From Acetobacter oryzoeni (lineage in GTDB: Bacteria; Pseudomonadota; Alphaproteobacteria; Acetobacterales; Acetobacteraceae), in the NCBI RefSeq assembly GCF_004014775.2, contig NZ_CP042808.1, positions 2,657,501 to 2,721,500 on the forward strand: a DNA stretch of 64,000 nucleotides, written 5' to 3'. The notes under the pieces are model-generated. The model was given only the letters and a program-made list of their open reading frames with translations, had not been told where the DNA came from and did not search any database. This document shows positions 1-64,000 of the stretch, piece by piece; position 1 is the stretch's first letter; every line of letters begins with the position of its first letter. Both the position numbers and the translations under genes were made by a program.

Positions 1-1257
1 TGCGTTATCCACTTCCTTCCATGCATTCAGAACCGTTTTACGATACCGCAAAGCCGCTGCTTTCTGAGAGGCCTTCTTCATCTGAAGCTGCCCCGTCAAA
101 CGCCCACCTTGAAAAATAGGAAGGGTAATGGCTGGCCCAACATTCCACATGCGGGAACTCCAGAAGCCCATATCTCGGAAAGAGAAGGACTGGAAACCAA
201 AGCCCGCATCAATCGTGACCTTTGGATAGAAATCAGCTTCAGCCTGCCCCACTTCTGCGGTAGCGGCATGAAGTTCCTCCCCAGCTTCACGGATATCGGG
301 ACGGCGTTCTGCCAATTCCGACGGCAAGCCAACTGGCACCTGCGGCGGCACAGGCGGAATGCCTGCTGTTTGCTCCAACTCGTTATTCAAACCACCCGGC
401 GGCGCACCCATAAGCAGGTTAATGGCATTGATCTGCATAGCGATGCGCTGCTCAAACTGAGGGATAAGCGCATTTGTCCGCTCCAACTGAGAACGAGCGC
501 TATCCACATCTAACTCGCTGACCAAGCCACTTTTATAGCGTGATGAACTCAACTGCAGGATTTCTGAAGCTGCATCGCGATTTTCTTTCGTAATCCGCAG
601 TTGTTCCTGCAAATTACGCAGCGTCATATAATCCGATGCCAGTTCCGCCTGCCGTGCGATCAGAATACCCCGGCGTTCTTCCATAGTGGCTTTCATATAC
701 GCCTTGGCAGCTTCGTACTGCCTGCGTACACGCCCCCACAGGTCCACCTCCCAACTGGCCTGCAGCCCATCCTGCCATTGGTTCAGCAAAGGAATGGAAA
801 TGGATGAGGACTGGGCTGAAAGCATTTCCCCCATTCCTGTTCCGGCGGCATTTTCGCCAATACGCTCTACAATGCGCTGCAGTTGCTTACTGCTGTACTG
901 CGCCCTGCGATATGAGCCAGAGGCAGCGAGATCTGGAAACCGCTCTGCCCCAGCCAACAGCAATTGGCCACGGCTAACCGCAAATTGTTCAGTAGCTTGC
1001 TGTACATCAAGGTTCTGGTCTGCCAGACGTTTTTCAAGCGAAGTCAGTTCGGGGTCATTAAAAATGGCCCACCACTGCGGATCGGGCGCCTGCGTTGTGG
1101 GGACACTCAACAACTGTGATGTATCTTTATCTGCCGCACGCTGCCACTGAGAGGGAGACCATGTATCTGGCTTCTTATAATCTGGCCCCACCATGCACCC
1201 CGCCAGCATGAAAACCAGCGCCAACGCGCCTGTGCGCTGTGCATTCCGTTTTGCCAC
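1..1257 (-). CDS. RND efflux outer-membrane lipoprotein, NodT family (3' end missing)
   Basis: Outer-membrane channel of a tripartite drug or solvent exporter, truncated by the window edge (about 419 codons present). Read from GTG 1257, which is preceded by GAGGGTGA. The N-terminus is a lipoprotein signal with lipobox LAGC (Cys21), followed by VGPDYKKP, the usual opening of NodT/OprM proteins. Later segments such as SWEVDLWGRVRRQYEAAK and GLPSELAERRPDIREAEEEL are family hallmarks of the helical barrel. The matching membrane fusion protein and RND pump would be expected outside the window; gene order there is not visible. It diverges from the TetR gene at 1395, and a palindromic operator lies just upstream, so TetR repression is the obvious inference. 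Confidence 0.88.
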   Translation of the reverse strand, partial: MAKRNAQRTGALALVFMLAGCMVGPDYKKPDTWSPSQWQRAADKDTSQLLSVPTTQAPDPQWWAIFNDPELTSLEKRLADQNLDVQQATEQFAVSRGQLLLAGAERFPDLAASGSYRRAQYSSKQLQRIVERIGENAAGTGMGEMLSAQSSSISIPLLNQWQDGLQASWEVDLWGRVRRQYEAAKAYMKATMEERRGILIARQAELASDYMTLRNLQEQLRITKENRDAASEILQLSSSRYKSGLVSELDVDSARSQLERTNALIPQFEQRIAMQINAINLLMGAPPGGLNNELEQTAGIPPVPPQVPVGLPSELAERRPDIREAGEELHAATAEVGQAEADFYPKVTIDAGFGFQSFSFRDMGFWSSRMWNVGPAITLPIFQGGRLTGQLQMKKASQKAAALRYRKTVLNAWKEVDNA

Positions 1258-1310
1258 CCGTTCACCCTCACCGAAAATGATATGCCTGATAGAAAATACC
1301 AGCCCTTGCA

Positions 1311-1331
1311 CTGACCGACCAGTTCGGTCAG
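1311..1331. promoter_or_regulatory. Palindromic TetR-type operator
   Basis: A perfect inverted repeat with 8-bp arms (CTGACCGA at 1311-1318 and TCGGTCAG at 1324-1331) around a 5-bp centre. It sits between the divergent efflux gene (start 1257) and the TetR gene (start 1395). The GACCGA...TCGGTC pattern is common among operators of TetR-family efflux repressors, so it probably controls both genes. Confidence 0.7.
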
Positions 1332-1394
1332 CATGGTAACCTACCTTCTTTCCTCTGTGCGTCAATCGCCTGATCTTTAAAGTCTGAAATCCTG

Positions 1395-2036
1395 ATGTCT
1401 GAATCTTCCTCCCCTTCCTCCCTTACTTCTGCCTGCACTGGGGAATCAGAAGCAAAGCGAGAGCAGATTTTAAAAGGGGCCTATAACGTGTTTGCAGAAC
1501 ACGGTTATGAAGGCGCCAGTATGTCCGCCATTGCGCGGGAGGCTGGTGTTTCTAAAGGTACTTTATATAATTATTTCACCAATAAAGCGGATCTCTTTGG
1601 AGCTTTTGTAGAAAAATGCTGTCGGGAAAAACTTCCCCCAGCACTTGCTCCGGTGCAAAAAGAAGCTTCCCCCAAAGAAACTCTGACCGCCGTAGCCCGT
1701 GCCATGGTGCAGTTGATTACCCAGCCCGAAAGCTTGATGCTTTACAGAATGATTGTTTCTGAGGCTCCGCACTTTCCTCAGCTTGCAACCATCTTTTGGT
1801 CTCACGGCCCGCGGATTGCCATTGAAACTCTGTCTAACTGGATTCGCGAGCAAACCCAGCGCGGCACATTAAAAACGGATGACCCTGTTTTTGCCGCAGA
1901 ACAGTTTTTCTCGCTTTGTCAGACACGGATCGCACATAGAAAGCGCTTTAACATGCCGTATGACAATATGGCTGAGGACGAAGAAAAAGTTATTCATACC
2001 TCTGTAAGCATGTTTCTGGCCACTTACGGCGTATAA
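1395..2036 (+). CDS. TetR/AcrR family transcriptional regulator
   Basis: One-component repressor of 213 residues, normal for the family. The N-terminal helix-turn-helix occupies about residues 21-66, with the typical ASMSAIAREAGVSKGTLYNY motif at 41-60. The first 20 residues are a Ser/Thr-rich tail of no known role. The C-terminal half is the ligand-binding, dimerising all-helical domain, and its inducer cannot be read from sequence. It is divergent from a NodT-type efflux gene, with a palindromic operator between them, the usual arrangement for a local efflux repressor. A hairpin follows its stop codon. Confidence 0.9.
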   Translation: MSESSSPSSLTSACTGESEAKREQILKGAYNVFAEHGYEGASMSAIAREAGVSKGTLYNYFTNKADLFGAFVEKCCREKLPPALAPVQKEASPKETLTAVARAMVQLITQPESLMLYRMIVSEAPHFPQLATIFWSHGPRIAIETLSNWIREQTQRGTLKTDDPVFAAEQFFSLCQTRIAHRKRFNMPYDNMAEDEEKVIHTSVSMFLATYGV

Positions 2037-2054
2037 ATATCCACTTAAAAAACA

Positions 2055-2084
2055 AACCCCGCACACATGGATGTATGCGGGGTT
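2055..2084. terminator. Bidirectional hairpin between tetR and etfA
   Basis: AACCCCGCA at 2055-2063 pairs perfectly with TGCGGGGTT at 2076-2084, with a short inner ACAT/ATGT pairing. It lies between two convergent genes ending at 2036 and 2114. The T-run is weak on both strands. Confidence 0.6.
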
Positions 2085-2113
2085 GCTTAAGCAAATAGTT
2101 TAAAAGCGAAGGT

Positions 2114-3040
2114 TTATTTCTTCAGCTCTTCAACCAACTGCGGTACAACTTCAAACAGATCTGCTTCCATTCCGTAATCAGCAACCTGGAAAATGGGAGC
2201 TTCTGGGTCTTTGTTGATTGCCACAATCACGCGGCTGTCTTTCATACCGGCAAGATGCTGGATAGCGCCGGAAATACCAAAGGCCATGTACAGTTCAGGC
2301 GCAACAATCTTGCCTGTCTGCCCCACCTGATATTCGTTCGGCACAAAGCCAGAATCCACAGCAGCGCGAGAAGCACCAATAGCTGCACCCAAGGCATCTG
2401 CCAGTGGATCCAGAGCATGGAACTTTTCTTCGCTCTGCATGCCACGACCACCGGACACAACCACACGGGCCGTTTCTAGGTCTGGGCGTTCGGAATCAGA
2501 CAGCTGAACAGTCTCAAACTTGGAAACTGCAGGGGCATCTACCGCGTCCACAGCTTCAATCGGAGCATTGCCACCTGTAGATGCAGCAGCATCAAAAGCA
2601 GCGTTACGCACCGTCAGCACCTTTTTGGCATCTGAAGACTTAACAGTGGCCAGAGCATTACCCGCATAAATGGGGCGCACAAATGTTTCTGCATCCACAA
2701 TGCGGATAACATCTGGAATAGGCTGTACATCCAGCAGAGCAGCTGCACGTGGCAGCACGTTCTTGCCCGTAGCACCCGCAGCAGCAACGATATGATCGTA
2801 TTGGCCTGCCAGAGAAACAATCAAAGCAGCCAGAGGTTCAGCCAGTTCGTGCGCATAACGTGCATCTGCTGCATGCAGCACCTTGGCAACACCGGGCACA
2901 GCAGCCGCAGCCTGTGCGATGGAGGCATCACCCGCCACCAGCACATGCACATCACCCAACTGGGCGGCTGCCGTTACAGCAGATAGAGCGGCCTTTCTGA
3001 TCTGGCCTTCTTCATGATCCAGAAGAACAAGAGCGGTCAT
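2114..3040 (-). CDS. etfA: Electron transfer flavoprotein subunit alpha
   Basis: FAD-binding subunit of the soluble electron-transfer flavoprotein, which carries electrons from acyl-CoA and other dehydrogenases to ETF-quinone oxidoreductase. It has 308 residues, close to the usual length. The C-terminal FAD domain shows [14 protein letters not shown] from about residue 194, the [11 protein letters not shown] segment and [20 protein letters not shown] (239-258), all diagnostic of EtfA. The start lies 2 bases after the etfB stop, so the two are translationally linked in an ETF-QO, etfB, etfA cluster on the minus strand. Confidence 0.97.
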
Positions 3041-3042
3041 GA

Positions 3043-3792
3043 TCAGATCACCTTTGCTTCGTTACGCAGTTTTTCCACCAGTTCCCCAACGGAACCAACC
3101 TTGATGCCAGCCTTGCGTTCCGGCGGCTCTGCCACGGAAACAATGCTCAGGCGGGGCTTCATGTCCACACCCAGTTCAGCGGCTTCAATGGTTTCCAGCG
3201 GCTTCTTCTTGGCCTTCATGATATTTGGCAAAGAAGCATAGCGTGGTTCGTTCAGGCGCAGATCGGCCGTGATAATAGCGGGCAGCGTAAGGGAAACTTC
3301 CTCCGTGCCACCATCAATTTCACGGCTGACACGTGCATGGCCATCAGCAATTTCTACCTTGCTGGCAAACGTGCCCTGCCCCCAACCAAGCAGACCAGCA
3401 AGCATCTGGCCTGTGGCGTTCATGTCATCATCAATGGCCTGCTTGCCCAGGATAACCAGACCCGGTTCTTCCTTTTCCACCAGCTTGCGCAGCACTTTGG
3501 CTACGGCCAGCGGTTCGGGGCTTTCTTCTGACAGAACCAGAATGGCGCGATCTGCGCCCATAGCCATGGCCGTACGCAGTGTATCCTGCGCCTTCTGAAC
3601 ACCAACAGAAACCACAACAACTTCGGAAGCCGCACCTTTTTCGCGCAGGCGCACAGCTTCTTCCACCGCGATTTCATCAAACGGGTTCATGGACATCTTG
3701 ACGCCAGTGGTATCAACACCACTGCCATCTGCCTTCACACGCGGTTTGATGTTGTAATCAACAACCCGCTTTACAGGTACAAGTATCTTCAT
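3043..3792 (-). CDS. etfB: Electron transfer flavoprotein subunit beta
   Basis: AMP-binding partner of EtfA in the cytoplasmic ETF heterodimer. It is 249 residues, full length. Starts [14 protein letters not shown] and carries the EtfB signature around residues 115-140 ([20 protein letters not shown]) with the conserved [11 protein letters not shown] at 36-46. It lies 63 bases downstream of ETF-QO and directly upstream of etfA, giving a complete electron-transfer branch in one cluster. Confidence 0.97.
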
Positions 3793-3855
3793 GACTTCTT
3801 TCGCTTGCAGACGCAGGATGGTTCGGACGCAGCCTTACCGTACTTTACTCCAAAT

Positions 3856-5493
3856 TCACATACCGGCCGGATAATTAGGCCCACCACCACCTTCTGGCGT
3901 GGTCCAGTCTATATTCTGGGCAGGATCTTTAATGTCACACGTTTTGCAATGCACGCAGTTCTGCGCGTTAATCTGCAAATGTGGGTTTGTGGCTTCATCT
4001 GCCACTTCATACACACCGGCGGGGCAATAACGGCTTTCCGGCGCACGGAAGACATCCCAGTTCACCGGTTTCCACAGGCTGGGGTTGCGCAGGCGCAGAT
4101 GCACCGGCTGATCTTCCTCATGATTGGTAGCGGACAGGAAGACCGAGGAAAGACGATCAAATGTCAGCTTGCCATCTGGCTTCGGATAGAAAGGCTTTTC
4201 AGACAGGGAGGCAGGTTTAAGGGTATCGCTGTCTTCATGCTTAAAGTGCAATGTCCACGGCGCACGGCCACGCAGCAGCATGGCATCAATGGCTGCATAA
4301 ACAGCACCACCCTTGGCACCAAAATGCGCAAAAGCCGGACGAATATTACGGGCAGAGCGCAGTTCTGGCCACAACCAAGAACGCCGCACCTTTTCTGTAA
4401 AGGCACCGGGTTCAACACGGTCGGTTTTCATGGCTTCCACAACAGCTTCTGCTGCCAGCATGCCAGACTTCATGGCTGTATGCGTGCCTTTGATTTTAGG
4501 CACGTTCAGAAAGCCCGCGGAATCCCCAATCAGTGCACCACCGGGGAAAGTGAGACGCGGAATAGCCTGCAACCCCCCTTCAGAAAGAGCACGCGCACCG
4601 TAAGAGATGCGACGCCCACCTTCCAGATGCTGGCGGAATGCCGGATGCAACTTGATGCGCTGCATTTCTTCAAACGGAGAAAGCCACGTATTGGCGTAAT
4701 CCAGCCCCACCACAAAGCCGTAGGACACCAGATTTTCACCAAAGTGGTACAACCATGCGCCACCATAGGTGCTGTCATCCAGCGGCCAGCCAAAGCTGTG
4801 CTGCACCAAACCGGGGCGATGTTTTTCTGCCGGAATTTCCCATACTTCCTTAATGCCAAGTCCGTATGTCTGCGGGTCTACATCTTTGCGTAGATCATAA
4901 TGCGCCATCACCTGCTTGGTCAGGGAGCCACGGCACCCTTCTGCAAACAGGGTATAACGGGCGCGCAGTTCCATACCGGGCTGATAATTAGGGCCGGGTG
5001 TGCCTTCCTTGGTCACACCCATATCACCAGTCACAACACCAACCACACGGTTGCGCTCGATAATGACATCCGCACCCGCAAAACCCGGATAGATTTCCAC
5101 CCCGAGTTCTTCTGCCTGCGTCGCCAGCCAACGGCAGACTTCCCCAAGGCTGACAATATAGTTCCCGTGGTTTGCCATATGCGGCATAACCTTATCCAGC
5201 AGCGGAACACGCAGGCTGCCGGTTTCGGTAAGATACAGCATATCTTCTGATGTCACCGGTGTGTTCAGCGGTGCACCACGTTCTTTCCAGTCAGGAATAA
5301 GCTCTGCCAGTGCGCGGGGTTCAATCACGGCCCCAGAAACAATATGCGCTCCGATCTCGCTGCCTTTTTCAATCAGGCAAACGCTCAGATCTGGAGAAAG
5401 CTGGCGTAGCCGAATTGCCGCGGCCAGCCCAGCAGGGCCACCCCCAACAATAACGACATCAAATTCCATCGATTCCCGCACAGGCTCGCTCAT
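3856..5493 (-). CDS. Electron transfer flavoprotein-ubiquinone oxidoreductase
   Basis: Membrane-associated flavo-iron-sulfur enzyme that passes electrons from reduced ETF to ubiquinone. It is 545 residues, the normal bacterial length. An N-terminal FAD dinucleotide-binding motif (VVIVGGGPAGLAAA, GGGPAG at 17-22) and a C-terminal 4Fe-4S motif (Cys490, then CVHCKTCDIKDP with Cys513, 516 and 519) are both intact. The quinone-site region and the GTHTAMKSGMLAAEA segment also fit. It is the first gene of the ETF-QO, etfB, etfA cluster on the minus strand. Confidence 0.96.
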   Translation of the reverse strand: MSEPVRESMEFDVVIVGGGPAGLAAAIRLRQLSPDLSVCLIEKGSEIGAHIVSGAVIEPRALAELIPDWKERGAPLNTPVTSEDMLYLTETGSLRVPLLDKVMPHMANHGNYIVSLGEVCRWLATQAEELGVEIYPGFAGADVIIERNRVVGVVTGDMGVTKEGTPGPNYQPGMELRARYTLFAEGCRGSLTKQVMAHYDLRKDVDPQTYGLGIKEVWEIPAEKHRPGLVQHSFGWPLDDSTYGGAWLYHFGENLVSYGFVVGLDYANTWLSPFEEMQRIKLHPAFRQHLEGGRRISYGARALSEGGLQAIPRLTFPGGALIGDSAGFLNVPKIKGTHTAMKSGMLAAEAVVEAMKTDRVEPGAFTEKVRRSWLWPELRSARNIRPAFAHFGAKGGAVYAAIDAMLLRGRAPWTLHFKHEDSDTLKPASLSEKPFYPKPDGKLTFDRLSSVFLSATNHEEDQPVHLRLRNPSLWKPVNWDVFRAPESRYCPAGVYEVADEATNPHLQINAQNCVHCKTCDIKDPAQNIDWTTPEGGGGPNYPAGM

Positions 5494-5554
5494 TCCCGTT
5501 TCATCCCCGTTTAAAGATATGCTGCTTCCCTAAACCCGATTTGGCGCAGAATTG

Positions 5555-5578
5555 CAAAAACGGGCACGTAGGCCCGTT
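5555..5578 (-). terminator. Rho-independent terminator of the 2OG oxygenase gene
   Basis: On the minus strand, AACGGGC (5578-5572) pairs with GCCCGTT (5565-5559) over a 6-base loop and runs into TTTTTGC. It separates the oxygenase gene from the downstream ETF-QO cluster. Confidence 0.75.
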
Positions 5579-5605
5579 CTGCCAGAAACAGCCATGTCAG
5601 AAAAA

Positions 5606-6283
5606 TCAGTGCTGAACAGAACGCGGCCCGAACGCCAGTTCGTGCACTGCACGCCAGTCCTGATCAACAAAATTAACAATCAAGGTACGGCGCGTACCTT
5701 TAATGGGCCGCTTTACAAAGCCGTGCCAGGTTTTATCTGACGGAATAAAAAGCACCGCCGAATTAAACGCCCCTGAAGCTCGCACAACTGATTGGCCATC
5801 TGGAGTCATCAGGTCTGTCCCCAGTTCATCGGCCCCTTCTCCGGTGGAAAGAGAGATAAGCAGGGTAAGTTTTTTAGCGCCGATATCTGTATGTGGTTCC
5901 AGCCAAAAACCATCCGAATCCAGACATAATTCCAGCCGCAGTGCTGCCGTATCCAACTGCACGTTGCAGATACGTTCAAAAGCCTGCCGCATGGCATCGC
6001 TATCCAGCAAATGCGCCATACGGTTTAGGCGTTCATCCTGTTGTCGAACGGCTGGATCAACAAACACGCGAGACTTGTTCCGCGTTTCACGCCGACCGCC
6101 CACATCTCCTGCAATAGCCGACTCGCCCGGATCCCATTCCAGTAATGCCGCACAGGCATCTGGTTCCAGCACGTTTTCCAGCATCCAATGTGGAAAAGGG
6201 TCAGAGGCCACTGGCGTTTGCGCCAGCAGATTGGGCAGAGAAAACGTCACGCTCTGATCGGGAGCAGTGGCATCAGGACTCAT
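5606..6283 (-). CDS. 2-oxoglutarate/Fe(II)-dependent oxygenase family protein
   Basis: Predicted non-haem iron dioxygenase of 225 residues with unknown substrate. The metal-binding triad is visible as HTD (His131, Asp133) and TWHGF (His187); GTRRTLIVNF (Arg198/199) would bind 2-oxoglutarate. The fold resembles prolyl/asparaginyl hydroxylase-like small enzymes. ATG 6283 is preferred over GTG 6307 because AAGGA lies 9 bases before it. It stands alone on the minus strand between hemN and ETF-QO with its own terminator, and the context gives no clue to substrate. Confidence 0.8.
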   Translation of the reverse strand: MSPDATAPDQSVTFSLPNLLAQTPVASDPFPHWMLENVLEPDACAALLEWDPGESAIAGDVGGRRETRNKSRVFVDPAVRQQDERLNRMAHLLDSDAMRQAFERICNVQLDTAALRLELCLDSDGFWLEPHTDIGAKKLTLLISLSTGEGADELGTDLMTPDGQSVVRASGAFNSAVLFIPSDKTWHGFVKRPIKGTRRTLIVNFVDQDWRAVHELAFGPRSVQH

Positions 6284-6419
6284 GGCGTCCGATCCTTCAG
6301 CTGTCACAGAATATCGGCTGGGTAAAAGACACCGCTATGGCTGTCTTGCATAGCTCCCTTTCATGGGAAGCTTTCCTTACTTGCGCCAAAATACTGGCAC
6401 AATCAAGGTTTGGTTCTAC

Positions 6420-7805
6420 TTAAAGGGCAGCAGAAAACTGTGGTGAAGCACCTTGCCCAGCACCTTGGGCCTGCTGCTGCAAAGCGCGTCGCCGTGTATC
6501 AAACACTGCAGCTACGTGCCTTACAAAAGGCCGCCCAAACATTGTAACGCTGATTTTCTGGCCTTCAATCTTTACCAATCCATCCTGCTCAAACGGATGG
6601 AGTTGTGCAAGTTCTTCAGAAAAATCCTGCCCTTGCCCTACATCCGCAAGATCAACGGCCATATCACACATAATGCGTTCGATAATGGCTCCGCGCAGTT
6701 TGTCATCTTCGGTAAAAGCAACACCACGCGCTACGGGGAGGGAATCTGCACTTTCAGCCATTGCCCGCGCATAAGCCGCCACACTTGTAATGTTCTGAAC
6801 AAACCCAGCTGGCAGCATGGAAATGGCAGAAGCCCCCATACCTAACAAAACAGGACAGGAATCTGTTGTATAACCTTGGAAATTACGATGCAGTGTGCCT
6901 GCTTGCGCAGCTTGAGCCAAACCATCTTCTGGCAAAGCGTAATGATCCAACCCTATGGGTTGATACCCCTGCGCCTGCAAAACTCTGTCTATTTCCGCCC
7001 GTTGCGCCAATCTTTCATCAGATTTTGGCAAGGATGCTTCCGGTATCAAACGCTGCCGTTTTTGCTTCCACGGCACATGGGCATATCCAAATACTGCCAA
7101 CCGGTCTGGCCGTAATGATGCAATTTTCAGCGCGGTTTCACCCACGCTTTCAACCGTCTGGTACGGTAAGCCGTAAATCAGATCAATATTAACGCCAGAT
7201 ACACCCGCAGCACGCGCCGCCTGAATACTGGCTTCTGTCTGTTCAAAGGACTGATGGCGTCCGCACGCTTCCTGCACCCGAGGTTCCAGATCCTGCACGC
7301 CAAGGCTGATGCGTGTAAAACCCAGATCGCCCAACAAAGCCGGATAATCCTGCGGCACATGCCGTGGATCAAGCTCCATGGCCAATTCAGCCTGCGGATC
7401 AACCTGAAAGAATGTTCGGATAGAACGCATGATCTGCCGCAAGGCATGCGGAGGCAAGGTGGTAGGCGTGCCGCCACCAAACTGCACATGCCTTACTGTG
7501 CGTTGTTCCCCCACAAGGGCCACAATACGGCGCATTTCCTCACGCAGGAGGTCACCGTAAGCTAGGCGCCCATCCTCATGCCGCATAACGGATGTATTGC
7601 ATCCGCAAAACCGGCAGAGTTCATCGCAAAAAGGAACATGAAAATAGAGGGAGACAGGTTCATTCTCAGGTAAAGCTTTAAGCCAGCCTGCAACCTGTTG
7701 GGGGCCGACCGCCTCCGTAAAGCTGGCTGCGGTCGGGTAGCTTGTATAGCGCGGCAGATTCCCACCGTAGCGGGAAATCAGATCAGATACAGATACCGCG
7801 CCCAT
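6420..7805 (-). CDS. hemN: Oxygen-independent coproporphyrinogen III oxidase
   Basis: Radical-SAM enzyme that converts coproporphyrinogen III to protoporphyrinogen IX without oxygen in haem synthesis. It is 461 residues, the length of true HemN. The radical-SAM cluster motif is intact (FHVPFCDELCRFCGCN, Cys60, 64, 67, plus Cys69 typical of HemN). The N-terminal RYTSYPTAASF and the GGGTPT, DLIYGLPYQT and GFGYA-like segments match the family. It starts 8 bases after the ompW stop, so both share a promoter that carries a perfect FNR box. A low-oxygen haem enzyme under FNR control is physiologically coherent. Confidence 0.96.
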   Translation of the reverse strand: MGAVSVSDLISRYGGNLPRYTSYPTAASFTEAVGPQQVAGWLKALPENEPVSLYFHVPFCDELCRFCGCNTSVMRHEDGRLAYGDLLREEMRRIVALVGEQRTVRHVQFGGGTPTTLPPHALRQIMRSIRTFFQVDPQAELAMELDPRHVPQDYPALLGDLGFTRISLGVQDLEPRVQEACGRHQSFEQTEASIQAARAAGVSGVNIDLIYGLPYQTVESVGETALKIASLRPDRLAVFGYAHVPWKQKRQRLIPEASLPKSDERLAQRAEIDRVLQAQGYQPIGLDHYALPEDGLAQAAQAGTLHRNFQGYTTDSCPVLLGMGASAISMLPAGFVQNITSVAAYARAMAESADSLPVARGVAFTEDDKLRGAIIERIMCDMAVDLADVGQGQDFSEELAQLHPFEQDGLVKIEGQKISVTMFGRPFVRHVAAVFDTRRRALQQQAQGAGQGASPQFSAAL

Positions 7806-7813
7806 AATATCTC

Positions 7814-8647
7814 TTAGAACCGGTAAGCAATACCAGCGGAAACCACTGTCGGATCCAGAGATTCGTGTGCTTTCACCTTCAGGCTTTCTGCTGGGTTTTC
7901 AACCCAAGCATGCATACGCACGAACATCTGCTTGACGTCTGCGTTGAAGAACCAGTTGCCAACGATCTGGTAATCGAAACCAACGTTCACAGAAGGACCA
8001 CCGGTGAAGCCAGCGTTCAGTTTGGTCAGACCCAGAGCGGAACCACGGTTGCCGTTCATGTTGTGGAACCACATAGCCGTTGCACCCACACCCACATACG
8101 GGTTGAAGCGCTTATGCGGACGGAAATGCCAAGCAAATGTCAGCGTAGGGGGCAGAACCCATGCGCTACCAACGTCCAGCTTACGGGGGCCGCCCAGTGA
8201 AGGCACATCGCTACCCAGAGCAGCCACTTCATGACGGGTGCTGGTGGCAATCAGATCCACAGACAGGTTGTCTGTGATGAAGTATTCCACCGTCAGTTCC
8301 GGCATGGCCTGATTAGTGGTGGAAAGATGCGTGTGGCTCAGCGGCATATGGTTCAGACCAAGGCCCGGAGCAGTCAGCCAAGCCTTGCTATCACGGTCCT
8401 GCGGCAGAACACCCACGCCAGACAGACGGATCATGAAGTCACCACGGCCCAGACCAATTTTGGTGCTGGCGCAGGTTTCAAACAGACCGCAATGCCCTGC
8501 GCCCGGCTTTGGTGCATCGGGAATGCGCTGCATGACCGGTGCATTCACATATGCTGCGTTAGGAGCTGCTGTCTGAGCCTTGGCGGTGCCGGCCAGAGCG
8601 GCAACACCAGCCACCACTGCCGTAAATAGGGAACGGAACTTGACCAT
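7814..8647 (-). CDS. ompW: OmpW-family outer-membrane beta-barrel protein
   Basis: Small eight-stranded outer-membrane barrel, possibly a channel for hydrophobic compounds. ATG 8647 (277 residues) is chosen over GTG 8665: GGAAAG precedes it, and it gives a clean Sec signal peptide ending TAKAQ near residue 25. Family features are FMIRLSGVGVLPQD, the repeated aromatic strand segments, FNPYVGVGATAMWF and a C-terminal GIAYRF with the terminal Phe needed for barrel insertion. It is first in an operon with hemN. OmpW genes are FNR-regulated in enterobacteria, and the FNR box upstream suggests the same here. Confidence 0.9.
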   Translation of the reverse strand: MVKFRSLFTAVVAGVAALAGTAKAQTAAPNAAYVNAPVMQRIPDAPKPGAGHCGLFETCASTKIGLGRGDFMIRLSGVGVLPQDRDSKAWLTAPGLGLNHMPLSHTHLSTTNQAMPELTVEYFITDNLSVDLIATSTRHEVAALGSDVPSLGGPRKLDVGSAWVLPPTLTFAWHFRPHKRFNPYVGVGATAMWFHNMNGNRGSALGLTKLNAGFTGGPSVNVGFDYQIVGNWFFNADVKQMFVRMHAWVENPAESLKVKAHESLDPTVVSAGIAYRF

Positions 8648-8720
8648 GCCTGTGTGTCTTTCCACTGCGCTAGAGAACGATATCTGAAGCGGGAAAAATC
8701 ATGCGCCCATTCTTCCGGCC

Positions 8721-8734
8721 TTGATTTAGATCAA
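8721..8734. promoter_or_regulatory. Perfect FNR box upstream of ompW-hemN
   Basis: TTGATTTAGATCAA matches the TTGAT-N4-ATCAA consensus in all ten defined positions. Its centre is 80 bases upstream of the ompW ATG, suitable for activation of the minus-strand operon. Confidence 0.85.
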
Positions 8735-8850
8735 ATATCAGGCATCTCCGCCTCATATGCGACAATACTGTGTCATTTTAATCACAGCGCATTTTAAGGG
8801 CTATATCCAAGGTAAATTGTAACCAATCTGCCCCAGACATCTGCGCATTA

Positions 8851-8864
8851 TTGATTTATATCAA
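8851..8864. promoter_or_regulatory. Perfect FNR box upstream of the FNR-type regulator
   Basis: TTGATTTATATCAA is a second perfect TTGAT-N4-ATCAA site. Its centre is 68 bases before ATG 8926 of the regulator gene. It is followed by CATAAT at 8870-8875, a possible -10 element, so the site could overlap the core promoter and mediate autoregulation. Confidence 0.82.
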
Positions 8865-8925
8865 CAATGACATAATATTTACGCAACACATTCTTTTTTC
8901 TTTCCGGTCCAGCACGTTCGCCATA

Positions 8926-9738
8926 ATGCTGAAGGTACCGGGCTTTCCGGATTCTGCTCCCATGCCACCCTCTCCTTCTGCTCAGGCACTCCACTCCACT
9001 GGCAAACGCACTGGGCGCACAGATACCGAGTCCGCCCGGTGTTTGATGTGCAAGGTGCGCGATTATAATCTTTGCAGCAGCATAGAAGATCAGGATGTGG
9101 CGGTTCTGGCGCATGCAACACGCCAGATTACTTTGCCACCAGGCACAGCCGTGATTGAAGAGGGCACGCCTGCATCTGCCTTTTTCAACGTTATCAATGG
9201 CACAGTTAAGCTGTTTAAATCTCTTCCTGATGGCCGCCGCCAGATTACTGGCTTTGCAGATGCAGGACAGTTTGTTGGCCTTAGCAACTCGCGCACTTAT
9301 TCCTTTGGGGCGGAAACCGTAAGCAGCGTATTGTTATGCCGCTGCACACATACACAGATAGAAAATTTATTGGCAGAATACCCACGATTCGCCCGTCATC
9401 TGCTCTCAGCCGTTACAAATGAATTGACTGATGCGCAGGAGCAGATGCTGCTTTTGGGGCGTAAAACAGCCAAGGAAAAAGTGGCTAGTTTTCTATTAGA
9501 TCGCATCAAGCAATATCATCGCACACACCCGCACGACCCTGATGCAGAAACCACAGCTTCTGTACCCATGACTCGGGTAGATATTGCAGACTATCTTGGC
9601 CTGACGATTGAAACGGTAAGCCGCACCATCAGCGCCCTCCGCCGTGATAAAATTATTTCTGGCACAGAAAATCACTGCATTCGCATTTTGTCTCTACCTA
9701 ATCTGCAAGACATCGCTTACGGCCTGAAATCTGTTTAG
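8926..9738 (+). CDS. fnr: FNR-type oxygen-sensing transcriptional regulator (Crp/Fnr family)
   Basis: Predicted 4Fe-4S oxygen sensor of 270 residues. An N-terminal cysteine cluster (CLMCKVRDYNLC: Cys39, 42, 50) and an internal Cys138 or 140 supply four ligands. The spacing CX2CX7C differs from the CX2CX5C of E. coli FNR. A cyclic-nucleotide-like sensor domain follows, then a winged HTH with TIETVSRTISAL. Glu229, Ser232 and Arg233 match the FNR residues that read TTGAT/ATCAA. The in-frame TTG at 8851 is rejected as start because it lies inside the FNR box; ATG 8962 is an alternative. It diverges from ompW-hemN. Confidence 0.92.
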   Translation: MLKVPGFPDSAPMPPSPSAQALHSTGKRTGRTDTESARCLMCKVRDYNLCSSIEDQDVAVLAHATRQITLPPGTAVIEEGTPASAFFNVINGTVKLFKSLPDGRRQITGFADAGQFVGLSNSRTYSFGAETVSSVLLCRCTHTQIENLLAEYPRFARHLLSAVTNELTDAQEQMLLLGRKTAKEKVASFLLDRIKQYHRTHPHDPDAETTASVPMTRVDIADYLGLTIETVSRTISALRRDKIISGTENHCIRILSLPNLQDIAYGLKSV

Positions 9739-9750
9739 CTTTTAAAAGCA

Positions 9751-9784
9751 AAAGGCTGGCCCATTTCTGGACCAGCCTTTTCAA
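9751..9784. terminator. Bidirectional terminator between fnr and the Do-type protease gene
   Basis: AAAGGCTGG at 9751-9759 pairs with CCAGCCTTT at 9772-9780. Flanking T/A runs on both sides serve convergent genes ending at 9738 and 9807. Confidence 0.85.
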
Positions 9785-9806
9785 CATTTCAGACTACGAG
9801 AGCCTT

Positions 9807-11375
9807 TTAGTTATCGTCGTCATCACCACTGTCATCAGATGATGGTGCGTTATTTCCGCCATCTGGAGAGATCGCGATAAACAGGGACTGATTATCGCGC
9901 AGAACCCGCAATAGCACCGGTTTTTTGGCAGCCAATGCCGACTTTACGCTGGCAACTGCTGCACGTGGGGAATCCACGGCCTGACTACCAACCGCCTGAA
10001 TAACATCCCCCGGCCGAATCCCAGCCTGATCTGCCGGGGAACCAGGATCAACGTCGCTTACAACAACGCCGCGCACATCTGCTGAAAGCCCCAACTGCTG
10101 GCGCACATCGCGAGAAAGAGGAGCCAAGGCAATACCAAGCCGCTGCCCACGTGCGACATCTGTATTGCTGCCGCTATTACCATCACTGGAAGCTGTTTTC
10201 AGATCTCCGATGGTGACAGTAGCTGTCTGGGCTTTACCGCCTCGCAAGTAGCCAATTGTCGCCTGTTTACCCGGGGCCATAGACGCCACGCGCACAGCCA
10301 GATCATGCGGGTTGCTGACCTTCTGCCCGTTGAAATCGGTAATCACATCTTCCGATTTGAGACCAACTTTTTCAGCCGGGCTCCCGGGGCTTACGCTTGC
10401 CACCAACGCCCCAATTGGCGGCGCTCCGGGCGTAGCGGGGGCAGGCAAGCCAAGCGCACGCGCCATAACGGGGGAGATAACCTGTGCGTTTACGCCCAAG
10501 TAGCCCCGCACCACATGGCCAGTTTTACGAAGCTGCTCGACCACATTGCGCACGGTATCCGATGGAATTGCAAACCCGATACCAATGGAACCACCGCCAG
10601 AAGGTGAAAGAATAGCGGTATTTACCCCCACAACCTTACCATCCTGCGTAAACAGCGGACCACCAGAGTTCCCGCGGTTGATGGGCGCATCAACCTGAAT
10701 GAAGTTGTCGTAAGGGCCTTCGTTAATATCTCGGCCACGGGCAGAAACAATACCAGCCGTCACCGTGCCGCCCAGACCATACGGGTTGCCAACGGCAATA
10801 ACCCATTCACCGGGCTGCACATCATCCGATTCGCCCAATTCAATAAAGGGCAATTTTTCGGAGGTTGTAACTTTCAGCAGTGCCAGATCGGTTTTGCCAT
10901 CACGCCCCACCACTTTAGCGGGCAGCGTTGTGCCATCATCCAGTGTCACCGTAACCTTGGTGGCGCCTTTCACCACATGGTTGTTGGTGACCACATACCC
11001 ATCGGCTGAAATCAGGAAGCCGGAGCCTCTGGCCTCAATCGTCTGGTGCGATGGCTGCGGCATCATCTGGAAAGGAAACGGGAATGGAAAAGGCATTCCA
11101 CCCATACCACCGCCGTCATTCTCCACGGCATCTGCCCGGATCATGGATGTAATAGACACCACAGCCGGCTTAACCTGCTTAACCAGACTGACAAAATCTG
11201 GAATCCGCTGAGAAGTAGGGGTGTTGGGCTTAATAACACTATCAGCTTCTGCGCGTGCTGGCGTGCTGCACCATGGAGCGGCAGCTGTTACCAATACACA
11301 GCTTGCCAGAAGGGCTGACATCCAATTACGGCGTCTGTTCCGCGCCCAAACTTTTGTCACAGATTTTCCCGACAT
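9807..11375 (-). CDS. degP: Do/DegP-like periplasmic serine protease
   Basis: Periplasmic quality-control protease of the HtrA family, 522 residues from ATG 11375. A signal segment covers about residues 17-43 (hydrophobic, ending ARAEA). The trypsin-like domain carries the full catalytic triad: His133 in VTNNHVVKG, Asp163 in KTDLALLKV and Ser237 in RGNSGGPL. A Gly/Met/Phe/Pro-rich insertion lies at 87-108. Two PDZ domains follow (about 300-400 and 425-510), then an acidic tail ending SGDDDDN. The start is not certain: an AAGGA lies 15 bases before the ATG and a GTG directly precedes it. Confidence 0.94.
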   Translation of the reverse strand: MSGKSVTKVWARNRRRNWMSALLASCVLVTAAAPWCSTPARAEADSVIKPNTPTSQRIPDFVSLVKQVKPAVVSITSMIRADAVENDGGGMGGMPFPFPFPFQMMPQPSHQTIEARGSGFLISADGYVVTNNHVVKGATKVTVTLDDGTTLPAKVVGRDGKTDLALLKVTTSEKLPFIELGESDDVQPGEWVIAVGNPYGLGGTVTAGIVSARGRDINEGPYDNFIQVDAPINRGNSGGPLFTQDGKVVGVNTAILSPSGGGSIGIGFAIPSDTVRNVVEQLRKTGHVVRGYLGVNAQVISPVMARALGLPAPATPGAPPIGALVASVSPGSPAEKVGLKSEDVITDFNGQKVSNPHDLAVRVASMAPGKQATIGYLRGGKAQTATVTIGDLKTASSDGNSGSNTDVARGQRLGIALAPLSRDVRQQLGLSADVRGVVVSDVDPGSPADQAGIRPGDVIQAVGSQAVDSPRAAVASVKSALAAKKPVLLRVLRDNQSLFIAISPDGGNNAPSSDDSGDDDDN

Positions 11376-11550
11376 CACGACTTCGACTGTTCCTTGTTTT
11401 ATCCCGACAGGACAATTCCCGGACGGTCCAAACACCCAGCTCCGGCAGCCACCACAGATTGCCCAGAGTTTACAGTGCCTTACGCCTACAACGCTAACAT
11501 GGTTTCTTAACCAAGAAAAAAAAGCCGTATCTTCATAATTTCACAAGATG

Positions 11551-12006
11551 TTATCGGCTGCGTAATTTCTGGAAAAAAGCTTTCAACATTTCAGCAGCTT
11601 CCTGCTCCCTTACCCCACCTATAACTTCCATACGATGTAAGGTTTCAGGCCGATGGGGCAAGCGTGCTCCGTGCTCTACGCCCCCCCCTTTGGGGTCATA
11701 CGCACCAAACACCACCCTCCCCAGCCGAAAATGCGCCATAGCCGCCGCACACATCGGACATGGTTCGAGCGAGACAAATAAAGTGCAATCTGCCAGCTTT
11801 TGCCCCTGCCGCTGCTGCACGGCCTCACGCATGACCAACATTTCAGCATGAGCTGATGGATCGTGCAGTTCTTCTACCCGGTTGCCTGCCTGTGCCAGCA
11901 CATTTCCATTGCCATCCAGCAGCACGGCGCCTACGGGCACTTCTCCATTTTCAGCAGCAAGCTGAGCCTGCTGTAACGCAAGTGCCATGCCGTTTTGTTT
12001 AGTCAT
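11551..12006 (-). CDS. tadA: tRNA-specific adenosine deaminase
   Basis: Converts adenosine-34 to inosine in the tRNA-Arg(ACG) anticodon. It is 151 residues, standard length. Zinc and catalytic residues of the cytidine/deoxycytidylate deaminase fold are intact: HAE with His53 and the proton shuttle Glu55, and PCPMC with Cys83 and Cys86. FGAYDPKGGGVEHG is typical of TadA. It is a single gene on the minus strand, diverging from the small membrane-protein gene at 12227. Confidence 0.95.
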   Translation of the reverse strand: MTKQNGMALALQQAQLAAENGEVPVGAVLLDGNGNVLAQAGNRVEELHDPSAHAEMLVMREAVQQRQGQKLADCTLFVSLEPCPMCAAAMAHFRLGRVVFGAYDPKGGGVEHGARLPHRPETLHRMEVIGGVREQEAAEMLKAFFQKLRSR

Positions 12007-12226
12007 GCCGTGTGCTCACGAAATGTTACTCTTTTCAATCCGAAACGTTCAGGTTTTTTTCGCTTTTATATGGCAGAAAAAATCCAGATTTTTCTTGCAA
12101 TCGTGCATGCTTTTTTGTCATCCTGCCTTAAAGGAGCCTTAATCCGTTCTGTAACAGAGCGTGAGGATGCCTTGTGGGATTGCTCTTTGGCAATCATACC
12201 AAACCCGAGCGAGGAGGGTCAGAAAC

Positions 12227-12379
12227 ATGCATAGCCTGTCTTTCATTCTGGCTGCTGCGGCCATAGGATTTGGTCTCGCCATCGCAGATGGTGTCAATTA
12301 TGAGCCAGCAACCTTGGCGCCACCTCCTACCGCCACCAAAACGCTCCCTATCAGTATTCCTTCCTTTCTGTCCCGCTAA
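12227..12379 (+). CDS. Small single-pass membrane protein, unknown function
   Basis: Predicted 50-residue protein. The start ATG 12227 is set by a very strong Shine-Dalgarno, GAGGAGGG, 8 bases upstream; a longer in-frame reading back to 12161 is not needed. Residues 4-20 form one hydrophobic helix (LSFILAAAAIGFGLAIA), followed by a Pro/Thr/Ala-rich tail. It could be a membrane microprotein or an exported peptide. I recognise no family. The strong ribosome-binding site is the main argument that it is real. Confidence 0.55.
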   Translation: MHSLSFILAAAAIGFGLAIADGVNYEPATLAPPPTATKTLPISIPSFLSR

Positions 12380-12447
12380 CAGACAGGCCAGAAACGAATT
12401 GACTGCACGGGTTTTTGTTTCCCGCGCTCATTCTTTGCTACATACCC

Positions 12448-12493
12448 CCTGAAAGAACGGTCTTTACCCCTCTCCCTCCCCCGTTCTTTCAGG
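12448..12493. promoter_or_regulatory. Long hairpin in the leader of the amidotransferase gene
   Basis: CCTGAAAGAACGG at 12448-12460 and CCGTTCTTTCAGG at 12481-12493 form a perfect 13-bp inverted repeat. It encloses a 20-base loop made almost only of pyrimidines. The 3' arm contains the AGG that begins the likely AGGA ribosome-binding site of the gene starting at 12505, so the stem could hide it. Confidence 0.6.
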
Positions 12494-12504
12494 ATTAGTG
12501 GCAT

Positions 12505-13236
12505 ATGATGAAAAAACGCCCCGTTATTGGTATTACGCTTGATCTGGAAGAGGGTGGCGAAGGCCGTTATTCCCGCTTCAAATGGTATGCCATGCGGGAA
12601 AATTATATGTCTGCCGTTTCCACCGCGGGCGGCTTACCTATTGCGCTCCCTTTGTTCCCGCAGCTTTGTGCTGATTATATGCACCTGTTGGATGGATTGA
12701 TTATAACAGGTGGCGCGTTTGATATTGACCCCACCTTGTATGGGGAAACACAAGTTCACCCCACCATAAACTTGCGCCCCCGCCGCACGCAGGCTGAAGC
12801 TGCTTATCTAACCGCAGCCCTACAACGTGATATGCCAATTTTGGGAATATGCGGTGGCATGCAACTTATAGCCGTGGCCCTTGGTGGCAGCCTGATCCAG
12901 CACATCCCGGAAGAATGCCCATCGGCCCTTCCGCATGAGCAACCAAACCCACGGGATGAAGCAAGCCATAGTGTGACAATAACACCCGATACCTTGTTGG
13001 CCCGATGCACAGCCAACCGCACTCATATTGGTGTTAATTCCTCACATCATCAGGCTGTCAAAACACCGGGGCGTGGCATTATTAACGCCGTGGCAGAAGA
13101 TGGTATTATTGAAGGGATTGAAGATCCCACACATTCTTTCTGCCTTGGGGTGCAATGGCACCCGGAATTTGGCATAGACCCAGCAGACAAAGCACTTTTC
13201 AAAGCCTTCATACAGGCAGCAGGAGATTCAGCGTGA
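12505..13236 (+). CDS. Class I glutamine amidotransferase-like hydrolase (gamma-glutamyl-GABA hydrolase family)
   Basis: Predicted peptidase C26 family hydrolase, 243 residues, related to PuuD which cleaves gamma-glutamyl-GABA in putrescine breakdown. The catalytic triad of the fold is present: nucleophile Cys116 in GICGGMQLIAVALGG, and His219 and Glu221 in QWHPEF. TGGAFDIDPTLYGE resembles the substrate loop of PuuD-like proteins. No other putrescine genes are nearby, so the true substrate is open. It overlaps the next gene by GTGA, giving an operon with rluB and rsmD, and is preceded by a strong leader hairpin. Confidence 0.85.
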   Translation: MMKKRPVIGITLDLEEGGEGRYSRFKWYAMRENYMSAVSTAGGLPIALPLFPQLCADYMHLLDGLIITGGAFDIDPTLYGETQVHPTINLRPRRTQAEAAYLTAALQRDMPILGICGGMQLIAVALGGSLIQHIPEECPSALPHEQPNPRDEASHSVTITPDTLLARCTANRTHIGVNSSHHQAVKTPGRGIINAVAEDGIIEGIEDPTHSFCLGVQWHPEFGIDPADKALFKAFIQAAGDSA

Positions 13237-14009
13237 CGCAGGAAACCCGAGGGGAACGCATAGCAAAATGGCTGGCCCGTAGTGGCGTTGCCAGCCGCCG
13301 TGATGCGGAACGCATGATAGAGGAAAACCGTATCCGCCTGAATGGCCAACCGGTCACACACCCTGCCACCTTTGTAACAAATGGCGATATTGTGCAGGTT
13401 GATGGGGAGCCCGTTTCTGCCCCAGAACGCACACGTTTGTGGCGCTACCACAAGCCGGATGGCTTGGTAACAACACATAAAGACCCGGAAGGCCGGCCAA
13501 CGGTTTTTGCCTCCCTGCCAGAAGGCATGCCACGCGTTATCAGCGTTGGGCGGCTTGATCTGAACAGTGAAGGGCTGCTGCTGCTCACCAATGATGGTGA
13601 ACTGGCCCGCAGGCTGGAGCTTCCCTCCAACGGCTGGCTACGCCGCTACCGCGTGCGTGTATTTGGCGTAGTGGATGAAGAACGTTTGGCAAGTCTGGCT
13701 CAGGGCAGCGTGTTTGATGGTGTGCGTTATGGCCCCATTCATGCTGTTCTGGATTCGCGCAAGGGAGACAATGCGTGGCTGACCGTTTCCCTCAAGGAAG
13801 GCAAAAACCGCGAAATCCGTAAGGTGATGGCGGGCATGAACCTGCATGTCAGCCGCCTGATACGCACTAGCTATGGGCCTTTCCAGCTCGGCACCCTGCA
13901 GCGCCGTGAACTGGAAGAAGTTTCTCCCCGCGTGTTGCGTGATCAGTTGCCCAAAGCAACAGAAAAGGCTCCCCCAGCCCGGCGTGCACCTGCAAAACAG
14001 GCAGACTAA
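13233..14009 (+). CDS. rluB: 23S rRNA pseudouridine synthase, RsuA/RluB family
   Basis: Isomerises a uridine to pseudouridine in 23S rRNA helix 89. It is 258 residues from GTG 13233, chosen because AGGAG stands 7 bases upstream and the codon overlaps the previous stop. An S4 RNA-binding domain covers residues 6-60 (RIAKWLARSGVASRRDAERM). The catalytic domain has GRLDLNSEGLLLLTND with Asp109 as the catalytic residue. RluB rather than RsuA, RluE or RluF is inferred from length and the S4 domain. The C-terminal 30 residues are Lys/Pro/Ala-rich. Confidence 0.9.
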   Translation: MTQETRGERIAKWLARSGVASRRDAERMIEENRIRLNGQPVTHPATFVTNGDIVQVDGEPVSAPERTRLWRYHKPDGLVTTHKDPEGRPTVFASLPEGMPRVISVGRLDLNSEGLLLLTNDGELARRLELPSNGWLRRYRVRVFGVVDEERLASLAQGSVFDGVRYGPIHAVLDSRKGDNAWLTVSLKEGKNREIRKVMAGMNLHVSRLIRTSYGPFQLGTLQRRELEEVSPRVLRDQLPKATEKAPPARRAPAKQAD

Positions 14010-14593
14010 TGGTTCGGATTATTGCTGGCAGCCGCAAGGGGCGGTTGCTAACAGCCCCAGTGGGACAGACCACACGCCCCACGGCAGACCGGGTGCGACA
14101 GGCCTTGTTTGATATGCTGCTGCATGCACCTTGGGGTGGGCCTACGCTTATCTCTGAAGCACATGTGCTGGATGCTTTTGCTGGCACCGGCGCGCTGGGG
14201 CTGGAAGCCCTTTCTCGCGGGGCAAACCATGCAACTTTCTTCGAAACAAGCCGCCCTGCTCTCGCCGCGCTACGGGCCAACATTCAGGCCTGCAAGTGGG
14301 AAGAAAGCTGCACCGTAATTGCGCGGGATGTGACATCACCACCTCTCAGCACTTTCCCGGCTGGATTGGTGTTTCTGGACCCACCCTATCATCAAAATCT
14401 GCCTGAGCGCGCCCTCAATGCCTTGCAAAGCAAAGGCTGGATTGCCCCCAATGCCATTGCAGTTATTGAAACCGGGTGTGAGGAACCTTTGCCTTTTTCC
14501 AACGAGGAAGAAGCGACGCAAACAGCAAACACACCTGCTTTTCTGGCAGAACGCCAGCATGGTGCTGCCCGATTTTCCATCTGGCGGCTTTAA
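14009..14593 (+). CDS. rsmD: 16S rRNA (guanine-966-N2)-methyltransferase
   Basis: SAM-dependent methyltransferase acting on G966 of 16S rRNA. It is 194 residues, typical. Family marks are MVRIIAGSRKGRLL at the start, RPTADRVRQALFDML, the SAM-binding VLDAFAGTGALGLEALSRGA (53-72) and catalytic DPPY at 124-127. Its ATG shares one base with the rluB stop (TAATG), so the two are translationally coupled in an RNA-modification operon. Confidence 0.95.
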   Translation: MVRIIAGSRKGRLLTAPVGQTTRPTADRVRQALFDMLLHAPWGGPTLISEAHVLDAFAGTGALGLEALSRGANHATFFETSRPALAALRANIQACKWEESCTVIARDVTSPPLSTFPAGLVFLDPPYHQNLPERALNALQSKGWIAPNAIAVIETGCEEPLPFSNEEEATQTANTPAFLAERQHGAARFSIWRL

Positions 14594-14670
14594 GCTTTCA
14601 CCTGTTCGGCCAGTGCGCTACATAGGCAGAACGAAAACGGATTTTACGCAAATAGAAGGTAACGGCATTT

Positions 14671-15228
14671 ATGGCTGGCAGCGTTAACAAGGTTATTCTG
14701 GTCGGCAATCTAGGCAAGGACCCCGAAGTGCGTTCCAGCCAGAGCGGTGCAAAGATTGTTTCCTTCTCTCTGGCCACCAGTGACACATGGAATGACCGCG
14801 CATCTGGTGAACGACGTGAACGCACAGAATGGCATCGTGTGGTCATTTTCAATGAACGTCTGGCAGATGTGGCCGAACGTTTCCTGCGCAAAGGCCGCAA
14901 AGTTTATCTGGAAGGCTCCCTGCAAACCCGTAAATGGACAGATCAGGGTGGGCAGGAACGCTATACAACGGAAGTGATTATTGACCGTTTCCGTGGTGAG
15001 CTGGTGCTGCTGGATAGCCGCAATAGTGGCGAAGGCGAAAGTGAAGGCGGCGGCTTTGGTGGCGGAAGCGGCAGCAGCTACGGCGGTTATAACAGTGGCG
15101 GCGGTGGTTATGGCGCCCCATCATCTGCACCACGCCAGCAACCAGCACAACGCAGCGGTGGCAATAGCTCCGGCGGCTGGGATGCATCTGGAGGCAACGG
15201 CGATCTTGATGACGAAATCCCGTTCTAA
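14671..15228 (+). CDS. ssb: Single-stranded DNA-binding protein
   Basis: Coats single-stranded DNA during replication and repair. It is 185 residues. The OB-fold domain (1-115) begins MAGSVNKVILVGNLGKDPEV and includes RTEWHRVVIFNERLADVA. The linker (120-175) is rich in Gly, Ser and Gln. The acidic C-terminal tip DLDDEIPF, which docks partner proteins, is intact. A hairpin terminator follows. Confidence 0.97.
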   Translation: MAGSVNKVILVGNLGKDPEVRSSQSGAKIVSFSLATSDTWNDRASGERRERTEWHRVVIFNERLADVAERFLRKGRKVYLEGSLQTRKWTDQGGQERYTTEVIIDRFRGELVLLDSRNSGEGESEGGGFGGGSGSSYGGYNSGGGGYGAPSSAPRQQPAQRSGGNSSGGWDASGGNGDLDDEIPF

Positions 15229-15246
15229 TCATTCAAACTGATTGGA

Positions 15247-15278
15247 GGCTGGCTATACACTATCGGGTAGCCAGCCTT
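15247..15278 (+). terminator. Hairpin terminator after ssb
   Basis: GGCTGGCTA at 15247-15255 pairs with TAGCCAGCC at 15268-15276. Only a short T-run follows, so termination may be imperfect. Confidence 0.6.
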
Positions 15279-15291
15279 ATCCATTCCAGAC

Positions 15292-16566
15292 ATGCCCCTT
15301 GCTGTTTCCTCCCCACTCCGTGTCAAGCTGGCTGGATATCTAACAGCAGCAGGCTTGGTGTGTCTGAGCATCTTCCCGTTTTTTCTATTCTATAGCCGCG
15401 CTCTTTCAGACACATTTGCTTCTGTTATTGGTGGGCTATTTCTGTTGCACTGTTGCCTGCTGCAAAATTGGCAATGGGTTAAACAACCTTGGCTTAAACT
15501 AGCCGCATTATTTTGTGGGCTATGCCTGCTTTCTTCCGTGCATGTTGGTCTTACAGGAGCATGGGTGCAGGCACTCTGCCTGCCGCGGCTTTTCCTGTTT
15601 TGTGTGGCGCTACAATGCTGGCTTCTTGCCACCAAAGCACGGCGCATCTGGCTGGAGCGAATCTGCTTACTGGCAGCCTTGTGGTTGATAAGCCAATGCT
15701 GGCAACAGTATCTAACCGGCACAAATATGATGGGTATGCCGCGCTGGGGTGATGGCAGCCTGACAGGCCCATTCACAAAGCCCCGCGCGGGTTTTACGCT
15801 GCTGATGCTGTTTTTTCCCGGTATTATGCCGAGCGTTTTACGCCTGTTACGCCACAATAAGCTGAAATCTTGGGGGCTTGGCTGTGCGCTCCTGTTGCTT
15901 GGCGTTACAACCATGGTGCTGATCGGCCAACGTATGAGCTGTGTGCTGCTCTTTTTTGGCCTGTCTCTTACAGCGTTTATCTTCCCCCGTTTTCGCCTGC
16001 CCTTTGGCCTCATTCTTGCTTGTGCGGGTGGGTTAATTGCCAGCCTACCAGTGATCTCTCCGCCCGTTTACGCCAAGCTGGTTCTAAAATTTTCAGACCA
16101 ACTGCATCATTTCGCCCAAAGCGATTATGGCAAGCTTTTCCGCTCTGCCATCACCATGGTTGCCCAACATCCTTGGATGGGGCTGGGTATGGATGGCTTT
16201 AGAAATTTCTGCCATGTCCCTATTCAAACCCACGCCTTCTCTTTTCTGGGCATAGAAACACTTACAAATGATACGGATCGGGGCTGTAATATTCATCCCC
16301 ACAACTATTACCTACAAATTGCCACAACAGCCGGTTTACCGGGGCTTATGGTGTTTATAGGACTGGCTTTTCAATGGTTGCGCACGGGGTGGCGCGCACT
16401 AGATGTAGAGCATTATCCGCAGCAGGCCATGCTGTTTGTGACCTGTTGCATTCTGTTGTGGCCCATTACTTCCACCAGTGCTGTTTTTTCTTTCCCCACA
16501 GCGGGGTGGATTTTTATGTTTGTTGGGTGGCTTATCGCAGCATCAAGCTCACAAAAACGTGCATAA
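15292..16566 (+). CDS. O-antigen ligase family membrane protein
   Basis: Polytopic inner-membrane protein of 424 residues with about ten to twelve predicted helices. It resembles WaaL-type ligases that join O-antigen to lipid A-core, or related Wzy-like polymerases. The large periplasmic loop contains GLGMDGFRN and then IHPHNYYLQIATTAGLPGL near residues 335-355. The H-N-Y-Y-L-Q run with a following GLPG is the family signature, and its His is important in WaaL. Ligase and polymerase cannot be separated by sequence alone. It stands alone after the ssb hairpin with its own terminator; polysaccharide genes occur elsewhere in the window. Confidence 0.83.
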   Translation: MPLAVSSPLRVKLAGYLTAAGLVCLSIFPFFLFYSRALSDTFASVIGGLFLLHCCLLQNWQWVKQPWLKLAALFCGLCLLSSVHVGLTGAWVQALCLPRLFLFCVALQCWLLATKARRIWLERICLLAALWLISQCWQQYLTGTNMMGMPRWGDGSLTGPFTKPRAGFTLLMLFFPGIMPSVLRLLRHNKLKSWGLGCALLLLGVTTMVLIGQRMSCVLLFFGLSLTAFIFPRFRLPFGLILACAGGLIASLPVISPPVYAKLVLKFSDQLHHFAQSDYGKLFRSAITMVAQHPWMGLGMDGFRNFCHVPIQTHAFSFLGIETLTNDTDRGCNIHPHNYYLQIATTAGLPGLMVFIGLAFQWLRTGWRALDVEHYPQQAMLFVTCCILLWPITSTSAVFSFPTAGWIFMFVGWLIAASSSQKRA

Positions 16567-16571
16567 TTGTG

Positions 16572-16619
16572 TTAAGAAAGTGTTTATACAGCAGGAAACT
16601 TTCTTAAAATATTTTTTCA
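16572..16619 (+). terminator. Terminator of the O-antigen ligase gene
   Basis: TTAAGAAAGT at 16572-16581 pairs with ACTTTCTTAA at 16598-16607 and runs into AATATTTTTTC. It is a short AT-rich hairpin with a T-tract. Confidence 0.7.
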
Positions 16620-16781
16620 TTACTCATTTTAAATGTAGTCTTTTCTTACTCTTACTTTATCCTGTGTCTCTTTTCTGCGTTTTTGCCCCATAAAATTGTT
16701 GGCGGGTGAGCGGGATGCCGCTATAAGCCGCGTCATTCTTTCAAGGCAGGCTGCCTGTCATTGCAAAGGCTGACGACAGAC

Positions 16782-17195
16782 ATGATTACCTTACCGCCAG
16801 ATTATCGCCCCTCTGAAGATGAAGAGTTCATGAACCCTCTTCAGACGGAGTACTTCCGGCAGAAATTGCTTAAATGGCGCGCCGACCTTCTTAAAGAAGC
16901 AGGAGATACACTTGCCAGCCTTTCTGAAGGTGGCATCCATGAAGCTGACATTACTGACCGTGCCAGCGTAGAAACAGACCGCGCACTGGAACTGCGCACG
17001 CGAGACCGTGCCCGCAAGCTGATTGGCAAGATCAACCTTGCGTTGCAGCGGGTTGAAAACGGCACATATGGTTACTGTGAAGAAACGGGTGAGCCCATTG
17101 GCCTGAAACGGCTAGAAGCACGCCCGATTGCCACACTTTCCATTGAAGCGCAAGAACAGCACGAGCGCATGGAAAAAACCCACCGGGACGATTAA
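16782..17195 (+). CDS. dksA: RNA polymerase-binding transcription factor DksA
   Basis: Binds the RNA polymerase secondary channel and, with ppGpp, resets rRNA and amino-acid promoters. It has 137 residues from ATG 16782; the upstream in-frame TTG 16761 lacks support. A coiled coil spans about 20-90 and its tip keeps the DxxDxA motif (Asp57, Asp60, Ala62). The globular domain has YGYCEETGEPIGLKRLEARP, in which only Cys99 of the four zinc cysteines remains. This single-Cys form is common in alphaproteobacteria. The gene for tRNA-Thr(GGT) follows. Confidence 0.93.
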   Translation: MITLPPDYRPSEDEEFMNPLQTEYFRQKLLKWRADLLKEAGDTLASLSEGGIHEADITDRASVETDRALELRTRDRARKLIGKINLALQRVENGTYGYCEETGEPIGLKRLEARPIATLSIEAQEQHERMEKTHRDD

Positions 17196-17266
17196 TTTTT
17201 TCGTCTTTTTTACCGTATCTGGTCTTGCGGCGTTCCGCGCGAACAGCTAGAACGCCCGCAGACTAT

Positions 17267-17341
<75 letters not shown>

Positions 17342-17452
17342 GTCTCTCCTCTACATTTTGCAAGAATCGCTTTTTTGCTCTGCCTTGCGCAAAGTAGAAA
17401 TGTGTTTGCCACTTTAAACGTGGCCAGCTTGGCCTACTGCGTTTGAGGTATT

Positions 17453-18544
17453 TTAAATCTGCCGTGCCAGTTGCCGGAAAATGGCATCGCCATTTTCAAA
17501 AAACTTTTCTTTGCTGAACTTTTCCAACACAAATTGTCTGGCATTCTGACCAACTTCAGAAAGCCTCTCTGGCTGTGCAAGCACTGCCGCCAATGTATCG
17601 GCCAGCATAATTGGGTCTTCAGGTTGCACCTTCCACCCAGTTACGTTTTCTACAATAGACCGATCCATTTCCCCCACATCACTGCCAATTACAGGTAAAC
17701 CTGCCTGCATGGCCTCATGCATAGCAATGCAAAATCCTTCCCGCCGGGAAGGCTGAAGATAAAGATGCTGAGTCTGCAAAAAGTTCTGAGACGAAGACGC
17801 AAAGCCTGAAAAACGAATATTCGTCAGCTTTAATGCTCTTGCCATCTGCTCAAGATGGGCACGTTCTTGCCCCTCTCCTGCTATCGTCACTTCAAACGCT
17901 GGCAACGATGTATAAGCCTGCAGGCGCTGAAGAGCTGTGCATAGAATATCGTATCCCTTGGCGATATGCAGCCGCCCGAGTGAACCTGCGCGAATTACTT
18001 CTCCCGGCTTCCAAGGCTCTGCTGGCTTAATATCCGGCGAGGCCTGAAAAACCGGCCAAGACATAACTTTATTTGCGGGAAGTTTAAGCCGTTCACGCGT
18101 GATATCTGCCACGCATTCCGAATCACACACCCACAGTTTTGAAAGAGATTTGGCGGCCCGCAAAAGGCGGATATTGACCGGTTTCAAAAATGCGTTGTGC
18201 TGCCAGCTGATAACCGGCACTCCCAAACCGCGCCCAACCTGCTGCCCAATCAGAGTAGAGCGGGTTAAGGATGTCCAAATCTGGGTTGGGTGCCATGCTG
18301 CCAGTTTACGGCGCAGCCATAAATAAGCCTGAAGGTGATCACTTTCTCCACCTTCTCTAATGTGTATGTCCAGCCCTGCCGCTTGGAGTGCCGGCTCTGC
18401 CCGCCTATCACGCGGGGTCAGCACAAATACGCCAACCTCGCACCCACGCGCCCGAAAGAAACCGGTAATGGAGGGCACCATAGCTCCTGTGCCGCCACCT
18501 TCTAGCGAGTTAATTACATAAGCTATTTTTTTAGGGTACAGCAC
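17453..18544 (-). CDS. Glycosyltransferase family 4
   Basis: Predicted GT-B fold sugar transferase of 363 residues, cytoplasmic and peripheral to the membrane. The N-terminal Rossmann half begins KIAYVINSLEGGGTGAMV. The C-terminal donor-binding half has SLGRLHIAKGYD, VTIAGEGQER and the EX7E-like PSRREGFCIAMHEAMQAGLPVIGSD. Those features place it in GT4 (WaaG/CapM-like), but acceptor and donor are unknown. Starts at GTG 18544 with AGGGG 9 bases upstream. It could contribute to LPS core or exopolysaccharide, since an O-antigen ligase gene is about 2 kb away. Confidence 0.88.
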   Translation of the reverse strand: MLYPKKIAYVINSLEGGGTGAMVPSITGFFRARGCEVGVFVLTPRDRRAEPALQAAGLDIHIREGGESDHLQAYLWLRRKLAAWHPTQIWTSLTRSTLIGQQVGRGLGVPVISWQHNAFLKPVNIRLLRAAKSLSKLWVCDSECVADITRERLKLPANKVMSWPVFQASPDIKPAEPWKPGEVIRAGSLGRLHIAKGYDILCTALQRLQAYTSLPAFEVTIAGEGQERAHLEQMARALKLTNIRFSGFASSSQNFLQTQHLYLQPSRREGFCIAMHEAMQAGLPVIGSDVGEMDRSIVENVTGWKVQPEDPIMLADTLAAVLAQPERLSEVGQNARQFVLEKFSKEKFFENGDAIFRQLARQI

Positions 18545-18669
18545 GTCATCAGCCCCTGCGCAGAGAAACGATAAAACCCATCTGTTCAGAACTGATTAGG
18601 TAAGCAAAAAACCGTTTCCGGTAAAAAGGCAGCACTCTTCAAACTTTGAAAAATGCTGCCGTAGCAAGA

Positions 18670-19065
18670 TTATCTGTGACCGCCACCACCGGGGCCGCCG
18701 GGTCCACCATGGCCACCGGGACCACCGCCACCGGGACGACCACCGCCTCCTGGCCCGCCACCGGGGCCTCCTCCACCAGGTGGGCGACCACCTCCGCCAC
18801 CACCACCTGGGCGTGGCCCAGGGCCAATACCCCCGCCATGCCCACCGGGACGCCCCCCCGGCGGGCCAAAACCTGGGCGCGGCGGCCGCGGGCCGCGGCC
18901 ACCGCCGCCCCAAACGCCGTAACCATAATAATCATCATATACGGGGCCATAGCCTGAATATCCGTAAGGATAATACAGGCCACCATCTCCATAATAGGGG
19001 CCACCGCATGCGCTCAGGCTGCATAACAGCCCCAGAGCAGACAGTTTTAACGCCAGTTTTTTCAC
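18670..19065 (-). CDS. Glycine/proline-rich lipoprotein, unknown function
   Basis: Predicted 131-residue lipoprotein. GTG 19065 is supported by AAGGAGG 6 bases upstream. The signal peptide ends at lipobox LSAC (Cys20). Next comes a Tyr/Gly segment (about 23-52) and then a low-complexity tail of Gly, Pro, Arg and His (GGGRPGG-like units) to the end, terminating GGGGHR. No fold can be assigned. The DNA is highly repetitive here (18.68-18.91 kb), so reading frames on the opposite strand are artefacts. A metal-binding or surface-coat role is possible from the His/Gly content but is speculation. Confidence 0.7.
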   Translation of the reverse strand: MKKLALKLSALGLLCSLSACGGPYYGDGGLYYPYGYSGYGPVYDDYYGYGVWGGGGRGPRPPRPGFGPPGGRPGGHGGGIGPGPRPGGGGGGGRPPGGGGPGGGPGGGGRPGGGGPGGHGGPGGPGGGGHR

Positions 19066-19086
19066 GGTAGCCTCCTTATCGGTCTA

Positions 19087-20355
19087 TCAGGCTGAAGCCC
19101 CAACCTTCACCAAAACATGATGTTTTTTGCCAGCAGAAAGTTTGACGGCACCATCAACCATATCCTGCTGTGTAATCAGCTTATTTTCATCCTGTATCAC
19201 GTCATTATTGAGACGTGCCCCGCCACCACGTACCAAACGCCGGGCTTCTCCGTTTGTTTTCACCAGTCCTGCTTCTGCAAACAGACGAAAAACCGGAATA
19301 CCTGCGGCCATATCGGCTTCTGCCACTTCATGCACCGGCAGGTCTGCCGCAGCTACGCGGCCTTCTTCAAACGTCTGACGGGCCGCTTCTGCTGCAGCCA
19401 AAGCGGCATTTCGCCCATGACACAAAGCTGTGGCTTCTGTGGCCAGAACTTTCTTGGCTTCGTTAATTTCCGCACCTTGCAGAGCTTCCAGACGCGCGCA
19501 TTCTTCAAGCGGCAACTCGGTAAACAGGCGCAGAAAACGGCCTACATCTGCATCTTCCGTGTTGCGCCAGAACTGCCAGTAATCAAACACCGGCAAGCGT
19601 TTTTCAGACAGCCATACAGCACCGTTGGCTGTCTTACCCATTTTGGCGCCAGATGACGTTGTAAGCAGCGGCGTTGTCAGCCCCATAACGCTTTTCTGAT
19701 CCGTACGGCGCACCAGTTCTACGCCGGAAATAATGTTGCCCCATTGGTCTGACCCACCAAGTTGCAACACCACATCCATGCGACGATTGAGTTCACGGAA
19801 ATCGTAGGACTGAAGAATGGAATAGTTAAATTCCAGAAACGTCAGCCCCTGCTCGCGCTCAAGGCGGTTTTTAACGGAATCAAACGCCAGCATACGATTG
19901 ATGGAAAAATGCACGCCCACATCACGCAGCAGGTCAATATAGGCCAGCTTGTCCAGCCAATCTGCATTGTTCACAAGCGCTGCTTCAGATGCACCAGAAC
20001 CAAAGGTAAGGAACTGACGCAAGCAGCCTTCAATACCAGCCAGATTGGTCTGGATGATATCTTCCGTCATCAACCGCCGGGCTTCTTCCCGGAAGGATGG
20101 ATCACCAATACGGGCTGTGCCACCACCCACCAGCGCTATTGGCCGGTGGCCGTGTTTTTGCAACAGCCGCAACATCATAATCTGAATAAGGCTGCCTACG
20201 TGCAGGCTATCTGCCGTAGGATCAAACCCGATATAGGCCGCCACGGATTTTTCTGCCATCAGCGCATCCAGCGCATCGGCATCCGTGCACTGAAAAATAA
20301 AGCCGCGTGCAGCGGCTTCCCGCATGAAAGAACTCTTAAACCCGTTCTCGACCAT
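19087..20355 (-). CDS. tyrS: Tyrosyl-tRNA synthetase
   Basis: Charges tRNA-Tyr. It is 422 residues, class Ic. The HIGH-type motif is HVGS (52-55), the tyrosine/adenylate region includes [11 protein letters not shown] (198-208), and the KMSKS-type loop reads KMGKT (238-242). A C-terminal S4 domain (about 350-420) binds the tRNA anticodon arm. AGGAT sits just before the ATG. It lies 21 bases upstream of the glycine-rich lipoprotein gene on the same strand, so read-through is possible. Confidence 0.97.
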
Positions 20356-20474
20356 TTATCCTGTCCCTTCTCTCCGGCCCCTGTCTGCAGGGCAGAACCA
20401 GCAGACAGACGCTCTAGCATGAGAGAGCAGAGAACAGAAACACTCAGCCCAACAGCATTTGGCTGAAAAAATCC

Positions 20475-21932
20475 TTAAGCCGTGCCGCCCACTGTCAGGC
20501 CGGTCATTTTAAGAGCGGGCTGGCCAACCCCAACTGGCACGCCCTGCCCGGCTTTACCGCAGGTGCCAATGCCGGGGTCCAATTCCAGATTACCCCCAAT
20601 CATGGAAACCTGCGTCATGGCCTCCGCCCCGCTTCCAATCAGGGTTGCACCTTTTACGGGGGCCGTTACGCGGCCATTTTCGATCAGATAGGCTTCGGAT
20701 GCTGCAAATACGAACTTACCCGAGGTAATATCCACCTGCCCACCGCCAAAGTGCACCGCATACAAGCCGCGCTTTACAGAAGAAATCATTTCCTCCGTGG
20801 TTGCAGATCCGGGCTGCATAATGGTGTTGGTCATACGCGGCAGTGGCATATGTGCGTAAGACTGGCGGCGGCCATTCCCCGTAGGGGCCATACCCATAAG
20901 GCGAGCATTCAGCCTGTCCTGCAGATATCCCTGCAAAATACCATCTTCAATCAATACCGTGCGGCCTGTGGGCGTGCCTTCGTCATCTATGGTCAGGCTT
21001 CCGCGCCGATCGGGCAGAGAGCCATCATCCACCACCGTAACACCGGGGGACGCCACACGCTTGCCAATACGCCCAGCAAATACGGACGTGCCTTTGCGGT
21101 TAAAATCACCTTCCAGCCCATGGCCAACAGCTTCATGCAGCAAAATGCCGGGCCAACCGGCACCCAGCACAACTTCCATGGCACCGGCTGGCGCAGGCTG
21201 GGCTTCCAACGCAACCAATGCCTGCCGCAAAGCTTCATCCACAGCGCCCTGCCATGTTTCTTCATTCAGCAAGCGGTTAATTTCATACCGGCCACCCAGC
21301 CCGTAACTGCCACTTTCGCGCTTGCCATCATGTTCCACCACAACAGATACATTCAGCCGCACCAATGGGCGCAAATCTGCCGCCCGTGTGCCATCGGCCC
21401 GCATGATCTGCACAGCCTGCCATTCCCCCGAAAGGGAGGCCATAACCTGCACCACGCGGCTATCTTTGCCACGTGCATAAGCATCTATTTTTGAAAGCAG
21501 GCCAGAGCGGGTAGCAAAATCACTATCACCCAGTGGGTTGGCATCTGTATAAAGCCGCTGGTTGGTAGCCCGTGGCGGTGCCGCCATCTGGCCAGAGCGC
21601 CCTGCACGCACGGCACTTACGGCATCTACGGCACGCTGCAAGGAAGAACGGCTGAGTTCATCCGAATGAGCAAAACCTGTTTCTTCCCCCAATACAGCGC
21701 GCAAACCAAACCCACTGCTTGTATTAAAGGATGCCGAACGGATAACACCATCATCCAGAGCAATGCCTTCGCTTTCTCTGTATTCCAGAAAAAGCTCACC
21801 ATCCTCCATTCCAGCCAATGCCGTTTTTGTCAGCTTTTCCGCATCATCTTTATGCAGTTGCGCATCGGGACGATGAAAAAACAGCTGGTCCGTAACGGCG
21901 AGAGCACCCGGATGCTGAGAGGAAGAAGACAT
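20475..21932 (-). CDS. tldD: Metalloprotease TldD
   Basis: Catalytic subunit of the TldD/TldE(PmbA) protease, which trims peptides such as microcin precursors and CcdA. It has 485 residues from ATG 21932, supported by GAAGGG 10 bases upstream; the longer frame begins at TTG 21941. The zinc motif HEAVGH (His266, Glu267, His271) is intact, followed by GLEGDFNRKGTSVF. The C-terminal MIGGNLELDPGIGTCGKAGQ is characteristic of TldD. A TldE partner is not in the window. Confidence 0.95.
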   Translation of the reverse strand: MSSSSQHPGALAVTDQLFFHRPDAQLHKDDAEKLTKTALAGMEDGELFLEYRESEGIALDDGVIRSASFNTSSGFGLRAVLGEETGFAHSDELSRSSLQRAVDAVSAVRAGRSGQMAAPPRATNQRLYTDANPLGDSDFATRSGLLSKIDAYARGKDSRVVQVMASLSGEWQAVQIMRADGTRAADLRPLVRLNVSVVVEHDGKRESGSYGLGGRYEINRLLNEETWQGAVDEALRQALVALEAQPAPAGAMEVVLGAGWPGILLHEAVGHGLEGDFNRKGTSVFAGRIGKRVASPGVTVVDDGSLPDRRGSLTIDDEGTPTGRTVLIEDGILQGYLQDRLNARLMGMAPTGNGRRQSYAHMPLPRMTNTIMQPGSATTEEMISSVKRGLYAVHFGGGQVDITSGKFVFAASEAYLIENGRVTAPVKGATLIGSGAEAMTQVSMIGGNLELDPGIGTCGKAGQGVPVGVGQPALKMTGLTVGGTA

Positions 21933-22057
21933 GCACGACAACCCTTCAGGAAGAAATGGCCATACCGTAATGGCTCATACACAAAACATAGGAAGTTAAA
22001 CCGCCACGTAAACCCGGCATGGTGAGCTTTTCCGCAGCAATCTTGGCTGGGCCCGGC

Positions 22058-22753
22058 TTATACACCGGGCAATTCATTCACAGTGACAACGCGCCAGCCC
22101 ACTTCCAAACGTTCCAAGATGGTCAGCGCCAGATTCTGCACGGAAAAATGAAGTGCCGTTTCGGCATGAATCCGCAGGGCATGGGCCAAAGCCGCACGCA
22201 CCACGCCACCATGCGTTACCGCTATAATATCTTGGTGTGCATATTTATCTGCCAGCCTGTCCAGCAAGCGGCCAACACGTGCGCAAACATCAATCATGCT
22301 TTCGCCTTCGGGCGGGCATTCCGTTGCCCCAACAGCCCAGAATGGATGCGGCGCAAGATTAAGATATTGCGGCAACTCCTCATAAGGCAGACCCTGCCAT
22401 GAGCCTAGGTTCTGCTCGATCAGATCTGGCTCCACTGTCAGCTTGGCTGGGCCATATCCTGCTTCCTGCACGGCCTGCGCTGTGCGTTGTGTGCGAGATA
22501 ACGGGCTTACAAGCCAATGCGCAGGCTTGGGCAAACGTTCTGCCAGTGCCCGATACATCGGCCGTTGTGCAATAAGGCTATCTGGGCACAAAGGCACATC
22601 CATTGCGCCGTACATGCACATACGGGCGTTTTCTTCCACCAATGCGTGGCGGATCAGCCAGAAGCGCGTAATACCCGGTGCCAATTTGGGGCCATCCAGA
22701 AAATGATCCTGAGATGAGGGTAAAACTTTGGGAAGGTCTCTTATTTCATTCAT
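22058..22753 (-). CDS. Histidine phosphatase family protein
   Basis: Phosphoglycerate-mutase-like phosphatase of 231 residues. The catalytic RH motif is at FWLIRHAL (Arg35, His36), the second Arg lies in SPLSRTQRTAQ, and the second His in AVTHGGVVRAAL. Members dephosphorylate sugars, nucleotides or cobalamin intermediates, and the substrate cannot be told here. ATG 22753 is preferred to an in-frame TTG at 22789. It follows the large PLP-fold gene by about 55 bases on the same strand, so they may be co-transcribed. Confidence 0.86.
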   Translation of the reverse strand: MNEIRDLPKVLPSSQDHFLDGPKLAPGITRFWLIRHALVEENARMCMYGAMDVPLCPDSLIAQRPMYRALAERLPKPAHWLVSPLSRTQRTAQAVQEAGYGPAKLTVEPDLIEQNLGSWQGLPYEELPQYLNLAPHPFWAVGATECPPEGESMIDVCARVGRLLDRLADKYAHQDIIAVTHGGVVRAALAHALRIHAETALHFSVQNLALTILERLEVGWRVVTVNELPGV

Positions 22754-22807
22754 AGAATGTGTTGTGCGGCCAGCCAACCGACGACGCAAGAGCCGAAATG
22801 GCTACCC

Positions 22808-24955
22808 CTACAATGCAACAGGGAGCAATGCTTCGGCCTCAACATCCACCATGTTTTCTAGCTGACCAGAAGCAGGCTTTTCCTCCGCCTTCTGTAAAAA
22901 CGGCCAATAGCGCAGGATCAGCGAAATTTTTTCCAGCGCATACTGAACATTTTGTATCTCCTGCTCCAGATACGTTTGATACGCCATGCCCGCAGGCATA
23001 TCTGAGCCAGAAATATGGCGTGCGCTTACAGAAATTCTTAAAGCACCGGCCATTTGTCCGCACACCCGAGCATAGGGCACAGCAACAGGCTGCCCGAGCT
23101 GATAACTTCTGGCCATAATCTGATGCGCTGTATCTGGGCAGCCAAACGGCAGATAGCCAGAAATATCCTGCTTTAACCACACATGCAGTTGACGACATTC
23201 CGCAAGATTTAGAACGGGGGTCATGCCACTATTGCCCCCAGCATGTATCAGAAAAGAAAAAATGGTCTGCTGCTGATCCCACGCGTTGGGCAAGGCATCC
23301 CGTTTTACCAAGGCATCTGGCAACAGTTCTATTGTCTGATCCTGTTCCAGAATATGGCGTATGCCACTCAGAAACTGCTCCAAACGACTCATTTTTTCTG
23401 AAGCAGGCACATTGGCGAAATGTCTGATTTCGGCACAAGCACCAACCCAGCGCAGCAATAGCCCCAAATTAAACCCATTGTTTAAAGAAGCCGTTGCATT
23501 ACAGGCTGGCCATTCTGCCTGATTGAAATAGGCCACCAACCCCGATGGCAACACAGCATCATCCAACCGTTGCCGCCATGTTTCTGGCAATAAAAGCGCC
23601 CCACAAAATGCCGGGCCTGTATAAAATTTGGACCCCGTAACCATAACAGCCCAATCTTGCTGCAAATAGGCCTTTATCCGCTCCGGCATCAGGCGCGCCT
23701 GACACGCATCGACTACAACATCAATCTGGCCCGGATATGTATGGCATAGTGCCTGCACCACCTGCATATCGGGAACAAGCTGACCGGTTTTTGAGGTATC
23801 CAGCAAATAGAGCAGCACACGTTGTCCGGCTTGCACGGCGTTATGAATCTGCTGCTGGCAAATATGGAAAATATTTTGCCGAGAATTCAGTTTGCCGTTT
23901 TCGGTGCGCAGCGGGGCTGTCACCAACTGCGTCCCTGCGGGAAAACCTGCTATTTTCTCGCTTTTACGAACACGGAACCCCAATGCAGTTGTGTTGGCAA
24001 AATGCCGCCCCTGCGTTGCCAATGGCACACCGCTGCCGGTTTCCTCCACCCCGGCCAACACCACACCTACAGCTGGGTTAACAATTAAAGAAAGAGCCAA
24101 CGCAGCCAGTACAGAATCCGTGCCTGATGACGCTAAAATACAGTTGTCGGGTTTTTCAACACCATAGTATTGCGCCAAAAAGGCCTTGATACCCTCTGCC
24201 AACGCAAGCAACGGCTTTTCTGGGGGCTGCGTCAACATATCCCGCACCAGTTCTAACCGACATCGTTCCACTGCATTAAACGCATGTAGTGAGGGAGATG
24301 ATGCCGTGGAAGAAGAATACTGCCCGCCAGTTGGTGAAGGACGATAGGTACAGCCATAACGGTTTTGATGAGTTTGCGGATCAAGCCCGAGTCTTTCATC
24401 CCCGCCTTCGGCCATCAGCACATCGGATGATCCGAGATAGGGCCACACGCGCTGCACCCATAGGCAAAAATCATCATCATTTTCTGTTTGGACAGAAAAA
24501 ACCTGTGGGCCATTTATGGCTGGAAACACAGAAGATACCTGTTGCTGGCATACCTTCTGCAACCATTCCATGTCTGGCAATGTATCTGCTGCCAGCACTT
24601 CAATCCATGTTTCAGGATTGCTCTTTACAGCCCCGCCTGAAGCCTTCCACTTACGTGCAGCACTTCGTGCACAAGCCACCCAGATACGATTTAAATATTT
24701 TTTCACATTATGCGTGGGTAGGCTGTTCAGCAGAAAAACCATCTCCAGCGCCATGCATGCATAAAAACAAGCTGTCTCTTTATTATCCAGAAACGCTTTC
24801 CCAAAAACAGGCCCCCATACTCCGTTACGCTTCTCACAAACAAACGGATCTGATTGCTCTGGTTTTCCAATAACAAAAGAGGAATCAGCCAGAAATGCCA
24901 GCTCCGGAACCATATGCACCCACTGCATCGGATCTGTTTGGCGGGTTCCTGTCAT
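22808..24955 (-). CDS. PLP-dependent enzyme of fold type I with an unassigned N-terminal domain
   Basis: Large protein of 715 residues from ATG 24955. The reading frame continues to TTG 25123 (771 residues), but codon use shifts upstream of this ATG. The C-terminal part has the fold-type I marks: LASSGTDSVLAAL (phosphate site, about 275-287), VVVDACQARL (Asp416, Gln419 contact the cofactor ring) and VTGSKFYTGPAF, where Lys443 is the likely Schiff-base lysine. It looks closest to class V aminotransferase or desulfurase-like proteins. The first 250 or so residues match nothing I know. Reaction and substrate unknown. A histidine phosphatase follows; rmlB is divergent. Confidence 0.72.
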   Translation of the reverse strand: MTGTRQTDPMQWVHMVPELAFLADSSFVIGKPEQSDPFVCEKRNGVWGPVFGKAFLDNKETACFYACMALEMVFLLNSLPTHNVKKYLNRIWVACARSAARKWKASGGAVKSNPETWIEVLAADTLPDMEWLQKVCQQQVSSVFPAINGPQVFSVQTENDDDFCLWVQRVWPYLGSSDVLMAEGGDERLGLDPQTHQNRYGCTYRPSPTGGQYSSSTASSPSLHAFNAVERCRLELVRDMLTQPPEKPLLALAEGIKAFLAQYYGVEKPDNCILASSGTDSVLAALALSLIVNPAVGVVLAGVEETGSGVPLATQGRHFANTTALGFRVRKSEKIAGFPAGTQLVTAPLRTENGKLNSRQNIFHICQQQIHNAVQAGQRVLLYLLDTSKTGQLVPDMQVVQALCHTYPGQIDVVVDACQARLMPERIKAYLQQDWAVMVTGSKFYTGPAFCGALLLPETWRQRLDDAVLPSGLVAYFNQAEWPACNATASLNNGFNLGLLLRWVGACAEIRHFANVPASEKMSRLEQFLSGIRHILEQDQTIELLPDALVKRDALPNAWDQQQTIFSFLIHAGGNSGMTPVLNLAECRQLHVWLKQDISGYLPFGCPDTAHQIMARSYQLGQPVAVPYARVCGQMAGALRISVSARHISGSDMPAGMAYQTYLEQEIQNVQYALEKISLILRYWPFLQKAEEKPASGQLENMVDVEAEALLPVAL

Positions 24956-25156
24956 TGAATTAAAAATACCCTCATTTATAGAAGTTCTACCATACTCAGA
25001 CTGTGTATATTTTTGTCTAACAGATGAGATATCCTTCTCTATCCATCTTTGTATAGAAAAAACATAAGAATGCTGGAGAATTGCTTTCTTATCCCATATG
25101 ACTGATAAGCTATTATCAGGCAATTATATCATTCTGGTCTTGAAGAACGACATAGC

Positions 25157-26215
25157 ATGCGCATCTTATTAACTGGTGGTTGTGGGTTTATCGGGTCTGC
25201 CGTTATTCGCCACATCATACACAATACCTCACATTCTGTCCTGAATGTTGACTGCATGACCTATGCAGCCTCACCTGAAACAGTTGAGGACGCTCCAGAG
25301 AGCGAACGCTATACGTTCTCACAGACCAACATCACAGATACACCTGCGTTGGAACAGTTGTTCAACAGCTTTAAACCAGATGCAGTTATGCATTTGGCGG
25401 CGGAAAGTCATGTTGATCGCTCCATTGATGGGCCTGGGGTCTTTATCCAGACAAATGTAGTGGGCACATACTCCATGCTGGAGGCCGCCCGCAAATACTG
25501 GATGACACTGGATAAGGAAGCGCAACAAGCCTTCCGTTTCCACCACATTTCTACAGATGAAGTGTTTGGTGCGCTTGGTCCCAATGATCCGCCATTCACC
25601 GAAACAACGCCTTATGACCCGCGCAGCCCGTATTCTGCCAGCAAAGCCTCTTCCGATCACTTGGTTCGGGCATGGTATCACACTTTTGGGCTGCCCACTT
25701 TTGTCACCAACACGACAAATAACTACGGTATCTGGCATTTCCCTGAAAAACTGATCCCGCTGATCACCATCAACGCCATTGAGGGCAAGGAACTGCCCGT
25801 ATATGGCAAGGGCGACAATGTGCGGGATTGGCTCTTTGTGGAAGACCACGCCGAAGCCTTGGTGAAAGCTGTTGAAAAAGGCAAACCGGGCGAAACCTAC
25901 GCTATTGGCGCACGCCAACCGCGTACCAATCTGGAAGTTGTGCAGACAATCTGCCGCATTCTGGATGAGCTTTGCCCCGATGCAGCAGGCCCGCGTGAAC
26001 GGCTGATCCGTTATGTAACAGATCGCCCCGGACATGATTTCCGTTACGAAATTGACCCTTCCCACGCCGAGCAGGCGCTGGACTGGAAAGCCAAGCATAA
26101 TTTTGAAGCCGGCATCCGCCGCACTGTCCAGTGGTATCTGGACAACCGCACATGGTGGGAAAACATTCGCGCCCGCCGCTATACAGGCCAGAGACTGGGA
26201 ACCACTGCTCCATGA
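25157..26215 (+). CDS. rmlB: dTDP-glucose 4,6-dehydratase
   Basis: Second step of dTDP-L-rhamnose synthesis, NAD-dependent. It is 352 residues of the extended SDR family. The NAD-binding GGCGFIGS (7-14), the catalytic ISTDEVFG (Thr133, Asp134, Glu135) and YSASK (Tyr159, Lys163) are intact. It is the first gene of a complete rmlBACD operon, and its stop overlaps the rmlA start (ATGA). Confidence 0.97.
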
Positions 26216-27123
26216 CTCACAAACCTGCTACTCCTACCCCCATGAAGGGCATTCTACTGGCGGGCGGATCCGGCACGCGCCTTTACCCCATGACACTGGC
26301 CGCCAGCAAACAGTTGCTGCCCGTTTATGATAAGCCAATGGTCTATTATCCGCTTTCCACGCTCATGCTGGCAGGCATCAAGGATATCATGATCATCAGC
26401 ACCCCGCTGGATCTGCCACAGTTTAAGCGCCTGCTGGGTGATGGTTCTCAGTTTGGTGTAAACTTTGAATATCGCGTCCAACCTTCACCCGATGGTATTC
26501 CACAGGCTTTCCTGATTGCTGAAGACTGGTTGCAAGGTGCACCTTGCGCATTGGCGCTAGGTGATAACCTGATTTTTGCTGATCACCTTAGCGCTTCCCT
26601 TCAGAAAGCAGCCGCACGCCCTCAAGGTGCAACTGTTTTTGCGTATCAGGTACGTGACCCCGAGCGGTATGGCGTTGTTTCCTTTGATGAAACAGACCGT
26701 GCGCTTGATATTGTAGAAAAGCCCACTAATCCACCTTCAAACTGGGCCGTAACTGGCCTGTATTTCTATGATAACCGCGTGCTGGATTTTGCCAAAAAGG
26801 TGAAACCTTCTGCACGTGGTGAATTAGAAATTACAGATCTGAACCGTTTTTATCTGGAAGATGGCAACCTGCAAGTTGAGCGTCTGGGACGTGGTTGCGC
26901 ATGGTTGGATGCCGGTATTCCCGACAGCCTGCTAGAAGCCAGCCAGTTTGTGCACACCATTCAGGCCCGACAGGGCATGCTTGTAGGTTCTCCGGCAGAA
27001 GTGGCCTTCCGTATGGGATATATTTCTGCAGATCATCTTAAAGAGCATGCCAAGCGCATGGGCAAAACAGAACTGGGCCGGGTGCTGTTTAACTTGGCCT
27101 CATCTGAAGGAGCAGGCCGTTAA
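26212..27123 (+). CDS. rmlA: Glucose-1-phosphate thymidylyltransferase
   Basis: First step of dTDP-L-rhamnose synthesis, making dTDP-glucose from dTTP and glucose-1-phosphate. It has 303 residues from ATG 26212, which overlaps the rmlB stop; ATG 26242 (MKGILLAGG) is an alternative. The nucleotidyltransferase signature [35 protein letters not shown] and [11 protein letters not shown] are typical of RmlA. The enzyme is usually feedback-inhibited by dTDP-rhamnose. Confidence 0.97.
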
Positions 27124-27169
27124 GGCTTGCTGTGTTCTTTTCCCGTAGCAACGCAGGAGTTTCCCGCGC

Positions 27170-27742
27170 ATGAAATCCGAACGCCTTGCCATTCCCGATG
27201 TTATTCTGATGACGCCACCACGATTTGGTGACAATCGTGGGTTCTTTTCAGAAACCTACAATATCGAACGCATGCGTGAAGCAGGCATTACGGAACCTTT
27301 TGTGCAGGATAACCAAAGCCTTTCCCGCCAGAAAGGTGTTATCCGCGGCCTGCATTGCCAGCTTGATCCGTTTGCACAGGGCAAATTAGTGCGCTGCACG
27401 CGTGGTGCTATCTGGGATGTTGCCGTAGATGCCCGCACAGGCTCCCCCACTTATGGCAAATGGGTTGCGGCCGAACTGTCCGAAGAAAATTGGTCTCAGC
27501 TCTGGATTCCACCGGGCTTCCTGCACGGCTTCTGCACTCTGACTGAAAATGCAGAAGTGCAATACAAATGCACCGCTCTTTACAGCAAAGCATCTGAACG
27601 TGCCGTTATCTGGAACAGCACAGAACTTGGCATAGATTGGCCTGTTAAGGCCGAGGACGCTGTATTGTCTGAAAAAGACTTGCTGGCCCCAGAGTTTTCA
27701 GCTGCCAAAGGGTGGTTTCAGTATGCGGGGAAAGAAGGCTGA
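27170..27742 (+). CDS. rmlC: dTDP-4-dehydrorhamnose 3,5-epimerase
   Basis: Third step of dTDP-L-rhamnose synthesis. It is a cupin of 190 residues. RGLHCQ with catalytic His62, Lys72, and the barrel segments GAIWDVAVDARTGSPTYGKW and IPPGFLHGFCTL match the family. AGGAG precedes the ATG by about 11 bases. It lies third in rmlBACD. Confidence 0.96.
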   Translation: MKSERLAIPDVILMTPPRFGDNRGFFSETYNIERMREAGITEPFVQDNQSLSRQKGVIRGLHCQLDPFAQGKLVRCTRGAIWDVAVDARTGSPTYGKWVAAELSEENWSQLWIPPGFLHGFCTLTENAEVQYKCTALYSKASERAVIWNSTELGIDWPVKAEDAVLSEKDLLAPEFSAAKGWFQYAGKEG

Positions 27743-27744
27743 AC

Positions 27745-28653
27745 ATGAGCATTCTGTCTGAAACTGGTGGCCCTGTTCTGGTAACTGGCGGAAAAGGCCA
27801 GCTTGCAACATCTCTGGTAAATCTTGGGGGGCCGCGTATCCATTGTGTTGGCCGCCCGGATTTTGACTTTGACCGCCCTGAATCACTGAAGACAACGCTA
27901 GACGCCATTAAACCTGTTGCTGTGGTAAATGCCGCAGCATGGACAGCTGTTGATCTGGCAGAAAGCGAACCCGAAGCCGCTGCCCGAGCCAACACAACAG
28001 GGCCAGAACTGCTGGCACAGCTGTGTGCAGAACGTGGCATTCCCTTTATCCATGTTTCCACAGATTATGTGTTTGCTGGAGACAAGAGCACGCCGTATGT
28101 GGAAACAGACCCAGTTTCCCCCCAGACTGTTTACGGCAGCACTAAAGCTGAAGGGGAACAACGCATTTTGGCAGCAGACCCACGCAGCATTATTCTGCGC
28201 ACTTCTTGGGTTTATTCAGCGCACGGCAAAAACTTTGTGCGCACAATGCTGAATGCTGGTGCCAAAAACCCAGCCTTGAAAGTTGTGGGGGATCAGCGCG
28301 GCAACCCTACCTGTTCCGATGATCTGGCACAGGCCATTCTTTCCATCTTGGCCACTATTGAAAAAACCGGCTGGAAAGATGAATACGCAGGCATTTACCA
28401 TGCCTGTGGCACTGGTGAAACAACATGGCATGGTCTGGCAGAAGCAGCGCTGCAAAAGGCGTCTGAATATGGCCAAGCCAAACCCACCATTACAGCCATC
28501 CGCACAGAAGATTGGCCAACACCCGCCAAACGTCCGGCAGACTCTCGCATGGATAACAGTAAACTTGCGCGCGTTTTTGGCATTCAAATGCCGCAATGGC
28601 AGGAAAGCGTGGATAAAGTGGTGCACCACATCTTCTCTGCCCCATCTTCCTGA
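27745..28653 (+). CDS. rmlD: dTDP-4-dehydrorhamnose reductase
   Basis: Last step, NAD(P)H-dependent reduction to dTDP-L-rhamnose. It has 302 residues from ATG 27745, two bases after the rmlC stop; the longer frame from 27712 would overlap rmlC. VLVTGGKGQLA binds the cofactor, with VSTDYVFAG and the YGSTKAEGE catalytic Tyr-X3-Lys. It completes the rhamnose pathway, and a GT2 that may use the product follows. Confidence 0.95.
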   Translation: MSILSETGGPVLVTGGKGQLATSLVNLGGPRIHCVGRPDFDFDRPESLKTTLDAIKPVAVVNAAAWTAVDLAESEPEAAARANTTGPELLAQLCAERGIPFIHVSTDYVFAGDKSTPYVETDPVSPQTVYGSTKAEGEQRILAADPRSIILRTSWVYSAHGKNFVRTMLNAGAKNPALKVVGDQRGNPTCSDDLAQAILSILATIEKTGWKDEYAGIYHACGTGETTWHGLAEAALQKASEYGQAKPTITAIRTEDWPTPAKRPADSRMDNSKLARVFGIQMPQWQESVDKVVHHIFSAPSS

Positions 28654-28735
28654 CACTTCTTACGGGGAATAGGCGGCCCCAAAGAGGTTATCTTTATCAA
28701 TATCCGCCTAGCAGAACGCAGAAGTGAACAGTTAG

Positions 28736-29710
28736 GTGCAAACACCAAACGTGCAACACGGAATGGCCCCTCCCCAACATCAGGAACCCATTCCTGTTGC
28801 CGTTTTACTTTCCGTTTACAATGGTGCTACTTTTTTAAATGACCTGTTAACATCCCTCAAACAGCAAACGCATACAAACTGGGTTCTGCTGTGGCGAGAT
28901 GATGGGTCTACAGATGCAAGCATAGATTACATGCAGCAGTTTGCGCTGGATGTTGGTATTCAACGTTGCAGGCAAATTACTTCCCCCCACACACATATGG
29001 GAGTCGTGCGTTCTTACGCCACACTTCTGCAAGATACCCCGGAAGGCTACTTTGTTGCCTTTTGTGATCAAGATGACGTCTGGTTTCCCGATAAACTGGA
29101 ACGTGGGCTTAAAGCCCTGGCAGTCACGCAAAAACCTGCACTTTATTGTTCCCGGCAGCGCCTGACAGACACCAAATTGCGCCCAATCAGCATTTCACCG
29201 CCGTTACCGCCAAACCCGTGCTTTCAAATGGCATTAACGCAAAATATTGCTACGGGCTGCACCATTATGCTTTCCCCGCCCGCGGTCCATCTCTTACAAG
29301 ACAGCCTTTCCCCGCCAAAGCATATTTTGCATGATTGGTGGGCTTATCTGGCTGTTACTGGTGCAGATGGCATAGTGATTACAGACAATCAGCCAACACT
29401 GTTTTATCGCCAGCATGAAAATAATGCTGTAGGGGCACCTGCTTTATTTATGCAACGCGCATTAGCTGCTCTGCGGCGTGGGCCTTGGCAATTTATGTCC
29501 ATTTTTCGGGATAATCTGGCATATCTTGCCAAACAAACTTATCTTTCAGCACCCAATAGCCATGTTGTAGATGCGTTACAGAAAGTGCTGTCACAATTAG
29601 GTTTAATAGGAAGATGGCGCAGATGGTGTATGCTAAAACACTCGCCTAAACTGCGTAGATATACTTGGCCAGAACAGATTATTTTCAGGCTGTGGTTTCT
29701 TCTGGGCTGA
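28736..29710 (+). CDS. Glycosyltransferase family 2, possibly a rhamnosyltransferase
   Basis: GT-A fold transferase of 324 residues. SVYNGATFL starts the nucleotide-binding fold, WRDDGSTD (55-60) and FCDQDDVWFPDK (DQDD 111-114) supply the metal/nucleotide aspartates, and HDWWAYL is the usual acceptor-side motif of rhamnosyltransferase-like GT2 proteins. Its place directly after rmlBACD supports dTDP-rhamnose as donor, though this is inference. It begins at GTG 28736; ATG 28763 is an alternative. The C-terminal 100 residues are helical and basic, perhaps membrane-associated. Confidence 0.85.
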   Translation: MQTPNVQHGMAPPQHQEPIPVAVLLSVYNGATFLNDLLTSLKQQTHTNWVLLWRDDGSTDASIDYMQQFALDVGIQRCRQITSPHTHMGVVRSYATLLQDTPEGYFVAFCDQDDVWFPDKLERGLKALAVTQKPALYCSRQRLTDTKLRPISISPPLPPNPCFQMALTQNIATGCTIMLSPPAVHLLQDSLSPPKHILHDWWAYLAVTGADGIVITDNQPTLFYRQHENNAVGAPALFMQRALAALRRGPWQFMSIFRDNLAYLAKQTYLSAPNSHVVDALQKVLSQLGLIGRWRRWCMLKHSPKLRRYTWPEQIIFRLWFLLG

Positions 29711-29920
29711 ATGAATATCTGATATTTTTAAGGCGGCTCTGCGGCCTCCCCTCACCATACTGCACATAAATAACGCATTATGAGCAAAATTATGTGCGCA
29801 ATATCTGCATTTTCTCTGCATATTCCTTAACAAAACCATCGTCCGGTGCTTCTGCTATAAAGCTGTTCACGATAGATTACCGCTACAGTTAAAACCGAAT
29901 CATTCTCATCAATCACCCGC

Positions 29921-29952
29921 AAACACATTTCCGACATGCAGGAAATGTGTTT
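29921..29952. promoter_or_regulatory. 12-bp hairpin overlapping the apparent ftsK start
   Basis: AAACACATTTCC at 29921-29932 and GGAAATGTGTTT at 29941-29952 form a perfect inverted repeat with an 8-base loop. It contains both the AGGAA ribosome-binding candidate and the GTG at 29947. Confidence 0.55.
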
Positions 29953-32598
29953 CGGCTTCTGGAGTCAGGATCAACACCCTTGGCGCGCATAAGCCCTACG
30001 CAATCCGATCAGTATCCCCCATCCTCACACAAAAGCACGTTGCGTTTGCGCCTAGAGGAAGGTGGTGGGCTGGCGCTATGCGTTCTGGCCTGCGCTTTAT
30101 TGGCTGCGCTTGTCAGCTATAATCCCAATGATCCATCCTTCAATACAGCAACAGGCCAACCACCTACCAACCTGTTAGGTATAAGCGGAGCCTTTTTTGC
30201 CGATACGCTGTTACAGGGCGTAGGGCTGGCGGCGATTCTGCCTGCATTGATTTTGATTGCGTGGGGCTGGCGGTTTATGAGCCACCGGCTACTGGGCCAC
30301 GAATCTTGGCCTGTATTTGCCATGCGTGTTGTAGCCATTTTGTGCCTGCTGCCCGTTTCTGGCGCGCTGCTGGCCGCTATTCCCCTGCTCTTTACAGCTT
30401 TACCTGCCATTAACTGGCCAACCCAAGCTGGCATTGGCGGGGGCATTGGCCATTCCATCGCTCAAACATCTATTGCTGCGGGTATGGCGGCCATTGGCCC
30501 AGCCGGTGGCATGGTGCTGTGGCTGCTTGGGCTGCTACTGGCTTTTCTGCTGATGGCTTTAGCCACGGGCCTACGGCGAGAGGAGTGGTTTGCCATCTGG
30601 CGCGTAACACTTATGTTGCTTCGCTTGCCGGGAAAACTTGGGGTGCGCTTCGTGCGTTACTATGCCAGCCGCAAACCCCAGACAGATACCTATACCCCTA
30701 CGGAAACGGCTGATTTTTATAAGAACCGACCTCAGGCATCCTCACAGTCTCTCTTTTCTCATGATGAGCCAGAAGTAGAGGATATCCCCCGCGCGGCACC
30801 AATATCTACACCAGCATCTTCCGGCACAGCTTTAGTGCTGCATCATGAAGAAGACAGCAAAAAACCTATGGCATCTTCTTCCATGGAATTGGCACATCAT
30901 ACGCCTGATCCAGCGCCTACAGCCACGCCGGCCCCAGTTGTCACACAAGCGCCCCCTCCGCCGCCAGCAGCAGAAAAACCAGCCAAATCTGGCCTTCTGG
31001 GCCGCCTGTTTTCTGGCAGTGCAAATCAGGAAAGCAGTGCAAGCGCTACGGTGCGTGCTGGTGTCACTGTACGTAAAGGTGGTTGGGAACTGCCGTCTCT
31101 CGGCCTTCTCAAACCCGCTCCAGCCAATACACGCACGGGCCCTTCCCCAGAAGCACTGCATGCCACGGCACGCCTTCTGGAACAGGTACTGGCCGATTAC
31201 GGTGTGCAGGGCAAAATTGTGGGCATGAGCGCAGGCCCTGTTGTGACGCTCTATGAACTGGAGCCTGCACCGGGCATTCGCTCTGCCCGCATTATTGGTC
31301 TTTCAGACGATGTGGCACGCTCTCTTTCTGTGCTGAGTGTGCGTATTGCCACTGTGCCGGGCCGCAACGTGATGGGCATTGAAGTGCCTAACCAAACGCG
31401 TGAGACAGTTTATCTTTCCGAGCTCCTCAATCAGCCCACATGGCGGGATGAGCCAGGCCAGCTTCCTTTGGCTCTGGGTAAAGATATTTCTGGTGAACCG
31501 GTATTTAGTGATCTGGCGCGTATGCCGCACCTGCTAGTAGCTGGCACCACGGGTTCGGGTAAATCCGTTGGTGTTAACGCCATGATTCTTTCGCTGCTTT
31601 ATCGGCTTTCCCCCGATGAATGCCGCCTGATCATGATTGACCCCAAGGTGCTGGAACTTTCCATCTATGATGGCATTCCGCATCTGCTCACACCGGTGGT
31701 GACAGAACCGCCAAAAGCCGTAAACGCCCTTAAATGGGTAGTGCGCGAAATGGACCGCCGTTATCGCACCATGGCGCACATGCAGGTGCGTAACATTGCT
31801 GGGTATAATGCCCGTGCAGCAGAGGCCCGTGCCGATGGTGAAGTGGTTGTACGCCGCGTGCAGACAGGGTTTGACCCCGAAACCGGTAACCCGGTTTTTG
31901 AGGAACAATCTGTTACGCTAGACCCCATGCCCTATATCGTCGTGATTATTGACGAAATGGCTGACCTGATGATGACGGCCGGGAAAGAAATTGATGCCTG
32001 CGTGCAGCGTCTGGCCCAAAAAGCCCGTGCTGCTGGTATTCACGTTATTATGGCCACGCAGCGCCCCTCTGTGGATGTGATTACCGGCACCATTAAAGCC
32101 AACTTCCCCACCCGTATCTCCTTCCAGGTTATCAGCAAGTTTGATAGCCGCACCATTTTGGGCGAACAGGGTGCTGAACAACTTTTGGGCCAGGGTGATA
32201 TGCTGTTCATGCAAGGTGGCGGCCGCATCACCCGCGTGCACGGTCCGTTTGTGGCTGATAGCGAAGTGGAACAGGTTGTTAACTTCCTGAAGGAACAGGG
32301 AGAACCTGTTTACGATGATGACGTGCTGGCAGAACCTGTGGATGAAACAGCATCCTCCAACAGTGGTTCTGGCCGTTCTGGAGGCGGTGATAACGGCGAA
32401 TCAGAAATGTATGATGAAGCCGTTTCTATTGTGACTACTGAAGGCAAAGCTTCCACCTCCTTCATTCAGCGCAAGCTTTCCATCGGCTATAACCGTGCAG
32501 CAAAGCTGATTGAGCAGATGGAAAAAGAAGGCATTATCAGCCGGGCAGACCATGTTGGCCGCCGCAAGGTACTGGTTGGCGCCAATAGGGAGGACTAA
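29947..32598 (+). CDS. ftsK: DNA translocase FtsK/SpoIIIE
   Basis: Septal DNA pump that clears chromosome ends and activates dimer resolution at division. It has up to 883 residues. Four N-terminal membrane helices lie within about 40-215, then a Pro/Ala/Ser-rich linker (about 240-365). The motor domain carries Walker A GTTGSGKSVG (about 531-540) and Walker B VVIIDEMADL (about 661-670). The C-terminal winged-helix gamma domain (about 815-880, ASTSFIQRKLSIGYNRAAKL) reads KOPS sites. The linker is short for FtsK. GTG 29947 is inside a hairpin; TTG 29980, with AGGA 9 bases upstream, is an alternative start. Confidence 0.95.
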   Translation: MFRLLESGSTPLARISPTQSDQYPPSSHKSTLRLRLEEGGGLALCVLACALLAALVSYNPNDPSFNTATGQPPTNLLGISGAFFADTLLQGVGLAAILPALILIAWGWRFMSHRLLGHESWPVFAMRVVAILCLLPVSGALLAAIPLLFTALPAINWPTQAGIGGGIGHSIAQTSIAAGMAAIGPAGGMVLWLLGLLLAFLLMALATGLRREEWFAIWRVTLMLLRLPGKLGVRFVRYYASRKPQTDTYTPTETADFYKNRPQASSQSLFSHDEPEVEDIPRAAPISTPASSGTALVLHHEEDSKKPMASSSMELAHHTPDPAPTATPAPVVTQAPPPPPAAEKPAKSGLLGRLFSGSANQESSASATVRAGVTVRKGGWELPSLGLLKPAPANTRTGPSPEALHATARLLEQVLADYGVQGKIVGMSAGPVVTLYELEPAPGIRSARIIGLSDDVARSLSVLSVRIATVPGRNVMGIEVPNQTRETVYLSELLNQPTWRDEPGQLPLALGKDISGEPVFSDLARMPHLLVAGTTGSGKSVGVNAMILSLLYRLSPDECRLIMIDPKVLELSIYDGIPHLLTPVVTEPPKAVNALKWVVREMDRRYRTMAHMQVRNIAGYNARAAEARADGEVVVRRVQTGFDPETGNPVFEEQSVTLDPMPYIVVIIDEMADLMMTAGKEIDACVQRLAQKARAAGIHVIMATQRPSVDVITGTIKANFPTRISFQVISKFDSRTILGEQGAEQLLGQGDMLFMQGGGRITRVHGPFVADSEVEQVVNFLKEQGEPVYDDDVLAEPVDETASSNSGSGRSGGGDNGESEMYDEAVSIVTTEGKASTSFIQRKLSIGYNRAAKLIEQMEKEGIISRADHVGRRKVLVGANRED

Positions 32599-32600
32599 AC

Positions 32601-33272
32601 ATTTCTGCCCACCTGCCCCCTATCCTTTATCAGGATCATCATCTGGTTATCCTGAACAAGCCAGCAGGCCTGCCTGTACATGCAGGCCCTGCCGGTGGCC
32701 CAAGCGTTGAAGACTGGTTTCCCCTACTTTCTCGCCGCAAGGATGGACCTTGGCTGGCTCATCGGCTGGATACCGATACATCAGGCTGCTTGGCCATTGC
32801 CTTACGCAAACAGCCTCTTTTGGCTTTGCAGCAAGCCTTTGCCACTAAAACAGCACAAAAAACCTACTGGGCAGTTGTACAAACCGGCCCACAGGCAGAG
32901 ACTGGCCGCATAGACCTACCACTTGAAAAACAGTCCTCTAAAAAGGGCTGGCGCATGATGGCATCTCCTTCTGGCGCAGCAGCTGCTACACGCTGGAAGG
33001 TTCTTGGCCGCAGTAAGGATTTATGCTGGCTGGAACTCACCCTTGAAACAGGGCGCACACATCAGGCCCGTGTACATTGCGCCGCCATGAACTGGCCTAT
33101 TGTGGGTGATCCTCTTTACGGCACTCCGCACCCAGATGGATTGCACCTTCTGGCCAGAAGTTTGATCCTGCCATTTTCTCCACCCATTACAGCAATTGCG
33201 CCCCCAAGATCTGGTATGAAAGCGGCTTTGCAAGCGTGTGGGTGGGCACCTGACAGAGAAACCAAACTTTAG
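32601..33272 (+). CDS. RluA-family RNA pseudouridine synthase with apparent ATT start
   Basis: Predicted pseudouridine synthase of 223 residues, the short RluA type without an S4 domain. Catalytic motif AHRLDTDTSGC has Asp57; LNKPAGLPVHAGPAG and GRTHQARVHCAAMNWPIVGDPLYG are conserved, so the coding frame clearly extends upstream of any ATG. No ATG, GTG or TTG fits the N-terminus. ATT 32601 has AGGGAGGA ending 6 bases before it; CTG 32613 is the other candidate. It follows the ftsK stop by 2 bases. Which uridine it modifies is not clear. Confidence 0.85.
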   Translation: MSAHLPPILYQDHHLVILNKPAGLPVHAGPAGGPSVEDWFPLLSRRKDGPWLAHRLDTDTSGCLAIALRKQPLLALQQAFATKTAQKTYWAVVQTGPQAETGRIDLPLEKQSSKKGWRMMASPSGAAAATRWKVLGRSKDLCWLELTLETGRTHQARVHCAAMNWPIVGDPLYGTPHPDGLHLLARSLILPFSPPITAIAPPRSGMKAALQACGWAPDRETKL

Positions 33273-33284
33273 AAGAAGAGGCGT

Positions 33285-34382
33285 TTATTTTCTTTTTTGC
33301 GGCCATGCTTTTACAATTTCCTCATGTAAAAGCTGCCGCTTTTTACGGATGATTTCCGCATCAAATTTGCGGGCTTGCTGGTACCCTGCAACAGACATTT
33401 GGCTACGTTTTTGCGGATCATTCATAAGATCCCGCAAGATATCTGCCAAAGCAGGCACATCATCCGGGTTAGCATATACCCCGGCAGTTCCAACCACTTC
33501 TGGCAAACCACCATGGGGGGAAGCAACCACTGCAGCCCCCATACCCATGGCCTCCAATGCCACCATACCAAAAGGTTCTGGCCAACGGCTGGGTATCACC
33601 ACAATGGCCGCCCGCCCCATGGCTTCCAGCACTTTATGATGAGGCTGATATCCAGCCATTGCCACATGGGCTGCCTGCGCTTGCACACGCAACTGCTTTA
33701 AAAAAGGCGTTTGCGGAGAATCCGGGCCAAATCTGTCTGCACCAATAATTTCAGCACGCCATGCTAGATGGGAAGGCAAGACCTCAGCACACGCAGCCAC
33801 AAAGGAATCCACGCCTTTATCCGCTACAACACGGCCTGCAAACAGCAACAGATTCTCGCGCGTTGAAGGAGCCTCAGGCAGAACTGAAAAGTCCAGACAA
33901 TTGGGCAACACATCTACATCTGCTGCTGTATCTGAACTGTTAAAGCGCTTTCGCACCCATTCAGATACAGCAACCACCGCCACCTTGCGGGCCAGTATTT
34001 TTCGTTCTGCTGCTGTGCGTGCCTTTTTCATGCCGCTTGGATCATTATGCAGCACCAAAGAAACAGGAAGATTTGGGAAACGCTTGCGCAGCCCCAATGC
34101 AATATCCGGCCGATTATGAACTTCAACAAGTTCCGGCTGAAGCTGCCGAATTTTTTTGGCCACCCCAGCAATATATCGGCCTATCCGCCCCAATGGGTGC
34201 AAAACGGAAGGCACAGGCTGAAAAGCAACGCCCTGAAAACTTGGAACAGACAGAGATGACCCTATAACGGTTTCACCTTCTAACGCTGTGCGGTGCACCA
34301 ATAACGCAATGGCCCCGGCCTGTTGCGGTGCAAATCTTTCTCGGGGAGGTAAAACTGTTAGAATCCGTAAGGCGTGCGCCAT
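33285..34382 (-). CDS. Glycosyltransferase family 4
   Basis: GT-B fold transferase of 365 residues. The donor-binding half shows LLFAGRVVADKGVDSFV (about 180-196) and the PSRWPEPFGMVALEAMGMGAAVV motif with both glutamates of EX7E. The N-terminal acceptor half includes VEVHNRPDIALGLRKRFP and LVLHNDPSG. Related proteins act in LPS or exopolysaccharide assembly; sugar and acceptor are unknown. It is convergent with the pseudouridine synthase gene and followed upstream on the same strand by a GST gene with a 57-base gap. Confidence 0.87.
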   Translation of the reverse strand: MAHALRILTVLPPRERFAPQQAGAIALLVHRTALEGETVIGSSLSVPSFQGVAFQPVPSVLHPLGRIGRYIAGVAKKIRQLQPELVEVHNRPDIALGLRKRFPNLPVSLVLHNDPSGMKKARTAAERKILARKVAVVAVSEWVRKRFNSSDTAADVDVLPNCLDFSVLPEAPSTRENLLLFAGRVVADKGVDSFVAACAEVLPSHLAWRAEIIGADRFGPDSPQTPFLKQLRVQAQAAHVAMAGYQPHHKVLEAMGRAAIVVIPSRWPEPFGMVALEAMGMGAAVVASPHGGLPEVVGTAGVYANPDDVPALADILRDLMNDPQKRSQMSVAGYQQARKFDAEIIRKKRQLLHEEIVKAWPQKRK

Positions 34383-34438
34383 TTTACCCCTCCGGCATCA
34401 TACGCTCTGTGGTGCATACTGCAGAACGTCACACCGTA

Positions 34439-35113
34439 TCAGGGGATGGATTCATACATATCCAGCTGCCACTCTGCTGGTTCATCCGCTGCCTCTTGAT
34501 ACCATTCCTGCATTAGTGGGTGCTGACGCACGGCATCCATATACGCGCGGGCAACATCAGATAGTCCCGTTACACCGTAGGATAGAAAGCGGCAGACAAT
34601 CGGGGCAAACATGGCATCTGCATTCCCAAAAGATGCACCAAACAGATATGGACCATCAACCCCGTAACGGGTTCTGGCATCTGTCCAAATCGCATCAATC
34701 CGGGAGATATCCTTCAGCACATCTTCCGCCAGAGGCTCAGCCAAGGGGCGGGCATCTCGGCCCAGATTCATAGGCAGAGCAGAACGCACACCACGAAAGC
34801 CGGAATGCATTTCGGCTGATATGGAGCGCGCTATCGCACGTTCACATCGTTCGGATGGCCAAAGAGCAGGTTGATATTCTGCGCAGTATTCCGCAATTGA
34901 AAGCGAATCCCACACCACCGCACCTTCATGCGCCAGATACGGCACGCACCCGTTGGGGGACAGTGTTTTCAGCACTGTGGTTTTGCCACCACCTGCCAAT
35001 GGCACAACGTCTATATCAACATTCAGCTGCGCCAGCTTGACCATAAGCCAGCCCCGTAAAGACCACGAAGAATACCGCTGTGTACCAATAACAAGCCGAC
35101 CATCAGCCATCAT
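34439..35113 (-). CDS. Glutathione S-transferase family protein
   Basis: Soluble GST-like protein of 224 residues. The N-terminal thioredoxin-like half (about 6-85) has SSWSLRGWLMVKLA with a catalytic-type Ser, SPNGCVPYLAHEG with the cis-Pro, and WDSLSIAEY, the usual glutathione-binding D/E-S pair. The C-terminal half is all-helical. The PYLFGASFGNADAMFAP segment is the N-capping box region. Substrate unknown. It lies 21 bases after mnmA on the same strand. Confidence 0.88.
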   Translation of the reverse strand: MMADGRLVIGTQRYSSWSLRGWLMVKLAQLNVDIDVVPLAGGGKTTVLKTLSPNGCVPYLAHEGAVVWDSLSIAEYCAEYQPALWPSERCERAIARSISAEMHSGFRGVRSALPMNLGRDARPLAEPLAEDVLKDISRIDAIWTDARTRYGVDGPYLFGASFGNADAMFAPIVCRFLSYGVTGLSDVARAYMDAVRQHPLMQEWYQEAADEPAEWQLDMYESIP

Positions 35114-35134
35114 TCGTGCCCTTTACCTAAGAGT

Positions 35135-36217
35135 TTACGCTGGAACAGTTTCTTCCATACGGCGGATAAACCCACCACCCAGAATACGTGTGCCCTGATA
35201 GAATACACAGGCCTGCCCGGGTGCGGGCATGGCTGGTTCTTCCAGATACACCATGGCGCCATCTGGTGTGGGCACCACGCGGGCAGCCCGAGGCTCCTCA
35301 CGCGCGCGCATTTGCACACGGCACACTAAGCCTTCTGGCGGTGCATCTACCAGCCAGTTCACATCCCGCACAGAAAGCGCTGTAACAAAGGATTTTTCCC
35401 GCGGGCCAATAATCACGCGCCTGCGGCCTGGTTCTACACCAACCACCATCTGGCGTTCGCCATTCAGGCGCGCGGCATTCCCCAGCCTTTTGCTTTGCCC
35501 CACGGTAAACCGCATAACGCCTTCGTGCTGCCCTACAATCTGCCCCTGCTGGTCCACAATTTCACCGGGACCTGCCATTTCGGGATGCATTTTTTCCACC
35601 AGATCCACGTAGGAGCCATCGCTTACAAAGCACAGGTCCTGACTATCGGGCTTGCCTGCAACCACCAGACCAAAGCGCTCGGCTTCTTTTCTGACGGCTG
35701 CCTTGTCTGGCATATCGCCCAGTGGAAAACGCAAAAACTCAAGCTGATCCCGCGTGGTGGCAAACAAAAACCAGCTCTGATCCCGGTCTTCATCACATGG
35801 GCGGTGCAGTTCTGCACCATCTGGCCCTTCTACGCGGCGGACGTAATGGCCTGTTGCCATGGCATCTGCGCCAATTTCACGCGCAAGGCCCAGCAAATCT
35901 GTAAACTTCACGCCCTGATTACACGCCACACAGGGCACTGGCGTTTCACCTGATGCATAAGCATCCGCAAAACGCTCTATAACGCTATCCTTAAAGCGGC
36001 GTTCCGCATCAATAACGTAATGCGGAAAGCCCAGAAGATCCGCCACTGCGCGGGCATCACGAATATCCTGCCCCGCACAGCACGCACCTTTTTTTGCAGC
36101 CCCGCGCGAATCGTAAAGCTGCAAGGTAGCACCCACAACTTCATGCCCTTCCTCCAGAAGGCGGGCAGCTACAACAGAGCTATCCACCCCACCAGACATG
36201 GCAACAAGTATACGCAT
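35135..36217 (-). CDS. mnmA: tRNA-specific 2-thiouridylase
   Basis: Adds sulfur to U34 of tRNA-Lys, -Glu and -Gln, using sulfur that begins at a cysteine desulfurase. It is 360 residues. The PP-loop SGGVDSS (8-14) binds ATP, VACN gives the nucleophilic Cys99, and DSQDLCFVSDG gives the persulfide Cys196. It is the fourth gene in a minus-strand run with two cysteine desulfurases and a ferredoxin, which fits the sulfur-transfer chain. Confidence 0.96.
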   Translation of the reverse strand: MRILVAMSGGVDSSVVAARLLEEGHEVVGATLQLYDSRGAAKKGACCAGQDIRDARAVADLLGFPHYVIDAERRFKDSVIERFADAYASGETPVPCVACNQGVKFTDLLGLAREIGADAMATGHYVRRVEGPDGAELHRPCDEDRDQSWFLFATTRDQLEFLRFPLGDMPDKAAVRKEAERFGLVVAGKPDSQDLCFVSDGSYVDLVEKMHPEMAGPGEIVDQQGQIVGQHEGVMRFTVGQSKRLGNAARLNGERQMVVGVEPGRRRVIIGPREKSFVTALSVRDVNWLVDAPPEGLVCRVQMRAREEPRAARVVPTPDGAMVYLEEPAMPAPGQACVFYQGTRILGGGFIRRMEETVPA

Positions 36218-36244
36218 GAGCGCTATATCCTTTTAAAAACGGCT

Positions 36245-36559
36245 TCAGGCCTTGCTGGGCAGGCGTACAACCAAACCATCCAGCGCTTCTGTCATGACAA
36301 TCTGGCAACCCAAGCGAGATGTCTTTTCCAGCCCGAAAGCCAGATCCAGCATATCTTCTTCATCATCCGTAGGGGCTGCCAGCTTGGGTGCCCAAGTTGG
36401 GTCTACAATCACATGGCATGTTGCACAGGCCAAAGAACCTTCACATGCGCCTTCAAGGTCAATGCCGTGCTTATGGGCAATTTCCAGCACGGAAAGGCCA
36501 ACCGGCGCATCCACTTTGTGTTCTGTTCCGTCCTGTTCAACAAATGTCATCTGGGGCAT
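36245..36559 (-). CDS. fdx: 2Fe-2S ferredoxin (Isc/adrenodoxin type)
   Basis: Electron donor of 104 residues, used in Fe-S cluster assembly in this subfamily. The cluster ligands are Cys39, Cys45 and Cys48 ([10 protein letters not shown]) and Cys85 (GCQI), the adrenodoxin-like spacing. [22 protein letters not shown] is typical. ATG 36559 is chosen because AGGA lies 9 bases upstream; the longest frame starts at 36589. It sits between a cysteine desulfurase gene and mnmA. Confidence 0.92.
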
Positions 36560-36636
36560 TGGTTTCCATCCTGCCAAAGGCTGTTTCATTGCGGCATGTG
36601 GGGGTATGGCGTTCTGTTGGGCTGCAACCTGGTAAC

Positions 36637-37800
36637 TTACGTTACACTGCGCACCCGCAAGACAGCCTGCGCCAAATTGTCTGCCGCGCGTTCTGCTTCG
36701 GCGGCTGAGGTAAAACGTCCGGGAGACAGACGCAAGCTTCTTCCCGCTTCTTCTCTATTCAATCCCATTGCTTCCAGCACATAAGATGGGGCCAGTTCTG
36801 CCGAAGAACAGGCCGAACCCAAAGAAACAGCCAGATCAGGCATAACCGCCACAACATCCAGCGCAGGAACCTCTGCGGGCAAACGCAGATTAAAAATACC
36901 CGGCAAACGTGGGGCTGATGCTGCATTAACCTCACACCCCGGCAATACGGCATCCAGCTTATTTAGAAAAACGCGCTGTAACATGGATAAATGCTCAAAG
37001 CCGGTATCCAGCTCCTGCTTTGCAATCTGGCAGGCTTCGCCAAACGCAGCCACCAGAAAACCGGGGACAGTGCCAGAACGCACACCACGTTCCTGCCCTC
37101 CGCCAGAAAACAGCGCTGCCAAACGCACCCGTGGCCGACGCCGCACAAACAATGCCCCAGCACCTTTGGGGCCATACAGCTTGTGGCTGGAAACAGAAGC
37201 CAGAGCCAAACCCCAAGCGTGCACATCTACAGGAATTTTTCCCGCGGCTTGTGCCAGATCAGAATGCAGTAAAGCGCCTGCCTCATTCACCAAACGGCCC
37301 AGAACAGACATATCTTGCAGCACGCCTGTTTCATTATTAGCGGCCATAATGGAAACAAGGGCTGTGGGCACTTTTAACGCCTCTTGCAACACAGATGGAT
37401 CAAGCAGGCCGTTAGTATCCACTGGTAGCACAACAGGTTCAAACCCTTCCTGCGCCAGATCCCGCACGCTTTCCAGAACACATTTGTGCTCTGTTGCTAC
37501 AGTTATAATGCGTTTACGCGGGCTACCCTGTCCGGCCAAGTGGCGCGCAGCCCCTTTAATGGCCAGATTATTGGCTTCTGTAGCGCCCGATGTAAAAATG
37601 ATTTCCTTGGCATCTGCCGCTATCAAGCTGGCAACCTGATGACGTGCATGGGCCACCCTGTCTGCCGCGCGCATTCCGGCTTCATGCGTTGTGCTATGGG
37701 GGTTACCATTTTCATGGTCCAGAACGTCCAGCAATACTGCACGTACACGCGGATCACACGGTGTGGTGGCTGCATGATCAAAATAAATGGATGAAGCCAT
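36637..37800 (-). CDS. Cysteine desulfurase (NifS/IscS type), copy 1
   Basis: PLP enzyme that releases sulfur from cysteine as a protein persulfide for Fe-S clusters and tRNA thiolation. It has 387 residues from ATG 37800, as frames beyond that run into the upstream gene. PLP contacts are His105, Asp181 and Gln184, with the Schiff-base Lys207 in [12 protein letters not shown]. The loop cysteine is Cys331 in [21 protein letters not shown]. It is 8 bases after copy 2 and upstream of fdx and mnmA. Scaffold genes (iscU or sufBCD) are not visible in the window. Confidence 0.94.
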
Positions 37801-37808
37801 GCCCGAAA

Positions 37809-38966
37809 TTACACCACAGAATCCACAAGCCCAATAGATGCCGAGCTTTGTGCCATACGAGTGTAAGACTCGATAAAGCGGGCAACATCCTGCTCTGTCA
37901 CATTCCACGGCAAGGAAACACGTAAAGCTTGCCCGGCCAGATCTCCTGCCCCCATGGCTTCCAACACGTGTGAAAACGCCACTTTACCGGAAGAACAGGC
38001 AGAACCGGCCGAAACACAAATACCGTCCAGATCCAGCCGCATGAGTTGCGCCTGTGCGCGCTTGCCCGGCAATGCCAGAGAGGTGGTATTACTCAACCGT
38101 GGCACGTCTGCCCCAAACACTTTTGCACCTGCAGCCACTGCCGCCTGTTCAACACTATTCCGCAACGGGGCCAGATCTCGTGGCTGTTCCAATGCAGCTC
38201 CCAAGGCTGCAGCCAGTCCTGCAATGGCAGGCAGCGGCGGTGTTCCGCCACGGCGGCCCTGCTCCTGCCCTCCGCCCTCAAATAGCGGCAACACACGCGC
38301 AGGTGCCGGACCACGCAGTAACAAAGCCCCTGCCCCTTTTGGCCCACCCATTTTGTGGCCTGAACATGCAAGACTATCGATTCCGCTGTTTTCAACAGAA
38401 AGTGGCAAACGTCCGGCAGCCTGCACGGCATCAACATGCAAATGCGCGCCATACTTCCGGCACAGCAAAACCACATCATCAATCGGGTGCAGGACACCTG
38501 TTTCATTATTGGCCAGCATCAAACACACAAAGGCGGGTGTTTTGTCCTGTGCCAGCACCTGTTCCAGCTTATCCAACTGCACCTGACCGTTGGTATCTAC
38601 ATCCAACCACGCCACTTGTGCATCTTCTGGCGCACCTTTGCGTACAGCATCGTGCTCTGTACGGCCGATCAGGAATCGGCGTCCTTGGCCGAGTCCCCTC
38701 ATGGCCAGCACGTTAGCTTCTGTGCCGCCTGATGTAAAAATACAGTTTAGCGGCGCTACATCCAGATAACGTGCAACCGTATTACGGGCTTGCTCCAATA
38801 AAGCGCGGGCTTTGCGGCCTGCGCGATGCACGGAAGATGGATTTCCTGTTAAATCAGCAGTTTCCAGCAACGCATCCCGCGCTTGGGGGCGCAAGGGCTC
38901 TGTTGCATTGGCGTCCAGATAGACCACATCTGAACCACTGCTGTTTCTTTCTGTTCTGCTTGTCAT
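37809..38966 (-). CDS. Cysteine desulfurase (NifS/IscS type), copy 2
   Basis: Second PLP cysteine desulfurase, 385 residues from ATG 38966 (GTG 38993 also possible). It begins VVYLDANATEPLRPQA, where copy 1 has [10 protein letters not shown]. His105, Asp179, Gln182 and Lys205 (SGHKMGGPKGAG) bind PLP, and Cys324 lies in SAGSACSSGKVAFSHVLEAMG. Copies 1 and 2 differ along their whole length, so this is an old duplication. It is first in the run copy 2, copy 1, fdx, mnmA. Which copy feeds MnmA or clusters is unknown. Confidence 0.93.
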   Translation of the reverse strand: MTSRTERNSSGSDVVYLDANATEPLRPQARDALLETADLTGNPSSVHRAGRKARALLEQARNTVARYLDVAPLNCIFTSGGTEANVLAMRGLGQGRRFLIGRTEHDAVRKGAPEDAQVAWLDVDTNGQVQLDKLEQVLAQDKTPAFVCLMLANNETGVLHPIDDVVLLCRKYGAHLHVDAVQAAGRLPLSVENSGIDSLACSGHKMGGPKGAGALLLRGPAPARVLPLFEGGGQEQGRRGGTPPLPAIAGLAAALGAALEQPRDLAPLRNSVEQAAVAAGAKVFGADVPRLSNTTSLALPGKRAQAQLMRLDLDGICVSAGSACSSGKVAFSHVLEAMGAGDLAGQALRVSLPWNVTEQDVARFIESYTRMAQSSASIGLVDSVV

Positions 38967-39261
38967 GATGCCCCGAATCAGATCGCCTGCCACACAGACA
39001 TGCCATACCCAAAAGGGCTAAAAACAGCCATTATAACGATTTATGTGGAAATCTTGGCACCACAGCCGCTATAGAAAGCCGCATGGTCAACACCACGAGG
39101 TGCAGCATGCCCCATCACGCTGGGAGAAAAGACTTCCCCCACGCATTACGATCTCCACGGAATCTTGGTGCATGATTATGCCTGTGTCTTCTCTCAGGTC
39201 AACGGCAGAAAACATCTTCTGCTATTTTCTCTACACATCAGAGACACCATATACCTGAAAG

Positions 39262-39304
39262 ACCTTTCTTTTCCGTTTTCTCCCCACAAACGGAAAAGAA
39301 AGGT
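39262..39304. repeat. 17-bp perfect inverted repeat
   Basis: Arms at 39262-39278 (ACCTTTCTTTTCCGTTT) and 39288-39304 are exact reverse complements, separated by a 9-base loop (39279-39287). There is no T-run on either side, so it does not look like an ordinary terminator. Confidence 0.8.
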
Positions 39305-39393
39305 GTGTTGAACATTTAACTGCGCGGCCTCTGCCCCGCATGGCCTGATTAGGAACGTGGCATCGTTTTTAACCAGACCTGTTTACAGAACCC

Positions 39394-39421
39394 GGAAACG
39401 TCATGCCCACGGACGTTTTCC
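39394..39421 (+). promoter_or_regulatory. Hairpin in the hydrolase leader
   Basis: GGAAACGTC at 39394-39402 pairs with GACGTTTTCC at 39412-39421 with one bulged T. It ends 19 bases before ATG 39441 and could affect translation. Confidence 0.4.
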
Positions 39422-39440
39422 ATGATCAAGCGGAACCCGA

Positions 39441-40106
39441 ATGCCAGAGGTTATGTTTGCCGGCCCTGATGGTCGTCTTGAAGGGCGCTATCACCATTCA
39501 AACGAGCCCAACGCCCCGCTTGCCCTCGTGCTGCACCCTCACCCGCTGCACGGCGGCACCATGAACAACCGCATTACCTATGCGCTGTATCGCACGTTCG
39601 AAAAGATGGGCTTTTCCGTCATGCGTTACAATTCGCGCGGGGTTGGCCGTTCTCAGGGACGGTTTGATGGCGGTATTGGCGAAATTTCAGATGCTGCCGC
39701 AGCGCTAGACTGGATGCAGATGGTTAACCCCAATGCCAGCGGGCTGTGGATTGCCGGTTATTCTTTTGGTGCTTTTGTTGGCATGCAGTTGCTGATGCGC
39801 CGCCCGGAAATTACCGGCTGGATTAGCATTGCACCACCTGCCGCGCATTATGATTTCGGCTTTCTGGCACCTTGCCCCTGCGGCGGCCTGATGATTGCCG
39901 GCGGCAAGGATGACATGGCCCCAGAGCCTGCCATTCATAAACTGGTGGATAAGCTGAACACCCAAAAAGGTGTGACGGTTGATTACCGGGTTTTCCCCGA
40001 AGCAGATCATATCTTTGCCAAACAGGTAGATAAGATCACCAACGCGGTGGAAGACCACGTAACCAAGGCCATGGCGCATCACAATATGCCTTTGGCGGCA
40101 GACTAA
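39441..40106 (+). CDS. Alpha/beta hydrolase family protein
   Basis: Serine hydrolase-fold protein of 221 residues. HPHPLHGGTMNN gives the oxyanion region, GYSFGAF (Ser108) the nucleophile elbow, with the acid in GGKDDMAP and the His in ADHIF near residue 189. It belongs to the short HPHPxxGG group found widely in proteobacteria, with no proven substrate. It is divergent from the cysteine desulfurases; similar genes sit near Fe-S operons in some alphaproteobacteria as far as I recall, but no link has been established. Confidence 0.88.
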   Translation: MPEVMFAGPDGRLEGRYHHSNEPNAPLALVLHPHPLHGGTMNNRITYALYRTFEKMGFSVMRYNSRGVGRSQGRFDGGIGEISDAAAALDWMQMVNPNASGLWIAGYSFGAFVGMQLLMRRPEITGWISIAPPAAHYDFGFLAPCPCGGLMIAGGKDDMAPEPAIHKLVDKLNTQKGVTVDYRVFPEADHIFAKQVDKITNAVEDHVTKAMAHHNMPLAAD

Positions 40107-40118
40107 AAAGCCGCTTTA

Positions 40119-40152
40119 CTGCTGCCAGCCGCTTCTTATGGGCTGGCAGCAG
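40119..40152. terminator. Bidirectional hairpin between the hydrolase gene and trmJ
   Basis: CTGCTGCCAGCC at 40119-40130 pairs perfectly with GGCTGGCAGCAG at 40141-40152. It separates convergent genes ending at 40106 and 40175. The T-run is weak on both strands. Confidence 0.7.
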
Positions 40153-40174
40153 ATATATTTCCCTTAAAAACTTA

Positions 40175-40945
40175 TCAGTCTTTCCGGCGTGGATGCGCCA
40201 GTTCTCGTACAACGCCATGTAGCGTGCGCAGTTCCTGCTCTGTTACTTCACCACGTGTAAAAAAGTGGCGGAGGTTACGCACCATACCGGGGCGCTTCTG
40301 CTCATTCCGCAGAAAACCGCAATCATCCAGCTCACGCTCCAGATGTTGCAGAAAGTTCTCCAGCTCCCCTTTGGTCGCCACATGGGTCTCATTCGTCATG
40401 AGTTCACGCGGGGGAGTCTGATCCTCAGCCATCCACCATTCATACGCCATGATCATGACGGCCTGCGCCAGATTAAGCGACATGAAAGCCGGGTTGAGCG
40501 GATAGCGAATAAGCGCATCAGCCCGCGCCATATCCTCATTATCAAGTCCAGCACGTTCGGGGCCAAACATCAGGCCCACTTTTAGCCCGCGGCCTGTTGC
40601 CGCGCGCAATTCCGCCGCACCACCTCGGGCCGTTAATACAGGCTTGATGATATGCCGCGGGCGTGGGCATGTTGCATACACATGGTGCAAGTCTGCCACA
40701 GCATCATCTACACTCTCATGCACTGTTGCAGCTTCCAGAATCCGGTCTGCCCCGGAAGAAGCACGCCATGCGCGTTCTTGCGGCCATCCATCCCGCGGGC
40801 TGACAAGCCGCAAATGAAAAAGGCCGCCATTGGCCATGGCGCGCGCTGTAGTGCCAATATTTTCCGCCATTTGCGGGCGCACCAGAATAACAACAGGCGT
40901 ATTGCCTATTGGCTCCAGAGGGGCGCCCCCATCCCGACCGGTCAT
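40175..40945 (-). CDS. trmJ: tRNA/rRNA methyltransferase TrmJ (SPOUT family)
   Basis: SAM-dependent 2'-O-methyltransferase of the TrmH/TrmJ family, 256 residues, which in other bacteria methylates nucleotide 32 of tRNAs. The N-terminal VVILVRPQMAENIGTTARAMANGG and the knotted C-terminal half with GLMFGPERAGLDNEDMARAD and NLAQAVMIMAYEW are family-specific. It overlaps the cysS stop by ATGA, so translation is coupled to cysS. Confidence 0.92.
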   Translation of the reverse strand: MTGRDGGAPLEPIGNTPVVILVRPQMAENIGTTARAMANGGLFHLRLVSPRDGWPQERAWRASSGADRILEAATVHESVDDAVADLHHVYATCPRPRHIIKPVLTARGGAAELRAATGRGLKVGLMFGPERAGLDNEDMARADALIRYPLNPAFMSLNLAQAVMIMAYEWWMAEDQTPPRELMTNETHVATKGELENFLQHLERELDDCGFLRNEQKRPGMVRNLRHFFTRGEVTEQELRTLHGVVRELAHPRRKD

Positions 40946-42312
40946 GCCCGCCTCCAGCTTGTGCCGTCTTTAGTATCTTCCAGCACAATGCCCTGAGCCT
41001 GAAGCTGATCACGCAGTGCGTCTGCCTTTGCAAAATCCCGCGCTTTGCGGGCCGCCAGACGTTCGTTAATCAAAGCTTCAATTGCCGCATCTTCATCAGA
41101 GGCATCGCCTTTGAACCACTGTTCGGGGTCACTCTGCAAAAGCCCCAGCATGCCTGCACCCGCTTTAAGGGCACCTGCGGCCTGTCTGTCTCCGGCCAGA
41201 GCCTGCGCTGCAAGAGCGTGCAGTTCTGCAATGGCTTTAGGTGTATTCAGATCATCCGCCAGAGCTTGCATCACGCCCTCCGGCACATCTGTTTCTGGCA
41301 CAGGCCCAGCAGCAAGGGCACGGTAGAACCGATCCAGCGTTTTACGCGCTTCCTGCAAACCGGCCTGCGTATAATTCAGGGTGGAGCGATAATGTGCCCC
41401 CAACAGCAACAGCCGCAGAGCTTCTGCCGGAGCCTGTGCCAGCACATCCCTAATGGTGAGGAAGTTGCCCAAAGACTTGGACATTTTCTCACCCTCAACC
41501 AGCAGCATGGCATTATGCACCCAGTAATTGGCAAACTTGCCATGAGGGAAGCAGCACAGGCTCTGGGCACGTTCGTTTTCATGATGCGGGAACAGAAGGT
41601 CTGATCCACCACCATGAATATCAAAGCTATCTCCCAGGTAACGATGAGACATGGCAGAACATTCAATATGCCAGCCTGGTCGGCCACGGCCCCAAGGACT
41701 ATCCCACCCTGGCTGGTCTGCGTCCGATGGTTTCCACAGCACAAAATCACCCGGCGCTTTTTTGTAGGGGGCAACCTCTACACGAGCCCCAGCTTCCAGC
41801 TCTTCTGGGTTGCGGCCAGAAAGTGCGCCATAGGACGGGAACGAACCGACCGAAAACAGCACATGTCCTTCGGCCTCATACGCGTGGCCGTTTTCAATCA
41901 GCCGCGCAATCATGGCCTGCATTTCACCAATATTATGCGTGGCCCGTGGCTCTATATCCGGCGGCAGCACATTCATGGATGCCAGATCTTGATGGAACTC
42001 TTCCGTGGTACGCTGGGTTAGAGAGCCAATATCCTCTCCATTCGCTCGGGCTCGTGCGGTAATCTTGTCATCAACATCTGTGATGTTCCGCACAAATGTC
42101 ACGCGCGGATAAACATGCCGCAGCAGGCGCACCAGCACATCTGCCGTGAGCATGGCCCGCAAATTGCCAATATGGGCCAAGTCATACACTGTTGGTCCAC
42201 AGTAATAGACTTTTACATGTGCCGGATCGATAGGCGTAAACGGCACCGTGGCACGACTTTGGCTATCGTGCAGGGATAGAACTGGGTGAGGAGGAAGATG
42301 AGAGTGCGGCAT
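40942..42312 (-). CDS. cysS: Cysteinyl-tRNA synthetase
   Basis: Charges tRNA-Cys. It has 456 residues from ATG 42312; the open frame extends to 42381 (479 residues). The zinc-site Cys38 in VYYCGPTVYDLAHIGN, the HIGH-type motif HIGN (47-50) and KMSKS (about 275-279) are intact. IRNITDVDDKI-like and HIECSAMS segments are typical. It is coupled to trmJ by an ATGA overlap, an RNA-maturation pairing. Confidence 0.96.
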   Translation of the reverse strand: MPHSHLPPHPVLSLHDSQSRATVPFTPIDPAHVKVYYCGPTVYDLAHIGNLRAMLTADVLVRLLRHVYPRVTFVRNITDVDDKITARARANGEDIGSLTQRTTEEFHQDLASMNVLPPDIEPRATHNIGEMQAMIARLIENGHAYEAEGHVLFSVGSFPSYGALSGRNPEELEAGARVEVAPYKKAPGDFVLWKPSDADQPGWDSPWGRGRPGWHIECSAMSHRYLGDSFDIHGGGSDLLFPHHENERAQSLCCFPHGKFANYWVHNAMLLVEGEKMSKSLGNFLTIRDVLAQAPAEALRLLLLGAHYRSTLNYTQAGLQEARKTLDRFYRALAAGPVPETDVPEGVMQALADDLNTPKAIAELHALAAQALAGDRQAAGALKAGAGMLGLLQSDPEQWFKGDASDEDAAIEALINERLAARKARDFAKADALRDQLQAQGIVLEDTKDGTSWRRA

Positions 42313-42447
42313 GCAGCCTAGATGCGCCAGCAGCGGTTTGGATGCAATATCCTGCGCCCCCAAAAAACCTTTCATCAACACAAAAACAGGTCTTGACGAG
42401 TGGGGGTGGTTTCAGCTTAATTCTGCCCCTGCGAAATACGCATCAGT

Positions 42448-42522
42448 GCCCTTATAGCTCAGTGGTAGAGCAACCGCCTTGTAAGCGGTAGGTCGTGGGT
42501 TCAAATCCTACTGGGGGCACCA
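42448..42522 (+). tRNA. tRNA-Thr (anticodon TGT)
   Basis: A 75-base cloverleaf. The acceptor stem GCCCTTA pairs with TGGGGGC (two G-T pairs), and the D-arm contains AGCTCAGTGGTAGAGC. The anticodon stem ACCGC/GCGGT encloses CTTGTAA with anticodon TGT at 42480-42482. The T-arm has GTTCAAATCC. CCA is encoded at 42520-42522, then CTTTTTCTT follows, a possible terminator tract. It is the second threonine tRNA in the window. Confidence 0.96.
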
Positions 42523-42568
42523 CTTTTTCTTACTGAAAAATTTGGCGGTAAATAGCAGGTAAGCGGTT

Positions 42569-43906
42569 TTACGCGGCCACCCATCCATCCTGCTTGAGCG
42601 CAACACCAGCCAGATACAAGCTGCCACAAATCAGCACTCTTGCACGCGGTTGTGGATTTTGGACTACCAATGCATCAAGCGCATCAACCAGCGTTGGCCC
42701 TACCTGAGCCTTTCCACCAGAAGCCTCCACAATAGCTTCTACCGGCAATGCCAAATGCTGCTGAGGCTCACAAATAGCCCAAACGCTAGACGCAAACGGC
42801 AGCACCGGGTTTAAAAAACCCGTGGCATCCTTGGTCTGCTTCATTCCCACCAGCACGTGCAGGGGCTGATCTTTCCAATGCGCCAGTTCCTGCGCCAGAG
42901 CATTGCCAGCACCGGGGTTATGGCCACCATCCAGCCAGAGCTCCCACCCCTCAGGCAGATGAGAGGCCAACTTGCCGTGAAGTTGCTGCATACGTGCAGG
43001 CCAGTTCACGCGGCTAATGCCCTGCCATGCCTGTTCTGGCACATACAGGCCGGAAACACGCAATGCTTCTACAGCAAGGCCTACATTTTCAACCTGCCAC
43101 GGCCCCACCAATGCGGGCTGCGGCAATGTGAGTTCCCCGGCCTTATCTGTAAACGTCAGTTCAGCCGTGCTCGACTCCGCACCATTCTGCGGAGAAATCG
43201 ACCATTCAACCCCACGCCGATAAAGCGGTGCACCCACCTTATCTGCCTGCGCTTGCAAAACCTTCATAACCGCTTCTGGCTGATTGCCTGTTATGGCAGG
43301 CACGCCCGGCTTGAAAATACCGGCTTTTTCTGCGGCAATAGCTTCCAGCGTGTCACCCAGAAACGCCTCGTGATCACGCGAGACTGAGGTGACAATACAC
43401 GCAGCAGGTTTACGCAGCACATTGGTGGCATCGCACCGGCCACCCAGCCCTACTTCAATAATCGCCAAGTCAGCCGGATGACGGGAAAAAAGCAGAAAGC
43501 CAGCGGCTGTCAGAACTTCAAATACGGTAATGGGCGCGCCGTCATTCACCCGCTCAATTTCTTCCAGCGTGGCAACCAGTTCCGATTCGCTCACCAATTT
43601 ACCGGCGATACGGAATCGCTCCGTCACATCCACCAGATGTGGGGATGTCATCACATGCACACGCCAGCCTGCGGCCTCACCAATAGCACGCAGAGTGGCG
43701 CACGTGCTGCCCTTCCCGTTTGTGCCAGCAACATGGATAACTGGGGGCAGCTTTTCTTCCGGGTGCCCCAACTTTGCCAGCAGTGCTTCCAACCGCCCCA
43801 AGGAAAGATCAATAAGTGCCGGATACAGGTTATTCAGCCGTTCCAACACCGCGCCTGTCCGGCCCGTGAATTCTGCTGTGGGGCTGGAAGCTGCTGCTTT
43901 TGTCAT
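42569..43906 (-). CDS. folC: Folylpolyglutamate/dihydrofolate synthase
   Basis: Adds glutamate to dihydropteroate and folates; Mur-ligase fold. It is 445 residues. The P-loop HVAGTNGKGST (Gly61-Thr68) binds ATP, TSPHLVDVTERFRI is the folate/Mg site, and IIEVGLGGRCDATNV and SRDHEAFLGDT are conserved. It is 7 bases after accD on the same strand, an arrangement found in many bacteria (accD-folC). Confidence 0.96.
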   Translation of the reverse strand: MTKAAASSPTAEFTGRTGAVLERLNNLYPALIDLSLGRLEALLAKLGHPEEKLPPVIHVAGTNGKGSTCATLRAIGEAAGWRVHVMTSPHLVDVTERFRIAGKLVSESELVATLEEIERVNDGAPITVFEVLTAAGFLLFSRHPADLAIIEVGLGGRCDATNVLRKPAACIVTSVSRDHEAFLGDTLEAIAAEKAGIFKPGVPAITGNQPEAVMKVLQAQADKVGAPLYRRGVEWSISPQNGAESSTAELTFTDKAGELTLPQPALVGPWQVENVGLAVEALRVSGLYVPEQAWQGISRVNWPARMQQLHGKLASHLPEGWELWLDGGHNPGAGNALAQELAHWKDQPLHVLVGMKQTKDATGFLNPVLPFASSVWAICEPQQHLALPVEAIVEASGGKAQVGPTLVDALDALVVQNPQPRARVLICGSLYLAGVALKQDGWVAA

Positions 43907-43913
43907 GAAAGGA

Positions 43914-44819
43914 TTACTCTGCGGCGGCGGGAGCAGGTGCCTGCGGGCGCGGCGGCGGTGCTTTTACATCTGCTGGTGCGTGCATCAGCAGCCCGATCAC
44001 ACGGGCCAATGTTGCGGGCACATCCTTACGCTGCACCACCATATCCAGCATGCCGTGATCCAGCAGATATTCGGACCGCTGGAAGCCTTCTGGCAACTTT
44101 TCACGCACCGTATCCTGAATAACACGCGGCCCAGCAAAACCGATCAGCGCATTGGGTTCGGCCATCTGCACATCACCCAACATGGCAAAGGAGGCCGTAA
44201 CGCCACCTGTGGTTGGGTTGGTAAGCACCACAATATAAGGCAGCCCGGCTTCTTTAAGCATTTCAACCGCTACAGTGGTACGAGGCATCTGCATCAGGCT
44301 GATAACGCCTTCCTGCATACGTGCGCCGCCAGAAGCGGTGAAGATAACCAGAGGAGCCTTTTGAAGAATGGCCAAACGCGCTGCGGCCACAAAGCGCTCA
44401 CCAAACGCAGCCCCCATGGTGCCTGCCATGAATTCAAACGCCATGACGCCAACAACAGCCTGATGGCCGCCAATGGTGCCGTGGGCCACAATCAGCGATT
44501 CGTCTAGATGGCTTTTTGCGCGCGCATCCTTAAGGCGATCTGTATATTTTTTCTGATCGCGGAACCCTAGCGGATCAACCGGAGCAGAAGGCAGCTCAAT
44601 ACGGGTGAAATCCCCGTTATCAAACGTCCATTTCAGACGGTCCATAACCGGTGCACGCATGTGGTGCCCACAATGGGGGCACACATTCAATGCCTTGTGC
44701 AGCTCTTTGGTCAGAATCATCTGGCTGCATGAGTCACAGGTCGTCCACAGATTATCCGGCACATCCCGACGCAGCAGGCCGCGAATTTTGGGACGAACAT
44801 ATTCGGTGATCCAGCTCAT
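43914..44819 (-). CDS. accD: Acetyl-CoA carboxylase carboxyltransferase subunit beta
   Basis: Transfers CO2 from carboxybiotin to acetyl-CoA with AccA, the first committed step of fatty acid synthesis. It has 301 residues from ATG 44819, with AGGG 7 bases upstream. A four-Cys zinc ribbon (Cys28, 31, 47, 50) opens the protein, then the crotonase-like domain with GGHQAVVGVMAFEFMAGTMG and SGGARMQEG. The C-terminus is Ala/Pro-rich. accD, folC operon. Confidence 0.96.
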   Translation of the reverse strand: MSWITEYVRPKIRGLLRRDVPDNLWTTCDSCSQMILTKELHKALNVCPHCGHHMRAPVMDRLKWTFDNGDFTRIELPSAPVDPLGFRDQKKYTDRLKDARAKSHLDESLIVAHGTIGGHQAVVGVMAFEFMAGTMGAAFGERFVAAARLAILQKAPLVIFTASGGARMQEGVISLMQMPRTTVAVEMLKEAGLPYIVVLTNPTTGGVTASFAMLGDVQMAEPNALIGFAGPRVIQDTVREKLPEGFQRSEYLLDHGMLDMVVQRKDVPATLARVIGLLMHAPADVKAPPPRPQAPAPAAAE

Positions 44820-44947
44820 TTTGAACCCTGTGACTGCACAATACAAATTGCAGGGACAAATATATGGCCCAGCACGCGTTGCATTACGCTGGCTGAACCT
44901 ATCTGCCAAGTTTTATGAGAACCTACAGGCCAGATGCCCCTACGGAA

Positions 44948-44988
44948 AACAAGCCTGAAGCTTGCAGTTTACCCTTAAACTTCAGGCT
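44948..44988 (-). terminator. Terminator after trxA
   Basis: AGCCTGAAG at 44952-44960 pairs with CTTCAGGCT at 44980-44988, with an inner AGTTTA/TAAACT pairing. On the minus strand it is followed by TTGTTTTCC. Confidence 0.65.
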
Positions 44989-45003
44989 ACATTGAAGCTC
45001 TGA

Positions 45004-45330
45004 TTACAGAGCGCCTTCAACCCATGCCTTCAACTGGCTTTTGGGCAGGGCACCCACTTTTTTATCTACAACCTTACCATCGCGCACCAGCATAAGCGTA
45101 GGAATGCTGCGCACCTGATACGCATTTGGTGTTTCTGGGTTATCATCAATATTCACTTTGGCAACGGTTACCTTACCGGCAAATTCCTTGCCAATTTCTT
45201 CCAGCGCTGGGCCAATCATCTTGCAAGGGCCGCACCATTCTGCCCAGAAATCTACCAGCACAAGGCCAGACGCCTTGAGAACATCTTTATCAAAGCTGGA
45301 ATCGCTGACAGCAAGCGTGTGTTCACTCAT
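45004..45330 (-). CDS. trxA: Thioredoxin
   Basis: Cytoplasmic dithiol reductant, 108 residues from ATG 45330 with AAGGA 9 bases upstream. The redox motif is WCGPC (Cys33, Cys36), and DFWAEWCGPCKMIGP and cis-Pro in SIPTLML are canonical. It lies 127 bases after addA in the same direction, a neighbour pairing known from other alphaproteobacteria. Confidence 0.97.
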   Translation of the reverse strand: MSEHTLAVSDSSFDKDVLKASGLVLVDFWAEWCGPCKMIGPALEEIGKEFAGKVTVAKVNIDDNPETPNAYQVRSIPTLMLVRDGKVVDKKVGALPKSQLKAWVEGAL

Positions 45331-45457
45331 TTTCTGGTTCCTTAAACTCTCCGGCACGCGCCTGCATGCCGTGAACTGCCTTTACCAATACAGGGTAACA
45401 AGCTGAAACGGCTTTCTACCCAACTCTTCCTAACACTTAAGGTTGCGCTTGCTGCGG

Positions 45458-48400
45458 TCAAGATACAGCCTCAGGCAAAATGCCGGGGGCGTACTTATCC
45501 AGCAACGCATCTGGCAGAACATCTGCACGTGGCATTTCTGTCCAGACCAGAACACAGACAACTGGCCGATCGGGCCATATACCTTGCAGAAGGGCACGAT
45601 AAGCCGCCATCTGCCGGAGGTATAAAACGGGTGTATCCTGCACTCTCCGCGGTGCATGGCGGCCGGTTTTAAAATCACACACCAGCACTTTGTTGGGCAG
45701 CACACGCAAACGGTCAACCTGCCCCACAATAACCTGCCCGCCTGCCACACCGGCCAAACGCTGCTCTGCCCGTGCAGACGGATCAAACAGATCTGCCAGT
45801 TCAGGCAGGCGCAAAACTGCAATAACCTGTTGTGCAAGTTCGGCAGCTTCATGTGATGACAAACCACTTGCTGGTCGTGCCAACCATTGATGCGCCATGG
45901 CAGGTTGCTGCTCTGCTGGACAGGCCGGCAAAAACTGCAGCAAAGAATGCACCAGATTACCACGCCGAAAAGCAGCTTCACGCGCCTTGGCTGGCGTTAC
46001 GGCAGCAATATCCAGCGGTGAACGAACAGGGGGAAGCGGCCCCAACATGGCATCATCTGGTTTACTTGGTGCCAACGGGCGCGCTAGCGGGCTTTCTGCT
46101 TCTGGCAAAACTGGTTTCCACAACGGGGCTGATCCCATCCATTGCGGCAATGTGGTTACCTCCTGAGGGCTCTCAATAGAATCCGATGCAGACTGCTTGG
46201 CAACGGTTTGTTCCTGCGGCGCTTCTTCCAATAGAAGCATGGATACAGACCATTCACCTTCCTGAAAATCTACTTCTGTTGCACCGGCTTTTTCAAAACC
46301 AATTCGGCACCTTTCATACCAACTTTCTGCAGGCACGTTGCGTCCTGGCTTCCAGCCACAAACAACTAACCGATCTGCCGCACGTGTCAGTGCCACATAA
46401 AGCAGGCGATTATATTCCTCTACCACACGACCACGCATAACCTCTTTGAGATTACGCGTTAAACCCACTGACAAAGCATTACGTGGCACATACAACGGCA
46501 CATCTATATTGTGTATTTTATCATGCGCCCAAAACAATCTGTCCTCAAACCGAGGAAGACCAACTGTATCTGGCAAAATTACCAGACGTGCCTGCAATCC
46601 TTTAGAACCATGCGCTGTCATGATTCTTACGGAATCTCCACCAGATTCTGCTTCGCGCTTTACGGTTTCTTCTGAATGACGCATCCAATGCAGAAAACCC
46701 TGCAAAGAAGGTGGATGCTGATCCTGATATCTTATTGCTGCAGAAAGAAGTTCATCAATTGGCTCCGCTGCTTCGGCCCCTAAACGCGCAAGAAAACGTG
46801 CACGGGCCCCACCAGGCCCTAATGCAGCAGAAAGAAACTCATATGGTGTTAAATAATCTACCTGTCGGAACAAACCATTAAGAAAATTCCAAGCCTGTTT
46901 CCAATCTGATTGTTCTGCATGACGTTCTCGCAGTGCTGACCACAATGGCTCTCCTTTTTCACGCCCCGTCGCCAAAGCCATCAAGCTATTATCTGAGATA
47001 TTCCCCAATGGAGATGTGAGCACGCAAGCTAATGTTAAATCATCTTGTGGTAATAGAAGAGCCGCACATAAAGACAACATATCCTGCACAGCCAAATGCT
47101 CGGCCAACCCCGTACGCACAAGCGTAACCACAGGAATATTTTGACCTTTTAAAGCACGCACAAGCATACCCACGAATGGGGAGCGACGCGGCACAAGAAC
47201 TAGAACATCACCTGCTGTTAAAGGTTTTTGTCCTGACACAGGTTTTTGATTTAACTGCTTGGCAATATATCTTGCCAGGGCATCGGCTAACTTCTGGCGT
47301 GGGCTCTGGCGTGTTGCATTACCTTGTGCGGGCTCCCATGGACTAATAGCATCTTCATTCTCTTCAGCCTCAACCAATGGCCATAATTCTACACGCCCTC
47401 CCTTTCCGGGGCGGGCTGTAATATGTTCCATAACTTGGCCTGGCTCTTCCACCACGCCTTTGGCTGCCTCTGGATCTGCAAAAACAGCATCAACAAGTTT
47501 AAGAACTGGTTCTGTTGATCTAAACGAAACCGTTAATTCAGGTTCACGCCATAGCAAATGGGCCTCTTGAACACGTTTTTTGAATCTTTGTCTCCATTCA
47601 CGAAAGGAATCTGGATCTGCTCCCTGAAATCCGTAAATAGATTGCTTATAGTCCCCCACGGCAAAAATGGTCCGCGGCGGTTCATCTTCATCCCGTCTAC
47701 CAAGACCGGAAAAAAATTCTTCTGTAAGATCACCAGCAATACGCCATTGTTCGGGAGAAGTGTCCTGCACTTCATCCAGCAACAAATGATCTATGCCCCC
47801 ATCCAGCTTATACATGACCCAAGCCGCACCGGGCTCGCGCAAAAGCCCTAATGCACGCTCAATAAGATCATCATACTCAATTTGGCCATGCCTCGCTTTT
47901 TGTAATGTGTACAGACTAGAAACAGCAGCAGCCATTTTAAGTAATGCGCTTCCCATCTTAACAAGGTTTCTGGCCCGCAGTTGCTCATCTACCTTATTAA
48001 TACGTTCACCTTCTTTTTGAATATAGAGCGCAATATCAGGGTATTTTTCAGAAAGTTTTTTAGAAATCAAACCAACAGCACGCAACTTTCCATCTTTTGT
48101 GAGAAAGCCATTTCGCCACACAAGCCATTGCGCTGCGCGCTCAGATGCAGGCAAGGAAAGCCAATCCAAAAGCGAGAAAGCATTTCTTTTTATTGCTTCA
48201 GATCCTTCATTGGAAAGGATCTGAAAACCTTCTTTTAAATTCCCTTCCTCTGGAAAATCAGAACATAATTTTTCAAGAAACTCAGAGGCACTCCCGTGCA
48301 ATATATCAGACGATAAACCTAAAATCTGACATAATACAGATTCAACCTTATGAGGGTCTTGTACAATGAGATTTAATAAAGAGTTTGACCTCTCATCCTT

Positions 48401-49030
48401 TCTCAAAACCCCTGAAATAAAAATAAAATCACCTAAAGATATCTGACCTGCTAATGGGGAAATAATCCCTTCTTTTTGCTGACCTAAAATAGATTCCACA
48501 CATGTTTGTAAGGCTAGGGATGCATCTGTTTCTTCCATAACCGTAAAATGCGGGTTCATGGAAGCTTCTAAAGGGAAACGTCGCAACAAAGATTGGCAAA
48601 ACGCATGGATTGTTCCAATACGCATACCTCCTGGAAGATCAAGAACTTCTGCAAATAACGCCCGCGCACGTCGCCTTGTTTCATCTGTACAGGGCACATA
48701 CAAACTAGCCAGCTCTTCATCTAACGCTTCATCCGAAAATGTTACCCAACGTCCAAGGCGTGTTTGCAACCGAATGGACATTTCCGCTGCTGCTGCTTTG
48801 GTAAAAGTAAGACATAAAATACGATCTGGTGAACTTCCCGGTTGAATGGAACCATCTTCTGCCAAACGCGGCAACATCAAGCGCAAAAGACGATCAATCA
48901 ACAATTTGGTTTTACCGCTTCCCGCAGAAGCTGACACAAAAACAGAAGCTGAGGGATCTGATGCCAAAGCCTGTTGTGCATTGGCCTGAGCGATAGCTTT
49001 TTGTAAAGCTTCCTGTGCAGATATACTCAT
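45458..49030 (-). CDS. addA: Double-strand break repair helicase-nuclease AddA
   Basis: UvrD-like motor and nuclease of the AddAB complex, which resects DNA ends for RecA-mediated repair in place of RecBCD. It is 1190 residues. Walker A is SASAGSGKT (33-41); the helicase motifs include LLLDEVQDTSPEQW and VGDYKQSIYGFQGAD. The C-terminal RecB-type nuclease has VGQVDRL and VCDFKTG. The sequence between about 46.5 and 48.5 kb is AT-richer with more ATA and AGA codons than its neighbours. Its ATG overlaps the addB stop (ATGA). Confidence 0.95.
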   Translation of the reverse strand: MSISAQEALQKAIAQANAQQALASDPSASVFVSASAGSGKTKLLIDRLLRLMLPRLAEDGSIQPGSSPDRILCLTFTKAAAAEMSIRLQTRLGRWVTFSDEALDEELASLYVPCTDETRRRARALFAEVLDLPGGMRIGTIHAFCQSLLRRFPLEASMNPHFTVMEETDASLALQTCVESILGQQKEGIISPLAGQISLGDFIFISGVLRKDERSNSLLNLIVQDPHKVESVLCQILGLSSDILHGSASEFLEKLCSDFPEEGNLKEGFQILSNEGSEAIKRNAFSLLDWLSLPASERAAQWLVWRNGFLTKDGKLRAVGLISKKLSEKYPDIALYIQKEGERINKVDEQLRARNLVKMGSALLKMAAAVSSLYTLQKARHGQIEYDDLIERALGLLREPGAAWVMYKLDGGIDHLLLDEVQDTSPEQWRIAGDLTEEFFSGLGRRDEDEPPRTIFAVGDYKQSIYGFQGADPDSFREWRQRFKKRVQEAHLLWREPELTVSFRSTEPVLKLVDAVFADPEAAKGVVEEPGQVMEHITARPGKGGRVELWPLVEAEENEDAISPWEPAQGNATRQSPRQKLADALARYIAKQLNQKPVSGQKPLTAGDVLVLVPRRSPFVGMLVRALKGQNIPVVTLVRTGLAEHLAVQDMLSLCAALLLPQDDLTLACVLTSPLGNISDNSLMALATGREKGEPLWSALRERHAEQSDWKQAWNFLNGLFRQVDYLTPYEFLSAALGPGGARARFLARLGAEAAEPIDELLSAAIRYQDQHPPSLQGFLHWMRHSEETVKREAESGGDSVRIMTAHGSKGLQARLVILPDTVGLPRFEDRLFWAHDKIHNIDVPLYVPRNALSVGLTRNLKEVMRGRVVEEYNRLLYVALTRAADRLVVCGWKPGRNVPAESWYERCRIGFEKAGATEVDFQEGEWSVSMLLLEEAPQEQTVAKQSASDSIESPQEVTTLPQWMGSAPLWKPVLPEAESPLARPLAPSKPDDAMLGPLPPVRSPLDIAAVTPAKAREAAFRRGNLVHSLLQFLPACPAEQQPAMAHQWLARPASGLSSHEAAELAQQVIAVLRLPELADLFDPSARAEQRLAGVAGGQVIVGQVDRLRVLPNKVLVCDFKTGRHAPRRVQDTPVLYLRQMAAYRALLQGIWPDRPVVCVLVWTEMPRADVLPDALLDKYAPGILPEAVS

Positions 49031-52000
49031 TCCTCATCCTCCTTACGTGCGGCATTCCACTCGGGCACACGTGCCAGACGTGCATAATCTGCAAAACGTG
49101 GTTCCCTGCCAGGATGAGGGTGAGAAAGATAGGGCTGATCTGGCTGATCATATGCTGCTATTCGCAATAATAGATTTTCCCAAGTCTGTTCAGCCAGATC
49201 TGTAAGACTAAGCGCATCACGTGCCTGCACAACCACTTCTTCTCCTGGCACTGCTCCACCGGTCAGGCGCCAGTATATAAGATTTGATATTTCTCTTGAA
49301 TGGTCAGGAACTTCCTTAAACCCACCACGAAGAATCATGGCAGATTCAAGCGGAAGCTGTGGGCTCCAACCGGCCAAAACATCTTTAGTTGATGGTAATG
49401 TGCCAGTTTTGTAATCCTGCACAATAACATGCCCTTCAGCATTTAATTCTATACGATCTGCGCGACCAACAATGTCAAACCTGCCGGCAGGTGCATCCAT
49501 AATACTCACTTGCCCGCGAATTTCTGTAAGAATGGCACGCGGCGTTCCATATTCGCTACGCCGCTTCTCTTCTGCCTGCACCACCCATTGGGCAATACGC
49601 GTTAATCTGGGCGCCCACCATGCACGCAATGCCGGACGCAAAACGTGTTCTTGCAAACTTATACGGAACAAATCACATAATTTCTTTTCTGCATTTTCTG
49701 GCCATGTCACGCCATATGTCTTTACCCAACGCTCCAACGCCTTATGCACAATCATACCGTAATCAGATGCATCTGCGGCCTCTTCTAACTCCGGAAAAAC
49801 TTCAAGTCGCAAAATATGTTTTGCGTAAATGGCATATGGATCTCTTACCCACGTTTCTATTTCTGTCACACTCAAACGGCGTGGCCGCAACGAAACTGGC
49901 GGTACAGGTTGCGGTGGTGCTACAGGCGTTGCCGGGCCTAATGGCTGATCCAGCTTATTCAACCAAAATAAAGCAGGATGGTTGGGAATATGGCCATTTC
50001 GTCCCGCCAAAAAAGCATTCAGCCGCGTAAGCCATCTAGCAGGTACAACAGGCGCTCCTTCCCGCCTCCGTGCGCTGGAAAGAACAACCGTGCCAGCTGC
50101 TGCTGCACTTGCAAAAAAATCATGTGCTGCCTGACCTATGGCGTGTTCTGGCGATGGAAGCCCCATTTTTTTTCGCATGGGTCGGCTCATCCACGGGCCA
50201 GCATCTACTACGGGCGGCCAGACACCCTCAGAAAGACCGCCCAAAATAACGGTTTCTGCCGTTTGCAAGCGCGCCTCGAACAAGCCCCAGATCAAAACAC
50301 GAGGATGTAAAGATTTAGGATCTCCACCCCGGCGCATGGCAACGCGTTCTGGAGCCAGAACCGCCGTTAACAAACCATCTAAAACAACAGGAGGCTGCGG
50401 CGGCAAAACCTCCGCTGCCAGCATTAGTTCTGTCAACTGGCTGGCAAGCATATTGCCTTCTTCACCACGCCACAAACGCTCTGATGCACTTTCTTCATCA
50501 GTAGCAACCAAACGCTCTACTGTTGCAATTAATGCTGCCAGCAAATCTGGCACGGGCGCGCAATGCTGCTCTAAATCCCCGTGAGCGCGTGCTTCTACGG
50601 CATCATGCTCCCACCCAAGAACTGGTTCCAAACAAAATGCCAAACGCTCCATAAAAACAGACAATGCAACCGGGCCAAATGGCCGATCCGCTGTAATGCC
50701 TCTTTCTTGTTTAGCTTTTGCTCTTTCATTGGGGTTGTTTAAAGCATTTTCCACCACTTGGCATAAAGCAGCAAAACCAGGCGGCGGTGCTGGACCGCGC
50801 AGAACAGCCCGCTCTAAAAGACGGGCCGTTGCACGACAGACACCAGATGAAAAACTACACGCAACTAAAGGATGTTTTAAAACGCTTAAAAGAGAAACTG
50901 GTGAGAACTTACTATCCACCATTTGCGCAACAAGGCGTAATAGAACAGCCGCAGGTGTATCAACCAAAGATGAACCAGCACTATCATCTGCCAGCACACC
51001 CCAACGTGCCAGTTCTGTTGCCACACGCGCAGCCAAAACACGGTCTGGCGTTACAAGAGCCACACGATGCGCCGGTTTTTCAATAGCCTCACGCATGATC
51101 ATACTAATTGCAACAGCTTCTTCCTGCTGATCAGCAGCATCTAATCTGTAAACATTTTCTAACTTAACATCACCAGGACATGACCAATCACCCAATGCTT
51201 CGGCAGGAAGAAGAACGCGGGCAAGAATAGATGCTCGTTCAGATCCACTTCCTGCACCTTCCCAAACCTGCACTTTATTTCGTGTGATTTCCAAATTTTT
51301 TAGTAAAGAACTCAAACCTGCCTGAGGATGACTGTCTGGCAATGAAACAAAGGTTTCTTCTGCCATCATCATATCCAAACCAGGCAATACAACCTTGCCC
51401 GCAGGACATTCAAGAACAGCTTGCAACACTTTTACTGTAGGCTGCATAACATGCGTAAACCCAGCCGCCCATATAGGTGTACTATCACCTTGTTGAGCGA
51501 GTTTGCGCCATAAATCTGCCTGTGCCTCAAGCAATGCAACTTGTCTGGCCACAGGGTTCATAACCCCGTTTTCCTTCAGCCATTCTGGCCATGCCTGTGT
51601 TACAATTTCTAGAAATCTTAAAATAATTTGCCAATGTTCTGCAAAATTCTCTTGCACAGCTTCGGGCAAGCGTGCCGCCAAATTGACACCAGACCACTCC
51701 GCTTCATCCATCAGCTCTGCCAGAGCTTTTGCCAAAGGCCATGCCTGATCCAGCGTTGGCCGTGTGCCAAATGCTTTATCTGCCTGCAAAACCAACCGAG
51801 CCAGCACAGCCAACCTGGTCATACCAGCAACTGCAGGGGGCAAATCCAAAGCCAGCTCGCCACCCATACCAGCAGACAACCCTAATTCTGCTTCATCCAA
51901 CGCACCAATCGGTACTATCCGCGGCAACAATACACTCTGACCATCCATATGGCGTAAAAAGGCTTCTGTTAACGCGCGCGCGGCACGCCTGCCGGGCAAT

Positions 52001-52110
52001 ACAATAATGCCTTCACCTATTGCTTCTACGTCATGGTTTGCAGCTTTGATCCAACGGAAAGCCAGTTGATCAAGAAAAGGAAGATGGGCGGGAATTGTTG
52101 CAAGTTTCAT
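49027..52110 (-). CDS. addB: Double-strand break repair protein AddB
   Basis: Partner of AddA; an inactivated helicase fold plus a nuclease domain. It has 1027 residues from ATG 52110, which overlaps the tsaE stop (ATGA); the longer frame to 52161 would invade tsaE. FDPTESQ-like repeats are absent. VLPGRRAARAL stands at the degenerate nucleotide site, and the C-terminal nuclease has VTEIETWVRDPYAIYAKHIL, GRADRIE and QDYKTG. It is the alphaproteobacterial form, coupled in order tsaE, addB, addA. Confidence 0.94.
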   Translation of the reverse strand: MKLATIPAHLPFLDQLAFRWIKAANHDVEAIGEGIIVLPGRRAARALTEAFLRHMDGQSVLLPRIVPIGALDEAELGLSAGMGGELALDLPPAVAGMTRLAVLARLVLQADKAFGTRPTLDQAWPLAKALAELMDEAEWSGVNLAARLPEAVQENFAEHWQIILRFLEIVTQAWPEWLKENGVMNPVARQVALLEAQADLWRKLAQQGDSTPIWAAGFTHVMQPTVKVLQAVLECPAGKVVLPGLDMMMAEETFVSLPDSHPQAGLSSLLKNLEITRNKVQVWEGAGSGSERASILARVLLPAEALGDWSCPGDVKLENVYRLDAADQQEEAVAISMIMREAIEKPAHRVALVTPDRVLAARVATELARWGVLADDSAGSSLVDTPAAVLLRLVAQMVDSKFSPVSLLSVLKHPLVACSFSSGVCRATARLLERAVLRGPAPPPGFAALCQVVENALNNPNERAKAKQERGITADRPFGPVALSVFMERLAFCLEPVLGWEHDAVEARAHGDLEQHCAPVPDLLAALIATVERLVATDEESASERLWRGEEGNMLASQLTELMLAAEVLPPQPPVVLDGLLTAVLAPERVAMRRGGDPKSLHPRVLIWGLFEARLQTAETVILGGLSEGVWPPVVDAGPWMSRPMRKKMGLPSPEHAIGQAAHDFFASAAAAGTVVLSSARRREGAPVVPARWLTRLNAFLAGRNGHIPNHPALFWLNKLDQPLGPATPVAPPQPVPPVSLRPRRLSVTEIETWVRDPYAIYAKHILRLEVFPELEEAADASDYGMIVHKALERWVKTYGVTWPENAEKKLCDLFRISLQEHVLRPALRAWWAPRLTRIAQWVVQAEEKRRSEYGTPRAILTEIRGQVSIMDAPAGRFDIVGRADRIELNAEGHVIVQDYKTGTLPSTKDVLAGWSPQLPLESAMILRGGFKEVPDHSREISNLIYWRLTGGAVPGEEVVVQARDALSLTDLAEQTWENLLLRIAAYDQPDQPYLSHPHPGREPRFADYARLARVPEWNAARKEDEE

Positions 52111-52577
52111 ACGTCTGTTCCAACGCCAGCAATATCTGCCTCTTTCAATCGATCTTCCCATCCGGCCAATCTGGCTTGGCGCTGTCCATCAGCAAGAACA
52201 CGTATTTCAAGCTTCAAAGCATCTTCGGGCAACAGATCTTCCAATTTTTGCGGCCATTCAACAAGCACTACGCCTTCTCGTGCTTCATCCCATCCGAGTT
52301 CTTCCAGTTCGTCAGGACCACCCAGACGCCATAAATCAAAATGCGATACAACGCAGGAAGGAGATTCGTAAGATTGCACTAAAGTGTAAGTTGGGCTCGG
52401 AACCTCCAAATGAGGGGCACGACAAAACGCACGCAAAAAGGCACGCGCAAAAAAGCTCTTTCCAGCCCCAAGCGGACCAGAAAGCAAAATGGCATCTCCT
52501 GCTTGCGCATACTCTGCCAGTTTTATGGCCAACCTTATTGTTGCGTCTTCGTCTCGCAGAATCATCTTTCTGGCCAT
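52107..52577 (-). CDS. tsaE: tRNA threonylcarbamoyladenosine biosynthesis ATPase TsaE
   Basis: ATPase needed, with TsaB and TsaD, for t6A37 of ANN-reading tRNAs. It has 156 residues from ATG 52577, with GGAG 9 bases upstream; the frame extends to ATG 52592, where AAGG touches the codon. The P-loop GPLGAGKS (34-41), SPTYTLVQSYES and HFDLWRLGGPDELEELGWDE are the family marks. It leads a tightly overlapping tsaE-addB-addA run. Confidence 0.95.
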   Translation of the reverse strand: MARKMILRDEDATIRLAIKLAEYAQAGDAILLSGPLGAGKSFFARAFLRAFCRAPHLEVPSPTYTLVQSYESPSCVVSHFDLWRLGGPDELEELGWDEAREGVVLVEWPQKLEDLLPEDALKLEIRVLADGQRQARLAGWEDRLKEADIAGVGTDV

Positions 52578-52592
52578 TTTAGCTTTCTCCAT

Positions 52593-52954
52593 CCTTCAGC
52601 CCAGCGCTTTGCCTTCAATCACAAAAGAAGAGGTGTGCGTTGTATCCATCCCGAGTTCACAAAGAAGTGTATTCATCACAAACCAAACAAACTTTCTCTA
52701 GATTTGATTGTTAATGAAGAATTTTTCCAAAAAATTAACAATAAAACCTAACGTTTTTTATCAATTTCTTAATCTTCACTTAATTATTATATATCTATAG
52801 ATATGCGCTTACCGCATAATTGGCTTGCACAAAAAAGAAGCTCTCAACGAAATAATGTTTGTTTCTTTTTGAAACACGTATAGGTTTAGTAATAACAAGA
52901 AAATGCAACCACAGGATGCATTTCTGATTCTCTGAACCATAATGAGGTTCCACC
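52593..52954. other. AT-rich intergenic region upstream of the CtrA-like gene
   Basis: A 362-base gap between divergent tsaE and the response-regulator gene, clearly AT-rich from about 52.68 to 52.87 kb. No convincing coding frame. It holds a perfect CtrA box (52769-52783) and a weaker candidate at 52711-52725 (TTAA-N7-TTTT). Promoters for both flanking genes should lie here. Confidence 0.6.
52769..52783. promoter_or_regulatory. CtrA binding box
   Basis: TTAATCTTCACTTAA is an exact match to the TTAA-N7-TTAA CtrA consensus. It lies 172 bases upstream of ATG 52955 of the CtrA-like regulator gene, so autoregulation or control by a canonical CtrA is plausible. Confidence 0.7.
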
Positions 52955-53737
52955 ATGCGTATTTTACTTTTAGAAAATAATTTTACCTCCAGTCAGGCAA
53001 TATTTTCGGCATTAACAAAAACCACTTTTTCAGTGGACATGGTTCAGTGTGATCAGGAAGTTGTAGAGCTACTCAGAAATTATGATTATGGTCTTGTCAT
53101 TCTTCATCTACAACATCCCGATATTTATGGGTATGACATCCTTACCACATTACGATCTTTAAAACTCACAACACCTGTTATTATCATCTCACCCGTCAAC
53201 ACTTCTGAGGTGAAAACTAGAGCTTTTGCTGCAGGCGCTGACGATTATTTAATAGACCCTTTTGATTCGACTGAACTTATAGCCCGCATACAAGCCATTT
53301 TACGGCGTGCCCATGGCTATGCCCATCCTATTGCACAAATTGGCGATCTTACAGTTAACCTCAACAGCCATACTGTAACGGTTAACAATCAGCCCATTCA
53401 TCTTACCGGAAAAGAATTCGCCATTCTTGAACTGCTTGTCTTGCGCAAAGGCATTGCCCAAACCAAGGAAACCTTCCTTAACCATCTTTATGGAGGGCGA
53501 GATGAGCCAGATATGAAGATTATAGATGTTTTTATCTGTAAACTTCGCAAAAAACTTCAGGCAGCAGGGGTAGGAAATCTGATTTCCACTGTATGGGGAA
53601 GAGGCTATATTCTAAATGATCCTCAAATCTCCAAAGCCTGTACACCCATGCCTGTTATGGGCAAACCCCACAAACAATCACAATCAATATCTAGCTTACA
53701 TGAATCCCATCAGCATGTTGCTGGAAGCAGTGCCTAA
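52955..53737 (+). CDS. CtrA-like response regulator with a degenerate receiver domain
   Basis: OmpR-type regulator of 260 residues. The DNA-binding half (about 125-220) keeps CtrA-specific stretches: HLTGKEFAILELL, LNHLYGGRDEPDMKIID and VFICKLRKKL with TVWGRGYIL. In the receiver (1-120) the phosphorylation residues are changed relative to Caulobacter CtrA as I remember it: Asp8-Asp9 are Asn-Asn, Asp51 is His and Lys101 is Asp. It should not be phosphorylated normally. The C-terminal 40 residues are Ser/His-rich and not CtrA-like. ATG 52955 has GAGG 7 bases upstream. It could be the sole CtrA or a paralogue. Confidence 0.86.
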   Translation: MRILLLENNFTSSQAIFSALTKTTFSVDMVQCDQEVVELLRNYDYGLVILHLQHPDIYGYDILTTLRSLKLTTPVIIISPVNTSEVKTRAFAAGADDYLIDPFDSTELIARIQAILRRAHGYAHPIAQIGDLTVNLNSHTVTVNNQPIHLTGKEFAILELLVLRKGIAQTKETFLNHLYGGRDEPDMKIIDVFICKLRKKLQAAGVGNLISTVWGRGYILNDPQISKACTPMPVMGKPHKQSQSISSLHESHQHVAGSSA

Positions 53738-53852
53738 ATTATGAAATCAACCCTAGATTATGATACATTTTTCAAATTCAAGAGCACAGAAATTTTTAGA
53801 TTGTAAAGTGGCGTGTAAATAGCTCGGCACTGCCAAAATCTCGCAAAGGAAA

Positions 53853-53900
53853 AATCTAGAGAAAAGAATTTTCAAAACCCCTTTCTCTAGATTAGATTTT
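53853..53900. terminator. Bidirectional terminator between the CtrA-like gene and glmM
   Basis: AATCTAGAGAAA at 53853-53864 pairs perfectly with TTTCTCTAGATT at 53882-53893. On the plus strand AGATTTT follows. It separates convergent genes ending at 53737 and 53899. Confidence 0.75.
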
Positions 53901-55248
53901 AGGCAGGAACACGCACCTGCTCAAGTACATCACACATCTGGTCAACAACCTCGTCAACCAGTTGCGCATCTTCCGCTTCTGCCATAACGCGCACCAAAGG
54001 TTCCGTACCACTTTTACGCAACACCAAACGCCCTCGGCCAGCAAGCTTACGCTCTACATCAGCCTGACGGGTTTTTACTTCGTCCATATCAAGTGGACAG
54101 GCCCCCTTGTATCGAACGTTTTTCAACTTTTGGGGAAATGGCTGAAATAGCCGGCAAACTTCACTCGCTGGACGACCATCCTGAACAAGTACGGCCAGTA
54201 TCTGCAAAGCAGCAATCAGCCCATCACCTGTCGTTGCAAAATCTGTCAGCACCATGTGCCCAGATTGTTCACCACCAATATTGGCCTGCCGTTCCAACAT
54301 ACGCTCGACAACGTAGCGATCACCCACTGCCGTGCGTTCCAGACTCAACCCCTGATTTTCCAGAAACCGTTCCAGCCCCATATTGGACATAACGGTTGCG
54401 ACAACGGCATTACCGACCATGCGACCTTCTCGCGCCCAAGACTGGGCGATAAGAGCAAGAATCTGATCACCATCAATCAGACGGCCTGTTTCATCTGCAA
54501 TCAAAACGCGATCAGCATCGCCATCCAGAGCAATACCCAAATCGGCTTGATGTTTTACAACTGCGGCACAGAGAGCTTCAGGGTGAGTTGAACCACATTT
54601 TTCATTAATGTTTACGCCATTAGGTTCACACCCTATGCGGATGACTTCTGCCCCTAACTCCCACAATGCGGTTGGCGCAACCCGATAGGCAGAACCATTG
54701 GCACAATCAATCACAATCTTCATGCCATCCAGCCGCAATTTGCGCGGGAATGATGCTTTAGCACTTTCTATATACCGACCAGCAGCATCATTCAGCCGAG
54801 ATGCACGGCCAATATGTTCTGGCGTTGCCAGATATGCGGTAAGGTCTTTTTCCATCAGGGCTTCAATTTCCGTTTCATCCTGATCAGAAAGTTTAAAGCC
54901 ATCTGGGCCAAACAGCTTGATGCCATTATCCCCAAAAGGATTGTGAGAAGCGGAAATCATGACGCCCAGATCTGCTCTGAGAGAACGCGTCAGCATAGCA
55001 ATTGCAGGCGTTGGCAACGGGCCTACCAGCGTGACATCCATACCTGCTGAAAGAAAGCCCGCAACCATGGCGCTTTCGATCATATACCCAGAAAGCCGCG
55101 TATCTTTTCCTAACAGAACACTATGCCGATGATCTCCCCGCTTGAAATGCAACCCGGCGGCCTGCCCCAGTTTTTGGGCGACTTCCACTGTCATCGGTGC
55201 AACATTAGCGGTGCCACGAATACCGTCTGTTCCGAAAAAACGCTTCAT
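53899..55248 (-). CDS. glmM: Phosphoglucosamine mutase
   Basis: Converts glucosamine-6-phosphate to glucosamine-1-phosphate for UDP-GlcNAc, hence for peptidoglycan and LPS. It has 449 residues from ATG 55248; ATG 55257 is also in frame. The phosphoserine loop [15 protein letters not shown] has catalytic Ser101, the metal loop is DGDADRVL, and the C-terminal [11 protein letters not shown] binds phosphate. It is a single gene opposing the CtrA-like gene; folP is upstream on the same strand. Confidence 0.96.
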
Positions 55249-55389
55249 TCTGCTCATTCCATTCTGTCCGCTTCAGACAGAAAAAGCCCATCCTGCACAA
55301 AGAACGGAACTGCCTTCTTGCGGTTTTCTTCTATTTTCTAAAACGGTTTCAGGCTGGAAGAAACCTTGTTCAGCCGGAAACTTACTTTT

Positions 55390-56424
55390 TTAATTCTGAA
55401 AGATTGCCCGCCATACGTTTACAGCCTGCATCATGCCTTTAACATCATGAACCCGCAAAATTACTCCCCCCAAAGCCATAGCAGGGAAAGAAGCCGCCTG
55501 CGTTCCAGCATCACGCAAATGCGGTGTGGTTTCCCCCGTAAGATTTCCAATCATCCGTTTGCGGGAAACACCAAATACAACCCGGCATCCCAAGTTGGCC
55601 AACAGCAGAATATGCCGCAACAGCTCCTTATTCTGCTCGAAGTTTTTTGCAAAACCAAATCCCGGATCTATCATAATCCGATGTCGTGCAATGCCTCCTT
55701 TTACGGCAATCTCAATCCGTTGGGCAAGTTCACGCACCACGTCTATGCTCACATCTTCATACACAGCATGCTGCGCCATAGTTTGTGGTGTACCGCGCAT
55801 ATGCATCAACACAACGCCACAATCTTGTGCGGCCAGAAGCGGCAAAGCTGCCTCGTCATACACCAGAGCTGTCACATCATTGATAATATGTGCTCCAGCC
55901 GCCAAAGCTTGCTGCATGACATAGCTATTTCGCGTATCTACAGAAATGGCCACATTGGGCAGTTCTGCCTTTAGGGCAGCAAGAACCGGGCCAATGCGCT
56001 TCCATTCTTCTTCCGGCGTTACTGTAGCTGAACCGGGGCGCGTGCTTTCCCCGCCTATATCCAGAACGGTTGCGCCACTGCGCACCATTTCGTGTGCCTT
56101 TAAAACGGCCTGATCAATACTTGCCAGTTCACCGCCATCACTAAAACTATCGGGCGTGATATTCAGAATCCCCATGATCTGGGCACCTGTAGGCAAACCC
56201 ACTGGCGGTACAGAACGCGTTATCCGCTCAAGCTCTGGAGCCCAGTCCTGCGGCAGTTTCTGCACAGGCATTAAACCCACGGTTTGATAGCCTTCTATCA
56301 AACGCACAAACGTAAATGCCACCGGGCCGCCACATAAAGGTAAAGCGTCACCCTGTTTGATCGCTTCTTGCGCTATGTTGCCATACACAAGGCCCAAGGG
56401 TTCAATCAGCCGCGCATACGTCAT
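55390..56424 (-). CDS. folP: Dihydropteroate synthase with N-terminal extension
   Basis: Condenses p-aminobenzoate with the pterin diphosphate in folate synthesis. It has 344 residues from ATG 56424, preceded by AAGGG 8 bases upstream; the longer frame runs through the ftsH terminator and is rejected. The catalytic TIM barrel begins at IMGILNITPDSFSDGG (83-98). The first 80 residues precede it and are unlike the standard enzyme of about 280 residues; they resemble N-terminal extensions seen in some alphaproteobacteria. SRKRM binds substrate near the C-terminus. Confidence 0.93.
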   Translation of the reverse strand: MTYARLIEPLGLVYGNIAQEAIKQGDALPLCGGPVAFTFVRLIEGYQTVGLMPVQKLPQDWAPELERITRSVPPVGLPTGAQIMGILNITPDSFSDGGELASIDQAVLKAHEMVRSGATVLDIGGESTRPGSATVTPEEEWKRIGPVLAALKAELPNVAISVDTRNSYVMQQALAAGAHIINDVTALVYDEAALPLLAAQDCGVVLMHMRGTPQTMAQHAVYEDVSIDVVRELAQRIEIAVKGGIARHRIMIDPGFGFAKNFEQNKELLRHILLLANLGCRVVFGVSRKRMIGNLTGETTPHLRDAGTQAASFPAMALGGVILRVHDVKGMMQAVNVWRAIFQN

Positions 56425-56440
56425 TTCATCAGCCCTTCTC

Positions 56441-56474
56441 AAACGAAAAGAGGCGGCATTTCTGCCGCCTCTTT
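56441..56474 (-). terminator. Rho-independent terminator of ftsH
   Basis: AAAGAGGCGGCA at 56447-56458 pairs perfectly with TGCCGCCTCTTT at 56463-56474 around a 4-base loop. On the minus strand TTTTCGTTT follows. It lies before the folP start. Confidence 0.85.
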
Positions 56475-56498
56475 CCACTCTACATCTTGATCTAAAAG

Positions 56499-58436
56499 TT
56501 AGCTTGGCTGAGGCACAGGGGCTGGTCCACCGCTTTCATTTTCCGGTTTATCCGAACCCTGAACATCTGGCCCACCAACCTGAGGCACAGAAGAACGCCG
56601 GTTAACCGGGCCACTTTCTTCTTCTTCCTTACGTTCGATCGGCTGACCACGCATGATCTGGCGGATTTCTTCACCACTCAGAGTTTCATATTCCAACAGA
56701 GCTTCAGCCAGACGGCGCAGTTCATCAATGTGATCATGCAGATAGTTCCGAGCCTGCACATAGGCTTCATCTACAAGCCGGCGTACTTCTTCATCAATCT
56801 CACGGGCTGTTTCTTCCGAGAAGTTGCGAGAAGCCCCGGCAAAAAAACCACCGTTCTGATCATCATCTGCATAGGCAATCATGCCCAGCTTGTCGCTCAT
56901 GCCCCATTCGGTCACCATGCTGCGGGCCACACGGGTTGCCATTTTAATGTCACCCATTGCGCCGTTGCAGACGTTGTCCTTACCGTAGATAACCTCTTCC
57001 GCAACACGGCCACCCATAGCCACCACAAGATGCGCGAATGCGTTTTTCTTGCTCATGGACAGGCGATCATCTTCTGGCAGGCGCATCACCATGCCCAATG
57101 CACGGCCACGCGGAACGATGGTTGCCTTATGAATAGGTTCACTTTCGGGAACCAGAACAGCTGTAATGGCATGCCCTGCTTCATGGTAAGCTGTGCGCCG
57201 CTTTTCATCATCGCTCATAATAAGAGAGCGACGCTCAACACCCATCAGCACCTTGTCTTTTGCGTCTTCAAACTCACGCATAGAAACAGTGCGGCGCCCC
57301 AGACGTGCGGCAGATAGCGCGGCTTCGTTGACCAGATTAGCAAGATCAGCCCCGGAGAAACCCGGCGTGCCGCGGGCAATAATGCGTGGGTCTACATCAG
57401 ATGCCAGCGGCACCTTACGCATATGCACACGCAGAATTTTTTCACGACCAGACACGTCAGGATTTGGCACCACAACCTGGCGATCAAAACGGCCGGGACG
57501 CAGCAAAGCCGGATCCAGCACATCTGGGCGGTTGGTGGCAGCAATCAGGATCACGCCTTCATTGCTTTCAAAGCCGTCCATCTCAACCAGCATCTGGTTC
57601 AATGTCTGCTCGCGCTCGTCATTGCCGCCGCCCATGCCAGCGCCACGGTGGCGACCAACAGCGTCAATTTCGTCAATGAAGATAATGCACGGTGCAGCTT
57701 TTTTGCCCTGTTCGAACATGTCGCGCACACGGGATGCACCAACACCTACGAACATTTCAACAAAGTCGGAACCAGAGATGGTGAAGAACGGCACATTGGC
57801 TTCACCTGCAATGGCGCGAGCCAGCAAAGTTTTACCGGTGCCCGGAGGACCAACAAGCAACACGCCTTTGGGGATTTTACCGCCCAAGCGCGTGAACTTC
57901 TGCGGATCCTTCAGAAAATCCACGATTTCCTGCAGTTCCCCTTTGGCTTCATCAATCCCAGCCACATCATCAAATGTGACGCGACCATGCTTTTCAGTCA
58001 GCATCTTGGCGCGGGATTTACCAAAGCCCATGGCCCGACCACCGGCACCCTGCATCTGCCGCATCATAAACAGCCATGCGGCCACCAGCAGAATAATGGG
58101 CAAGGAATTCAGGAAGTAACGCAGCAGCGGGCTGCCTTCCTGCTCCAATGGCTTGGCCACAACTTCCACCCCTTTACCCACCATGCGGGTAACAAGGGAA
58201 GGATCAAGCGGGGCATAGGTTTCAAATGCCGTGCCATCAGTCAGCGTGCCGGAAATATTGTGATTTTGCATCACAACAGACCGAACATGCCCTGTATCCA
58301 CATCAGCAATGAAGTCCGAATATGCCAGCTGTTGTGCCGCGTGCTGCGTGCTCCCCGGCTGGAACATGTTCACAAGCAACAGCAGCAGCAGGATAATGCT
58401 GACCCACAGCGCCAGATTGCGGCCTAAATTGTTCAT
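56499..58436 (-). CDS. ftsH: ATP-dependent zinc metalloprotease FtsH
   Basis: Hexameric inner-membrane AAA+ protease that removes misassembled membrane proteins and regulators. It has 645 residues. Two membrane helices flank a periplasmic region (about 8-25 and 108-126). AAA motifs: Walker A GPPGTGKT (196-203), Walker B IIFIDEID, and [23 protein letters not shown]. The zinc site HEAGH has His418, Glu419 and His422. The tail is Pro/Gly/Glu-rich. It lies downstream of tilS, the neighbour it has in many bacteria. Confidence 0.97.
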
Positions 58437-58504
58437 CTTGCCCGTATATCCATACCTAGTGCGAGAATGCCGGAATAATCTTTATCTGACCGGCTGCCGC
58501 AGAA

Positions 58505-58537
58505 AAAAGCAACCTCTCCCTTTATTAAATGGGAGGC
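58505..58537 (-). terminator. Possible terminator between tilS and ftsH
   Basis: CTCCC at 58516-58520 pairs with GGGAG at 58531-58535, and on the minus strand a TTTTTT run lies about 9 bases beyond. The short stem makes this weak; tilS and ftsH may still be co-transcribed. Confidence 0.3.
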
Positions 58538-58573
58538 CGCCTGCGTATTCCTAGTCTGCGAGGTGCACATATT

Positions 58574-59866
58574 TTAAGAATCTTGTGCAACTACACCATA
58601 CACATTGCTGCTGGTTACCGAAACTGCCGGCCGGAAAATGAAGGCTGCGGCATATAAATCAGGTTCATCATCCGCTACCCAATTCAGATGCGGCACAGCC
58701 ACCCGCTTACCTTTACGCCACAGAGCAGGCAGCACAGCACAAAACCGGGCCTGTAGCCCATTGCGGATTTTGCGCTCCAACCCATACCCTGCCCCGGCAA
58801 CCATCAATTCTTCTTTTCGAACTGATGCGGGCAGACGCAACACAAACCGGTTATCCCATACCGTGCCATTTTCTGCCTGCACAGCAGGCGCCATTGCGGC
58901 TTCCTCCCGCAAAAGCACCCATTGCTGTTCATGCCAAAGCAGCCGGACTCCAGCCAATGTGGCTTCTGCGCTCATCTTCTTCAAGCGTGCCACTGCAGAT
59001 TGAGCCGGTGGATATTCAGCTCCACCAATACTGCGCACAAGAGCTGAAAGCACATCAACCTCAGGCAATTCAGACCCAAGATTTGCCCATCCCTCAGGAT
59101 ACATTACAACTTGTTGGGCAAGCTGTGCAGCGCGTTCATGCTCCTTTTGCATTCTCACCTGACCCAGTTGCATGCCAAGTTGCCAGAAATGCGCGCGTTG
59201 ATCGTTTTTTTGCAGCATATAGCGTAAACGCACCCGCTCCGCACGCTGATCCTGATTGGAAGGGTCGTCCACCCATTCAATATGGGCTTCACGCAGCGTG
59301 TTCCGTAGTGCTTGCCTAGAAAATCCAAGCAATGGGCGAATAAGCCGTATATCTGGCCGCACGGTTATCCAGCCCATGCCTGCCAGCCCTTCTGGCCCAC
59401 TTCCGGCATTCTGGCGCATCCAGACCGTTTCCGCCAAATCATCTGCCTGATGGCCCAGCAAAAGATCTGTGCATCCATGCTCCTGACAGGCGGCTATCAG
59501 GCTGGCATATCGAGCATTTCTGGCTCTATGGGCAATAGCTGGTCCTTTTTTGAGATCTGTAAGAACCAGCAAGCGTGCCGAAATACCCATATTCTGCAAG
59601 CGTGCAACTGTTTGATGGGCTTCCTGCCCAGATTCCGGGCGCAGCCCATGATCCACGACCAAAGCCAACAGATTTTTCCGCCAGAAAGATGCCAGCCACG
59701 CAAGGCACAGGCTGTCTCCTCCACCAGAAACAGCCATAGCAACAGGAGGATAGTCAGATTGATCTGGGAAAAACGGCCCTAACTGCGCCATACATTGTGC
59801 AAAACAGGCCGGAAAAACGGGCTGATCGGAAAAAACATCACGCCCAAAAAATACAGGAGCAGACAT
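58574..59866 (-). CDS. tilS: tRNA(Ile)-lysidine synthase
   Basis: Converts C34 to lysidine in tRNA-Ile(CAU), making it read AUA. It has 430 residues from ATG 59866; in-frame TTG/GTG codons at 59881-59887 are alternatives because GGGAAGG abuts this ATG. The PP-loop SGGGDS (47-52) binds ATP, and LVVDHGLRPES, LGHQADDLAETVWMR and RPLLGFSR are conserved. It follows cpoB by about 25 bases and precedes ftsH. Confidence 0.94.
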   Translation of the reverse strand: MSAPVFFGRDVFSDQPVFPACFAQCMAQLGPFFPDQSDYPPVAMAVSGGGDSLCLAWLASFWRKNLLALVVDHGLRPESGQEAHQTVARLQNMGISARLLVLTDLKKGPAIAHRARNARYASLIAACQEHGCTDLLLGHQADDLAETVWMRQNAGSGPEGLAGMGWITVRPDIRLIRPLLGFSRQALRNTLREAHIEWVDDPSNQDQRAERVRLRYMLQKNDQRAHFWQLGMQLGQVRMQKEHERAAQLAQQVVMYPEGWANLGSELPEVDVLSALVRSIGGAEYPPAQSAVARLKKMSAEATLAGVRLLWHEQQWVLLREEAAMAPAVQAENGTVWDNRFVLRLPASVRKEELMVAGAGYGLERKIRNGLQARFCAVLPALWRKGKRVAVPHLNWVADDEPDLYAAAFIFRPAVSVTSSNVYGVVAQDS

Positions 59867-59890
59867 CCTTCCCGATACCAACACCAATCG

Positions 59891-60628
59891 TTATTCGCAG
59901 CTACCCCGTTTGGCATACACTTCTGCAGCGTGCGCAACACGGGCGGAAGGCGTGGGGAATTCTGCTTTCAGCTTGGAAAGTGCTTCACACGATGCCTTTT
60001 TATCCCCCAATGCCAGCAGGGAAGCAGAAACACCCAAAAGTGCATCTGGCGCACGCCCGCTTTTAGGAGCCTGACGATAAGCATCGTAATAGGCAACGGC
60101 TGACTGACGATACTGCTTTTGCCCTGCCAAGGACTGCGCCAGCAAAAACTGTGCATCTACCTTAAAAGCGCCTTTGGCGTTTTTAAGGGCTGATTCGGCA
60201 TCAGACTGTGCCTCTGCATAATCTTTCTTCTGCAAAGCCGCCTTGCCACTGGCAAGCAACCCATCTGGTGTTGTGGGTTTTGCGTCTTCTTTGGGCGTTG
60301 TGTCTGTTGAGGCCGCAGCTGTAGAAGCACCTGCCGCACCAGCATTTGCCTGCGCCGCAAACTGGTTATCTGCTATCTGCTTGGAAAGAGCTGCCGTTTT
60401 TTGCTGCAGTTCATTGGTGAGTTGATCAATCTCACCGCGCATATCACGCTGCTGCTGCTCCAATGTGCTCACACGGTCCAGCAACTGGGCAATCAGATCA
60501 TTTGTGCCTGAATTTGCATTATCCCGCGCCCATGCAACTGGCACGCACACACTGCTTATTGCGGTTGCCATTGCCAACGCCACAAGTCCTGTGCGGACAT
60601 GCCGCGATGCTTTGAAGCAGACTTTCAT
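59891..60628 (-). CDS. cpoB: Tol-Pal system protein CpoB (YbgF)
   Basis: Periplasmic protein that coordinates outer-membrane constriction with septal peptidoglycan synthesis. It is 245 residues. A Sec signal ends near AWARD (about residue 34). A coiled coil follows (about 45-88, VSTLEQQQRDMRGEIDQL), then an Ala/Thr linker and TPR repeats (about 118-240) including GRAPDALLGVSASLLALGD. AGGG lies upstream of the ATG. A strong terminator separates it from pal. Confidence 0.92.
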   Translation of the reverse strand: MKVCFKASRHVRTGLVALAMATAISSVCVPVAWARDNANSGTNDLIAQLLDRVSTLEQQQRDMRGEIDQLTNELQQKTAALSKQIADNQFAAQANAGAAGASTAAASTDTTPKEDAKPTTPDGLLASGKAALQKKDYAEAQSDAESALKNAKGAFKVDAQFLLAQSLAGQKQYRQSAVAYYDAYRQAPKSGRAPDALLGVSASLLALGDKKASCEALSKLKAEFPTPSARVAHAAEVYAKRGSCE

Positions 60629-60700
60629 CAGGTTCTAACCCTTCCACAACATATAGGCAGCAACATCATACCACTTTTGCTGAAAGACAAGTGCTTACAA

Positions 60701-60736
60701 TACAAAACAGGCCGGGCTTTAACACCCGGCCTGTTT
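60701..60736 (-). terminator. Rho-independent terminator after pal
   Basis: AAACAGGCCGGG at 60705-60716 pairs perfectly with CCCGGCCTGTTT at 60725-60736. On the minus strand TTTTGTATTG follows. Confidence 0.85.
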
Positions 60737-60769
60737 CTGCTCTGTCAACTTTCAGAAAAATCTGAAATC

Positions 60770-61252
60770 TTATTTAACAGAGGTAATGGCGTTACGGTTC
60801 TGAGCCCATGCATCTTCATCATCACCCAGAGCGGTCGGACGATCCTTACCGTAGGAGATGGTGGAAATGCGGGAAGAAGCTACGCCCTTAGCAACCAGGT
60901 AATCACGTGCGGCATTGGCACGACGCTGACCCAGAGCAATGTTGTATTCTTCGGTGCCGCGGTCATCGCAGTTACCTGCAACTTCAACGTTAACCTGCGG
61001 GTATTTTGCCAGCCAGTCAGCCTGCTTCTGCAGGGTTTCCTTGGCATCATCACGCAGGCCGCTTTTGTTCAGGTCATAGAAAACGCGGTCACCCACGTTT
61101 GCAACCAGATCAGCTTCACTGCCGGGAACGGGGCCGCTGATAGTGGGCTGCGTGGAAGCAGCACCATTGGAGGCACCAGTGTTTGCGTTATCGTGGGCGC
61201 AGGCTGACAGCAGGGCAACCATACCAAGCGCGGCAACTACTTTTAGTCTCAT
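60770..61252 (-). CDS. pal: Peptidoglycan-associated lipoprotein Pal
   Basis: Outer-membrane lipoprotein that binds peptidoglycan and TolB. It is 160 residues. The signal peptide ends at lipobox LSAC (Cys18), then a Ser/Thr/Asn-rich linker and the OmpA-like domain (about 50-158) with NCDDRGTEEYNIALGQRRAN. AGGA lies 8 bases before the ATG. It sits between tolB and cpoB in the standard Tol order. Confidence 0.96.
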   Translation of the reverse strand: MRLKVVAALGMVALLSACAHDNANTGASNGAASTQPTISGPVPGSEADLVANVGDRVFYDLNKSGLRDDAKETLQKQADWLAKYPQVNVEVAGNCDDRGTEEYNIALGQRRANAARDYLVAKGVASSRISTISYGKDRPTALGDDEDAWAQNRNAITSVK

Positions 61253-61573
61253 GTGTCGGATCCTGAGAATTAGTTCCTTGCGAAACTATTCGGAGAAAAG
61301 AGTTCTAACCTTGTATCCCCGCGTCTTCTTCTGCTCCTCTCCGAACCCTTCGAAGAGCCGACGAATTTTGGAGACCAACTTGCCCTAAGCCATAGCTTAT
61401 TCTGCGGGTCAAGTTGCATCTCTGTATCTCATACCTGCCATACACTGAGTGAGACGAAAAAGACACAGTTCTGCTTATTGCCTGTATCCGCCTTTATTGC
61501 GGCCAAATTATGGACAACAAAAACCCCGCATCACATTTTTGTGATGCGGGGTTTTCTTTCCGAACAGCCGATT
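61253..61573. other. Intergenic region between tolB and pal
   Basis: 321 bases holding the tolB terminator (61516-61555) and the pal promoter region. No coding frame or other structure was seen apart from a short AGTT/AACT hairpin near 61270-61290. Confidence 0.5.
61516..61555 (-). terminator. Rho-independent terminator after tolB
   Basis: AAAACCCCGCATCACA at 61520-61535 pairs perfectly with TGTGATGCGGGGTTTT at 61540-61555 (16 bp, 4-base loop). On the minus strand TTTTTGTTG follows. Confidence 0.92.
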
Positions 61574-62938
61574 TTAGCCGTTTAGAGGAGACCATGCTGG
61601 GTCTGACGCAGCTTCTGGCGTTGGCAGCACGCGGTCATTAAAGCCCGTAATATCCACCATTCCGATGGTGGAGTTAAAGCCTGCACCACCAGCCCCGGCA
61701 CGGCTCTGGCGGCAATATGCCAATACGCGGCCATTGGGGCAGAAACTTGGGCTTTCTACCGTAAAGCCCTGTGTCATGATTCGCTCACCCGTGCCGTCCG
61801 GCGCCATAACGCCAAGCGAGAACATACCGCCAGCAATACGGGTAAAAGCAATTAGATCCCCACGAGGAGACCACACTGGAGACCCATACGTGCCCTGACC
61901 GTAAGAAATACGGCGCGCACCACCGCCAGAAGCTGGCATGATGTAAATCTGCGGACTGCCACCACGATCCGAGTTGAAGACGATCTGTGATCCATCCGGG
62001 CTAAAGCACGGGCTGGTATCAATGGCACCAGACGACGTGATCTGGCGGCGAGAACCAGATGCCAGATCCACAATATACAGATCCGACCCACCATTGCGGG
62101 TCACTGACAGCACAACAGAACGGCCATCTGGTGAGAAGCGTGGTGCGAAGGAAATACCTTCAAACTCACCCAGAATCTGCTGGCGGCCGCTGGTCAGATC
62201 AAACAGATAAACCCGTGGGCGATTGTTGGCGTAAGACATGAAGGCAATCTGATCCTTCACCGGGCTAAAGCGCGGTGTCAGGGTCAGCCACTTGCCTGTT
62301 GTCAGCATACGGGCATTTGCACCGTCCTGATCCATTACAGCCAGACGTGTGCGCTGATGGCCACGCGGGCCAGAACGAGAGATAAAGGCAATACGGGTAT
62401 CAAAATACCCCTTTTCCCCCAGCATCCGCTCGTAAATCACATCGCCCACAATATGGGCAATACGCCGCCAGTTTGCTGCAGATGTTGTGTAGGCCGTACC
62501 CTGAATCTGCTGATGGCTCAGCACATCCCACAGGCGCATTTCCACCCGCACAGAAGATCCGCCACCAGAAACGGAACCTGTTACCTGCGCATGCGCGCCC
62601 ATGCTTTTGGCAGTTGCAAAATCTGGCGTGCCAGATGTTGTGCTGCCGGGCATAACCTTGAACAGGCCTGTATTATTCAGGTCATTCGTCAACACTTCGG
62701 CAATTTTTTCGCCCAAGCCACCACCAAAATTGGGGATGATGATGGGGATAGGCGCCGTGCGGGCCTGATCAACCGTAATTTCAGCTTCTGGGGCACTGGC
62801 AGCCGCAAATGCACCAACAGGCATGGCCATAATACCACCAGCAGCCACACTGGCCCCCAGCAGGCTACGCCGACGCAGCGCGCCAGCCAGCACATCGGCT
62901 TCCTGATCGGAAATAAGGGGACGGGTACTCATCACCAT
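61574..62938 (-). CDS. tolB: Tol-Pal system beta-propeller protein TolB
   Basis: Periplasmic six-bladed propeller that links TolA to Pal. It is 454 residues, with GGGAGG 7 bases before ATG 62938. The mature protein has an N-terminal domain (about 55-180) and WD-like blades with repeated SPDG and SPV(W) units. The N-terminus is unusual: about 21 hydrophilic residues precede LRRRSLLGASVAAGG, a twin-arginine-like motif (Arg22-24), then a hydrophobic stretch ending AFAAA. It starts 23 bases after the tolA stop. Confidence 0.94.
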   Translation of the reverse strand: MVMSTRPLISDQEADVLAGALRRRSLLGASVAAGGIMAMPVGAFAAASAPEAEITVDQARTAPIPIIIPNFGGGLGEKIAEVLTNDLNNTGLFKVMPGSTTSGTPDFATAKSMGAHAQVTGSVSGGGSSVRVEMRLWDVLSHQQIQGTAYTTSAANWRRIAHIVGDVIYERMLGEKGYFDTRIAFISRSGPRGHQRTRLAVMDQDGANARMLTTGKWLTLTPRFSPVKDQIAFMSYANNRPRVYLFDLTSGRQQILGEFEGISFAPRFSPDGRSVVLSVTRNGGSDLYIVDLASGSRRQITSSGAIDTSPCFSPDGSQIVFNSDRGGSPQIYIMPASGGGARRISYGQGTYGSPVWSPRGDLIAFTRIAGGMFSLGVMAPDGTGERIMTQGFTVESPSFCPNGRVLAYCRQSRAGAGGAGFNSTIGMVDITGFNDRVLPTPEAASDPAWSPLNG

Positions 62939-62961
62939 GTGTTTTCCTCCCTAAGGCCTGC

Positions 62962-63969
62962 TTAAGGCCTGAATACAAACTTCAGTTGCCGTGGCTGCCC
63001 CAGCAGTTCCTTGGGGATTGGCAGCTTGGCACATGTTGGACTTAGAACAGCAGCCCGTGCTCTTTCAGCCAGCGCACGATACGAAGAATCCGCATTCATG
63101 CGGGCCTGTGTTTCTGGCGCAAACTGCACAATGCGGGCTTCACCGGTTCCATCTACCGTAACCACCAAATGCGCCACAAAGCTGGCATAATCCTTGGCGG
63201 CAGTATCTTCTGTGTAGCAACGCCTTACCGCAGCCCCGATAGCTTTTTGCTGGCCAGCGCTCAGGCTGCCCGTAATGTTACTACCCACGGGTGAACCACC
63301 ACCTTTGGGCGCACCCCCCGCAACCGGATTGGCGCGTGCCTTGGGCGCATGCGTCTGCTTCTGATCCGCCCGGAACGTATCCAACGTTTCCAGCAGGGAA
63401 TGAGACTCTGCCTGGCTTTTCTTCGCCTTGTTTGGCTGCGTGATATGAGACGGAACCGCCGCATCCGGTAGCGTATCCGTGGGCTGCGTAATGGGTGAAG
63501 GCGGGGCAACACTGTTCGTCGGCTGCACCGGAGATGGTGGAGACGGCGGTGTTTTCACAACTTCAGGAGATGGTTCTTCCGCCTTGGGGGGCAGAGGCAC
63601 ATCTGGCAGCTTTTCAGATTCCGGCACAGGTGGCGGCGGAACAGGCTGTGGCGGCGGAGGTGGCGGCGGGGCCTCCTCATTCGGCACATCCTTCGGAGGC
63701 TCTGGCGTAGGCGGAGCTTCCTTTTCTTCCGGTGCTGGGGGCTTGGGTTCAGCCGCAGCCTTTTCCGCCTTGGCGGCAGGGCCACCTTCTTGTGCGTCCG
63801 ACTGCTCGAACTGCATTTCAATCGTAGGCTGTGGGGGCTCTTCCGGCGGCTTGGGCGGCGGAAGAGTGATCAGCAGTGCCAGCAGAAGCGCGACATGCGC
63901 GCCCCCTGACAGATAAAGCGATCGCCGGAGTATAATCTGATCAGACCGGCGTGGCCTTGCCATGGGCAT
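62962..63969 (-). CDS. tolA: TolA (TonB/TolA-family energy transducer)
   Basis: Inner-membrane-anchored bridge that couples the TolQR motor to TolB and Pal. It is 335 residues. One membrane helix covers about 17-36 (LYLSGGAHVALLLALLITL), followed by a very Pro/Glu-rich periplasmic stretch (about 37-215) in place of the long Ala/Lys/Glu helix of enterobacterial TolA. The C-terminal domain (about 230-335) has AVRRCYTEDTAAKDY and LVVTVDGTGEARI. TonB and TolA are hard to tell apart by this domain, but position before tolB favours TolA. AGAGG precedes the ATG. The 30 bases beyond 63969 probably end tolR, too short to call. Confidence 0.88.
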   Translation of the reverse strand: MPMARPRRSDQIILRRSLYLSGGAHVALLLALLITLPPPKPPEEPPQPTIEMQFEQSDAQEGGPAAKAEKAAAEPKPPAPEEKEAPPTPEPPKDVPNEEAPPPPPPPQPVPPPPVPESEKLPDVPLPPKAEEPSPEVVKTPPSPPSPVQPTNSVAPPSPITQPTDTLPDAAVPSHITQPNKAKKSQAESHSLLETLDTFRADQKQTHAPKARANPVAGGAPKGGGSPVGSNITGSLSAGQQKAIGAAVRRCYTEDTAAKDYASFVAHLVVTVDGTGEARIVQFAPETQARMNADSSYRALAERARAAVLSPTCAKLPIPKELLGQPRQLKFVFRP

Positions 63970-64000
63970 TGTTCGTACCTCTCCACCCTATCGGATGGCT

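Follow-up and report, generated by a model that had tools for sequence, protein, structure and literature searches.

Introduction

CtrA is the textbook phosphorylation-switched regulator of the alphaproteobacteria, and the C-terminal -AA of the Caulobacter protein is a protease tag. Caulobacter CtrA becomes stable once its last three residues are replaced, and an S-phase delay requires that proteolysis and dephosphorylation both be disrupted (PMC12186491); expression of the stable active allele ctrA(D51E)Delta3Omega arrests Caulobacter in G1 (PMC5189948). Tomasch et al. (2021; PMC8116508) reported ctrA, gcrA and ccrM in 72–82% of Rhodospirillales genomes and chpT, cckA and divL in only 27–36%, with the caution that divergence may hide the latter three; the main text of that paper holds no word starting with Acetobacter.

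A receiver without any one of five conserved residues (DD, D, T, K) is termed a pseudo-receiver, such proteins make up ~6% of a representative bacterial receiver set, and unphosphorylated dimers have been reported for the pseudo-receiver regulators ChxR, GlnR and HP1043 (PMC12632262). We found no report of a pseudo-receiver CtrA orthologue in the openly licensed PMC literature; the main texts of PMC12632262 and of PMC4395418, on Asp-less receivers, contain neither 'CtrA' nor 'Acetobacter', and that of the metaproteomics paper PMC13214618 is without 'CtrA'.

Here we describe the ctrA gene of Acetobacter oryzoeni, found in a stretch of 64,000 nucleotides that we refer to as the window (Table 1). 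The window CtrA resembles the CckA–ChpT-switched CtrA of Caulobacter, Brucella and the Rhodobacterales in its best family model, domain order and DNA-binding domain; within Acetobacter its gene neighbourhood is common to a D51-bearing CtrA. It differs in being without the phosphosite, one metal ligand, the lysine and the C-terminal -AA, and in belonging to a genome in which ChpT was not found and no close CckA was found. Beside these lost residues, and relay proteins that were not found, stand a conserved predicted fold and dimer face, and purifying selection.

We consider it probable (roughly 0.6) that this CtrA no longer uses Asp phosphorylation and is a DNA-binding regulator able to dimerise, independent of phosphorylation and controlled through its level or a partner. 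The CckA–ChpT relay would have been lost in an ancestor and the phosphosite would have drifted afterwards, to E51 in many relatives and, within a single clade of Acetobacter, to H, Y, T, S or N. The receiver would survive under selection as a dimerisation and scaffold module, the protein would bind DNA as a dimer without phosphate, and its output would be set by the amount made or degraded, or by a partner protein. A practical corollary is that 'CtrA' in an Acetobacter annotation should not be read as CckA–ChpT output.

Identity of the gene and its locus

The best NCBIfam model for the window protein is that of CtrA (NF045991), at 297 bits against 151 for the next model and an equivalog cut-off of 350, with residues 1–223 aligned to positions 1–224 of the 224 in the model. 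Pfam recognises the receiver (PF00072, 64 bits) over residues 3–113 and the DNA-binding domain (PF00486, 73 bits) over residues 146–220; with a receiver, an OmpR-type winged helix and CtrA as its top-scoring model, the protein belongs to the CtrA family. For the gap-free alignment to Caulobacter CtrA given in the first-pass annotation, the comparison covered the CtrA model only. Seven residues, D191, V192, F193, C195, K196, L197 and R198, are invariant across 56 sequences, and we take D191–R198 to be the CtrA DNA-recognition stretch.

The source genome (3.15 Mb, four contigs, completeness score 100%) contains no other match closer than 33% identity, which makes the window protein the only CtrA found there. 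It had been proposed at first that the protein, given a normal ctrA in the same genome, might compete with it for CtrA boxes. In 14 of 49 Acetobacter genomes a second CtrA-like gene, more distantly related, does occur, but not in this one, and competition with a normal CtrA elsewhere in the genome is contradicted by the 33% match unless the assembly lacks a replicon; we give it next to no credence. The word 'dominant', also used at first, makes little sense because ctrA is single-copy, whereas a 'constitutive' or 'ligand-gated' protein is plausible. Rather than competing with a second CtrA, the window CtrA stands at one end of a lineage-wide change.

Relatives of the protein include one in A. 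ascendens (86%) and a locus in A. pomorum (74%). The gene order is PDDEXK-nuclease protein (presumably AddB-like), TsaE, ctrA, phosphoglucomutase-family protein (presumably GlmM), pterin-binding enzyme (FolP) and FtsH. This neighbourhood is common to A. pomorum and to A. malorum, whose CtrA has D51 and K101; in all three, ctrA has the PDDEXK-nuclease protein, TsaE and the phosphoglucomutase-family protein as its neighbours. The window and A. malorum ctrA are the same gene with different active-site chemistry, and we take the window gene to be the orthologous, single-copy CtrA of this Acetobacter. No RNA element matched at gathering score near ctrA (52100–54000). A CtrA 49% identical to the window's also occurs in a MAG labelled Candidatus Kaiserbacteria (L013:2630-3310), where it is likely to be mis-binned alphaproteobacterial DNA.

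Table 1. Features of the ctrA locus, in coordinates of the window.
Feature	Position	Strand	Detail or basis
ctrA	52955..53737	+	260-aa ORF; only CtrA found in the genome; best NCBIfam model NF045991
Receiver domain, residues 1–118	52955..53308	+	PF00072; predicted (beta-alpha)5 fold intact; AlphaFold2 and Foldseek
E7-N8-N9	52973..52981	+	E7 GAA 52973–52975; N8 AAT 52976–52978; N9 AAT 52979–52981
H51, replaces the phosphorylated Asp	53105..53107	+	codon CAT
S79, retained Thr/Ser active-site residue	53189..53191	+	codon TCA
alpha4-beta5-alpha5 face (K87, F91, D96, D97, E107, A110, R111, A114, R118 and others)	53213..53308	+	conserved; per-site counts
D101, replaces the conserved Lys	53255..53257	+	codon GAC
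Winged-helix DNA-binding domain, residues 126–222, with DEPDMKIIDVFICKLRKKL	53330..53620	+	PF00486; invariant columns
C-terminal tail ending SSA, not -AA	53621..53734	+	tail comparison across CtrA rows
TTAATCTTCACTTAA, perfect TTAA-N7-TTAA	52769..52783	+	172–186 bases upstream of ctrA; not supported as a conserved CtrA box

An altered active site

In an alignment with an OmpR-family receiver (1kgs) the acidic metal pair falls on residues 7–8 of the window CtrA, and by the PhoB/OmpR numbering and residue roles, which we assume to carry over, the pair is E7–D8 of CtrA. Thus E7 is kept, D8 is lost (D8N) and residue 9 only flanks the site. The first-pass annotation had described an Asp8–Asp9 metal site changed to Asn-Asn: the two asparagines are there, but its numbering is one off. 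Position 9 is variable even among ChpT-bearing relatives (entropy 0.46, against 0 at positions 7, 8, 51, 79 and 101). Its central observation, a CtrA-like regulator without the usual phosphosite, is borne out on exactly the reading frame listed in Table 1, with N8, N9, H51 and D101 all in place, and Asp51 and Lys101 were not restored when the receivers were aligned.

Three catalytic residues of the receiver have therefore been lost, one of the metal ligands through D8N, the phosphosite through D51H and the lysine through K101D, and E7 and S79 have been kept. Without these three residues the usual Asp phosphorylation is impossible in this protein. A phosphorelay calls for D51 together with E7–D8 and K101, a set that the window CtrA does not have, and with D8, D51 and K101 missing it is a pseudo-receiver. 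Sequencing error behind H51 and D101 can be ruled out because the same or equivalent changes are found in other species, in the proteins P0003–P0007 and in the genomes G169, G223, G225 and G228 as well as A. pomorum.

The main alternative to a phosphorylation-independent dimer is that the receiver is a sensor, its emptied H51/D101 pocket, in which the charges of D51/K101 are reversed, being gated by a ligand, a partner or cytoplasmic pH. Such an explanation would account for purifying selection on a receiver that cannot take phosphate at Asp, ligand-gated pseudo-receivers are known (JadR1, RedZ and ShkA; PMC12632262), and H51/D101 could in principle form a pH-sensitive pair. It also fits the pairing of residues in the 164 rows compared (173 rows after six named loci and three gapped rows were set aside, with paralogues in the set and H counted as positive): D or E51 goes with K or R101 in 128, a positive residue at 51 (H or R) goes with D or E101 in eight, and the two positions are never both acidic or both basic. 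However, sister species have T51/E101, S51/Q101 or N51/E101, so that no pocket chemistry is conserved across the clade, and we regard a sensor as unlikely.

The variation at position 51 also bears on whether another modification (Ser/Thr/His phosphorylation or acetylation) substitutes for Asp phosphorylation. GlnR has been reported to be modified in this way (PMC12632262), and S79 is retained in the window CtrA; close relatives, on the other hand, vary at position 51 between H, Y, T, S and N, so that no one residue has taken over from Asp as acceptor, and we find such a substitution improbable.

Search for the CckA–ChpT relay

Matches to ChpT (PF10090) were found in 126 of 200 Acetobacteraceae genomes at E <= 0.001 (121 over the cut-off) and in none of 49 Acetobacter genomes, with the Caulobacter control positive. 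A family-specific profile, made from seven ChpT proteins of the same family and searched against 60 genomes, gave 142–226 bits in all 13 held-out ChpT-bearing positive-control genomes and recovered two that Pfam had missed (G164, 183 bits; G109, 164 bits), but it gave at most 45 bits in 29 Acetobacter genomes, i.e. no ChpT was found in them. The best Acetobacter matches listed for this profile lie in frames of 745–875 aa, and in the eight Acetobacter genomes compared the best match is the kinase L093 or an L093 orthologue. In the window's own genome the ChpT that a phosphorelay needs was found neither by Pfam nor by the family profile.

The NCBIfam CckA model proved unsuitable as a presence test (at E <= 1e-60 it finds matches in 177 of 200 genomes, all of them below the cut-off), and a family CckA query was adopted for that reason. 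With a query from a ChpT-bearing relative there was no own-genome match at E <= 1e-75, six of 24 candidates having been scored. Nine CckAs of ChpT-bearing relatives are 44–72% identical among themselves (at least 344 bits), whereas six own-genome kinases are at most 37% identical to those nine (at most 224 bits). The searches suggested with the first-pass annotation have thus given one CtrA in the genome, no ChpT in any of the 49 Acetobacter genomes and, within the scope just given, no close relative of CckA, a strongly diverged CckA being possible. With CckA called present at E <= 1e-87 for the family query, a threshold picked by eye after the list had been viewed, the receiver is intact in 45 of 45 CckA-positive and 12 of 67 CckA-negative genomes.

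L093 itself, a 758-aa hybrid kinase, was considered as a CckA orthologue and rejected: it is at most 36% identical to the nine CckAs, and its matches are 59–100% identical in the eight Acetobacter genomes searched and at most 44% elsewhere.

Hybrid kinases are still encoded in the window's genome, and the A. malorum clade has all five catalytic residues with ChpT not detected, both of which would fit an undetected or unrelated phosphotransfer route signalling through a weak site. The window CtrA, however, has lost its acceptor Asp and its Lys as well as metal ligand D8, and we hold such a route to be very improbable. Two adjacent kinases of this genome (L085:226-2295 and L091:31-1911; C1, ~976–978 kb) each have an N-terminal receiver; in L085 this receiver gives a match to NosR-family model NF053512 and lies ahead of PAS, kinase and another receiver.

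Receiver state and ChpT across the Acetobacteraceae

We tabulated one CtrA per genome for 157 genomes (45 Acetobacter and 112 others, the 112 being no random draw). E7, D8, D51, S79 and K101 are all kept in 51 of 51 ChpT-bearing genomes, with zero variation in each column, and at least one of the five is lost in 93 of 106 ChpT-less genomes. The idea first put forward that this lineage has rewired its regulator is supported, and the change is wider than proposed, with ChpT found in none of the Acetobacter genomes and the active site altered in most ChpT-less relatives.

Relay loss need not destroy the phosphosite, because all five residues survive in 13 of the 106 ChpT-less genomes, of which seven belong to the A. 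malorum clade and the others are G087, G039, G041, G013, G074 and G094. Among these six, G087, G039 and G074 have completeness of 84–87%, G087 and G074 have a CckA match, and the matches of G074 and G094, only 30–34% identical, may not be CtrA; G013, 99% complete, is a clear exception with no detected ChpT and all five residues kept. For Wolbachia, the text of PMC4426382 describes a CtrA that keeps its phospho-acceptor and reports no ChpT, so that ChpT loss alone does not explain the change.

The 157 genomes are 161 less four with gaps at a key column (G243, G062, G086 and G032). The 112 from outside Acetobacter go back to a selection from the 200-genome survey that took in all 61 non-Acetobacter ChpT-less genomes matching at E <= 1e-40, only 52 of the 113 genomes labelled ChpT-bearing, and G074 and G094. 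Two marginal ChpT hits (G009, E = 7.6e-4; G192, E = 3.6e-4) were recoded as absent and other marginal hits kept as labelled; G164 and G109 were recoded as ChpT-present after the family-profile search. 'Intact' refers to positions 7, 8, 51, 79 and 101, in place of an earlier definition by 8, 9, 51 and 101; the switch moves the malorum clade to intact and leaves the outcome of the kinship tree test unchanged. The start of G224 is out of frame, and the first residues of its CtrA are unreliable.

Of the 45 Acetobacter CtrAs, eight have D at position 51, 19 have E and 18 have some other residue; the variants H, Y, T, S and N fall within one clade of Acetobacter, and many relatives have E51. On a CtrA tree built without columns 8, 9, 51 and 101 (13 of 173 rows omitted as gapped, truncated, paralogous or from Rickettsia), 18 rows with T, H, S or N51 form one clade (SH-aLRT 96) that adjoins the malorum clade with its D51; the rows beyond are mostly E51 (G211 is D51), and at least 15 changes at position 51 are needed; the split of Acetobacter into two groups on this quick, long-branched tree may be an artefact. 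Corrected for kinship, the association of ChpT with receiver state comes down to three pairs on supported branches and seven on all branches. Of the three, the receiver goes the same way in 1.8 (mean), the opposite way in none and shows no difference in about 1.2 (sign test, median p 0.5), and the association rests on few independent events.

A group with no relay found and CtrA still under selection forms an evolutionary series that bears on the work of an unphosphorylated receiver, and on whether the replication role of CtrA can be lost with another role kept. The steps D51, E51 and T/S/N/H51 are found in related, partly syntenic genes, which makes the series testable in vinegar bacteria.

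Selection, fold and dimer face of the receiver

Receiver dN/dS (Nei–Gojobori, from pairs with dS > 0.02, to which 14 of the 15 pasteurianus-clade pairs belong; dS medians of 0.5–1.3 lie near saturation) has a median of 0.124 for the pasteurianus clade, 0.051 for the T51 clade and 0.161 for the S/N51 group, compared with 0.094 in 13 ChpT-bearing relatives, 0.058 in the malorum group and 0.049 in the aceti group. These values make it unlikely that the window ctrA is a decaying pseudogene. Some relaxation is possible in the pasteurianus clade, as its value exceeds those of the malorum and aceti groups.

Conservation is unevenly spread over the protein. Between 41 canonical CtrAs and 17 of the clade without D or E51, mean entropy rises from 0.16 to 1.14 at the active site (positions 8, 9, 51, 79, 98 and 101), falls from 0.17 to 0.05 on the alpha4-beta5-alpha5 face, stays near level in the rest of the receiver (0.79 and 0.76) and falls from 0.58 to 0.39 in the DNA-binding domain; on the dimer face it is 0.05–0.26 in every group compared. 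A relaxed kinase/HPt docking face (residues 10–21 and 102–106), which had been expected, was rejected as a general feature, with entropy of 1.27 in canonical CtrAs, 2.26 in 80 non-canonical rows and 0.66 in the clade without D or E51.

The alpha4-beta5-alpha5 face mediates dimerisation in the OmpR family. All the OmpR-type salt-bridge residues are present in the window CtrA, K87–E107, D96–R118 and D97–R111, in a pairing that we assume from ArcA. AlphaFold2 predicts a full receiver fold (pLDDT means of 84–94 in ten-residue blocks over residues 1–120), with a whole-protein pTM of 0.52 that leaves the domain arrangement uncertain. By Foldseek the receiver model matches 4qpj_C, listed as a CtrA chain, at a target-normalised TM of 0.90, and the model also matches DNA-bound OmpR-type regulators. 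Given that the dimerisation face is kept, the protein would most likely dimerise without phosphate and bind DNA in that form; with the phosphosite lost, the relay not found and the shape still selected, it is probably controlled in some other way.

One could argue instead that the receiver is a decaying remnant and that only the DNA-binding domain matters. The drift of the active site, the partial matches in G032, G062 and G086, the three of 49 Acetobacter genomes in which ctrA was not found, and a dN/dS in the pasteurianus clade that is higher in the receiver (0.124) than in the DNA-binding domain (0.078) would all agree with this. Yet receiver dN/dS is 0.05–0.16 in all six groups, on either side of the ChpT-bearing relatives, the dimer face is near-invariant and the AlphaFold2 model is well folded. 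The receiver is not decaying, and we think there is little chance that it is a mere remnant.

A dimer set by level or partner would resemble the atypical OmpR-type regulators HP1043, ChxR, GlnR and RitR, which have a receiver fold without the full set of phosphorylation residues. Foldseek matches of the window model include GlnR, RitR and 2hqr, which we take to be HP1043, and by analogy the window CtrA would be expected to dimerise without phosphate. It differs from these regulators in being a CtrA orthologue, which to our knowledge none of them is, and in that the passage from a phosphorylatable-looking receiver to one that is not can be followed in one syntenic gene.

The C-terminal tail and a possible second switch

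A final A is found in 45 of the 53 CtrA rows with a ChpT-bearing label, and a final AA in 31; for the 62 ChpT-less rows outside Acetobacter the counts are 31 and 13. Acetobacter itself is divided: all 15 aceti-type rows end in AA (14 with D8-D9-E51, and G234), and none of the 32 others does (G221 left out, the named A. pomorum and A. malorum loci included), the usual endings there being GD, GE or AD and that of the window SSA. By analogy with Caulobacter, -AA would act as a protease tag in Acetobacter too.

The Caulobacter allele ctrA(D51E)Delta3Omega has rough natural counterparts in the Acetobacter CtrAs of G203, G230 and G243, which join E51 with a tail other than -AA (AG or GE ends); the Acetobacter versions differ in being natural and single-copy, and the window has H51 with its SSA tail. 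A bolder reading is that Acetobacter CtrA has come off both Caulobacter switches, the relay and then, in one clade, -AA, leaving a selected protein that cannot take phosphate at Asp and that an altered pocket of the H51/D101 type either locks into dimerisation or holds ready for it. As a stable phosphomimetic allele arrests Caulobacter in G1, CtrA would on this account have been uncoupled from replication control. If true, this would be a natural, stepwise uncoupling of a master cell-cycle regulator with its intermediates D51, E51, T51 and H51 still living; we offer it tentatively, at somewhat worse than even odds.

CtrA boxes and dispensability

The standing of CtrA as a putative cell-cycle regulator in Acetobacter is assumed from its family, and its role there may be minor. 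TTAA-N7-TTAA is not enriched genome-wide, with 18 sites in the window's genome against 36 of a reversed control and 13 against 35 in G169; Acetobacter CtrA may use a different motif or have a small regulon. Four sister species have not retained the perfect box upstream of the window ctrA. Autoregulation by way of a box in the 350 bases upstream was rejected for Acetobacter, where a perfect box is found in seven of 48 rows (4.0% in shuffles), four of them being one identical malorum-group site, and a box with one mismatch in 19 of 48 rows against 46% in shuffles. With one mismatch allowed, the box occurs in 31 of 62 other ChpT-less rows (26% shuffled) and in 10 of 52 ChpT-bearing rows (5.6% shuffled), which suggests an upstream CtrA box outside Acetobacter and none inside.

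CtrA appears dispensable to some Acetobacter, as no ctrA match was found in three of 49 genomes (G117, G235 and G236) and that of G221 (L145) is broken by four in-frame stops. Two of the three genomes without a match are small (1.5–1.7 Mb). Partial CtrA matches begin at query residue 91 in G032 (L120), 65 in G062 (L112) and 103 in G086 (L116), and are possibly receiver-truncated CtrAs or frameshifts.

The second CtrA-like gene of Acetobacter is 33–39% identical to the window's; the four copies read (L146–L149, from G241, G219, G244 and G209) have Q51 with A or I101, and so no phosphosite. A further group of distant best matches (36–38%) comes from ChpT-less Acetobacteraceae (L117–L119 and L121–L124; G187, G068, G140, G023, G196, G153 and G096). 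Six of these have R51 with D, S or N101, three of them being R51/D101, and G023 has S51/G101; this group of seven may have lost the phosphosite independently, with swapped charge in the three R51/D101 cases.
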